34,615 nt of DNA, from assembly GCA_028280565.1 (NCBI GenBank), contig JANQLQ010000162.1, positions 1 through 34,615 of the forward strand, in the 5' to 3' direction. The notes beneath the pieces are model-generated. The model was given only the letters and a program-made list of their open reading frames with translations, was not told where the DNA came from and did no database searches. Position numbers and translations under genes: made by a program. This stretch comes from Fulvivirga sp. GTDB lineage: Bacteria; Bacteroidota; Bacteroidia; Cytophagales; Cyclobacteriaceae. Positions 1 through 34,615 of the stretch are shown in pieces; position 1 is the first letter of the stretch, and each line of letters starts with the position of its first letter.

Positions 1-55
1 CCGGATTACAAATCCTATTGCCTCGATAAGTACGCATTACGCTGCGCTAAATGCG

Positions 56-246
56 CACTAGTTGAGTTGATAGGTAAGAGCATTGAAAATTCAAGTGGCA
101 TAAAGAAGGGAGACATCCAGGAACAGTACGGCCCATTTGAGGCCTGTGGGCAAGCGGCCTATGGCAGCTGGATAGCGCGTTTAGCGTGGAAAATGGGCTT
201 GGTTGCTGGCGCCCTTAGGTTTCGTTTTGGGTCAAGCCAAAAATAA
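56..246. repeat. Dispersed ~190 bp repeat, copy A
   Basis: This stretch aligns with 16808-17008 on the same strand. Shared blocks include CACTAGTT at the left edge, TGAAAATTCAAGTGGC, GGAACAG, TTGAGGCCTGTGG, TAGCGCGTTT, GAAAATGGGCTT, CTGGCGCCCTT and GTTTCGTTTT. The copies differ by many substitutions and one short indel near 217. Read on the minus strand, both copies give similar peptides around GASN(Q/K)AHFP and TRYPA, but copy A has stop codons, so it is either a non-coding repeat or a decayed one. Just outside it, 33-55 holds a small inverted repeat (CGCATT/AATGCG) that copy B lacks. Confidence 0.7.
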
Positions 247-360
247 AGAACTGGAAAGTGGAAGAAACAAAATCAATTTCAAAAGCTCCCTACCGCAAAT
301 ACCATTCGCCACGCACCCTATACGTCATTTGAAAGTTTACCTTACATTAAGAAAATACGC

Positions 361-2664
361 TTAGTCTGCCATAACCCGTTCCCGCCTTCGTTCAGTGGCT
401 AGCCGATTGATGTAAAAGCTACCTGCCACTAAGAGGATCATAAGGACCATGATCACTGTCCACACCCATGTATAATCGTAGGTCGTAAAGCTTAGTGGTG
501 AAGCATCTCCATACAAGACGAAGGCACCCCAAAAATAAGGATGAGAGGTGTGGGCATCGGAATCTTGCAAGTACTTTAGTTTAGCTTGCCTTAAAGCACG
601 ATCCTTGGGTAAGCCATTGGCAAGGTTCCTGGTAAAATAGTTTACGATCTTGGAAGTGGCATAGTCATTGGTTTTCCAGGCACTCATAGCTATGGCATGA
701 CAGCCTGCCATTTTGAAAGCTTTACCCACAGAGGCCATACCCACTCCCTGTTCTAAAGCTGTATGCTCGAGTCTCGAAGCGCTTAGCAGTACGATTTCAG
801 CATTCATCCCCAGGGTACTCAACGATGGGAAAGACAAAAACCCTTGGGAAGTATAGCATCCAGCGGGTTCAAAATCCGCAAAAATCAAACCTGATTGATC
901 CAAACGTTCTTCATCTACATAGGTATGCATGCTTAAATGTAAAATGCTGACATCAATACGCTCTAGAAAGTTGTTTTTCGTAGCAGAATCGCCAAGCAAT
1001 ATGCTACCACCAAATAACGCCCTGGCCTTGGTCACCTCCTCTTGGTTATAAATTAGTTCACCCCATTCACTTACTTCCTGTAATGAATCCGCTGATTGGG
1101 TCATTATTCCCGGCATTATTACGCCCGTGTAACTTGGGGCCACACCAAGATAGCGTTGTCTTGAAGAATTTTCATTGATATTGTGAGACACTCGGTACCG
1201 GGCGGAATGATCATAGCTAATGGGATGATCAAGGATCATAAAAGGCCAAGTGGAATACAGCTCGTTTTGCGGCATGCTCCCTAAGAGGAGGCCAAAAGGG
1301 AGGTGATCCAGGAAACCATCGGGAAAAATTATCAACCTCTCACCCGGGGACAGGATCTCTTGAACAGGATGCACCAGGTGAACATGAAGTTGATGCAATT
1401 GGGCAGCTAGCAGGCTATCGCTACCCCTATATGCTCTTTTTAGCATATCCAATACTTCGCTCGACCTTACAAGGAGGTCATTGACGCAATCAACCCTAGT
1501 GAGTAGGGCCTTTGATTTGTCAGCGGCCAAAAGATAATAAGCCGTGTGCCCTTGGTAATACGAAAAGAAGTTATCCTCATCTTCTAATGTGGCCCTGTAA
1601 GAGGCCAAAGACAAGGGTACCTGCTGGTATACTCGCTTGTGCGCCGGACCCAGTGTTTGTACTACGGTAGCTATGGAATCATATTGATCTTCGATGTTTC
1701 GGATCCTAGTAACATAAAAACCCATAGAGTCCTCCTGGCCTGTCTCTCGGAGCTTTTTTGAAAACAAAGAATATTGTGTTTCAATAGAATCCAGCATTTG
1801 GGAGAGAAAAGGCAGTGTTTGAGAAATCTCTCCCAAGGGGTAGGATCGCAATGTTTCCATCGCCCTAAGCGCTTTCCCCTGTTCTATGAACCAGAACGCG
1901 TATTCGCTGACCACAGGTGAAGCCAATACCTCCATTCCTCCCAAACAGGTGTCTAAAGCCTCTCCTACTACACCTTGGTGGCCATCAACAAAATAAGGTT
2001 TAGCTTTCGATAGGCTGCTTATTTTCATCGCCTTAGCAAACGCCTTCAAACATAAACGGTAGGTTTTCAAACTGGCCTGTAGATATTGGACCTGGTTTGA
2101 ACTTTCAAAATAGTCTTTTAAAATGCGGGCTTTAATTGCCGAAACCCGGATAAATTCGGGCAGGAACACGATATTACGAAGACCCGGGTTATCCGTAGGG
2201 TAACTCCAGTTTTGAAGATCGGAAAGCGCATAGAGGTTTTTTTGAACTACTTCCAATGCTTTTTCATAGTCGCCCTGCCGTACGTAAGCAAGCGCTATTT
2301 GGTTGATGACCTCGTAAGCCTGTTGATTATGAAGCTCTTCCTGTTGCGCACGCAGTTGAGCCAAAGTAAAATCATCCTGTGTTTCTTTAAAATTGCCCTG
2401 TTTAAAAAACTGTTGCACTTGGAGCGCCAAGGCCTGCCGGCTTTTTTCATTACTTTCTACTTCAGCGGCTGTAGCCTTACGGGGTCGTCGTGAGTTACCT
2501 GCCCCAGGCTGCTGAGGAGGCTTGAGCACTACAGTTATGTTCGCGTGGAATGATGTGCCCGGGGGTGCCTTGCCACCGGCGGCAGAACGCACTCCCAAGC
2601 ACTGCCCAGTGTCGAGAACGGGGAATGATGCCAGGAGCAGGAGGATACTTTGCCAAGAGGTCAT
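361..2664 (-). CDS. Membrane-anchored TPR-CHAT protein with altered catalytic cysteine
   Basis: A 767-residue caspase-like CHAT-domain protein. The frame is open up to 2880, but I choose the ATG at 2664: GGAG lies five bases upstream and a hydrophobic signal peptide follows at once (SILLLLASFPVLDTG). A linker leads to TPR-like helices from about residue 117 (YEVINQIALAYVRQGDYEKALEVV). The C-terminal part has CHAT hallmarks: IIFPDGFLDHLPFG, LHLSMHT with the putative catalytic His580, AMSAWKTND and HPYFWGAFVLYGD. Where most family members have LSAC, this one has LSAS, with Ser630 encoded by TCG at 775-777. A transmembrane helix (VWTVIMVLMILLVAGSFYI) and a basic tail end the protein, so the CHAT and TPR parts are probably periplasmic. 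Family assignment is firm. Loss of protease activity is inference. Confidence 0.85.
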   Translation of the reverse strand: MTSWQSILLLLASFPVLDTGQCLGVRSAAGGKAPPGTSFHANITVVLKPPQQPGAGNSRRPRKATAAEVESNEKSRQALALQVQQFFKQGNFKETQDDFTLAQLRAQQEELHNQQAYEVINQIALAYVRQGDYEKALEVVQKNLYALSDLQNWSYPTDNPGLRNIVFLPEFIRVSAIKARILKDYFESSNQVQYLQASLKTYRLCLKAFAKAMKISSLSKAKPYFVDGHQGVVGEALDTCLGGMEVLASPVVSEYAFWFIEQGKALRAMETLRSYPLGEISQTLPFLSQMLDSIETQYSLFSKKLRETGQEDSMGFYVTRIRNIEDQYDSIATVVQTLGPAHKRVYQQVPLSLASYRATLEDEDNFFSYYQGHTAYYLLAADKSKALLTRVDCVNDLLVRSSEVLDMLKRAYRGSDSLLAAQLHQLHVHLVHPVQEILSPGERLIIFPDGFLDHLPFGLLLGSMPQNELYSTWPFMILDHPISYDHSARYRVSHNINENSSRQRYLGVAPSYTGVIMPGIMTQSADSLQEVSEWGELIYNQEEVTKARALFGGSILLGDSATKNNFLERIDVSILHLSMHTYVDEERLDQSGLIFADFEPAGCYTSQGFLSFPSLSTLGMNAEIVLLSASRLEHTALEQGVGMASVGKAFKMAGCHAIAMSAWKTNDYATSKIVNYFTRNLANGLPKDRALRQAKLKYLQDSDAHTSHPYFWGAFVLYGDASPLSFTTYDYTWVWTVIMVLMILLVAGSFYINRLATERRRERVMAD

Positions 2665-2938
2665 TTTCTCCAATATACAGAAAATTAGGCTCTTAAGTAA
2701 TACATGTGTGCTTGATCGGTCTCTCCAGGCGGTCGCCAAGGTGAAATTTCCAAGGTCGAGAGAATGGATGGAGGACGACAGGACCTTTAAAATTGCTAAA
2801 GCCGTAAGGAGGAGAACCTTAACAAAATTGCCAAGTACCACACAATAAGCGAACCAAAAAAACATCCCACCGATTTTCAATTTACAAATTTAGGCTTTCA
2901 CCTATTAATAGTCCTGTTGGTTTTTTAACTTCGGACCA

Positions 2939-4042
2939 ATGGATCAGTTTGTAGTATCAGCGCGGAAGTACCGGCCCACGGGCTTTGAAGAGGTAGTAGG
3001 ACAGGAACATATCACTACTACCTTAAAAAATGCGATTGACAACAACCAACTCGCCCAAGCATTGCTTTTTTGTGGGCCCCGGGGAGTAGGTAAAACCACT
3101 TGTGCCCGCATCTTGGCCCGGATGATCAACCAGTTTGACGAAAAGAGTGAAGGGAATACCCTGAATATATTTGAGTTGGATGCCGCATCGAACAATTCCG
3201 TGGATGACATACGTAACCTGATCGACCAAGTCAGGTATCCTCCTCAATATGGTAAGTACAAAGTGTACATCATCGATGAGGTTCATATGCTTTCTAACGC
3301 GGCTTTTAACGCATTCCTTAAAACGCTGGAGGAACCCCCACCTTACGCCATTTTCATACTGGCCACCACCGAAAAACATAAGGTGATCCCAACGATCTTA
3401 TCCCGATGCCAGATCTTCGATTTTAACAGGATACAGGTTTCTGATATTTCGGGTCACTTATCAAGGATTGCAGAAAAAGAAGGAATTACCGCGGAAGAAG
3501 AAGCCCTGCACCTCATTGCCCAGAAAGCCGATGGCGCCCTGCGGGATGCATTATCGATCTTCGACCTGATCGTAACATTCTCCTCGGGTAAAAACGTCAC
3601 CTACCAGTCTACCATCGATAACCTGCACATACTCGATTACGAGTATTACTTTAAAGTGGTAGATCATTTGTTGGCTGAAGATCTGTCCAGCACCCTTTTA
3701 CTTTTTGATGAGATCCTAAAACTTGGGTTTGACGGGCACAATTTTATTGTTGGGCTCAGCGAGCATTTACGAAACCTGCTAGTATGTAAGGATAATGCTA
3801 CGATCCAGTTAATGGAGGTCCCGGATAATACCAAACAAAAATATGTGGATCAGGCTAACAGGGCTTCCATGTCATTTTTATTGTCGTCGTTGAACTTGGC
3901 TAACCAATGCGACTTAAGTTATAAGTCCAGTAAAAACCAGCGGCTGCACGTAGAGCTGGCCCTGATGAAGTTAGCCCACATCAACGCTGCTATTAGCTTA
4001 GCCACCTTAGAGGAGAGTGGCCTAAAAAAAAAAGTGATGTAA
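2939..4042 (+). CDS. dnaX: DNA polymerase III gamma/tau: zero-frame (gamma-like) product
   Basis: Clamp-loader ATPase subunit. In the zero frame it is 367 residues ending at TAA 4040-4042. Visible motifs: Walker A GPRGVGKT (46-53), Walker B IIDEVH (111-116), sensor LATTE (141-145) and the SRC arginine-finger motif (LSRC, 154-157), followed by the lid and collar domains. The cysteine-rich zinc module found in E. coli DnaX between Walker A and the DAASNNSVDDIR segment is absent; only a short linker (INQFDEKSEGNT) is there. The reading frame ends directly after a run of ten A residues, and the -1 frame continues for another 213 codons. The short product therefore corresponds to gamma and the frameshifted one to tau. 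The start is the only good ATG before a highly conserved N-terminus (FVVSARKYRP). Confidence 0.95.
   Translation: MDQFVVSARKYRPTGFEEVVGQEHITTTLKNAIDNNQLAQALLFCGPRGVGKTTCARILARMINQFDEKSEGNTLNIFELDAASNNSVDDIRNLIDQVRYPPQYGKYKVYIIDEVHMLSNAAFNAFLKTLEEPPPYAIFILATTEKHKVIPTILSRCQIFDFNRIQVSDISGHLSRIAEKEGITAEEEALHLIAQKADGALRDALSIFDLIVTFSSGKNVTYQSTIDNLHILDYEYYFKVVDHLLAEDLSSTLLLFDEILKLGFDGHNFIVGLSEHLRNLLVCKDNATIQLMEVPDNTKQKYVDQANRASMSFLLSSLNLANQCDLSYKSSKNQRLHVELALMKLAHINAAISLATLEESGLKKKVM
4011..4036 (+). other. Likely dnaX programmed -1 frameshift or transcriptional slippage site
   Basis: Ten consecutive A residues (4024-4033) sit in the zero frame as CTA AAA AAA AAA GTG ATG TAA. An SD-like AGGAGAG lies at 4011-4017, six bases before the run, which resembles the stimulatory SD element upstream of the E. 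coli dnaX slippery site. A slip of -1, or one extra A added by RNA polymerase, moves reading into a frame open to 4674. I see no strong hairpin just downstream; the region is C-rich. Poly-A slippage in dnaX is established for E. coli (ribosomal) and Thermus (transcriptional). An assembly error in the homopolymer is the main alternative. Confidence 0.75.
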
Positions 4043-4674
4043 CCCCCCAGCCCGACCCACCAAAACCCGCCGAAACCCCACCTGTTGCAGTTTCATCGCC
4101 TAGCACCAATACCAAAACAATCGTAGAGGCCCAGGAAGAATCTACACCGGCACGCCAAACGCCAAGCCCAGTTAAAATTCCCCCAAAGCCAACTAAACTA
4201 AGGTCTACCACAAAAATACCTACCAACTTGGATCAAGTGTTGGAAGACCTGCCCAGCCCGGGAGAAGATGTGGAAGAAGGACCTTCGATTGAAGAATCCT
4301 ACGGTAATGACCCCTTTACTTTCGAGGATCTCAAAGAACACTGGGGGCAATTTGCAGAGCTAAAAAAGAAAGAGGGTAAAGACTCGGAATACGCCGTATT
4401 AAAACAGGAGATAGAGCTAGTAGAAGAAGTAAAAATACTTTTAAAGCTCACCAACGCGGTAAAGTTGAATATTCTCGATAGGTTCCGGCCCGATCTTATG
4501 ACTTATTTAAAATCGCGGTTAAATAATGGCCAAGTCGAGTTAATCACCCAACTTATAGAGGAAGAGTCATCGAGGGTACCCTACACCAACAAGGAGAAAT
4601 TTGAATACCTCGCGGAAAAGAAACCCATTCTCCATGATCTTAAGAATCGACTGGGACTTGACCCCGATTTTTAA
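4033..4674 (+). CDS. dnaX: Tau-specific C-terminal part of DnaX, read in the -1 frame
   Basis: If translation slips by -1 at the A run, reading continues AGT GAT GTA ACC and stays open for 213 codons, giving a 578-residue tau-type protein. The first ~65 residues are a Pro/Thr/Ser/Lys-rich linker (QPDPPKPAETPPV; PSPVKIPPKPTK). An acidic stretch follows (LEDLPSPGEDVEEGPSIEES), then a helical domain starting near FEDLKEHWGQFAELKKKEGK and ending KKPILHDLKNRLGLDPDF. The final domain resembles the C-terminal domain of Bacteroidota DnaX proteins, which supports real translation rather than chance openness. No convincing independent start exists: the first ATG in this frame is at 4498, and the first alternative start (TTG, 4228) falls inside the linker. 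Confidence 0.8.
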   Translation, partial: SDVTPQPDPPKPAETPPVAVSSPSTNTKTIVEAQEESTPARQTPSPVKIPPKPTKLRSTTKIPTNLDQVLEDLPSPGEDVEEGPSIEESYGNDPFTFEDLKEHWGQFAELKKKEGKDSEYAVLKQEIELVEEVKILLKLTNAVKLNILDRFRPDLMTYLKSRLNNGQVELITQLIEEESSRVPYTNKEKFEYLAEKKPILHDLKNRLGLDPDF

Positions 4675-5017
4675 ATTTGAAAATCATTTTCTCCAAAAAA
4701 CATCCTTAATGGTCTTTTTTGGACGTATAAATGGCTATTTCTAAGAACTGGAAACCTCAAATTTTGTGGATTATCCAAAACTTTGGGATTTGTACTTCGA
4801 CCTTGAGTCAATCGCGTTAAGAATTTAAGCAGTGTGCCAAATGGTGTAGATCACATTGTTTGAGCGCGGCGCGGTTGTGATCTGTTCGTGTAAGAGGCTA
4901 AAATTTAGCTATTCACTCACAGTCTTGACTTTTTTGTTCGGTTTCCCTATCAAAGGGAATTTGAAAGGACGTCCTAAGTAGCATTGGGATGAGAAAGCCA
5001 CTCACCTCATTCGCCGA
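4675..5017. other. Gene-free stretch between dnaX and the DUF3078 gene
   Basis: These 343 bp lie between the ends of two convergent genes and hold no convincing ORF, tRNA or T-tract terminator. Three small inverted repeats are visible: AGATCACA/TGTGATCT at 4848-4855 and 4876-4883 around a 20-base GC-rich loop, GCTAAA-A-TTTAGC at 4897-4909, and TTCCCT/AGGGAA at 4943-4948 and 4954-4959. Their roles are unknown; the first could act as a transcript-end hairpin. Confidence 0.5.
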
Positions 5018-5902
5018 TCAGTCTTCATAATTCTTAAATTTATAAACGATCCCCATATTGAGCGCTTGGCTAAATTGAAGTTCATCGACTTGGTCAAAAT
5101 CATAAATTGCGATCAACCCCAAGCTTACGTCAAGGAAGCTATTCACCTTGGCAGCCAGGATCAAGTCCAGGCGATGATCTACCTTGTCCAGCTCGAGTTC
5201 TTCATAATTGGAAAAAAGGATGTATTTCCACTTCAAATTAAGATTTTCAGCGATGTCTTTGTTGAAATCCGCCAACAGCTGGAAGGCAAGCCATTCTGCG
5301 CGCAAGTTATCCCCAGGGTCCACACCGTAGGCACCCAGGTCAGAAAGCCTGTCATTATTGACGAACGTTAAACGAGGAGAAAAAGGGCCAATTCTTACTT
5401 TGAAGAAATCCGCCGGGTTATACTCAAATCCCCACGACGAGGTAACAAATGCAGGCGCAAATAGGCTTGAAATGAGGCTGTCGTAGGTTTCCCCGTTGCT
5501 CCTTACTTGGTCATAGGCAAAACCGTCGGCAAACTGTGTGAGCAAAGACAGTGAGGTAAAAAAAATCCATTTCGAAGAAAGCTCTCTCCCGTACTTCGTG
5601 TCTAAAAATACCCTGTCCAACGATTTTCGGCTGCTCTGCCCTTCGTTACTCAAAACACCGTAGGCCAGGTCTATCTCGTTATCCCAGCTATGTATGTCCC
5701 TTGCATAATTAGCTTTATAGTTCAAAAAAGCGTTCAGGCCTATCGAGTTTACACCTCCACCGGTCCAATTATCTGAAAACGAGGCCTGGTTAAAGCTTAT
5801 TCCTGCGCGAAAATCCTTTTTCCAATAGGTAGTATCCTCTTGTCCCTGCAGGGTAAATACACACGAACATACTAAGGCAAACAACAACGTGATTTTTTTC
5901 AT
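5018..5902 (-). CDS. DUF3078 family outer-membrane protein
   Basis: A 294-residue exported protein starting MKKITLLFALVCSCVFTLQG, a typical signal peptide. The mature part begins QEDTTYWKKDFRAGISFNQASFSDNWTGGG, characteristic of DUF3078 proteins of Bacteroidota. It continues with alternating aromatic beta-strands (LNAFLNYKANYARD; WSWGFEYNPADFFKVRIGP-like segments) and ends with a strand-like MGIVYKFKNYED, consistent with an outer-membrane beta-barrel. The frame is open up to 5965, but that part lies across a consensus -7 element (5930-5937), so the ATG at 5902 is the better start. Molecular function is unknown. Fold and location are inferred from the pattern and the family. Confidence 0.85.
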   Translation of the reverse strand: MKKITLLFALVCSCVFTLQGQEDTTYWKKDFRAGISFNQASFSDNWTGGGVNSIGLNAFLNYKANYARDIHSWDNEIDLAYGVLSNEGQSSRKSLDRVFLDTKYGRELSSKWIFFTSLSLLTQFADGFAYDQVRSNGETYDSLISSLFAPAFVTSSWGFEYNPADFFKVRIGPFSPRLTFVNNDRLSDLGAYGVDPGDNLRAEWLAFQLLADFNKDIAENLNLKWKYILFSNYEELELDKVDHRLDLILAAKVNSFLDVSLGLIAIYDFDQVDELQFSQALNMGIVYKFKNYED

Positions 5903-5929
5903 GGTAATGTCAGTAAATTGAGGTTTATG

Positions 5930-5937
5930 CAAATATA
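5930..5937 (-). promoter_or_regulatory. Bacteroidota -7 promoter element for the DUF3078 gene
   Basis: The minus strand reads TATATTTG, an exact match to TAnnTTTG, about 27 bases upstream of the chosen start at 5902. No TTTG is found at the ideal -33 spacing, so only half the promoter is supported. It argues against the longer start at 5965. Confidence 0.5.
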
Positions 5938-6100
5938 ATGGGTCAAAGCAGGATACCGTATTCATATTCGGTGGATCGCAACAAATACTCGGTAATTGTA
6001 AAAATATAATTTTTTACAGGAAAAAAAGGAAGGAAGAAATGAAGTAGAATTACTACCCCATCATCCCATAATATCGAGGAGTTAACTCAAAAAGACGAAG

Positions 6101-6131
6101 GAAAAAAAAGAAGGCCCGGAAGACAGGGACC
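6101..6131 (-). terminator. Probable intrinsic terminator after the response regulator gene
   Basis: On the minus strand, nine bases after the stop codon, GGTCC pairs with GGGCC (five pairs, one G-U) around a nine-base loop and is followed by TTCTTTTTTTTCC. The stem is short but the T-tract is strong. Confidence 0.5.
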
Positions 6132-6140
6132 TATTTTATC

Positions 6141-6554
6141 TTATAAGTTATTCACTTTTACCTCTTCCAAAGCAGTCTCCGTAAGAGGCTTAGTGATAAA
6201 CTTGATCACGTGGTTATTATTGACGATCTTATCGATATCCCTTTTGTTATCAGAGCTAGAAAGAATGATCACCTTACACCTGTCTTTTATGAGATCGCTA
6301 AATTTCTCGAACTCGTATAAAAACACGAAACCATCTACAATAGGCATATTGATATCCAAAAAGATAAGGTTCGGAAGGTTTTCGATCACATCCTGATTTT
6401 CTCTCAAATAATCTAGGGCACTCTTTCCTGAATTTTTCACTTCCACTCTATTGGCGAACTTGGTTATTTCAATAATACGCTTACTGATGAAGTTATCGGT
6501 ATCATTGTCATCTACCAACATTACCAAATCTATCGGATTAGAATCAGTCAACAT
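6141..6554 (-). CDS. Single-domain response regulator (CheY-like receiver)
   Basis: A 137-residue protein that is only a receiver domain with no output domain. The acidic pocket is VDDND (Asp15, Asp16), the phospho-acceptor is Asp67 in LIFLDINMP, the conserved Thr/Ser position is in ILSSSD (Ser99/100), and the conserved lysine is Lys122 in ITKPL. The LxxVDDNDxDxxI start and the LDINMPxxDGxxFL core resemble the stand-alone receivers common in Bacteroidota, which usually relay phosphate from hybrid histidine kinases. No kinase gene lies nearby, so the partner cannot be named. The gene is monocistronic here: a terminator follows it and there is a ~140 bp gap to the next gene. Confidence 0.93.
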   Translation of the reverse strand: MLTDSNPIDLVMLVDDNDTDNFISKRIIEITKFANRVEVKNSGKSALDYLRENQDVIENLPNLIFLDINMPIVDGFVFLYEFEKFSDLIKDRCKVIILSSSDNKRDIDKIVNNNHVIKFITKPLTETALEEVKVNNL

Positions 6555-6694
6555 TCAGATATTTAAGTGAATAATTTGGGCTCAACAAATTTGATTAAAT
6601 ATATTCTTTTTCAACTAAAAAAAGAACTGCATCATTTTCGATTGCAAACATACCAATTAAAAACTTTTTTTGTAATACAGCAAAGGGAATTGAT

Positions 6695-8710
6695 TTAATT
6701 GTCACTTGCTTTTTGAATTTTTAATTTTTCCCCTAATTGCACTCCCATGTCCTTTTTATCATTCCATTCCATGAGTTCTTCAACGGACACTTGGTGAGAC
6801 CTTGCTATGCTGTATAGCGTATCACCTTCCGCTACCGTGTAAACAGTAAAGGGGCTTACTTCAGAACCTGGGGATGTTGACTGCGGTTCTAAGGGCTGTT
6901 CTGCCGGTTTTGAAGTATTCTTATATATTTCGAGTCGCTGACCGATCCCTAATTTATCATTTATATTTAAATTATTCCATTTTAAAACATCCATAACTGT
7001 TACATCATAGATTTTCGATATGGCATAATAGGTTTCACCTTTACGCACCACATGGGTTTGCAGTACGGAATCCGGCACGTTCACTACCTCCCGGGATAGT
7101 CCCTCTTCTATTTTTTGTGATGTGCTTGGCTTTGTTGGTGTACCTGTATCCGATACCTCCTGGTCGACTTGCGTTTCAGTCGCCAATACAGGAGGGGGCG
7201 TGATGGACCGGGGTGAATCAAGCCGGTCTTCTTTTATCCTTTCTAATGAATCAAGCTTTTGCAGGAAAGTAGGCGGCCCGTTTTCCGGGGCTTCGGTATC
7301 TTCAACATTGGTGTTTGCAACGGCAGGGGTTGAAGCTATGGTCTTTGTACTATCCACACTCTTTACGATCACAGGTGCGGGGTGCTTAGGTCTTACGTCC
7401 CGGTATTCTATAGCCACTTTGGATGGGCGAATGTAACGCAACCATACCACTCTTCCTGTTTTTACCTTTTCTTGGGCATTCATACGGTTCTTTGCCCTTA
7501 GTTTTTTGAGTTTGACGGCATACTTTTGAGAAATATCCCACAGGGATTCTCCTTCTTGGGCAATATGGTAATGTGTTTTGGCTTTGCCTCGTTTTGATTT
7601 CAAATAATAAACTTGGCCTGTGACTAATGCATCATTGATGTTAAGGTCATTGAATTTTAAAAACTTCCCCAATTCCACATTCCCTTTGGTGGCCAACGCC
7701 GTGCTCTTATCCTTTTCCCTTGCTAACAGCCCGGGTAAACCATTAATGGTTACGATCTTACCCTTCTTTAAACCCTGTTTATCTTCGATCATCGGAAATT
7801 CGTTGGCATCTTGAAAATAGTAGTCGATGCTGGCCGTTTCGCCGTTGTTCAGGGTACTCCCCCCGTCAGCCTGCGGGGTGCTCGACACCGAGGTAAGCGC
7901 CACCATGGAAGTATTCGTAGTAGGCACAATCACCGAGTAGGCTTTATCCGTAGGTATTTTCCCCTTCCTCAACCATTTGTTATAGGCTTTGACCTCCTCG
8001 CTATCCACGCGGTACAACTCGGCAATGTCGGTCAAGGTCTCATTACCGCTGGACCTATGTTCTAAGAGTTTAAGCTGGCCCTGTCCTTTGACTGCACCTT
8101 CGTACGCAATTTTATGGGCCAAGTACTTTTTAACATACCAATACGTTTTTTTATTGATCGTCATCGATTTTGCGCCACGATGCTTGTCCGCCCCCACCTT
8201 CAGGGCAGCTCCCGGCCCCATTTGATATGCTTGCAAAGACATGAGCCAATTGTCAAAAAAGCTGTTGTTATTTTTCTTGAGGTAGCGGGCTGCCCCCCGC
8301 GAAGAAGATTCTATGTTCATTCGTTCGTCAATGTGCTTGTCCACCCTTAACCCCATTTCAGCAGCGGTAAAATCCTTAAACTGCCAAAATCCCACGGCAT
8401 TGGAAGACGACACTGCATCCGACACCAGCCCGCTTTCTTGCAGCACCAAGAATTTAAAATCATCCGGGAGGTTTTCTTCCCTGAATACACGCTCTATGAT
8501 CGGGAAATAGCTTTTTGCTTTCTCTACCTGTTTATCAAAATACATGGGGCTCCGCCGCAGGCGATCTACGTCCTGTTGGATCTCTTTCCGGGCCTCCTCG
8601 GTAATACGCAGTTTAAGATCCGCAAAATCGAGTTTGGCAGGCACCTTGGGAGGTTGAGCCATCACAAAAACCGGGAGAAACGCCAGCAGCGCAAAAAATC
8701 GATAGACCAT
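6695..8710 (-). CDS. MltD-like membrane-bound lytic murein transglycosylase with LysM repeats
   Basis: A 671-residue exported protein with a signal peptide (VYRFFALLAFLPVFVMAQP). The SLT domain covers about residues 60-210: catalytic Glu92 in VLQESGL, then SSSNAVGFWQFKDFTA, RMNIESSSRGAARYLK and NWLMSLQAYQMGPGAAL, the MltD-type motif set. LysM or LysM-like units follow near residues 215-262, 380-428, 550-598 and 622-668 (for example HYHIAQEGESLWDISQKYAV and HVVRKGETYYAISKIYDV), separated by a Thr/Ser/Pro-rich linker. It should cleave peptidoglycan glycan strands to 1,6-anhydro products while the LysM units bind the wall. It starts seven bases after the O-methyltransferase stop, so the two are probably co-transcribed. 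No lipobox cysteine is visible. Confidence 0.92.
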   Translation of the reverse strand: MVYRFFALLAFLPVFVMAQPPKVPAKLDFADLKLRITEEARKEIQQDVDRLRRSPMYFDKQVEKAKSYFPIIERVFREENLPDDFKFLVLQESGLVSDAVSSSNAVGFWQFKDFTAAEMGLRVDKHIDERMNIESSSRGAARYLKKNNNSFFDNWLMSLQAYQMGPGAALKVGADKHRGAKSMTINKKTYWYVKKYLAHKIAYEGAVKGQGQLKLLEHRSSGNETLTDIAELYRVDSEEVKAYNKWLRKGKIPTDKAYSVIVPTTNTSMVALTSVSSTPQADGGSTLNNGETASIDYYFQDANEFPMIEDKQGLKKGKIVTINGLPGLLAREKDKSTALATKGNVELGKFLKFNDLNINDALVTGQVYYLKSKRGKAKTHYHIAQEGESLWDISQKYAVKLKKLRAKNRMNAQEKVKTGRVVWLRYIRPSKVAIEYRDVRPKHPAPVIVKSVDSTKTIASTPAVANTNVEDTEAPENGPPTFLQKLDSLERIKEDRLDSPRSITPPPVLATETQVDQEVSDTGTPTKPSTSQKIEEGLSREVVNVPDSVLQTHVVRKGETYYAISKIYDVTVMDVLKWNNLNINDKLGIGQRLEIYKNTSKPAEQPLEPQSTSPGSEVSPFTVYTVAEGDTLYSIARSHQVSVEELMEWNDKKDMGVQLGEKLKIQKASDN

Positions 8711-8717
8711 ACTGAAT

Positions 8718-9353
8718 TTATAACTTTCTTAAGACCATTAACCCATCCCGTACCGGGAGTAGAACGTTTTGGACACGTTCATCATTATGCACTTTTTGAT
8801 TAAAATCGAGGATGGCTTTTGTGTCTTTGTCAGGAGTTTCATCCAGCACCTTACCACTCCAGAGCACATTATCAGCGATAATATAGCCTCCTCCGCGCAC
8901 CTTGTCAATAACAGCGTCAAAATAATTTGAATAATTGATCTTATCCGCGTCAATAAAGACCAGGTCGAAGGTATGCTCTAAGGTAGGTATAATGTCGATG
9001 GCATTGCCAATGATGTAATGAATACGATCTGCCGCCCCGGCCTCTTGGAAGTAACGCCTCACCCGGTCTTCCAGTTCTTCATTTATGTCAAGCGTGATTA
9101 GTTCTCCTCCCGTGGTCAAACCTTCCGAAAGGCATAAAGCGGAATACCCGGTGTAGGTGCCAATCTCCAAGATGTATTTGGGACGGATCATATGCGAAAG
9201 CATAGAAAGCACCCTGCCTTGTAAATGCCCCGAGAGCATCCTGGGCATCATTACCTCGGCGTGGGTATCACGATTGATATTTTTCAAAAGCCCCGTTTCC
9301 GGCTCTGTATGTTGCTCAACATACTGGCTTAGCGCTGTGTCTAATAGATCCAT
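8718..9353 (-). CDS. SAM-dependent O-methyltransferase (caffeoyl-CoA O-methyltransferase-like)
   Basis: A 211-residue class I methyltransferase of the COMT/CCoAOMT type (Methyltransf_3). The SAM-binding motif is ILEIGTYTGYSALCL, the following acidic loop is ELITLDINEE, and the metal-binding/catalytic segment is DLVFIDADKINYSNYFD, then GGGYIIADNVLWSGKV. The C-terminus (LLPVRDGLMVLRKL) is typical. Length and motifs fit the family fully. The acceptor substrate cannot be predicted; bacterial members methylate catechol-like hydroxyls in a metal-dependent way. It is the first gene of a two-gene unit with the MltD-like gene, with no obvious functional link, and a 14 bp palindrome lies just upstream. 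Confidence 0.9.
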   Translation of the reverse strand: MDLLDTALSQYVEQHTEPETGLLKNINRDTHAEVMMPRMLSGHLQGRVLSMLSHMIRPKYILEIGTYTGYSALCLSEGLTTGGELITLDINEELEDRVRRYFQEAGAADRIHYIIGNAIDIIPTLEHTFDLVFIDADKINYSNYFDAVIDKVRGGGYIIADNVLWSGKVLDETPDKDTKAILDFNQKVHNDERVQNVLLPVRDGLMVLRKL

Positions 9354-9366
9354 TTCAAATTCAAGG

Positions 9367-9380
9367 GTTAATTAATTAAC
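9367..9380. promoter_or_regulatory. Perfect 14 bp palindrome upstream of the O-methyltransferase
   Basis: GTTAATTAATTAAC equals its own reverse complement and begins 14 bases upstream of the methyltransferase ATG. Its position suits a regulator site, but AT-rich palindromes can arise by chance. The 9354-9545 gap holds no gene. Confidence 0.35.
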
Positions 9381-9545
9381 AAAACAAAATTATTTGAAGC
9401 CAGGGTGACTCTAAAAAGCGCGTACGCCTCGTCAGTGCCAGGGCTAAAGGTAAGGGGTTAACTGAATTCTTAAAAGGAATCATCCACCAACTCGTGGGAA
9501 AGACATGAACTTCTCGAACGGAACGATCACCTGCCAAGAATAGAA

Positions 9546-9959
9546 TTAGTATTGAGCGTCTAAAAAGCGCTGGCGTAATTCCGGGGTAGGCATACGGCAT
9601 TGATCCTGGCGTCCAAACCACTTGTAACGGTTACGAGCGATAAAATCATAGGCAAGATCACGGATGGGTTTGGGTAAAAGCATAAAAACATACATCAACG
9701 GCCAGCCTCCACCTAACCTTTTGGCTATGTGCAATACCGCCGAACTTTTCTCTCTTACCGTACCGTCTTTTTTGAGCAAGACAATGCTATCCAGCTTAGA
9801 AACATCTACACCGGTAGGGTCGAGCTTATCTTTAGCCAAGCCAGATTGCAGGGAAGCAAAAAGAAAGCGGCCGTGCCGGTCTCTATCGATGATAAAGTTT
9901 ACGGCGCCGTTACAGAGATTACAAACCCCATCAAAAAAGATTATTTCTTTGGATTCCAT
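9546..9959 (-). CDS. DCC family thiol-disulfide oxidoreductase (DUF393)
   Basis: A 137-residue thioredoxin-like protein of the DCC1/DUF393 family. The defining motif is at the N-terminus: FFDGVCNLCNGAVNFIIDRD, with Cys13 and Cys16 forming the CxxC and the Asp-Gly that names the family. Further family features are FLFASLQS, SIVLLKKDGTVREKSSAVLHIAKRLGG and IARNRYKWFGRQDQCRMPTPE near the C-terminus. It lacks a signal peptide, so it is likely cytoplasmic. Its ATG follows the stop of the upstream secreted-protein gene without a base between (TAA ATG), suggesting translational coupling. Substrates are unknown in this family. Confidence 0.92.
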   Translation of the reverse strand: MESKEIIFFDGVCNLCNGAVNFIIDRDRHGRFLFASLQSGLAKDKLDPTGVDVSKLDSIVLLKKDGTVREKSSAVLHIAKRLGGGWPLMYVFMLLPKPIRDLAYDFIARNRYKWFGRQDQCRMPTPELRQRFLDAQY

Positions 9960-12929
9960 TTACCTTATCAATTGTATCCAACCTTTGATCTCTTGTTCAC
10001 GATCCCGGGGATCTACAGTGTCAAATGTTACCAGCGCCAGGTAGTAATAAACGCCAGAAGAAAGATCCGCCCCGTTATCATTTTTTCCATCCCAGTTAAT
10101 GAGGATACCGTTTTCACTTCCCCGGGTACCTTGATAGGTAAACACGGGCCTGCCCCACCGGTTGTACACAGTGAATTCCACCGCCTCTACAAAGCGGGCA
10201 CACTGCTCGCCTCCATTCCTAGGGTCTGGAGCATCTCCTTCCGTGTACGCACGGAACAGGTGATTACCAAACTGGTCATTCTCCGGTGTAAAAATGTTAG
10301 GAAGGATATAATTAGGACAATTGTCTACGCAAACGACATTGCTAAATTCACTCTCATTCCCCGACCTGTCTATAGCTTGTATCCGGTAGCATCCTTTAAA
10401 AGACTCTAGCTGTCCATGTATAAAGGTTTCGTTAGGCACTGTAGCGATAAGCTCAAACTCCGCTTCTGTCGTAGGTGCAAAAAAGACGCGATACTCTCTA
10501 ATATCTTGCTGGCATTCGCCAATGAAATCCGTAGTCCAATTCAATAAGTTGCGATAATCATCGAAATTGCAGAAGGATTCATTAATGAACTGCTCACAAT
10601 CCCTCGCCTCCAACGCAAGCACCGGTGCACACGGAGGGATGGAATCACTTGGCTGTGCGCAGACGACCTGTGAAAAATTCACCAAGGGGTCTAGGTCAGG
10701 CCCTTGGATAGCAGGATTACCATACGTTCCTCGCGTCAATATGCGGTAACAATACACCTGTTCTTCATCTAGGTTATCGTCATCTACAAATTGAAAACCC
10801 GATTGGCTAACATCGATCTCTGCCAACGGTTCGAAATCTTCTTGGGGGTCTCCTTCTAAGCCCCTGAAAACTATATGCCGGCTCTCCGCAGAGCCCGAAG
10901 TGATCGTATTCGACCAGGGCACTTCTGCCGTCCAGTCTAGCTGGATCTGGCCAAATTGCGGAGTAGCTTCTAGCCTCACACTGGAAGCCGGGGCAGAAAA
11001 AACTTCATCAGCCCCATTAGTCCCCGAAGGATCCACGATAGACACACGGTAGTGGTAGGCGTTATCCAAGGTATTGAGCCCAGTATCTACAATGGTCAGG
11101 CTAGCGCTATCCGTATCGCTTGTCACCACTGGATTGGGCAGCAGCACCTCATCGGCTGTACCACTGAGCCCGGTTGACCGGTAAATTCTAAAGGTAAAAG
11201 GAGCTGTCAAATTGCCAAGTTCGAAAGGTTCGCGCCATGTGACGGAGATCTCACCTGCCGCCTGGTCGGTGGCTCTTACAGATACATGGGTAATGATAGG
11301 CGTTTCGGCCGGCACAAATTCAAAGCATACCTCATCGGATACTATACTTTCGGCTAATACAGCATCTGCGTTGGCAGCACCTTCGCTGAATGACGCTACC
11401 AGCCGGTAGCAATACCTTGCTGCTGCATCTACATTTGTATCTAAGAATGTGGTGGTAGCATCCGGCAGGGTGGTAATCAGTTCGTAACCGGCATTTTCCC
11501 TGATACCCGTTTCGCATTCGTCGGGCACATAAGGGTTAGAATCTACACGCCTCCAGACTTGGATATCGTCTGCATTCTGGCACTCATAGCTCTCCCAGTT
11601 CAAACGTAACCCTTGCCCTTCTTGTATTACTTCCGTGAGTTGCGGGCTAGGGCCTACAACGGTAATATTCCACGTGGCAAAGCTCACCAAACGGGGCCCT
11701 TCGTCAGGAAAGTCCGTAATCCTAAATACCACCTGGTAAGGCTCATCCCTTACATCCAAGCATTCCGTTTCCCAGGTAAACTGTACCTCGGCCGGCGGCA
11801 CCGTGGGTTGAGAATCACCGGCCCCGGCCACTTGTCCCCCCAAATTGTTGCTAAATATCTCTGAAAAAGCGTCGATCACCACGTTATCCCCGTCAGGATC
11901 TGTTCCAAAAATAGTTTCATCTATGGTAGTGCCGGCCTCCACACAAATATCTTCGGGCACGATAAGTTGGGGTCTTTCATTATCACAATCTTCTACGATG
12001 ATCTGCATATCCCTTCTTACAAATCCTATGGGGAACCACCTTCCAAAACGGAAGCGATATTCACGGACCACGAAGGCTATCGTGTATTCTCCCAAGAAAC
12101 CCGGGGCGTCCCACGTCAGCTCCCCGGTGATCGGGTCTATGCTAATGCTCGGTGGGCCGTTCATATTCTCATTGGCCTGGTCAAAATTATTATAAAATGC
12201 CCTGTCGGTAACATCTATATAGCTTACTACGTCATCGTCAGCGCTTTGCTTAGGTATAACCAATTCGAAGGCCAGGCTATCTCTTTCTCCATTGCTATTG
12301 TCCGGGTCAAACGCTCCCGGGTTATGAAAGAAAGCTACCCCCGGGCAAGCCCTGTCTATGGGAGGGATCAGGAGTACAGGAGAATTATTACAGCCTAAGG
12401 ATGCGTCAAGGCTTATTTGTGTCTCGATATGGAAGGGTGTATTGTTATCAACGTTTTGTATGTCGTCGTTCCGGTTCTGTTCCGTATACCCAATGGTATA
12501 AAAAGGGAGCGCCGAAGAGTAGGTATGTTCGATAGTGAAGGAAGCAGAAGAAACTTCGTCCCCAAGACCGCTCACATCTATGGGTTCGTTAATAAAAGTT
12601 CCATCGGCAAATTGCCTGCGGGCAACCCCATTTTCTATGATCGGCAAAACAAAGGGTTGTGACCCATCCCCAAAGTCTAACACTCCTTCACCAAAACGAA
12701 CTTCAGAGCCCGTGTCAGTGTATACAATAACGGTAATTTCGAAGGTCCTCAGCTGGCAATCAACACGTCTTACAATGATCTCGCCCGCTCTTAGGTGGGT
12801 GGCATAAACTTTATGTACAAGCGAACCGCATAACGCCAACAGTAAGGTCAAGAACACTTTTCCGCCCTGCACAAGAACCTTGGTCTTCAAATCTGTCACT
12901 AGGATATTGTTTGCGATACTATTGAACAT
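9960..12929 (-). CDS. Large type IX-secreted protein with gliding-motility-associated C-terminal domain
   Basis: About 989 residues. A hydrophobic signal segment (VFLTLLLALCGSLVHKVYA) precedes a mature start ATHLRAGEI, frequent in large exported Bacteroidota proteins. The N-terminal third has PKD/cadherin-like features (GVLDFGDGSQPFVLP; SIDPITGELTWDAP). The middle has several fibronectin type III-like units (PEIxVTW-type strands such as AAGEISVTWREPF and GQIQLDWTAEVPW). The last ~110 residues (NYILPNIFTPENDQFGNHLF, FTVYNRWGRPVF, INWDGKND, GVYYYLALV) form the type B type IX sorting domain. It is probably a surface or extracellular adhesin-like protein. The frame is open to an ATG at 12980; I prefer 12929, and GTG at 12899 would give an even tidier signal peptide. 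It is coupled to the DCC gene. Confidence 0.9.
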   Translation of the reverse strand: MFNSIANNILVTDLKTKVLVQGGKVFLTLLLALCGSLVHKVYATHLRAGEIIVRRVDCQLRTFEITVIVYTDTGSEVRFGEGVLDFGDGSQPFVLPIIENGVARRQFADGTFINEPIDVSGLGDEVSSASFTIEHTYSSALPFYTIGYTEQNRNDDIQNVDNNTPFHIETQISLDASLGCNNSPVLLIPPIDRACPGVAFFHNPGAFDPDNSNGERDSLAFELVIPKQSADDDVVSYIDVTDRAFYNNFDQANENMNGPPSISIDPITGELTWDAPGFLGEYTIAFVVREYRFRFGRWFPIGFVRRDMQIIVEDCDNERPQLIVPEDICVEAGTTIDETIFGTDPDGDNVVIDAFSEIFSNNLGGQVAGAGDSQPTVPPAEVQFTWETECLDVRDEPYQVVFRITDFPDEGPRLVSFATWNITVVGPSPQLTEVIQEGQGLRLNWESYECQNADDIQVWRRVDSNPYVPDECETGIRENAGYELITTLPDATTTFLDTNVDAAARYCYRLVASFSEGAANADAVLAESIVSDEVCFEFVPAETPIITHVSVRATDQAAGEISVTWREPFELGNLTAPFTFRIYRSTGLSGTADEVLLPNPVVTSDTDSASLTIVDTGLNTLDNAYHYRVSIVDPSGTNGADEVFSAPASSVRLEATPQFGQIQLDWTAEVPWSNTITSGSAESRHIVFRGLEGDPQEDFEPLAEIDVSQSGFQFVDDDNLDEEQVYCYRILTRGTYGNPAIQGPDLDPLVNFSQVVCAQPSDSIPPCAPVLALEARDCEQFINESFCNFDDYRNLLNWTTDFIGECQQDIREYRVFFAPTTEAEFELIATVPNETFIHGQLESFKGCYRIQAIDRSGNESEFSNVVCVDNCPNYILPNIFTPENDQFGNHLFRAYTEGDAPDPRNGGEQCARFVEAVEFTVYNRWGRPVFTYQGTRGSENGILINWDGKNDNGADLSSGVYYYLALVTFDTVDPRDREQEIKGWIQLIR

Positions 12930-13015
12930 TAAATTTACAGAATTAGTTACATTTCCATAAAAAGAATTTGTGGAATACAACCAAAAATCATACCCCAGCC
13001 CAGAACTTTGACCCT

Positions 13016-13255
13016 ATGAGAGTTATCAAAGAGATCAACCATGACCTGTGCAGGGTCACTTTCTTTCATTGGAACGGAAAATACCTATTAAAGTTGGAGT
13101 TAGGAGACCTTGAGCAGACGTATAAAGTAGATGAATTTGAGGTACTTGACCCCACATCGCTTGAAAATTTGCTCACCGACGAGTTTTTGAACAACGCGAT
13201 GCAGCGATTTAAATCTATGCATGAAGACCTGGCCAAGGCACTACAGGAAATATAG
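13016..13255 (+). CDS. Small conserved-type protein of unknown function
   Basis: A 79-residue acidic protein beginning MRVIKEINHDLCRVTFFHWNG. The pattern looks like a small beta-sheet (KYLLKLELGDLEQTYKVDEFEV) followed by helices (LENLLTDEFLNNAMQRFKSMHEDLAKALQEI). No signal peptide or membrane segment is present. I recall similar short hypothetical proteins in Cytophagales but cannot name a domain. The frame opens earlier at 12968, but that start would crowd the divergent secreted-protein gene, and GAACTTTG, one change from a -7 box, ends six bases before the ATG at 13016. It is three bases from the next gene, so the two are likely an operon. Confidence 0.75.
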   Translation: MRVIKEINHDLCRVTFFHWNGKYLLKLELGDLEQTYKVDEFEVLDPTSLENLLTDEFLNNAMQRFKSMHEDLAKALQEI

Positions 13256-13258
13256 CCG

Positions 13259-13930
13259 ATGCACATCGAGGGTGAGCCGATAATAGCACAATGCTACTTG
13301 CAAAAAGGGGCAGATAACACCAATGTTTGTTTCCTCTCCCAGCAAAAGCTTTTTGTTAAGCAGTTTAATCGTATGCACTCTTTCCCCTTGGAAAGTATCC
13401 TCACTATCGAGTTTAAACACAAACTCCTGCTTTTTCCTTTGATCATCGGGGGGATCTTGAGCCCATTGTCTCTTATTGCCTTGTTTAACGAAATTTTAAA
13501 CATTTGGCTCATGATGGGCGCTTTCGTGGGCGGGCTGCTCATTCTCTACTACGGGGTGGAGGGAAGCAACACCATGACGATAGTTACTTCTATCAAGGAG
13601 TTCGACTTCTTTTTGAGAACGCCGTCTAAAAATTTGAAAGCTTTTATCTCATTTGTGTTAAAGTATGGTAAACGCGGCATACCCATTGCCTATTTTTTAC
13701 TTGTTACGGAACAGGAATGGTCCCAGGCCCAGCACGCGGGAAGCTTGCACCTGCAAGAACCACGTGAGTTGTTAGAAGATGCGACGACCGAGCAAGGAAT
13801 GATCACATTGCGACTCGAACCCCTAAACACCGGCATCGCTGTGAATTATATTTATTCTAAAGATGGAACATTGATCCCTTCCGTTCAAGGTATTGTGCCT
13901 TTGGCTGGTTTACAGGAATTCTCAAGTTAA
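13259..13930 (+). CDS. Two-helix membrane protein of unknown function
   Basis: A 223-residue protein with no family I can name. The N-terminal ~45 residues are soluble (CYLQKGADNTNVCFLSQQKL), then come two adjacent membrane helices (LLFPLIIGGILSPLSLIALF and IWLMMGAFVGGLLILYYGV), and a C-terminal soluble part of about 130 residues with a mixed alpha/beta pattern (MTIVTSIKEFDFFLRTPSKN; GIAVNYIYSKDGTLIPSVQG). The hairpin topology would place both soluble parts on the same side of the membrane. It starts three bases after the preceding small gene. A ~150 bp gap without a gene separates it from the acyltransferase. Confidence 0.75.
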   Translation: MHIEGEPIIAQCYLQKGADNTNVCFLSQQKLFVKQFNRMHSFPLESILTIEFKHKLLLFPLIIGGILSPLSLIALFNEILNIWLMMGAFVGGLLILYYGVEGSNTMTIVTSIKEFDFFLRTPSKNLKAFISFVLKYGKRGIPIAYFLLVTEQEWSQAQHAGSLHLQEPRELLEDATTEQGMITLRLEPLNTGIAVNYIYSKDGTLIPSVQGIVPLAGLQEFSS

Positions 13931-14053
13931 GAAATCGTTCTCTTTGGTAACCAAGCCTTTGGTAATGTCAAATACATCCATACTTCCATCACGTTCAAGA
14001 GTTCACCGACCTGGAAAAACAAATTCCTTCAAAAAGGAGTTGATTCTTTCAGC

Positions 14054-14061
14054 TATATTTG
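14054..14061 (+). promoter_or_regulatory. -7 promoter element upstream of the acyltransferase-gpsA pair
   Basis: TATATTTG matches TAnnTTTG exactly, 22 bases before the acyltransferase ATG. The -33 region (AAAA near 14031) does not match TTTG, so strength is uncertain. Confidence 0.45.
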
Positions 14062-14083
14062 GGCCACGGTAATAACAGGTTGG

Positions 14084-15769
14084 ATGAAGCCCCAGGATAA
14101 CGGAAAAAACAAGTCTTACAAGCCTATACTTTCCGGCACTAGCGAGTGGCCGGTGGTGCAGCTTAGCCGGAATAGGAAACAGTTTATAGAGGCCGTGGTC
14201 AACGAGTCGTTCAAAAAGATCAGCGAGTCCAAGCCCGGCAAAAATGATCTCCGGGAAGAGTTAGAGACTACACTCTACTTGGAAAAACTTAGGGTCAAAA
14301 AAAACCCTTGGCGTGTGGACCCGTTGGACGATTACCAGTTTTGGAGTAAAGTAAAGTTCGACTTGGTGGAGCTGGTAGGCAATTCCAACGCCCGGGAAAA
14401 AGAGGAGGAGATCTTACGGCGGATTGTGTCACGCTACGCGAATGAGATCGCGGGCAATTTCAAACGCAGTCGCTACAAAATGGCCCGGGAGATTATCAAA
14501 TTCGGTTTTTCCAGGCTGCTCAACGCCACGCGTGTGAAAAGTTTCGGGGCACTCTTCAAAAACCAGTATACCTTAAACGATAAACTACAGGTGACCGGTA
14601 AAACGGGACAGCTCAGAAAGCTGGCTAAAAAAGGTACCGTAGTCATGGTCCCCACCCATTTCAGCAACCTAGACTCTATCCTGATCGGGTGGGTCATCCA
14701 CGTACTCGGCTTGCCTGCCTTTATCTATGGAGCTGGACTTAACCTGTTCAATATCAAAATATTGGCCTACTTTATGAACAGTCTTGGCGCCTACAAGGTG
14801 GATCGTCGTAAAAAGAATCCCATCTACCTTGAAACGTTAAAGACTTACTCAAATATTGCCATACAGCAAGGTGCCCACAGCCTATTTTTCCCGGGGGGCA
14901 CACGCTCCCGGTCCGGTAAAATAGAACGATCTTTAAAACTAGGTTTACTGGGCACTGCGATGGAAGCCCAACGCACGATCTTTATGAACCATCCTAACCG
15001 GGACGGGAAAAAAATATTCGTGGTGCCGGTAACGATCAATTATAACTTTGTGCTGGAAGCGCCCACGCTGATCAATGAATACCTTACGCTAAAAGGACAA
15101 GAGCGATATTACGTCGAAAATGATGAATATTCCACGTCGTATAAAATGCTTAAATTCTTGGTGAAATTCTTTACGAAAGGATCCGATATTTCTGTTTCTA
15201 TCGGCAGTGGTATGGACCTTTTAGGTAACTACGTGGATGACCATGGCAATAGTATTGACAGCAAGGGAAGGATCATTGATACCCGTGATTATTTCACCTC
15301 CAATGGCAAGATCACGGAAGATAAACAACGGGAACAGGAGTACACCCGTAGGCTTAGTGATATCATCGTAAGGGAATTTCACCGGATCAACAGGATATTT
15401 GCCAGTCATTTGGTAGCTTTCACAGCTTTTAATATTTGGCGGAACCGTTACTCAAAGCTGGACATCTATGATTTTTTGCGTCTGCCGGAAGAGGAGCTTT
15501 TTATCGATTATGACGACTTTAGACATGAGTTTAAGCGGGTGAGAAAGTATATCTTAAGCTTAAAAAAGAAGAAAAAGGTAAATGTGGCCTCCCATTTGAA
15601 AGGTGACCTGGACGTAGTTATAAAGACCGGTATAGAAAACGTAGGCATGTATCATTCAAAAAGACCCCTCTTATTGACGAAGGACGAGCAGATCATCACC
15701 CAAGATCTGAATACACTTTATTATTACCATAACAGGATGGACGGCTATGACCTCGAGAAGCACTTCTAA
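14084..15769 (+). CDS. PlsB-like glycerolipid acyltransferase
   Basis: A 561-residue acyltransferase of the PlsC/PlsB superfamily (LPLAT). The catalytic HX4D motif is THFSNLDS with His192 and Asp197. The phosphate-binding motif reads FFPGGTRSRSG (268-277), where the Glu of the usual FPEGTRS is Gly; I believe this form is seen in this long Bacteroidota subgroup. VPVTINYNFV is the fourth motif. Long helical regions flank the core, as in PlsB-type rather than short PlsC-type enzymes. No membrane helices are obvious, so it is probably peripheral. It overlaps gpsA by 23 bases, and GpsA supplies glycerol 3-phosphate, which favours a role in the first or second acylation of phospholipid synthesis. 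The exact acceptor (glycerol 3-phosphate or lysophosphatidate) is uncertain. Confidence 0.88.
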   Translation: MKPQDNGKNKSYKPILSGTSEWPVVQLSRNRKQFIEAVVNESFKKISESKPGKNDLREELETTLYLEKLRVKKNPWRVDPLDDYQFWSKVKFDLVELVGNSNAREKEEEILRRIVSRYANEIAGNFKRSRYKMAREIIKFGFSRLLNATRVKSFGALFKNQYTLNDKLQVTGKTGQLRKLAKKGTVVMVPTHFSNLDSILIGWVIHVLGLPAFIYGAGLNLFNIKILAYFMNSLGAYKVDRRKKNPIYLETLKTYSNIAIQQGAHSLFFPGGTRSRSGKIERSLKLGLLGTAMEAQRTIFMNHPNRDGKKIFVVPVTINYNFVLEAPTLINEYLTLKGQERYYVENDEYSTSYKMLKFLVKFFTKGSDISVSIGSGMDLLGNYVDDHGNSIDSKGRIIDTRDYFTSNGKITEDKQREQEYTRRLSDIIVREFHRINRIFASHLVAFTAFNIWRNRYSKLDIYDFLRLPEEELFIDYDDFRHEFKRVRKYILSLKKKKKVNVASHLKGDLDVVIKTGIENVGMYHSKRPLLLTKDEQIITQDLNTLYYYHNRMDGYDLEKHF

Positions 15770-16802
15770 AAAACCCGTGGGCGTGATCGGGGCGGGAAGC
15801 TTCGGGTCGGCAATAGCCAATATTTTGGCTCAAAATGTAGAAGTTTTACTCTATGCCCGCGACAGCGAGGTCATTAAAAAGATTGCCGAGACCCGGGAGC
15901 ACCGGGGGAAAAAATTACATACGAACATTACCCCTACGGGTGATCTCAGTTATATTGCCAACACCTGCGATATTATCTTTCCTATTGTCCCGTCATCATC
16001 TTTCCGCCAAATGATGCAACAGCTTTCGCCTTACCTCCATCCTTATCACATTCTTATCCACGGCACGAAAGGGCTGGACCTTTCTTTGCCCAAGGGCCAG
16101 GGGCTTCGAGATATGAAAGTTCTGGAAAGAGACCAGGTAAAAACGATGAGTGAAGTGATCATGGACGAGAGCGTGGTGGTGAGGGTAGGCTGCCTGGCAG
16201 GGCCTAACTTAGCCAAGGAGATGAGCGCTAACCAACCGGCTGCGACCGTGGTGGCGAGCCATTTTGAGGAGGTGATCCGCGAAGGGGGGAACTTGCTGCG
16301 AAGTGACCTGTTCCAGGTGTATGGGAACAAAGACCTGATAGGTATTGAGCTGGCCGGTGTATTGAAAAACGTGATCGCCATCGCCTCGGGAGCTTTAAGT
16401 GGACTAGGATTGGGAGAAAATGCCAAAGGCCTTTTGATCAGCCGGGGTATGGTAGAAATGATACACCTGGGACAGGCTATGGGCGGCAATGTGCAAGCTT
16501 TCCTAGGACTCGCAGGGATCGGTGACTTGGTCACCACCTGTAACAGTACCTTAAGCCGCAATTACACCGTGGGGTACCGGCTGGCCAAAGGTGATAGTTT
16601 GGAACAGATCATTCAAACTATGGACGAAGTAGCGGAGGGGGTAAACACGGTACAAATTGCCAAAAAATTTGCTGACACTTACAAAATCAGGATACCCATA
16701 GCCGAGGCTATTTACTCCATACTTTTTGAAGATCTAACGGTAGAAAAAGCGTTACAGATACTAATGAAATACCCTTTCAACGTAGACATTGATTTCCTAT
16801 AA
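15747..16802 (+). CDS. gpsA: NAD(P)-dependent glycerol-3-phosphate dehydrogenase
   Basis: A 351-residue enzyme that reduces dihydroxyacetone phosphate to sn-glycerol 3-phosphate for phospholipid synthesis. The Rossmann motif GVIGAGSFGSA lies at 12-22, followed by HGTKGLD, GPNLAKEM, the catalytic Lys207 in LAGVLKNVIAIASG, GLGENAKGLLISRG, and GDLVTTCNSTLSRNYTVG. A segment after GTKGLD (KGQGLRDMKVLERDQVKTMSE) is somewhat longer than usual. The ATG lies inside the 3' end of the acyltransferase gene in another frame (23-base overlap), so the two are translationally linked. Confidence 0.97.
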   Translation: MTSRSTSKKPVGVIGAGSFGSAIANILAQNVEVLLYARDSEVIKKIAETREHRGKKLHTNITPTGDLSYIANTCDIIFPIVPSSSFRQMMQQLSPYLHPYHILIHGTKGLDLSLPKGQGLRDMKVLERDQVKTMSEVIMDESVVVRVGCLAGPNLAKEMSANQPAATVVASHFEEVIREGGNLLRSDLFQVYGNKDLIGIELAGVLKNVIAIASGALSGLGLGENAKGLLISRGMVEMIHLGQAMGGNVQAFLGLAGIGDLVTTCNSTLSRNYTVGYRLAKGDSLEQIIQTMDEVAEGVNTVQIAKKFADTYKIRIPIAEAIYSILFEDLTVEKALQILMKYPFNVDIDFL

Positions 16803-16807
16803 ACCAA

Positions 16808-17008
16808 CACTAGTTTTGAATTTAGTTTGACAGCTTGAAAATTCAAGTGGCGTATGGAGGGGGAGACCTCTAGGAACAGCGCGGCACAGTTGAGGCCTGT
16901 GGATAAGCGGTTTGTAGGGGCTGGGTAGCGCGTTTCGAGAGGAAAATGGGCTTTGTTACTGGCGCCCTTTTCTTTTGTTTCGTTTTCTCCTGGGCGTGCA
17001 AATAAAAT
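16808..17008. repeat. Dispersed ~200 bp repeat, copy B
   Basis: Second copy of the repeat at 56-246, in the same orientation and starting five bases after the gpsA stop. The shared blocks are listed at copy A. This copy has an extra run near 16970 (TTCTTTT). On the minus strand it stays open into gpsA, giving a spurious 105-codon frame; since copy A has stops in the equivalent frame, I do not call it a gene. Confidence 0.7.
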
Positions 17009-17643
17009 GAAAACCGGGCTTAGAACCACAAAATCCCGTGTAAACTGCTCATTTACAGGCTGGCATTACCCGAAACATTTTTAAAAGATGAGCCTAATTG
17101 CCAAAATTAAACGTTTTAACCTCCGTTTGATTTAAAATCATGGTAGCCTAAGCTTAAACCAGGTTTTGAATACGTTCTACGACGCAGCAGATTCCGGCTC
17201 TCCCAATGAGCCCTCTCACAACCACCGGCCCGGAATGGCGGTCATTTTTTTACTGTCAAATCCAATTTTCAAGGACGCCCAAATTACTACCCTGAACTCG
17301 ATAACCACTTATCACTTTGATATTATCCAGGGTAATTTTGGCGAATAAGCTTGGTGAACCTTAGTGCATTTGCGACTTGGTGGTGAAGCTTCCCCGGCCA
17401 CTAAGACACTAAAGCTCAAAGAATCACAAGGGGTTTTCTTTACCGTTTAATCTAGTCCTATCTCTGTACTGAACTTACGTTACTCGGCAGCTAGTTGATT
17501 AACCACCGGGTAAACGAATTAGGCCGCTGAGAGCCACAGGCATTACTCCCTGTTCCCTAGGAATTCATTGCGTTCTCTGCGGTTAAGAGCTTCAATACTT
17601 TGCAGTGAAACGAGTTATTTTGGGGCGCCCTATTAACTAGAAC
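17009..17643. other. Gene-free stretch with decayed hairpin-type repeats
   Basis: No gene is supported here, between the converging ends of gpsA and the HIT gene. A degenerate inverted repeat has its left arm at 17359-17384 (CTTAGTG...CTTGGTGG) and right arm at 17398-17421 (CCACTAAGACACTAAAG), resembling hairpin sequences of the type CTTAGTGTCTTAGTGG found scattered in many genomes. At 17568-17586, TTGCGTTCTCTGCGGTTAA resembles one arm of another such element. The rest shows nothing recognisable; a 60-codon open frame at 17166-17348 has no protein-like character. Confidence 0.45.
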
Positions 17644-18039
17644 TCACGTTAAATTAGCCGAAATCTTCTCGGCCATCGCAGCTAATTCAACCTGGGTCGG
17701 CGATAGTTTGGGCCTGGAAAAATTAATATCGTCCATCGTGTTTAACGGGACCAGGTGGATATGGGTATGTGGCACTTCTACTCCTATCACCGCCACTCCT
17801 ATCCGGATACATTTTACAGACTTTTCTATGGCCTTAGCTACTTTCTTGGAAAAGACATTTAGATCGCCAAGGGTCTGATCATCGAGGTCAAAAATGTAAT
17901 CCACTTCTATTTTAGGCACTACTAAACTATGCCCATGGACCAACGGGTTGATGTCCAAGAAGGAAATAAACCGGTCATCCTCGGCGATGATATGAGCGGG
18001 GATTTCCCGGTTAATGATCTTTGTGAAAATGGAGCTCAT
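17644..18039 (-). CDS. HIT (histidine triad) family nucleotide-binding protein
   Basis: A 131-residue HIT protein. The start MSSIFTKIINREIPAHIIAEDD and DINPLVHGHSLVVPK are characteristic of HinT/PKCI-type hydrolases, and the triad is HTHIHLV with His91, His93 and His95. Members hydrolyse nucleoside phosphoramidates or adenylates; the physiological substrate is uncertain. Its ATG shares one base with the greA stop (TAATG), showing translational coupling within a greA-HIT operon, an arrangement common in Bacteroidota. Confidence 0.95.
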   Translation of the reverse strand: MSSIFTKIINREIPAHIIAEDDRFISFLDINPLVHGHSLVVPKIEVDYIFDLDDQTLGDLNVFSKKVAKAIEKSVKCIRIGVAVIGVEVPHTHIHLVPLNTMDDINFSRPKLSPTQVELAAMAEKISANLT

Positions 18040-18512
18040 TACAAGCTGATCTCTACTACTTCGAATTCAATTTCTCCCCCGGGAGTCTGTATCTTGGCGG
18101 CTTCCCCTTCTTTCTTACCTAACAAACCTTTACCTATGGGAGACTGCACTGAAATTTTACTGGCTTTAAGGTCAGCCTCTTCTTCTGATACCAGGGTGTA
18201 GGTAAAAACGGCACCATTCTTTTTATTTTTGATCTTGACTTTTGACAAGATGGATACTTTCGAGGTATCGATCACACTTTCATCGATCACCCTCGCATTG
18301 CCTACTACTTCTTCCAATTGGGCTATTTTAGCTTCTAAATGACCTTGTGCATCTTTTGCAGCGTCGTATTCCGCATTTTCGCTAAGATCCCCTTTATCGC
18401 GAGCTTCAGCAATTTGCTTGGCTATGTCAGCCCTTCCTTTGGTTTTTAGGTCGTTCAATTCGGTTTTTAATTTATCTAATCCTTCCTTTGTGTAATATGC
18501 CACATTTGCCAT
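18039..18512 (-). CDS. greA: Transcription elongation factor GreA
   Basis: A 157-residue protein, the usual GreA length. It stimulates RNA polymerase to cleave backtracked transcripts. The N-terminal coiled coil has YYTKEGLDKLKTELNDLKTK, RADIAKQIAEARDKGDLSENAEYDAAKD (with the conserved acidic tip residues of DLSENAEY) and the C-terminal FKBP-like domain has SPIGKGLLGKKEGEAAKIQTPGGEIEFEV. The frame is open to 18587, but the ATG at 18512 (MANVAYYT) gives the family length and lies downstream of a consensus promoter, leaving a leader of about 105 bases. Confidence 0.97.
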   Translation of the reverse strand: MANVAYYTKEGLDKLKTELNDLKTKGRADIAKQIAEARDKGDLSENAEYDAAKDAQGHLEAKIAQLEEVVGNARVIDESVIDTSKVSILSKVKIKNKKNGAVFTYTLVSEEEADLKASKISVQSPIGKGLLGKKEGEAAKIQTPGGEIEFEVVEISL

Positions 18513-18622
18513 AGTTAAAAAATTTTGCTTGTGTCTTAAGCTGCTGTATAGATCCTTATAAAACAAAGAACGGCCACAGATCTGCAACCGTTTCTAGCAC
18601 TAATTATTCGTTAATTTCCTTA

Positions 18623-18653
18623 CAAAGGTAGTTTTTTATACATGATCTGCAAA
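18623..18653 (-). promoter_or_regulatory. Consensus Bacteroidota promoter for greA-HIT
   Basis: The minus strand has TTTG (18650-18653), exactly 19 bases, then TACCTTTG (18623-18630), a full match to TTTG-N19-TAnnTTTG. It predicts a start near 18617-18620 and a leader of about 105 bases before greA. It begins 12 bases after the pentapeptide-repeat gene's stop. Confidence 0.75.
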
Positions 18654-18665
18654 ATTAGCCTTGCG

Positions 18666-19508
18666 CTACTTGCCTACCAGCTCGGGGATATTAGTTTTGA
18701 CTTGGTCTAAGATCTCGTCGTCAAATTGGGCAAGATAAAGTGTTTTAGCTTTGGTTAATTGCTCTATGGTAAGGCCCTTGGCTCCCCTAAGGTCAGCCTT
18801 GTAAAGGCTGGCATTCTCAAAGTCAGCCCCGGTGAGGTAGCAGCCTCTCAGGTTGGCTTCCATCAAAAAAGCATTCTTAAAGTTGGTCTTGATCAAGAAG
18901 GCATTTTCTAGTTGAGCCTTGATCAGGTAAGCATCTTTGAAATTTGCGCCACTGGCGTATGCTCCTTTTAAGTTGGCCTGGTTCAAATTTGAATTTTCCA
19001 GGTTGGTCTGGTTAAGCCTTGTATTTTCCAAATTTGTCTCTATCAAAAAAGCATTCCCGACATCGGCAGAGTTAAGGTTAGAACCTGCCAAGTTTACATA
19101 GTTAAGGTTAGTCCTTGATAAGTGACAATTCACCAAGTTGATCTCATGGATATTGTGGCGGTTCAAACGCTTGATGTTACCTACCGTTCTAAAAGCTGCC
19201 TCTTCGGACTCCCAGAGGCGAAAGTCATCGATTTCATCACGGTACATCCTGATCCGTTGCCGCATTTCCCCATTTTTGTTGAGCCAAAAAATAAGGATAC
19301 CGATGACGGCAATGTCAAAGAGCATACCATGGGCTTCGGCTAAGACCTCCGAGAAAAAGCCATCAAAATCTTCCAAGTAATATCTTAGGCTTAACCCCAA
19401 TACAATAATGGCCAAAAAACCCAGGACAATAGACGAGGTTAAGATGGGTTGCTCTATGATAGAGTTAACGTAATCCCTTAATTTTTTGAGTTGAGTGTTA
19501 AAAAACAT
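18666..19508 (-). CDS. Membrane-anchored pentapeptide-repeat protein
   Basis: A 280-residue protein. Two membrane helices lie near the N-terminus (about 23-43, TSSIVLGFLAIIVLGLSLRYY, and 62-76, MLFDIAVIGILIFWL). A charged linker (MRQRIRMYRDEIDDFRLWESEEAAFR) follows, then about 24 pentapeptide units of the A(D/N)LXX type from about residue 117 to 250, for example TNLENTRLNQTNLENSNLNQ and GADFENASLYKADLRGAKGL, which should fold as a right-handed quadrilateral beta-helix. The C-terminus (LTIEQLTKAKTLYLAQFDDEI) caps the helix. Function is unknown; the acidic surface of such helices mimics DNA in Qnr-type proteins, but the membrane anchor makes that unlikely here. Confidence 0.9.
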   Translation of the reverse strand: MFFNTQLKKLRDYVNSIIEQPILTSSIVLGFLAIIVLGLSLRYYLEDFDGFFSEVLAEAHGMLFDIAVIGILIFWLNKNGEMRQRIRMYRDEIDDFRLWESEEAAFRTVGNIKRLNRHNIHEINLVNCHLSRTNLNYVNLAGSNLNSADVGNAFLIETNLENTRLNQTNLENSNLNQANLKGAYASGANFKDAYLIKAQLENAFLIKTNFKNAFLMEANLRGCYLTGADFENASLYKADLRGAKGLTIEQLTKAKTLYLAQFDDEILDQVKTNIPELVGK

Positions 19509-19613
19509 TTAGCCTTAAGGTCAAAAAATAACTCGCGAAGACGATATTAATAAAATTGGATCAAAAAATGAAAAAACAGTTATAATTAAGCACGCAGCAA
19601 TATGTAATAATTT

Positions 19614-20552
19614 TCATGTATTTCCGTTTATTTCTGCTTGTATTTTTCCAACAAGCACTTCATTGATCTTTTTATAAGACTCCAGCGACCATCCTGCTAC
19701 GTGGGGAGTAAGTATGATTTTTTCACTTTTTATCAATTTATTGAAGGTAATAAGCTGATTACCATCCATGTGGGCAGGTTTTTCATTCTCTAATACATCC
19801 AACGCCGCAGCCCGCACCTTTCCTTGTTCGATGGAAGTGATCAACCCCTCGAGGTCCACTATTTCTCCTCGTGCCGTATTGATCAAAAATATGGGCTTTT
19901 CAAACCTATCAAGGTACGCGGTATTGATCAACTGCTTCGTTTCCATGGTTAATGGTACATGGATACTAAAAATATCGGCTTCTTTGTAAATCTCTTCCAT
20001 ATCCACCTGTGTAGCAAAGCGATCCGAACATTTTTTTTTGTACTTATCATAGGCGAGCACCTTACATCCTAAACAAGCCAACTTCTCCGCAACGGCCATC
20101 CCCATAAAGCCATATCCCAATAATCCTACCGTTTTTCCTGCCAACTCCAAGCCACGGTTATCTTCCCGGTCCCATTTGCGGTGGCGGATCTCATCGTCTG
20201 ATTTTACGATGTTATTGAGGAGTCCTAATACCAACCCTAGGGTATGCTCTGCAACAGCATTACGATTCCCCTCCGGGGCGTTAAGTATGGCAATACCTGC
20301 TTCTTCTATTACGGGTACGTCCAGGTTATCGATACCGGCCCCGGCGCGCCCTATAAATTTCAGGGCGCGTGCCTTAGAGACTAACTGGCGATCCACTTTG
20401 GTTTTGCTCCTGATGATCAAGCCTTCAAATGCAGGGATGACCCGCAAGATATCTTCCCGGCCCATACCCGGCTGGTAATCGTATTCCCACCCTATTGATT
20501 CTAAGAGGGGGCCGATGCTGTCATGCATTTCATCTACGATCAAGCATTTCAT
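19614..20552 (-). CDS. D-2-hydroxyacid dehydrogenase, 3-phosphoglycerate dehydrogenase-like
   Basis: A 312-residue NAD-dependent dehydrogenase of the SerA/2-hydroxyacid family. The substrate-domain segment FIGRAGAGIDNLDVPV and NAPEGNRNAVAEHTLGL are SerA-like. The Rossmann motif is VGLLGYGFMG, and the catalytic triad is Arg228 (NTARGEIVD), Glu257 (DVLENEKP) and His284 (LTPHVAGWS). It lacks the C-terminal ACT or intervening domain, as in short (type III) SerA enzymes. Serine biosynthesis is the likely role, but other 2-hydroxyacids are possible. The ATG is four bases after the mgtE stop, so it is the last gene of an rsmA-mgtE-dehydrogenase unit. Confidence 0.88.
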   Translation of the reverse strand: MKCLIVDEMHDSIGPLLESIGWEYDYQPGMGREDILRVIPAFEGLIIRSKTKVDRQLVSKARALKFIGRAGAGIDNLDVPVIEEAGIAILNAPEGNRNAVAEHTLGLVLGLLNNIVKSDDEIRHRKWDREDNRGLELAGKTVGLLGYGFMGMAVAEKLACLGCKVLAYDKYKKKCSDRFATQVDMEEIYKEADIFSIHVPLTMETKQLINTAYLDRFEKPIFLINTARGEIVDLEGLITSIEQGKVRAAALDVLENEKPAHMDGNQLITFNKLIKSEKIILTPHVAGWSLESYKKINEVLVGKIQAEINGNT

Positions 20553-20556
20553 AGCA

Positions 20557-21915
20557 CTACAATAAAAGATGAACCGTGTAAAAATATATTCCTAATCCAA
20601 GCAGGTCATTGGTGGTGGTGATGAACGGCCCGGAAGCTAGCGCGGGGTTAAAGCCGAACCTATCCAATATCAATGGGGTGATCGTACCTAGGAAAGAGGC
20701 TATGACTACCACCCCGAACAAAGCCAGCGACACTACTATGGACAGGTTAAACTCCGCCCCGGTCAGTAGGTTAAAACCATAGACCATCACAGCCAGTACC
20801 AGGCCATTGAGAAGGGCAACCAAAAATACTTTCAGAAGCCTTTTCACCATGCTATCCGTAAAGGCAGAGGGATTTGCCAAACTCTGCACTACGATGGAGG
20901 AAGATTGTATCCCCACATTCCCCCCGGTGGCTTGGATCAATGGGATAAAAAAAGCTATGGCCGTGACGCGGAGCAGCTCTTGTTCAAAAACACCTATAAA
21001 TTTAGCACTGATAAAACCTCCTAGCACACCCACCACCAACCAGGGCAGGCGAGCCCGGGTGATCATCCAAACGCTGTCGTCTTCTTCAACATCTTCGGTA
21101 ATACCCGCCATCAGGTTCCTTTCTTCCTCGGCCAGTTCTGTCATTACATCCACAACATCATCAATAGTAATTCTTCCCAACAGCTTTCCTTGTACATTGA
21201 CCACGGGTATGGCTTCAAGGTCATATTTCCGCATGATCTGTACCACCTCTTCTTCTGACATAAAGGTTTCCACCGCTACGACATCTTCTTCAAAGATATC
21301 TGCGATCTTCGTTTGATCATTGGACAAAATGATCTTTTTTAGAGACACTCTCCCCAGTAGCTTCCCATGATCATCGATCACGTACACGGAATATACTTTT
21401 TGAACGTTCTCTGCTTGTCTCCGGATCTCCTCGATACACTGCACCACGGTCCAATTCAGGTTCGCCTTGATCAGCTCTTTGGCCATCAGCCCTCCTGCCA
21501 CATCGTCGTCATAACGGAGCAGGTCCAAGATGTTTGCCTCTTTTTCCTCGTTGTCCAGCCGGGCGATCACTTCCTCCCGCTGCTGGAGAGGTAATTCATT
21601 CAAGAGATCAACGGCATCGTCAGAGTCTAGGTGGTTAACGATGACCGACAGCTCGGAGACTTCGTAATTTTTAAGGAATTTCACCCGCTGGTCCTGGTCC
21701 AGGTCATTGATGATCTCGGCCCGGACCTCATCGGGTAGAAGGTCAAGCACATACTTTGACTGCGGTGTATCAAACTCCTGGAGGAGCGCTGAAATATCGG
21801 CCGGTTTTACTCCTTCTAAGCACCCACGAATGAAATCCTTATCGCCCTCCGCAAGAGCCTGCTCCATCCGTTCGCGAAAGTCATTGGTAAGCTCAAATTG
21901 CACTATCTGCTCCAC
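20557..21915 (-). CDS. mgtE: Magnesium transporter MgtE
   Basis: A 452-residue transporter with the three MgtE parts in order. The N domain (about 1-130) has repeated DLLPDEVRAEIINDLDQDQR-like helices. Two CBS domains follow (about 135-260; VYSVYVIDDHGKLLGRVSL and YDLEAIPVVNVQGKLLGRIT). The membrane domain from about 285 has five helices, including FIPLIQATGGNVGIQSSS with the conserved pore segment, and ends GPFITTTNDLLGLGIYF. Cytoplasmic N and CBS domains gate Mg2+ entry. The start is GTG, overlapping the end of rsmA by 13 bases, which suggests translational coupling; an rsmA-mgtE pairing is common in Bacteroidota. Confidence 0.96.
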   Translation of the reverse strand: MEQIVQFELTNDFRERMEQALAEGDKDFIRGCLEGVKPADISALLQEFDTPQSKYVLDLLPDEVRAEIINDLDQDQRVKFLKNYEVSELSVIVNHLDSDDAVDLLNELPLQQREEVIARLDNEEKEANILDLLRYDDDVAGGLMAKELIKANLNWTVVQCIEEIRRQAENVQKVYSVYVIDDHGKLLGRVSLKKIILSNDQTKIADIFEEDVVAVETFMSEEEVVQIMRKYDLEAIPVVNVQGKLLGRITIDDVVDVMTELAEEERNLMAGITEDVEEDDSVWMITRARLPWLVVGVLGGFISAKFIGVFEQELLRVTAIAFFIPLIQATGGNVGIQSSSIVVQSLANPSAFTDSMVKRLLKVFLVALLNGLVLAVMVYGFNLLTGAEFNLSIVVSLALFGVVVIASFLGTITPLILDRFGFNPALASGPFITTTNDLLGLGIYFYTVHLLL

Positions 21916-22670
21916 GCCTCAATTTGTTTTGTCAGCCCAACAAAATCCCGAACAGAAAGCGTCTCGGCTCTCCGGTCCAAAAGCTCCAGGCTAGTAATTT
22001 CAGTCGCCAAATTTAGTGGTTTTAGCGCGTTGCGCAATGTTTTTCTGCGGTTTTGAAAACCTTGTTTTACTACCGTTTTAAACAAGTTTTCATTACAGTC
22101 TAACCGCTCGACTGTATTTCGTTTTAAACGGATCACACCGGATTTGACTTTTGGAGGCGGGCGAAACACAGAGGGCTCCACGGTAAAGAGGTAATCGATT
22201 TGAAAATAGGCTTGTAGCAGGACACTCAGTATGCCATAGTTTTTATTGCCCGGGGGAGAGGCCAAACGCTCGGCCACTTCTTTCTGGAGCATGCCCACCA
22301 CCTCCTCTACCCTGTCGCGGTGTTCCAGCACTTTAAAAAAGATTTGGGAAGAAATATTGTACGGAAAATTCCCTATGATCTTGAATTTTTTCGAAAGAAA
22401 AGAAAGATCAGCCCGCAGGAAATCTTGCTCTAAAATACGGGGTTGTAGTTGTGGGTACTTTCCCTGCAAGTAAGCTACTGACTCGCGGTCGATCTCCATC
22501 AAAAAGAGGTTGTCCGGCTTTTCTTTTATTAAAAATTCCGTTAGCACTCCCGTACCCGGGCCTATTTCGAGCACGTCGTTTTCATTGAAGGAAAGGGCCT
22601 TGACAATATCCCGGGCTATGTTTTGATCGGTTAGAAAGTGCTGCCCCAGGTGTTTTTTGGCTCTGACCAT
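21903..22670 (-). CDS. rsmA: 16S rRNA (adenine1518/1519-N6)-dimethyltransferase
   Basis: A 255-residue RsmA/KsgA enzyme that dimethylates two adjacent adenines in the 3' terminal hairpin of 16S rRNA during small-subunit maturation. N-terminal KKHLGQHFLTDQNIARDIV is diagnostic. The SAM site is VLEIGPGTGVLTEFL, and the catalytic motif IV reads NFPYNISS (the family usually has NLPYN). PSVFRPPPKVKSGVIRL and FQNRRKTLRNAL are the C-terminal signatures. It opens the operon rsmA-mgtE-dehydrogenase and is divergent from pdxA across a 93-base gap. Confidence 0.97.
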   Translation of the reverse strand: MVRAKKHLGQHFLTDQNIARDIVKALSFNENDVLEIGPGTGVLTEFLIKEKPDNLFLMEIDRESVAYLQGKYPQLQPRILEQDFLRADLSFLSKKFKIIGNFPYNISSQIFFKVLEHRDRVEEVVGMLQKEVAERLASPPGNKNYGILSVLLQAYFQIDYLFTVEPSVFRPPPKVKSGVIRLKRNTVERLDCNENLFKTVVKQGFQNRRKTLRNALKPLNLATEITSLELLDRRAETLSVRDFVGLTKQIEAWSR

Positions 22671-22715
22671 GTTTTCAGATCGATAAGAATTATTTTAACT
22701 TGCGTTCAACTTTTT

Positions 22716-22728
22716 TGTTTACTAAACA
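22716..22728. promoter_or_regulatory. 13 bp inverted repeat between rsmA and pdxA
   Basis: TGTTTA-C-TAAACA is a perfect 6+1+6 inverted repeat, 35 bases upstream of the pdxA ATG and 45 bases upstream of the rsmA ATG. It could bind a regulator acting on both divergent genes. No consensus -7 box was found in the gap. Confidence 0.35.
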
Positions 22729-22763
22729 GGTACTTAAAGCCCTAAAGATATTAAATTAAACGA

Positions 22764-23798
22764 ATGAGCCACCAGACAGTGCGACAACTCAAACCTAGAA
22801 TTGGAATCACCATTGGCGACCTGAATGGAATAGGTCCTGAAGTCATCATTAAGGTGCTGCGGGATGCCCGTATCTTGAATTACATAACACCTATCATATA
22901 TGGTTCTACCAAAGCTTTGTCTTACTACCGGAAATCGCTGCGTATGGAAGACTTCCAGTATGGACAGGTGAAAGAGGGTGGTAAATTCATTGAAAAAAAG
23001 GTAAATGTGGTCAACTGCTGGCAAGACATGATAGAAATAAATGCTGGCACTGATTCAAAAGAGGTAGGAAAAGCAGCCCTGATGGCCATCCAGAAATCTG
23101 TTCAAGATATTAAGAATGGGATCATCGACGCTATCGTTACCGCCCCTATCAACAAGAATAATATCCAGGGCGAGGGGTTTGACTTCCCGGGACATACCGA
23201 ATATTTTACCCATACGTTCGAAACTAAAGATAGCCTTATGCTGATGGCTTCGGACGACCTAAAAATAGGTACGGTCACCGGGCATCTTCCTTTAAAAGAG
23301 GTCAGCAAAAAGATCACGAAAGAGAATGTTACTTCCAAATTGGTCATCTTGGAGCAGACCTTGAAAAGTGATTTCGGGATCAATAAACCAAAGATAGCCG
23401 TGCTGGGCTTAAATCCACATGCAGGAGAAGCAGGCCTGCTGGGCTTTGAAGAAGATAAGATCATACGCCCAGTGGTGGAACAACTAAAAAATAAGGGAAA
23501 ACTCGTTTTTGGGCCTTTCCCAGCCGATGGATTTTTCGGAAAGGGAGAATACAAAAAGTTTGACGGCATCTTGGCCATGTACCATGACCAGGGGCTGATC
23601 CCTTTTAAAACGATCGTCTTCCAGCAAGGCGTAAACTACACGGCAGGTTTACCGATCATACGTACTTCTCCTGACCATGGCACGGCTTACAGTATTGCAG
23701 GAAAAAATGTTGCCGACGAGTCTTCCATGCGCAGTGCGATCTTAATGGCTTACGATATCTTTAAGAACCGCAGGGAACTAGTTAAGGAAAAAACATGA
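22764..23798 (+). CDS. pdxA: 4-hydroxythreonine-4-phosphate dehydrogenase
   Basis: A 344-residue NAD-dependent enzyme of the DXP-dependent pyridoxal phosphate pathway. It oxidises 4-phosphohydroxy-L-threonine, leading to 3-amino-1-hydroxyacetone phosphate. Landmarks are PRIGITIGDLNGIGPEVIIK near the start, VTAPINKNNIQGEGFDFPGHTEYF with a metal-binding His, GLNPHAGEAGLLGFEE, AMYHDQGLIPFKT and GLPIIRTSPDHGTAYSIAGK. All of the zinc-ligand histidine motifs are intact. Length fits. It stands alone and is followed by a ~165 bp gap with a hairpin. Confidence 0.97.
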   Translation: MSHQTVRQLKPRIGITIGDLNGIGPEVIIKVLRDARILNYITPIIYGSTKALSYYRKSLRMEDFQYGQVKEGGKFIEKKVNVVNCWQDMIEINAGTDSKEVGKAALMAIQKSVQDIKNGIIDAIVTAPINKNNIQGEGFDFPGHTEYFTHTFETKDSLMLMASDDLKIGTVTGHLPLKEVSKKITKENVTSKLVILEQTLKSDFGINKPKIAVLGLNPHAGEAGLLGFEEDKIIRPVVEQLKNKGKLVFGPFPADGFFGKGEYKKFDGILAMYHDQGLIPFKTIVFQQGVNYTAGLPIIRTSPDHGTAYSIAGKNVADESSMRSAILMAYDIFKNRRELVKEKT

Positions 23799-23905
23799 TC
23801 ATTTCCGGGGGATAACGAGTCTATCTTCATACCCGTCAACCGGCAAAAACGGCCGTTTAACTTGAAATCCTGATAAAACAAGAGAGGCTTTTACCTGTCA
23901 GCCAG

Positions 23906-23936
23906 AGGGATTTATGCCATTTAAACATAAATCTCT
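23906..23936 (+). promoter_or_regulatory. 11 bp inverted repeat abutting the TerB-like gene's -7 box
   Basis: AGGGATTTATG (23906-23916) pairs with CATAAATCTCT (23926-23936), with one G-T pair, around a nine-base loop. No T-tract follows; the next base starts the TATATTTG -7 element. It may be a weak transcript end for pdxA or an operator covering the promoter spacer. Confidence 0.45.
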
Positions 23937-23944
23937 TATATTTG
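23937..23944 (+). promoter_or_regulatory. -7 promoter element of the TerB-like gene
   Basis: TATATTTG matches TAnnTTTG exactly, 20 bases before the ATG at 23965. No TTTG is seen at the -33 spacing, where the inverted repeat sits instead. Confidence 0.5.
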
Positions 23945-23964
23945 ACTAAATAGTCCTTACCTTA

Positions 23965-24351
23965 ATGGATATAGTTACCCGGAAACAACTTAATATTCTC
24001 ATCCAATTGGCAGAAGCTGATAAGCATTTTTCCCAATTGGAAAGGCAGCGTATATTTATGCTAGCCAAGAAAAAGAATTTCCCCGATCACGAAGTAAAAG
24101 AATTGATCCGTAACCCTGAGCCCATCGGAACGTTTGGGGCTTTGTCTAACCAGCAGAGGTTTGATTATCTCTACAACTTGATAGACATAATGCTGGCGGA
24201 CAAAAAGATATTTGAGCAAGAGCTTATTTTTTGTAAAGACATAGCGATCAAGCTTGGGTTTAAAAAAGACGTGGTGGACTTTCTAAAAACAGAGATCTAC
24301 AATCATAGTGAGGAGGAGTTGAAAAAAATCCTTTTCAAGGAATTCACCTGA
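23965..24351 (+). CDS. TerB-like helical protein
   Basis: A 128-residue all-helical protein with the pattern of the TerB/TerB-like fold: LIQLAEADKHFSQLERQRIFMLAKKK (first acidic helical unit with the A-D-x-x motif), then FDYLYNLIDIMLADKKIFEQELIFCKDIAIKLGF (second unit, MLADKKI). No signal peptide or membrane helix is visible. TerB-like domains often occur in stress or membrane-associated contexts, but there is no ter operon here and no evidence for tellurite resistance. The gene has its own -7 box and lies 69 bases before the DUF177 gene, which also has a promoter. Confidence 0.75.
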   Translation: MDIVTRKQLNILIQLAEADKHFSQLERQRIFMLAKKKNFPDHEVKELIRNPEPIGTFGALSNQQRFDYLYNLIDIMLADKKIFEQELIFCKDIAIKLGFKKDVVDFLKTEIYNHSEEELKKILFKEFT

Positions 24352-24370
24352 AAACGTTTAAGGATTAGCT

Positions 24371-24401
24371 TTTATTTATTTCAATTATCTTCTTAACTTT
24401 G
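24371..24401 (+). promoter_or_regulatory. Promoter of the DUF177-rpmF-plsX-fabH cluster
   Basis: TTTA (24371-24374), 19 bases, TAACTTTG (24394-24401): one mismatch from TTTG-N19-TAnnTTTG. The predicted start is near 24405, leaving a leader of about 15 bases. It supports a transcription unit that begins at the DUF177 gene. Confidence 0.65.
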
Positions 24402-24420
24402 CAACCTTAATTTAACGGGA

Positions 24421-24942
24421 ATGGCAATGCAGGAACTAGATAAGTTTAACATTGACATTTTCAGGCTTAGCAATTCAACGCATGATTACCAATTTGAAAT
24501 TGGTAATTCTTTTTTTGAAGCGCAGCCTGGAAGCCTAATTAGCGAGGGGAAAGGCGAGGTGAAGGTGGTACTCGATAAGAGTGATAACTTCATACAGGCC
24601 GGTTTTGAGTTAGACTTAGTGGTGAAATTGGAATGTGACCGGAGTTTAGAACCTTTCGACTACGCGATAAAAAAAGAAGAAAGCCTGATCTTCAAGTACG
24701 GAGAGGAGGAAATGGAAATTGATGATAATATTGTTATCATCCATAGGAACAGGCAGCGGATAAACATGGCGCAGTACATCTATGAATTCATTGGTGTATC
24801 CATACCCATGAAAAAACTTCACCCGAGGTTTGAAAACGAGGGGGAAGAAGACGAGTTGATATACTCGTCAGGCAGCGAGAGCGACGAAGGAGGCACGGAA
24901 CCTGTGGATCCCCGTTGGCACAAGCTAAAAAATTTAAAATAG
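24421..24942 (+). CDS. DUF177 (YceD-like) protein, 23S rRNA accumulation factor family
   Basis: A 173-residue acidic protein of the DUF177/YceD family, which is typically encoded just before rpmF and in E. coli and plants is needed for 23S rRNA accumulation. Core features are VKVVLDKSDNFIQAGFELDLVVKLECDRSLEPFDYAI and the tail DPRWHKLKNLK, which matches the DPRWxxLxxL ending of the family. The usual CxxC ending of one subgroup is missing. Starts at ATG 24421 or 24427 are both possible. It sits 31 bases before rpmF, supporting a role in large-subunit assembly. Confidence 0.9.
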   Translation: MAMQELDKFNIDIFRLSNSTHDYQFEIGNSFFEAQPGSLISEGKGEVKVVLDKSDNFIQAGFELDLVVKLECDRSLEPFDYAIKKEESLIFKYGEEEMEIDDNIVIIHRNRQRINMAQYIYEFIGVSIPMKKLHPRFENEGEEDELIYSSGSESDEGGTEPVDPRWHKLKNLK

Positions 24943-24973
24943 GAATAAAGAAATTAAGTAAATAGTAACTAAG

Positions 24974-25165
24974 ATGGCTCATCCTAAAAGAAAGACGTCA
25001 AAAGCTAGAAGAGACAAAAGAAGAACTCATGTGAAAGCGAGGGCGAAAGAGTTGGCAGTATGTCCTACTACGGGAGAATTTCATTTACCACACAAAGCAT
25101 TTTGGCACGAAGGCAAACTTTACTACAAGGGTAAAGTAGTGATGGAAAAAGAGGTGTTAGCGTAA
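24974..25165 (+). CDS. rpmF: 50S ribosomal protein L32, zinc-independent form
   Basis: A 63-residue basic protein with the L32 start [19 protein letters not shown]. The zinc-ribbon cysteines of many L32 proteins (CPxCG...CxxCG) are reduced to one: [20 protein letters not shown], so it should fold without zinc. Such forms are frequent in Flavobacteriia and Cytophagia. It lies between the DUF177 gene and plsX, the classic bacterial order. Confidence 0.97.
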
Positions 25166-25176
25166 CCCCTTAGTTC

Positions 25177-26118
25177 GTGAAAATTGCACTTGATGCAATG
25201 GGGGGCGATTATGCCCCGGATAGCACGCTAGAAGGTGCAGCCTTGGCCTGCCAAGAGCTTCCTGGAAATGTTACCCTTGTTTTAGTAGGAAAAAAAGGAC
25301 TGATCGAAAGCAAACTCCATGAGTATGGTCTTTCGTCGGCTAATATCGAGATCGCCCATGCAGAGGATGTCATTGAAATGGGTGAACATCCTACTAAGGC
25401 TTTTTCTACCAAACCCACCGCCAGCATCCCTGTGGGATATCACCTTTTAAAGACAGGAGCTGTTACAGCCTTTAGCAGCGCGGGCAATACTGGTGCCATG
25501 CACGTCGGGGCCATGTTCACCATCAAGGCCATAGAAGGGATCATTCGCCCTGGTATCGCCGGATTTGTGCCTAAAGAAGCAGGTGGTTTCGGTGTGATCA
25601 TAGATGTCGGGGCTAATGCCGATTGCAAACCGGATGTTTTGTTCCAGTTTGGCCAGATCGGCTCACTGTACTCACAACATGTATTCGGCATCGAAAGTCC
25701 AAAAATTGGGCTGATGAACCTCGGCGAAGAAGAACAAAAAGGAACACTACTCACCCAAGCGGCACACCAACTGTTCAAAATAAATAATAGCCTGAATTTT
25801 ATTGGGAATATAGAAGGAAGAGACCTGTTTAACGACAAAGCGGACGTCATCGTTTGCGATGGATTTACAGGGAACGTCATTTTGAAAATGGCGGAGTCCT
25901 TTTTTGATATGCTCAAAAGCCGCAATATCAACAACCCCTATTTCGACCGTTTCAATTATGAAGAGATCGGCGGTAGCCCGATACTGGGTATCAACGGCAA
26001 TGTGGTGATCGGCCATGGCGTTTCCAGTGCCTTGGCCATTAAGAATATGGTACTTTTATCTCTTAAAATGGCGGAGTCTAACATACATTTGAAAATCAAA
26101 GAAAAATTCAGAGAATAA
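25177..26118 (+). CDS. plsX: Phosphate acyltransferase PlsX
   Basis: A 313-residue enzyme that converts acyl-ACP to acyl-phosphate for phospholipid synthesis. The start is GTG ([16 protein letters not shown]), eleven bases after rpmF. Family motifs are [101 protein letters not shown] and [11 protein letters not shown]-like NGNVVIGHG. It presumably feeds a PlsY acyltransferase that is outside this window, in parallel with the PlsB-like gene seen here. Confidence 0.97.
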
Positions 26119-26128
26119 ACTTTTAGAT

Positions 26129-27118
26129 ATGTCTAAAGTAAGAGCCGCTATTACAGGTGTATATGGTTACGTACCTGATTATATTTTGACCAACCAGGAA
26201 CTCGAAACTATGGTAGACACCAGCGATGAGTGGATCATGAGCAGGACAGGCATCAAAGAACGCAGGATCCTAAAGGGTGAAGGCCAAGGAACCAGTGTAA
26301 TGGCCAGCGCCGCAGTAAAAGGTTTACTTGAAAAAACAGGTACAAACGCCGAAGACATTGAGCTGATCATATGTGCTACGGTCACCCCGGATATGCCTTT
26401 CCCTTCCACGGCGAATTTAGTTTCTGCCAAAGTGGGAGCTGTGAATGCTTTCAGCTACGATATTTCTGCGGCATGTTCCGGTTTTATTTATGCACTTACT
26501 ACGGGTAGCCAGTTTATTGAAAGTGGACAATACAAAAAAGTCATTGTCATTGGGGCTGACAAGATGTCGTCCATCATTGATTATCAAGATAGGACTACTT
26601 GTATTATTTTTGGTGATGGAGCCGGCGCCGTATTGTTAGAACCTACCACCGAGGAGGTGGGCATTTTAGATTCTATCCACAAAAGTGACGGCAACGGGGT
26701 TGAATTTCTAAAAATGAAAGCTGGCGGCAGTATGTATCCCGCTAGCCATGAGACCGTAGACAATCGCTGGCATTATGCCCGGCAAGACGGAGCCACGGTA
26801 TTTAAATTTGCAGTGACTAACATGGCGGATTATGCTGCTAAGATCATGGAGAGGAATAATCTTACCCCTGATGATGTGGCTTGGCTGGTGCCTCACCAAG
26901 CGAACAAAAGGATCATAGATGCCACGGCCCATCGTATGGGGTTGAGCGACGATAAGGTGATGATGAACATAAGCCGGTACGGCAATACAACCAGTGGCAC
27001 CATCCCGTTATTATTATGGGATTACGAGTCGCAATTGAACAAAGGAGATAATCTCGTATTGGCCGCCTTTGGGGGTGGATTCACCTGGGGGGCGATCTAT
27101 ACCAAGTGGGCCTACTAA
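26129..27118 (+). CDS. fabH: 3-oxoacyl-ACP synthase III
   Basis: A 329-residue KAS III that condenses acetyl- or branched-chain acyl-CoA with malonyl-ACP to start fatty acid synthesis. The Cys-His-Asn triad is complete: Cys116 in [13 protein letters not shown], His256 in [11 protein letters not shown] and Asn286 in [13 protein letters not shown]. The start [19 protein letters not shown] and [10 protein letters not shown] are typical. It begins ten bases after plsX. Confidence 0.97.
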
Positions 27119-27168
27119 TCCATGGCTTTTTCTTGACAGATTGATAACTTAGATTAAATTTATTCTGA

Positions 27169-27732
27169 ATGGCTACAACCGCCGACTTCAAAAACGGGCT
27201 GTGTATCGAATTTAACCATGACCTGTACACCATCGTTGAATTCCAACACGTAAAACCCGGCAAAGGGCCTGCCTTTGTGAGAACAAAACTCAAAAGCCTG
27301 ACCACGGGTAAAGTGATCGATAATACATTTACTTCAGGCCATAAAGTGACCACCGCACGGGTAGAGCGCCGTCCGCACCAGTTTTTGTATAAAGATGACT
27401 TAGGGTACCATTTCATGGATAGCTCCACGTATGAACAGGTGTCCATGGAAGAAAGTCTTATCAATAACCCCGGTTTGATGAAAGATGGGCAAGAAGTAGA
27501 AGTATTGTTCCATGCAGAAAAAGAGCAGATCCTAGGATGCGAATTACCGGCTTTTGTAGAGCTTGTAGTCACTTACACAGAACCGGGCCTTAGGGGAGAT
27601 ACAGCTACCAATGCCACCAAACCGGCTACGATGGAGACAGGGGCAGTGATCCAGGTACCATTATTCATAGACCAGGATCAAAAAATCAAAGTAGATACTC
27701 GCACAAATTCTTACGTAGAGCGGGTAAAATAA
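27169..27732 (+). CDS. efp: Translation elongation factor P
   Basis: A 187-residue EF-P that relieves ribosome stalling at polyproline. It has the three beta-barrel domains: KOW-like N-domain (FKNGLCIEFNHDLYTIVEFQHVKPGKGPAFVRTKLK, with the tip lysine Lys32 in PGKGPA), the middle OB domain (EVLFHAEKEQILGCELPAFVELVVTYTEPGLRGDTA) and the C-terminal OB domain ending GAVIQVPLFIDQDQKIKVDTRTNSYVERVK. It lies in the fabH-efp-accBC order. No epmA/epmB-like modification gene is in the window. Confidence 0.97.
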   Translation: MATTADFKNGLCIEFNHDLYTIVEFQHVKPGKGPAFVRTKLKSLTTGKVIDNTFTSGHKVTTARVERRPHQFLYKDDLGYHFMDSSTYEQVSMEESLINNPGLMKDGQEVEVLFHAEKEQILGCELPAFVELVVTYTEPGLRGDTATNATKPATMETGAVIQVPLFIDQDQKIKVDTRTNSYVERVK

Positions 27733-27756
27733 AACCACAAACCAAAGAGCTTCGAT

Positions 27757-28242
27757 ATGAAATCAAAAGAAATCAGAGACCTTATAGACTTCATATCTCA
27801 GACGGGACTCAACGAAGTAAACATTGAAACCGAAGAGATAAAGCTATCGATCAAAAGGACGCCTGACGTTAAGACAAAGATCGTAGAGTCCGGTGTAGCT
27901 GCCGTACCTGCTTCTCAAATACCTGTGCCGGCGGTCGCCGCCGCACCTGCCCCGGTACCGGAAGCACCCAAAGCCGAAGACCCGGGAGCGGGAGCGCAGA
28001 ACTATGTCGAAGTAAAATCTCCCATGATCGGTACATTCTACCGGTCACCGAACCCGGATAGCCCAGCTTTTGTGGCTGTAGGCGATAAAATTGAAAAGGG
28101 CCAGACCGTTTGTATCGTAGAAGCTATGAAGCTGTTTAACGAGATCGAATCGGAAGTGAGCGGCACAATCGTAAAAGTAATGGTAGAAAACTCCTCTCCC
28201 GTAGAATACGACCAAGTACTCTTCCTGGTAGATCCCTCATAA
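27757..28242 (+). CDS. accB: Biotin carboxyl carrier protein of acetyl-CoA carboxylase
   Basis: A 161-residue BCCP. An N-terminal helical segment (KEIRDLIDFISQTGLNEVNIETEEIKLSIKR) leads to an Ala/Pro-rich linker (about 50-85). The biotinyl domain follows, with EVKSPMIGTFYRSPNPDSPAF and the biotinylation motif VEAMKLFNEI containing Lys125. It lies 24 bases after efp and 59 before accC. Confidence 0.97.
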   Translation: MKSKEIRDLIDFISQTGLNEVNIETEEIKLSIKRTPDVKTKIVESGVAAVPASQIPVPAVAAAPAPVPEAPKAEDPGAGAQNYVEVKSPMIGTFYRSPNPDSPAFVAVGDKIEKGQTVCIVEAMKLFNEIESEVSGTIVKVMVENSSPVEYDQVLFLVDPS

Positions 28243-28301
28243 CGCATTGGGAGTTCCGGGACAACGCCTGTTAACCATTACTTGACCAAACGTATAAAAC
28301 T

Positions 28302-29654
28302 GTGTTCAAAAAAATACTCATTGCGAACCGGGGCGAGATTGCCCTAAGGATCATCCGTACCTGCAAAGAGATGGATATCAAAACGGTAGCGGTGTATTCC
28401 CTTGCCGATAAGGACAGCCTTCACGTGCGTTTTGCCGATGAAGCTGTTTGTATTGGCAAAGCACCGAGCACCGAATCATACTTAAACATTCCCAACCTGA
28501 TCGCCGCTGCCGAGATCACCAATGCGGATGCGATACACCCTGGCTATGGCTTCCTCGCAGAAAATGCCGAATTCAGCGCCGTTTGCGAGGAATATAATAT
28601 TAAATTCATCGGTGCTTCCCCGGATATGATCAATAAAATGGGGGATAAAGCTACTGCTAAAGCCACGATGAAAGAGGCTGGGGTACCCACCATTCCAGGG
28701 TCGGAAGGGTTGCTCGAATCGGTGGAAGAAGGACTGAAGATCGCCAAAAAAATAAAGTACCCGGTCATATTAAAAGCTACCGCCGGTGGAGGTGGACGCG
28801 GTATGAGGATCGTCAATGACGAATCCGAGTTCAAAAAGGCATGGGATTCCGCACGCCAGGAATCTGCAGCCGCTTTTGGCAATGATGGTCTCTACTTGGA
28901 AAAGTTTGTAGAAGAACCACGCCATGTAGAGATACAGGTAGTAGGTGATAAAACAGGCAGGGCTTGTCACCTGTCAGAAAGAGACTGCTCCATCCAGCGC
29001 AGGCACCAGAAGTTGGTAGAAGAAACCCCCTCCCCGGTGATGTTCAAGTTCCCGGAGTTACGGGACAAAATGGGCGAAGCTGCAGTAAAAGCCGCCGAGG
29101 CGATCAACTACGAAGGAGCGGGCACCGTAGAATTTTTAGTGGACAAGAATGGTGATTTCTACTTTATGGAAATGAATACCCGTATCCAGGTAGAGCACCC
29201 CATTACAGAAGAGGTGACTGATTACGACTTGATCAAAGAGCAGGTCAAAGTAGCCGCAGGCATTGAAATATCCGGGGTCAATTACACCCCGAACTTATAC
29301 GCCATGGAGTGTCGTATCAATGCAGAGGACCCTAAGAACGATTTTAGGCCCTCTCCCGGCATGATCACGAACTTGCATATGCCCGGGGGACATGGTGTAC
29401 GGGTGGATAGCCATATTTACGCTGGCTATACGATACCGCCCAACTATGATTCTATGATCGCTAAACTTATCGTGAGCGGACAAACCCGGGAGGAAGTTGT
29501 CACTCGTATGAAACGGGCTTTGAGTGAATTCGTAATTGAAGGAATTAAAACTACGATCCCATTTCATCTTAAACTCATGGATGATCCTACCTTCCAGTCC
29601 GGGATGTTTACGACCAAGTTCCTAGAAACTTTTGACTTCCAGGGACTGGAATAG
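28302..29654 (+). CDS. accC: Biotin carboxylase subunit of acetyl-CoA carboxylase
   Basis: A 450-residue ATP-grasp enzyme that carboxylates biotin on AccB. The start is GTG ([23 protein letters not shown]). It shows the preATP-grasp fold, the glycine-rich ATP loop [14 protein letters not shown], the bicarbonate and metal site region [18 protein letters not shown], and the C-terminal domain with ECRINAEDP and [11 protein letters not shown]. It is the last gene of the cluster, followed by an intrinsic terminator. Confidence 0.98.
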
Positions 29655-29684
29655 CCCTGTCCCGATGAAGATTTAAAACTCATA

Positions 29685-29714
29685 CAAAAGCCTGTTTTTC
29701 CAGGCTTTTGTTTT
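29685..29714 (+). terminator. Intrinsic terminator after accC
   Basis: CAAAAGCCTG (29685-29694) pairs perfectly with CAGGCTTTTG (29701-29710) across the loop TTTTTC and is followed by TTTTATCTTG. It ends the DUF177-to-accC unit and lies 13 bases upstream of the next ATG. Confidence 0.85.
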
Positions 29715-29726
29715 ATCTTGCATGGC

Positions 29727-30371
29727 ATGAAGTATGTTGGGGCGCTTTTTTTGATGTTGGTTACTTTCTTCTCGTTTGGTCAGCGAAAGCCCTCTTATTT
29801 ACAACTCGGTGTCTCTGCCAATAGCTACAATGGCGAGCTTGGAAGCTACAGCGACTGGTCTGCAGGTTTCCAGGGGAGCATCATCTTCAATAAAAAGAAA
29901 AAACTGAATGGTGCGTTCAATTTTGGGTTGGGATCTATCACGGGTGAAGACGGTAATTTCGGATTCCGTGAAAATACAAATGATCCTGCACCGAATAACT
30001 TTGTCAAGACCCATTTCCTTTTCCTGAATTACGATTTACGTTTTAACCTGGTCAAAAAGCAAAACTGGGGCCTTTACCTAAGCCAGGGGATAGGGTTTAT
30101 ACGATTCACCCCGGAGGATGAATTTGGAGAGGGGCTAGAAACACAAGATCAAACGCGCGAGCCTGGTGAGACTTATCGTAACCTGGCCGTAATGTTGCCT
30201 ACGAGCTTAGGAGCCATGTATTTTTTGCCCAACGACTTTGGTGTTTCTTTACAGCTAGGCCTATTCAATACGGGTACTGATTACATTGACAATATTTCTG
30301 AATTAGGAGAAAGCGGCAACGATAATATCCTCAGTATGCGACTGGCCCTACTGGTGCCCTTAAAGGATTGA
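29727..30371 (+). CDS. Small outer-membrane beta-barrel protein
   Basis: A 214-residue exported protein starting [20 protein letters not shown], a clean signal peptide (cut near FG/QR). An in-frame TTG start at 29718 is less likely. The mature part has alternating beta-strands: [92 protein letters not shown] and a final strand [15 protein letters not shown] ending in a hydrophilic cap. It resembles the outer-membrane beta-barrel (OMP_b-brl) proteins of Bacteroidota. Function is unknown. The 3' end overlaps the convergent DUF3109 gene by 12 bases. Confidence 0.8.
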
Positions 30372-30932
30372 TTCTTTTTCTATAAGCTCGCAAAGCCCCT
30401 CGTACCATTGCTCACCGTATTTCCTCGTAAGAGGCTCTTTAAGAAACTTATAAATAGGCACATTTAGGGCCGCCCCAAATTCACATGCAGGGCTACAGAT
30501 ATCCCACCGGTCGTAATTCAAAGCATCAAAATCATCGTAGGTATTGATCCGTATGGGGTAAAGATGACAGCTTATAGGCTTCGGAAAATCTATCTTTTTA
30601 TCGCGATAGGCTCTCTCTATACCACATTTTAGAATACCCTTGTCATCGTAAATAGCGTAGGCACATTCTCGCCCCCCTACAGTGGGTGTCGAATACTCTC
30701 CATCTTCATCCCATACATAGCGCCCTTGCTCCTCGATAGCTTTTTTACCCTCTTCGGCAAGATAGGGCTTTACACTATCGTAGATCTCATCCAGTATGGG
30801 GAGTTCTTCTTTCTCTAACGGCGCACCCAGGTCCCCTTCTACACAGCAAGCGCCTTTGCATTTTTCCAAGTTACAGACGAAAAAGAGGTCCCGAATATCG
30901 CCTGAGATTATTGCTTTTCCATACTCGATCAT
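30360..30932 (-). CDS. DUF3109 family cysteine-rich protein
   Basis: A 190-residue cytoplasmic protein. The N-terminal cluster has Cys20, Cys25, Cys29 and Cys30 ([21 protein letters not shown]), and further conserved Cys appear in [30 protein letters not shown] and [11 protein letters not shown], totalling about ten. The arrangement resembles YkgJ-type cysteine-cluster proteins and suggests Fe-S or zinc binding (inference). DUF3109 occurs mainly in Bacteroidota and has no defined role. It has a consensus -7 box five bases upstream of the ATG, so it may be read from a nearly leaderless mRNA. Confidence 0.9.
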
Positions 30933-30936
30933 AATG

Positions 30937-30944
30937 CAAAATTA
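30937..30944 (-). promoter_or_regulatory. -7 promoter element of the DUF3109 gene
   Basis: The minus strand reads TAATTTTG, an exact TAnnTTTG match ending four bases before the ATG at 30932. Transcription would start near or at the start codon. No TTTG is at the expected -33 spacing. Confidence 0.45.
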
Positions 30945-30987
30945 CAAGATGGATGCGATAGTGCTTGTATCAAACCCGTGATTTAAT

Positions 30988-31001
30988 AACAACCAGTTGT
31001 T
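30988..31001. promoter_or_regulatory. Inverted repeat between vapC and the DUF3109 gene
   Basis: AACAAC-CA-GTTGTT is a perfect 6+2+6 inverted repeat, 44 bases upstream of the DUF3109 -7 box and 10 bases after the vapC stop. Possible operator; its role is unknown. Confidence 0.3.
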
Positions 31002-31011
31002 CCTAAGCAAC

Positions 31012-31422
31012 CTACCTTGCACCTGAATGTTTCGGAAATAGTAAATCAAACGTGAAATAATTCTGCATGAGATAAAAATGGTTGTCATTCGTGTAAAGTG
31101 AAATCTTAAATTGGATCACTTGCTGCATAATGATCAAGTCAGGAATCCCGACTTTATTAATACCATTGGACAAGTTCTTGACCTGGTATCGCCTAAGAAG
31201 CTCCCAATCTATAGACAAAGGAATCCGGTCTAATGAAAATAGCCCCTCTATAATTTCTTTTTGATTGGACCTCGTTAAGCTGGGAATTAACTCCGTAAGA
31301 ATTATATCATTAATACAGACCAAGTCCTCTTCTAATAACCTTCCCAACTCATTACTTTTCTTTTGCCTGAAAAAATCAATCCAAACGGAGCTATCGACTA
31401 AAACTTTTACGCTTGGTATCAC
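31012..31422 (-). CDS. vapC: VapC-type PIN domain ribonuclease toxin
   Basis: A 136-residue PIN-domain toxin with the acidic active site complete: Asp10 (LVDSSVWIDFF), Glu44 (DIILTELIP), Asp95 (GIPDLIIMQQ) and Asp113 (LYTNDNHFYLM). VapC toxins are Mg2+-dependent RNases that cut initiator tRNA or rRNA; the target here is not predictable. The start is GTG and overlaps the antitoxin stop by four bases (GTGA), so translation is coupled. It is the second gene of the pair and shares the antitoxin's autoregulated-looking promoter. Confidence 0.92.
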   Translation of the reverse strand: MIPSVKVLVDSSVWIDFFRQKKSNELGRLLEEDLVCINDIILTELIPSLTRSNQKEIIEGLFSLDRIPLSIDWELLRRYQVKNLSNGINKVGIPDLIIMQQVIQFKISLYTNDNHFYLMQNYFTFDLLFPKHSGAR

Positions 31423-31613
31423 TTTCTCTCTCTTAATTCGTCAAGGTCAATATCCAGGTCTATTTTACCTTGATAAGTCAATAGCCTTCTTCTCTTCTCT
31501 CCCGCAATAAGTTTCTCCAGCGCAAATTTAATCAATTGACTTTTTGTCCTGAAGCCCGTGATCTTCATTCCTTCTTCCACTAGGTTTTGAGGTAGATCCA
31601 GTGTAGTTCTCAT
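31419..31613 (-). CDS. vapB: VapB-type antitoxin
   Basis: A 64-residue protein. The N-terminal MRTTLDLPQNLVEEGMKITGFRTKSQLIKFALEKLI fits a ribbon-helix-helix DNA-binding fold (DUF2191/VapB type): a beta-strand (RTTLDLP) then two helices. The C-terminal tail (YQGKIDLDIDLDELRERK) should wrap and block the VapC active site. The ATG lies at the inner edge of a perfect 14+14 bp inverted repeat that encloses the -7 box, the arrangement expected for autorepression by antitoxin dimers. Confidence 0.9.
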   Translation of the reverse strand: MRTTLDLPQNLVEEGMKITGFRTKSQLIKFALEKLIAGEKRRRLLTYQGKIDLDIDLDELRERK

Positions 31614-31654
31614 AATTTTTTATGCAAAGATACATAAAAAATTATGAGCTCAAA
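31611..31654 (-). promoter_or_regulatory. vapBC promoter embedded in a perfect 14+14 bp inverted repeat
   Basis: Plus-strand arms CATAATTTTTTATG (31611-31624) and CATAAAAAATTATG (31633-31646) are exact reverse complements around an eight-base spacer. The spacer is, on the minus strand, TATCTTTG (31625-31632), a perfect -7 box; TTTG at 31651-31654 gives -33 spacing of 18. The vapB start codon is the last three bases of the repeat on the minus strand. Repressor binding here would cover both the promoter and the start codon. Confidence 0.8.
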
Positions 31655-31732
31655 CTAAGTCCAATTAGTCACGGATAACGTTCGTTTTGAGAGTAGCAAA
31701 TTGTAAATTGCAAGAATATATAAATGTAGGAA

Positions 31733-33988
31733 ATGGAGTATTTAGAAAGCCTGAATGAGCCACAGAGAGAAGGAGTAGTCAACACGGAAGGACCGACAAT
31801 GATCATTGCCGGGGCAGGGTCTGGCAAAACGAGAGTGCTGACCTACCGGATTGCCTATCTTATCGATTATAAGCAGGTGGATCCTTTCAACATCCTAGCC
31901 TTAACGTTCACCAACAAAGCCGCCAAAGAGATGCGTGATAGGATCGAGGGAGTAGTAGGCACAGAAGCCCGTAACCTATGGATGGGCACGTTCCATTCCG
32001 TATTTGCCCGGATCTTAAGAACAGAAGCGGATAGATTAGGGTACCCCAGTAATTTTACGATCTATGATACCGATGATTCCAAATCACTTATAAAGAGTAT
32101 TGTTAAGGAGTTTAATTTAGACGATAAGGTCTATAAACCCAACGTGGTGCTCAACCGAATCTCTGGTGCCAAGAACCGGCTTATTTCGTGGCGAGAGTAC
32201 TTAAACAATCCCATCTACCGGGCGGATGACGAAAGTAATATGAAACCGGAGCTGGGACGTATCTACAAAACATACTGTGAGCGATGCTTTAAAGCGGGGG
32301 CCATGGATTTCGACGACCTGCTCTTTAATACCAATGTACTGTTCAAGGAACACATCGACGTATTGAATAAATACCAGCAACGGTTCCACTATGTGATGGT
32401 AGATGAGTTCCAGGATACGAATATTTCGCAGTACCTGATCACGAAAAAGTTAGCTGCTGTACGCCAGAATATTGCGGTAGTGGGTGATGATGCCCAGAGT
32501 ATTTATGCGTTTAGAGGCGCCGATATTCAAAACATTTTAAATTTTGAAAAAGACTACCCGGACCTGAGGGTGATCAAACTGGAGCAGAATTACCGTTCAA
32601 CTAAAACGATAGTGAACGCTGCCAATTCGGTGATCTTTAAAAATAAGGCCCAGCTTAAAAAAAATGTCTGGACAAATAACGACGAGGGCAACCTCATCGA
32701 ACTGATGCGCGCCAATAGCGATAACGAAGAGGGCAAGCTGGTGGCTTCGTCCATTTTCGAGGAGAAGATGCATCACCAGCTCAAAAACAGTGAGGTAGCT
32801 ATACTCTACAGGACCAATAGCCAGTCCCGGGCCATTGAAGAGGCGCTTCGCCGGATGAACATAAAATACAAAATTGTTGGGGGGCTCTCCTTCTACCAGC
32901 GCAAGGAGATCAAGGACCTGATGGCCTACCTGCGCTTCTCCATCAATCACAACGATGAGGAGTCTTTTAAAAGGATCATCAACTACCCGCGGCGTGGTAT
33001 TGGAGACACCTCTGTAGGCAAAATGATCGTGGCTGCTAACGATCATGGCATCAGCCTGTGGGAAGTGTTGGAAAATGTGAGTTCCTTTTTAGGAGGCAGG
33101 GCAGCTAATGCCGTTATGGATTTCGTCACGCAAATAAAAAGGTTCAAGCTGGACATAGAAAGTAAAGACGCCTTTGAAGCCGCTACGCAAATAGCAAAGA
33201 GTTCGGGTATACTCCGTGAACTTTACGAAGACAAAACCGTAGAAGGGCTTAGCCGCTATGAAAACGTACAAGAACTACTCAATGCCATCAAGGAATATGT
33301 GGATGACCCGGAAAAAGAGGACAAGAGCCTGGGAGCCTTTTTGCAAGAGATCGCTTTGCTCACTGGGGTAGACAATGACAAAGACGATGACGACGAGAAA
33401 GTAACACTCATGACGATCCACATGGCTAAGGGGCTTGAGTTCCAGCATGTGTACATAGTGGGGTTAGAAGAAGATCTATTCCCTTCCCAGATGATGCTGA
33501 GCAGCCGTGCCGACCTGGAAGAGGAAAGACGCCTTTTCTATGTGGCGATCACCCGGGCAAAGGCAAAGCTTTTCTTGTCATATGCGCTTAGCCGCTATCG
33601 TTTTGGCAGGCTTAAAAACTGTGAGCCTAGTCGGTTTATAGAAGAAATTGACCCGGTCCATATCAAACTCAATAAGAAATATACCTCTTCAGAGCCGGTT
33701 TTTTCCAATACCCCGGATTATACTAAAAACTTTGTCACCGGGATGAAAAAAACCGTCAGTTCCAAGCCGGTGAAAAAAAGTAGCTATAAACCCCCGGCAG
33801 ACTTCACCCCTAGCGACACTTCCAACCTGCAAGCCGGGATGAAGGTAGAACATCCTAAATTTGGCTATGGCATGGTGGTAGCCATGGATGAGAGTGGGGC
33901 CAACCGTAAGGCCAAAGTTAGTTTTGACGACTTTGGAGAAAAGACTTTATTACTTAGCTTTGCAAAGCTTAGGATACACGAGAATTAG
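31733..33988 (+). CDS. ATP-dependent DNA helicase, PcrA/UvrD family
   Basis: A 751-residue superfamily 1A helicase unwinding 3' to 5'. It has the Q motif (LNEPQREGV), Walker A GAGSGKT (27-33), TFTNKAAKEM (motif Ia), VDEFQDTN with Asp224-Glu225 (Walker B), GDDAQSIYAFRGA (motif III), QNYRST (285-290, motif IV), MTIHMAKGLEFQHVYIVGLEEDLFPS (motif V region) and EEERRLFYVAITRAK (motif VI). The C-terminal ~50 residues (GMKVEHPKFGYGMVVAMDES) are a Tudor-like domain typical of PcrA, which contacts RNA polymerase. It acts in nucleotide excision repair and replication-transcription conflict repair. PcrA and UvrD cannot be separated from sequence alone. It is divergent from vapBC. Confidence 0.97.
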   Translation: MEYLESLNEPQREGVVNTEGPTMIIAGAGSGKTRVLTYRIAYLIDYKQVDPFNILALTFTNKAAKEMRDRIEGVVGTEARNLWMGTFHSVFARILRTEADRLGYPSNFTIYDTDDSKSLIKSIVKEFNLDDKVYKPNVVLNRISGAKNRLISWREYLNNPIYRADDESNMKPELGRIYKTYCERCFKAGAMDFDDLLFNTNVLFKEHIDVLNKYQQRFHYVMVDEFQDTNISQYLITKKLAAVRQNIAVVGDDAQSIYAFRGADIQNILNFEKDYPDLRVIKLEQNYRSTKTIVNAANSVIFKNKAQLKKNVWTNNDEGNLIELMRANSDNEEGKLVASSIFEEKMHHQLKNSEVAILYRTNSQSRAIEEALRRMNIKYKIVGGLSFYQRKEIKDLMAYLRFSINHNDEESFKRIINYPRRGIGDTSVGKMIVAANDHGISLWEVLENVSSFLGGRAANAVMDFVTQIKRFKLDIESKDAFEAATQIAKSSGILRELYEDKTVEGLSRYENVQELLNAIKEYVDDPEKEDKSLGAFLQEIALLTGVDNDKDDDDEKVTLMTIHMAKGLEFQHVYIVGLEEDLFPSQMMLSSRADLEEERRLFYVAITRAKAKLFLSYALSRYRFGRLKNCEPSRFIEEIDPVHIKLNKKYTSSEPVFSNTPDYTKNFVTGMKKTVSSKPVKKSSYKPPADFTPSDTSNLQAGMKVEHPKFGYGMVVAMDESGANRKAKVSFDDFGEKTLLLSFAKLRIHEN

Positions 33989-34006
33989 TTAACTTACTCA
34001 TAATAA

Positions 34007-34020
34007 AGGCCGTTCGGCCT
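34007..34020 (+). other. Short GC hairpin between the helicase and the DUF4290 gene
   Basis: AGGCC-GTTC-GGCCT is a perfect stem of five pairs with a four-base loop, 18 bases after the helicase stop and 15 bases before the next ATG. It is followed by GGAAAAAAG, not a T-tract, so it is not a standard plus-strand terminator. It may be an mRNA processing or stability hairpin. Confidence 0.45.
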
Positions 34021-34035
34021 GGAAAAAAGCATTAC

Positions 34036-34615
34036 ATGGATTACAATACAAGTTTGCCTCGCCTGATCTTGAAAGAATACGGGAGAAACATCCAGAAATT
34101 GGTCAACTACCTGGGAACGATAGAGGACGAAGAAGAAAGGCTTAAGAATGCGCATACCTTGGTAGAGCTCATGAAGCAAATTGCTCCTTCGGTAAAAGAA
34201 ACCAATGAAACAAACCAGAAGCTCTGGGATGATATGCATATCATGTCCGAATTTAACCTGGACATAGACGGTCCCTACCCGGTGCCGGAAAAAGACGTGC
34301 TCAACAAAAAACCACAACGTGTACCTTATGTCAACAACCGGATAAAGTATAAGCACTATGGGAGAAACATTGAGCTTTTGGTAAAAGAGGCCATAAAAAA
34401 AGAAGATCCACAAGAACGGGAAGATGCCATTATATACATAGGAAAGCTGATGAAAAGCTTCTACAGCAGTTGGAATAAGGAGGTGATAGAAGATGCTGTG
34501 ATCCTGGAAAATATTAAGGCGATATCTGATGGAGCCCTGGACATTGACTTGGAAAGGGTAAAAGAAGACAACCTTTTTGAGCGGCTCTACAAGGATAAGA
34601 GAAAGTCTGGCCGCC
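34036..34615 (+). CDS. DUF4290 family protein, 3' end cut by the window
   Basis: An open frame starting at ATG 34036 (MDYNTSLPRLILKEYGRNIQ) with 193 full codons and no stop before the window end. It shows two similar acidic-helical units: LILKEYGRNIQKLVNYLGTIEDEEERLK and RIKYKHYGRNIELLVKEAIKKEDPQERE, each with a YGRNI motif, separated by DIDGPYPVPEKDVLNKKPQRVPY. This pattern fits the Bacteroidota family DUF4290, whose function is unknown. It follows the helicase by 47 bases and may be co-transcribed. Confidence 0.85.
   Translation, partial: MDYNTSLPRLILKEYGRNIQKLVNYLGTIEDEEERLKNAHTLVELMKQIAPSVKETNETNQKLWDDMHIMSEFNLDIDGPYPVPEKDVLNKKPQRVPYVNNRIKYKHYGRNIELLVKEAIKKEDPQEREDAIIYIGKLMKSFYSSWNKEVIEDAVILENIKAISDGALDIDLERVKEDNLFERLYKDKRKSGR

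Follow-up and report, generated by a model that had tools for sequence, protein, structure and literature searches.

In Escherichia coli, the dnaX gene gives two products by -1 ribosomal frameshifting at an A-rich shift site that combines the heptamer A_AAA_AAG with an upstream purine-rich Shine-Dalgarno (SD) motif and a downstream stem-loop, and gamma is the shifted product (PMC5009743, PMC3711429). In Thermus thermophilus, two products are likewise made from an A run with both non-tau frames closed; the run there is A9, tau lies in the zero frame and gamma comes from transcriptional slippage (Larsen et al. 2000, as described in PMC1088944 and PMC5009743). A further arrangement was described in 2013 for 17 two-ORF dnaX genes from 12 genera, in which the ORFs are adjacent and the shift is -1 at the DNA level; the run counts 10 A's in nine of the 17 genes, and RNA polymerase slippage was proposed (Antonov et al. 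2013, PMC3711429). Outside dnaX, the slippage site of a Roseiflexus IS element has an RNA stem-loop directly 5' of it; this site is T5C5 and loses one base (PMC5009743). According to a 2016 review, tau seems to derive from frameshifting in fewer bacteria.

Here, we analysed a stretch of 34,615 nucleotides from Fulvivirga sp. (hereafter the window), whose dnaX, as a putative slippage gene, is a further member of the published kind. As in the genes of Antonov et al., the zero frame stops directly past a long A run and the tau tail follows in the -1 frame. The locus shares with Thermus a run of at least nine A's with both non-tau frames closed nearby; it is the reverse of Thermus as regards the encoded product, templated tau being found instead in 84 of the 260 relatives described below. 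With E. coli it shares the gene, the two putative products, the A-rich site and an upstream purine motif, whereas the layout differs. The stem-loop adjacent to the site recalls the Roseiflexus element, the difference being that A10 presumably gains A's.

The dnaX locus and its two reading frames

The features of the locus are collected in Table 1. In Pfam, the zero-frame ORF carries the DNA_pol3_delta2/AAA, DNAX_ATPase_lid and DNA_pol3_gamma3 domains, and in NCBIfam it matches dnaX_nterm (386.8 bits) and positions 1-364 of the 614 of NF011531 (660.5 bits). The -1-frame tail matches positions 404-612 of the same model (80.1 bits, E 1.6e-22). Gamma and the tail match consecutive parts of one DnaX model, each piece alone falling below its cut-off of 685 bits. 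At the run, the zero-frame codons read CTA AAA AAA AAA GTG ATG TAA; beyond it, the zero frame closes at two codons and the +1 frame at one, while the -1 frame runs on through 213 open codons. The only in-frame heptamers of the run are A_AAA_AAA, and A_AAA_AAG is absent from the zero frame there. The earlier note had described a zero frame closing just after A10 and an open -1 frame encoding a linker and a tau-like C-terminal part, and the translations and model matches bear out this description.

Table 1. Features of the dnaX locus, in coordinates of the window
Feature	Position	Strand	Basis
CHAT-domain gene	361-2880	-	
Zero-frame ORF: gamma, clamp-loader ATPase, 367 aa, ends ...GLKKKVM*	2939-4042	+	translation and domain matches
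Predicted 5' RNA stem-loop GCCACCTTAGAGGAGAGTGGC; 3' end 2 nt short of the run; includes AGGAGAG	4001-4021	+	MFE, cross-locus hairpin signal, arm-swap test
AGGAGAG motif	4011-4017	+	sequence
A10 run, putative slippage site	4024-4033	+	sequence; conserved across relatives
+1 frame AAG TGA; stop at 4035-4037 would end the products of A9/A12 transcripts	4032-4037	+	sequence
-1-frame continuation: linker and tau C-terminal domain, ends ...RLGLDPDF*; stop TAA at 4672-4674	4033-4674	+	translation, NF011531 match, codon-position identities, fold prediction
Zero-frame stop TAA, end of gamma	4040-4042	+	sequence, translation
Predicted folded domain of the tail	4222-4671	+	alignment of 44 tails
TTG-started ORF within the tail	4228-4674	+	
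DUF3078 gene	5018-5965	-	

Both neighbouring genes lie on the strand opposite to dnaX; the adjacent CHAT-domain gene is divergent to it and encodes a protein of 839 aa. The genome of the organism (9.05 Mb in 337 contigs) contains one full-length dnaX match and two weak partial ones. Among the matches listed, the closest named record is that of Fulvivirga sp. M361, with 89% identity; the site in this record (L042) is the same as that in the same-genus genome G012 (L006).

Judging by the identities at codon positions 1, 2 and 3 among 14 loci of the genus (0.59, 0.70 and 0.36), the tail evolves there as coding sequence in the -1 frame. A folded domain was predicted from the alignment of 44 tails with a mean pLDDT of 81.6 and a pTM of 0.57. 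A Foldseek search of this model against solved structures returned nothing at E <= 0.001, and a Pfam search of the tail gave no significant family (best E 0.41). The predicted fold is weakly like the N-terminal domain of DnaA and DciA, with E above 0.1.

Conservation of the run and drift of the tau register

Relatives were surveyed at 304 loci (L001 and L004-L306) spanning the genus, family, order, class and phylum, a collection that was not sampled at random. Searches of the genus, the family and the order each contributed the loci of up to 30 best matches, and 80 named records were the best matches of one scan. The family additions were 19 long-frame rows and one short-frame row among the matches listed, the class loci outside the family comprised 31 of 34 short-frame rows and 49 long-frame rows, and 40 loci of the order and 20 of the phylum were picked by hand. 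Removal of 13 duplicates, three loci that were too short and four whose match ended early left 284 distinct loci; 24 of these, with a longest run below eight A's, were kept in the denominator. A frame was considered open when it extended at least 100 codons past the run, or at least 60 up to the end of the locus.

A run of eight to twelve A's occupies the junction in 260 of the 284 loci: 14/14 in the genus, 110/119 in the family or among named records, 51/56 in the order, 71/78 in the class and 14/17 in the phylum. Ten A's are by far the commonest length (214 loci), followed by nine (26), eleven (18), and eight and twelve (one each), and among the loci listed the run falls between residues 354 and 416. 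Within the genus, 14 of 15 genomes, our own included, have a near-full dnaX match; 13 of these 14 carry A10 with tau in the -1 frame, and the single-contig genome G008 differs, with A11 and a zero-frame tau. The run is thus conserved in relatives, a point that the earlier note had wished to see checked.

Exactly one frame is open past the run in all 260 loci, and which one it is varies. The -1 frame encodes tau in 171 loci and the zero frame in 84, and the +1 frame does so in five that each rest on a single assembly; since the sample was built by hand, these shares are not population rates, and since the loci are related, the counts are not independent. Mapped onto a FastTree phylogeny built from the gamma parts, the register changed at least 36 times, a parsimony minimum obtained without a shuffle control. 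In two pairs of close relatives with similar flanks, L038 (A9) and L036 (A10), and L011 (A11) and L010 (A10), a single A flips the tau register. In the class sample, the open frame was shorter than 470 codons in 38 of 137 genomes with a match, among the rows listed.

The earlier note had counted eleven A's in the DNA, which would fuse the frames, against slippage. Relatives with eleven A's and a single frame do exist (L011, L022). Because they keep the run, and because both non-tau frames close within two codons, they do not refute the slippage reading; gamma would be the slipped product there.

Closure of the non-tau frames

Both frames other than that of tau are closed within five codons of the run in 202 of the 260 loci, against 72 +/- 6 in a null in which the codons past the run were resampled synonymously; elsewhere in the same genes, the corresponding share is 10%. 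When tau is in the -1 frame, the third frame is closed within seven codons in 156 of 171 loci (null 114 +/- 5). When tau is in the zero frame, the +1 frame is closed within seven codons in 67 of 84 loci (null 41 +/- 4) and within three codons in only 35 (null 27 +/- 3). In 15 of the 260 loci, one off-frame remains open beyond 10 codons.

A stem-loop on the 5' side of the run

In the window, the sequence ending just before the run can form a stem-loop (30-mer MFE -9.9, z -1.63; 45-mer z -1.05), and structure is enriched at this position across the surveyed loci. Over the 260 loci, the mean 30-mer MFE was -6.08 in windows abutting the run and -3.68 six bases upstream; it ranged from -2.1 to -4.1 elsewhere upstream and from -2.5 to -3.4 downstream. 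Since G+C at the run is somewhat higher (0.52 versus about 0.45), shuffled controls matter: windows abutting the run had a shuffle z of -0.88, compared with +0.10 at offset 6, between +0.05 and +0.10 at offsets 6-12 and between -0.41 and +0.06 further up.

Exchanging stem arms between loci weakened the predicted structure. In 229 non-redundant loci, natural arms gave -6.60 against -5.22 for swapped arms (sd 0.13, 200 permutations), compared with -4.66 against -4.43 (sd 0.12) in a control window; these shifts amount to about 10 and about 2 standard deviations, respectively, with the reservation that natural arms also share the base make-up of their lineage. The effect holds separately for loci with tau in the -1 frame (n=147) and in the zero frame (n=78). 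The hairpin is not universal: the 30-mer MFE is at or below -6 in 124 of the 260 loci, compared with 41 and 55 when two other offsets serve as controls, and the mean percentile of the abutting stem among controls from its own gene is only 0.65. From these folding predictions, the hairpin looks like an added helper of slippage.

Very strong 5' hairpins accompany short or interrupted runs at L050 (A7, 36-mer -14.4) and L216 (A8, 30-mer -15.5), as if the hairpin compensated for the short run; these two cases are anecdotal.

The AGGAGAG motif and the E. coli-like sites

The AGGAGAG motif upstream of the run, which the earlier note had likened to the E. coli signal, is present as described; the parallel with E. 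coli did not hold up, as the motif is not conserved. An SD-like 5-mer precedes the run in only 21 of the 171 loci with tau in the -1 frame and in eight of the 84 with a zero-frame tau; the background in gene bodies is 4%. The slight enrichment accompanies G-rich codons upstream of the run, at positions -8 and -5. Bacteroidia ribosomes are reported as failing to recognise SD sequences (PMC9976891). The poor conservation and the reported behaviour of these ribosomes speak against an SD element as the main stimulator, and AGGAGAG is better read as part of the 5' hairpin.

Downstream, the 56 nt past the run of the window contain no stem-loop of the E. coli type (MFE -1.8, z +0.60), in agreement with the earlier note, and a hairpin as in E. 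coli was rejected on this basis. Across the loci with at least eight A's, there is some downstream structure, weaker than at the E. coli-like sites described next, with a mean z of -0.40 for tau in the -1 frame and of -0.73 for tau in the zero frame.

A different layout was encountered among the 24 short-run loci, 10 of which, most of them from one lineage, were chosen because their -1 stop lies one codon past A6/A7 as in E. coli (L098, L105, L106, L113-L115, L118, L121, L212 and L214). Nine have A7, eight of these being named Pontibacter, and L214 (genome G321) resembles E. coli dnaX in having A_AAA_AAG and a downstream hairpin. In these 10 loci a 5' hairpin is missing (mean 30-mer z +0.18), whereas a strong hairpin lies downstream of the run (mean z -2.44, MFE -20.8). 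Sites of the E. coli type and A10 sites are found in the same order and form a natural contrast of the two putative mechanisms.

Other A10 runs in the genome

The 9.05 Mb genome yielded 16 matches to A10, corresponding to 15 distinct runs. Only at dnaX does a long upstream frame end at the run with a second long frame extending beyond it. Five other runs lie inside long ORFs (L310, L312, L315, L318 and L319), which encode S41 peptidase, subtilase, LiaF-like, HATPase and TPR-like proteins; at L319, both other frames are closed within three codons, as in dnaX.

Polymerase slippage and its alternatives

The production of gamma and tau by slippage on A10, as the earlier note proposed, is supported by the conserved run, the coding tau frame and the closure of two frames. 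The note had left the choice between ribosome and RNA polymerase undecided; comparative grounds, not experiment, now favour the polymerase. We consider programmed transcriptional slippage at the dnaX A10 run, assisted by the 5' hairpin, to be the probable mechanism (roughly 0.85). In copying the ten template T's (T10), RNA polymerase would produce A runs that differ in length; an RNA-DNA hybrid consisting of rA:dT pairs only would make realignment possible, and the nascent-RNA hairpin lying just behind the hybrid would favour it. Faithful A10 transcripts, and also those with A9, A12 or A13, would be translated into gamma, since a stop lies within two codons in either non-tau frame, while A11 (or A8) transcripts would give tau, of 578 residues if one A is added. 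We infer that the RNA is heterogeneous and that the hairpin acts on the polymerase; slippage would presumably set the ratio of the two products, and both proteins would be expected in the clamp loader.

Ribosomal -1 frameshifting on an A_AAA_AAA heptamer within the run, the mirror image of E. coli dnaX, would produce the same tau in the window, where such heptamers are in frame. Its direction fits 171 of the 260 loci, SD-like 5-mers are mildly enriched there, and E. coli-like A6/A7 sites with downstream hairpins occur in the same order (Pontibacter, L214). A review also places the reversed dnaX, with tau made by frameshifting, under ribosomal frameshifting and mentions a candidate with E. coli-like signals in Chlorobium phaeobacteroides. 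A -1 shift by the ribosome, however, could make no tau in the five loci of +1 register, and it has need neither of third-frame stops nor of a run of about 10 A's, a ribosomal heptamer requiring seven; the polymerase hybrid of 9-10 bp is close to the length of the run (PMC5009743). The downstream hairpin is moreover absent from the window and weak in the loci with tau in the -1 frame, few of which have an SD-like motif. Stem-loops 5' of the site stimulate polymerase slippage elsewhere (PMC5009743), and differing shift directions among genes of one function have been taken as a sign of polymerase slippage (Antonov et al., PMC3711429), a sign that the sequences of the surveyed loci display. That -1 registers far outnumber +1 ones (171 to 5) fits either a bias of the polymerase toward adding one A or a ribosomal share. 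Because the register is free, the run long and the third frame closed, RNA polymerase slippage is preferred, and a purely ribosomal mechanism appears unlikely.

The remaining explanations are less likely still. Phase variation at the DNA level, with cells differing in run length and hence in product, would agree with the differences between close species, A10 and A11 within the genus (L010, L011) and A10 versus A9 in another close pair (L036, L038). Every cell would be expected to need tau; both off-frames are kept closed, and a run of 9-12 A's persists in 71 of 78 class-level loci, neither of which a switch requires, and this explanation is very improbable. Homopolymers are prone to sequencing error and the window comes from a draft assembly, so that a gene truly in one frame, or a pseudogene that has lost tau, might be imagined; the same arrangement recurs in 13 of the 14 matching genomes of the genus, among them the single-contig G004, G005 and G014, which speaks against such an error, and a tail that evolves as coding sequence together with the -1 layout in 171 of 260 loci leaves next to no room for either. 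Translation of the tail from an internal start has hardly more to recommend it: the tail does contain a TTG-started ORF, and an ATG or GTG occurs in the first 60 codons past the run in 89 of the 171 loci with tau in the -1 frame, yet ATG is found there in only 37, a scarcity on which this possibility was rejected, and both parts are fused in one frame in 84 of 260 relatives.

Implications for dnaX in the Bacteroidota

Extended to the phylum, the slippage reading becomes more tentative, though we still lean toward it: Bacteroidota dnaX may be broadly frame-indifferent, the run of 10 A's, matched to the polymerase hybrid, and the 5' nascent-RNA hairpin forming a programmed, terminator-like slippage element and tau drifting among the 0, -1 and +1 frames, with Pontibacter and L214 showing an E. 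coli-like, ribosomal layout whose hairpin lies downstream of a short run. Transcripts of all registers would then be made, so that the tau frame could drift freely. The main text of Antonov et al., the portion consulted, contains no 5' hairpin, three-register drift or class-wide spread in Bacteroidota (PMC3711429). A literature search on dnaX slippage, frameshifting and realignment likewise found neither class-wide spread nor a 5' hairpin in titles and the beginnings of abstracts. Within the literature searched, the breadth, the drift of the register and the 5' hairpin would be new to a specialist.

The surveyed loci provide comparative evidence on a question that is partly open in the literature for the reversed dnaX, namely whether polymerase or ribosome is responsible. 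A single A more or less in the run can decide whether dnaX reads as one frame or as two. Varying in run length, hairpin strength and register, the loci also offer a natural series of slippage elements within a gene of core replication. Within one order, moreover, sites that appear to act through the polymerase can be set against sites that appear to act through the ribosome, in the service of the same task.
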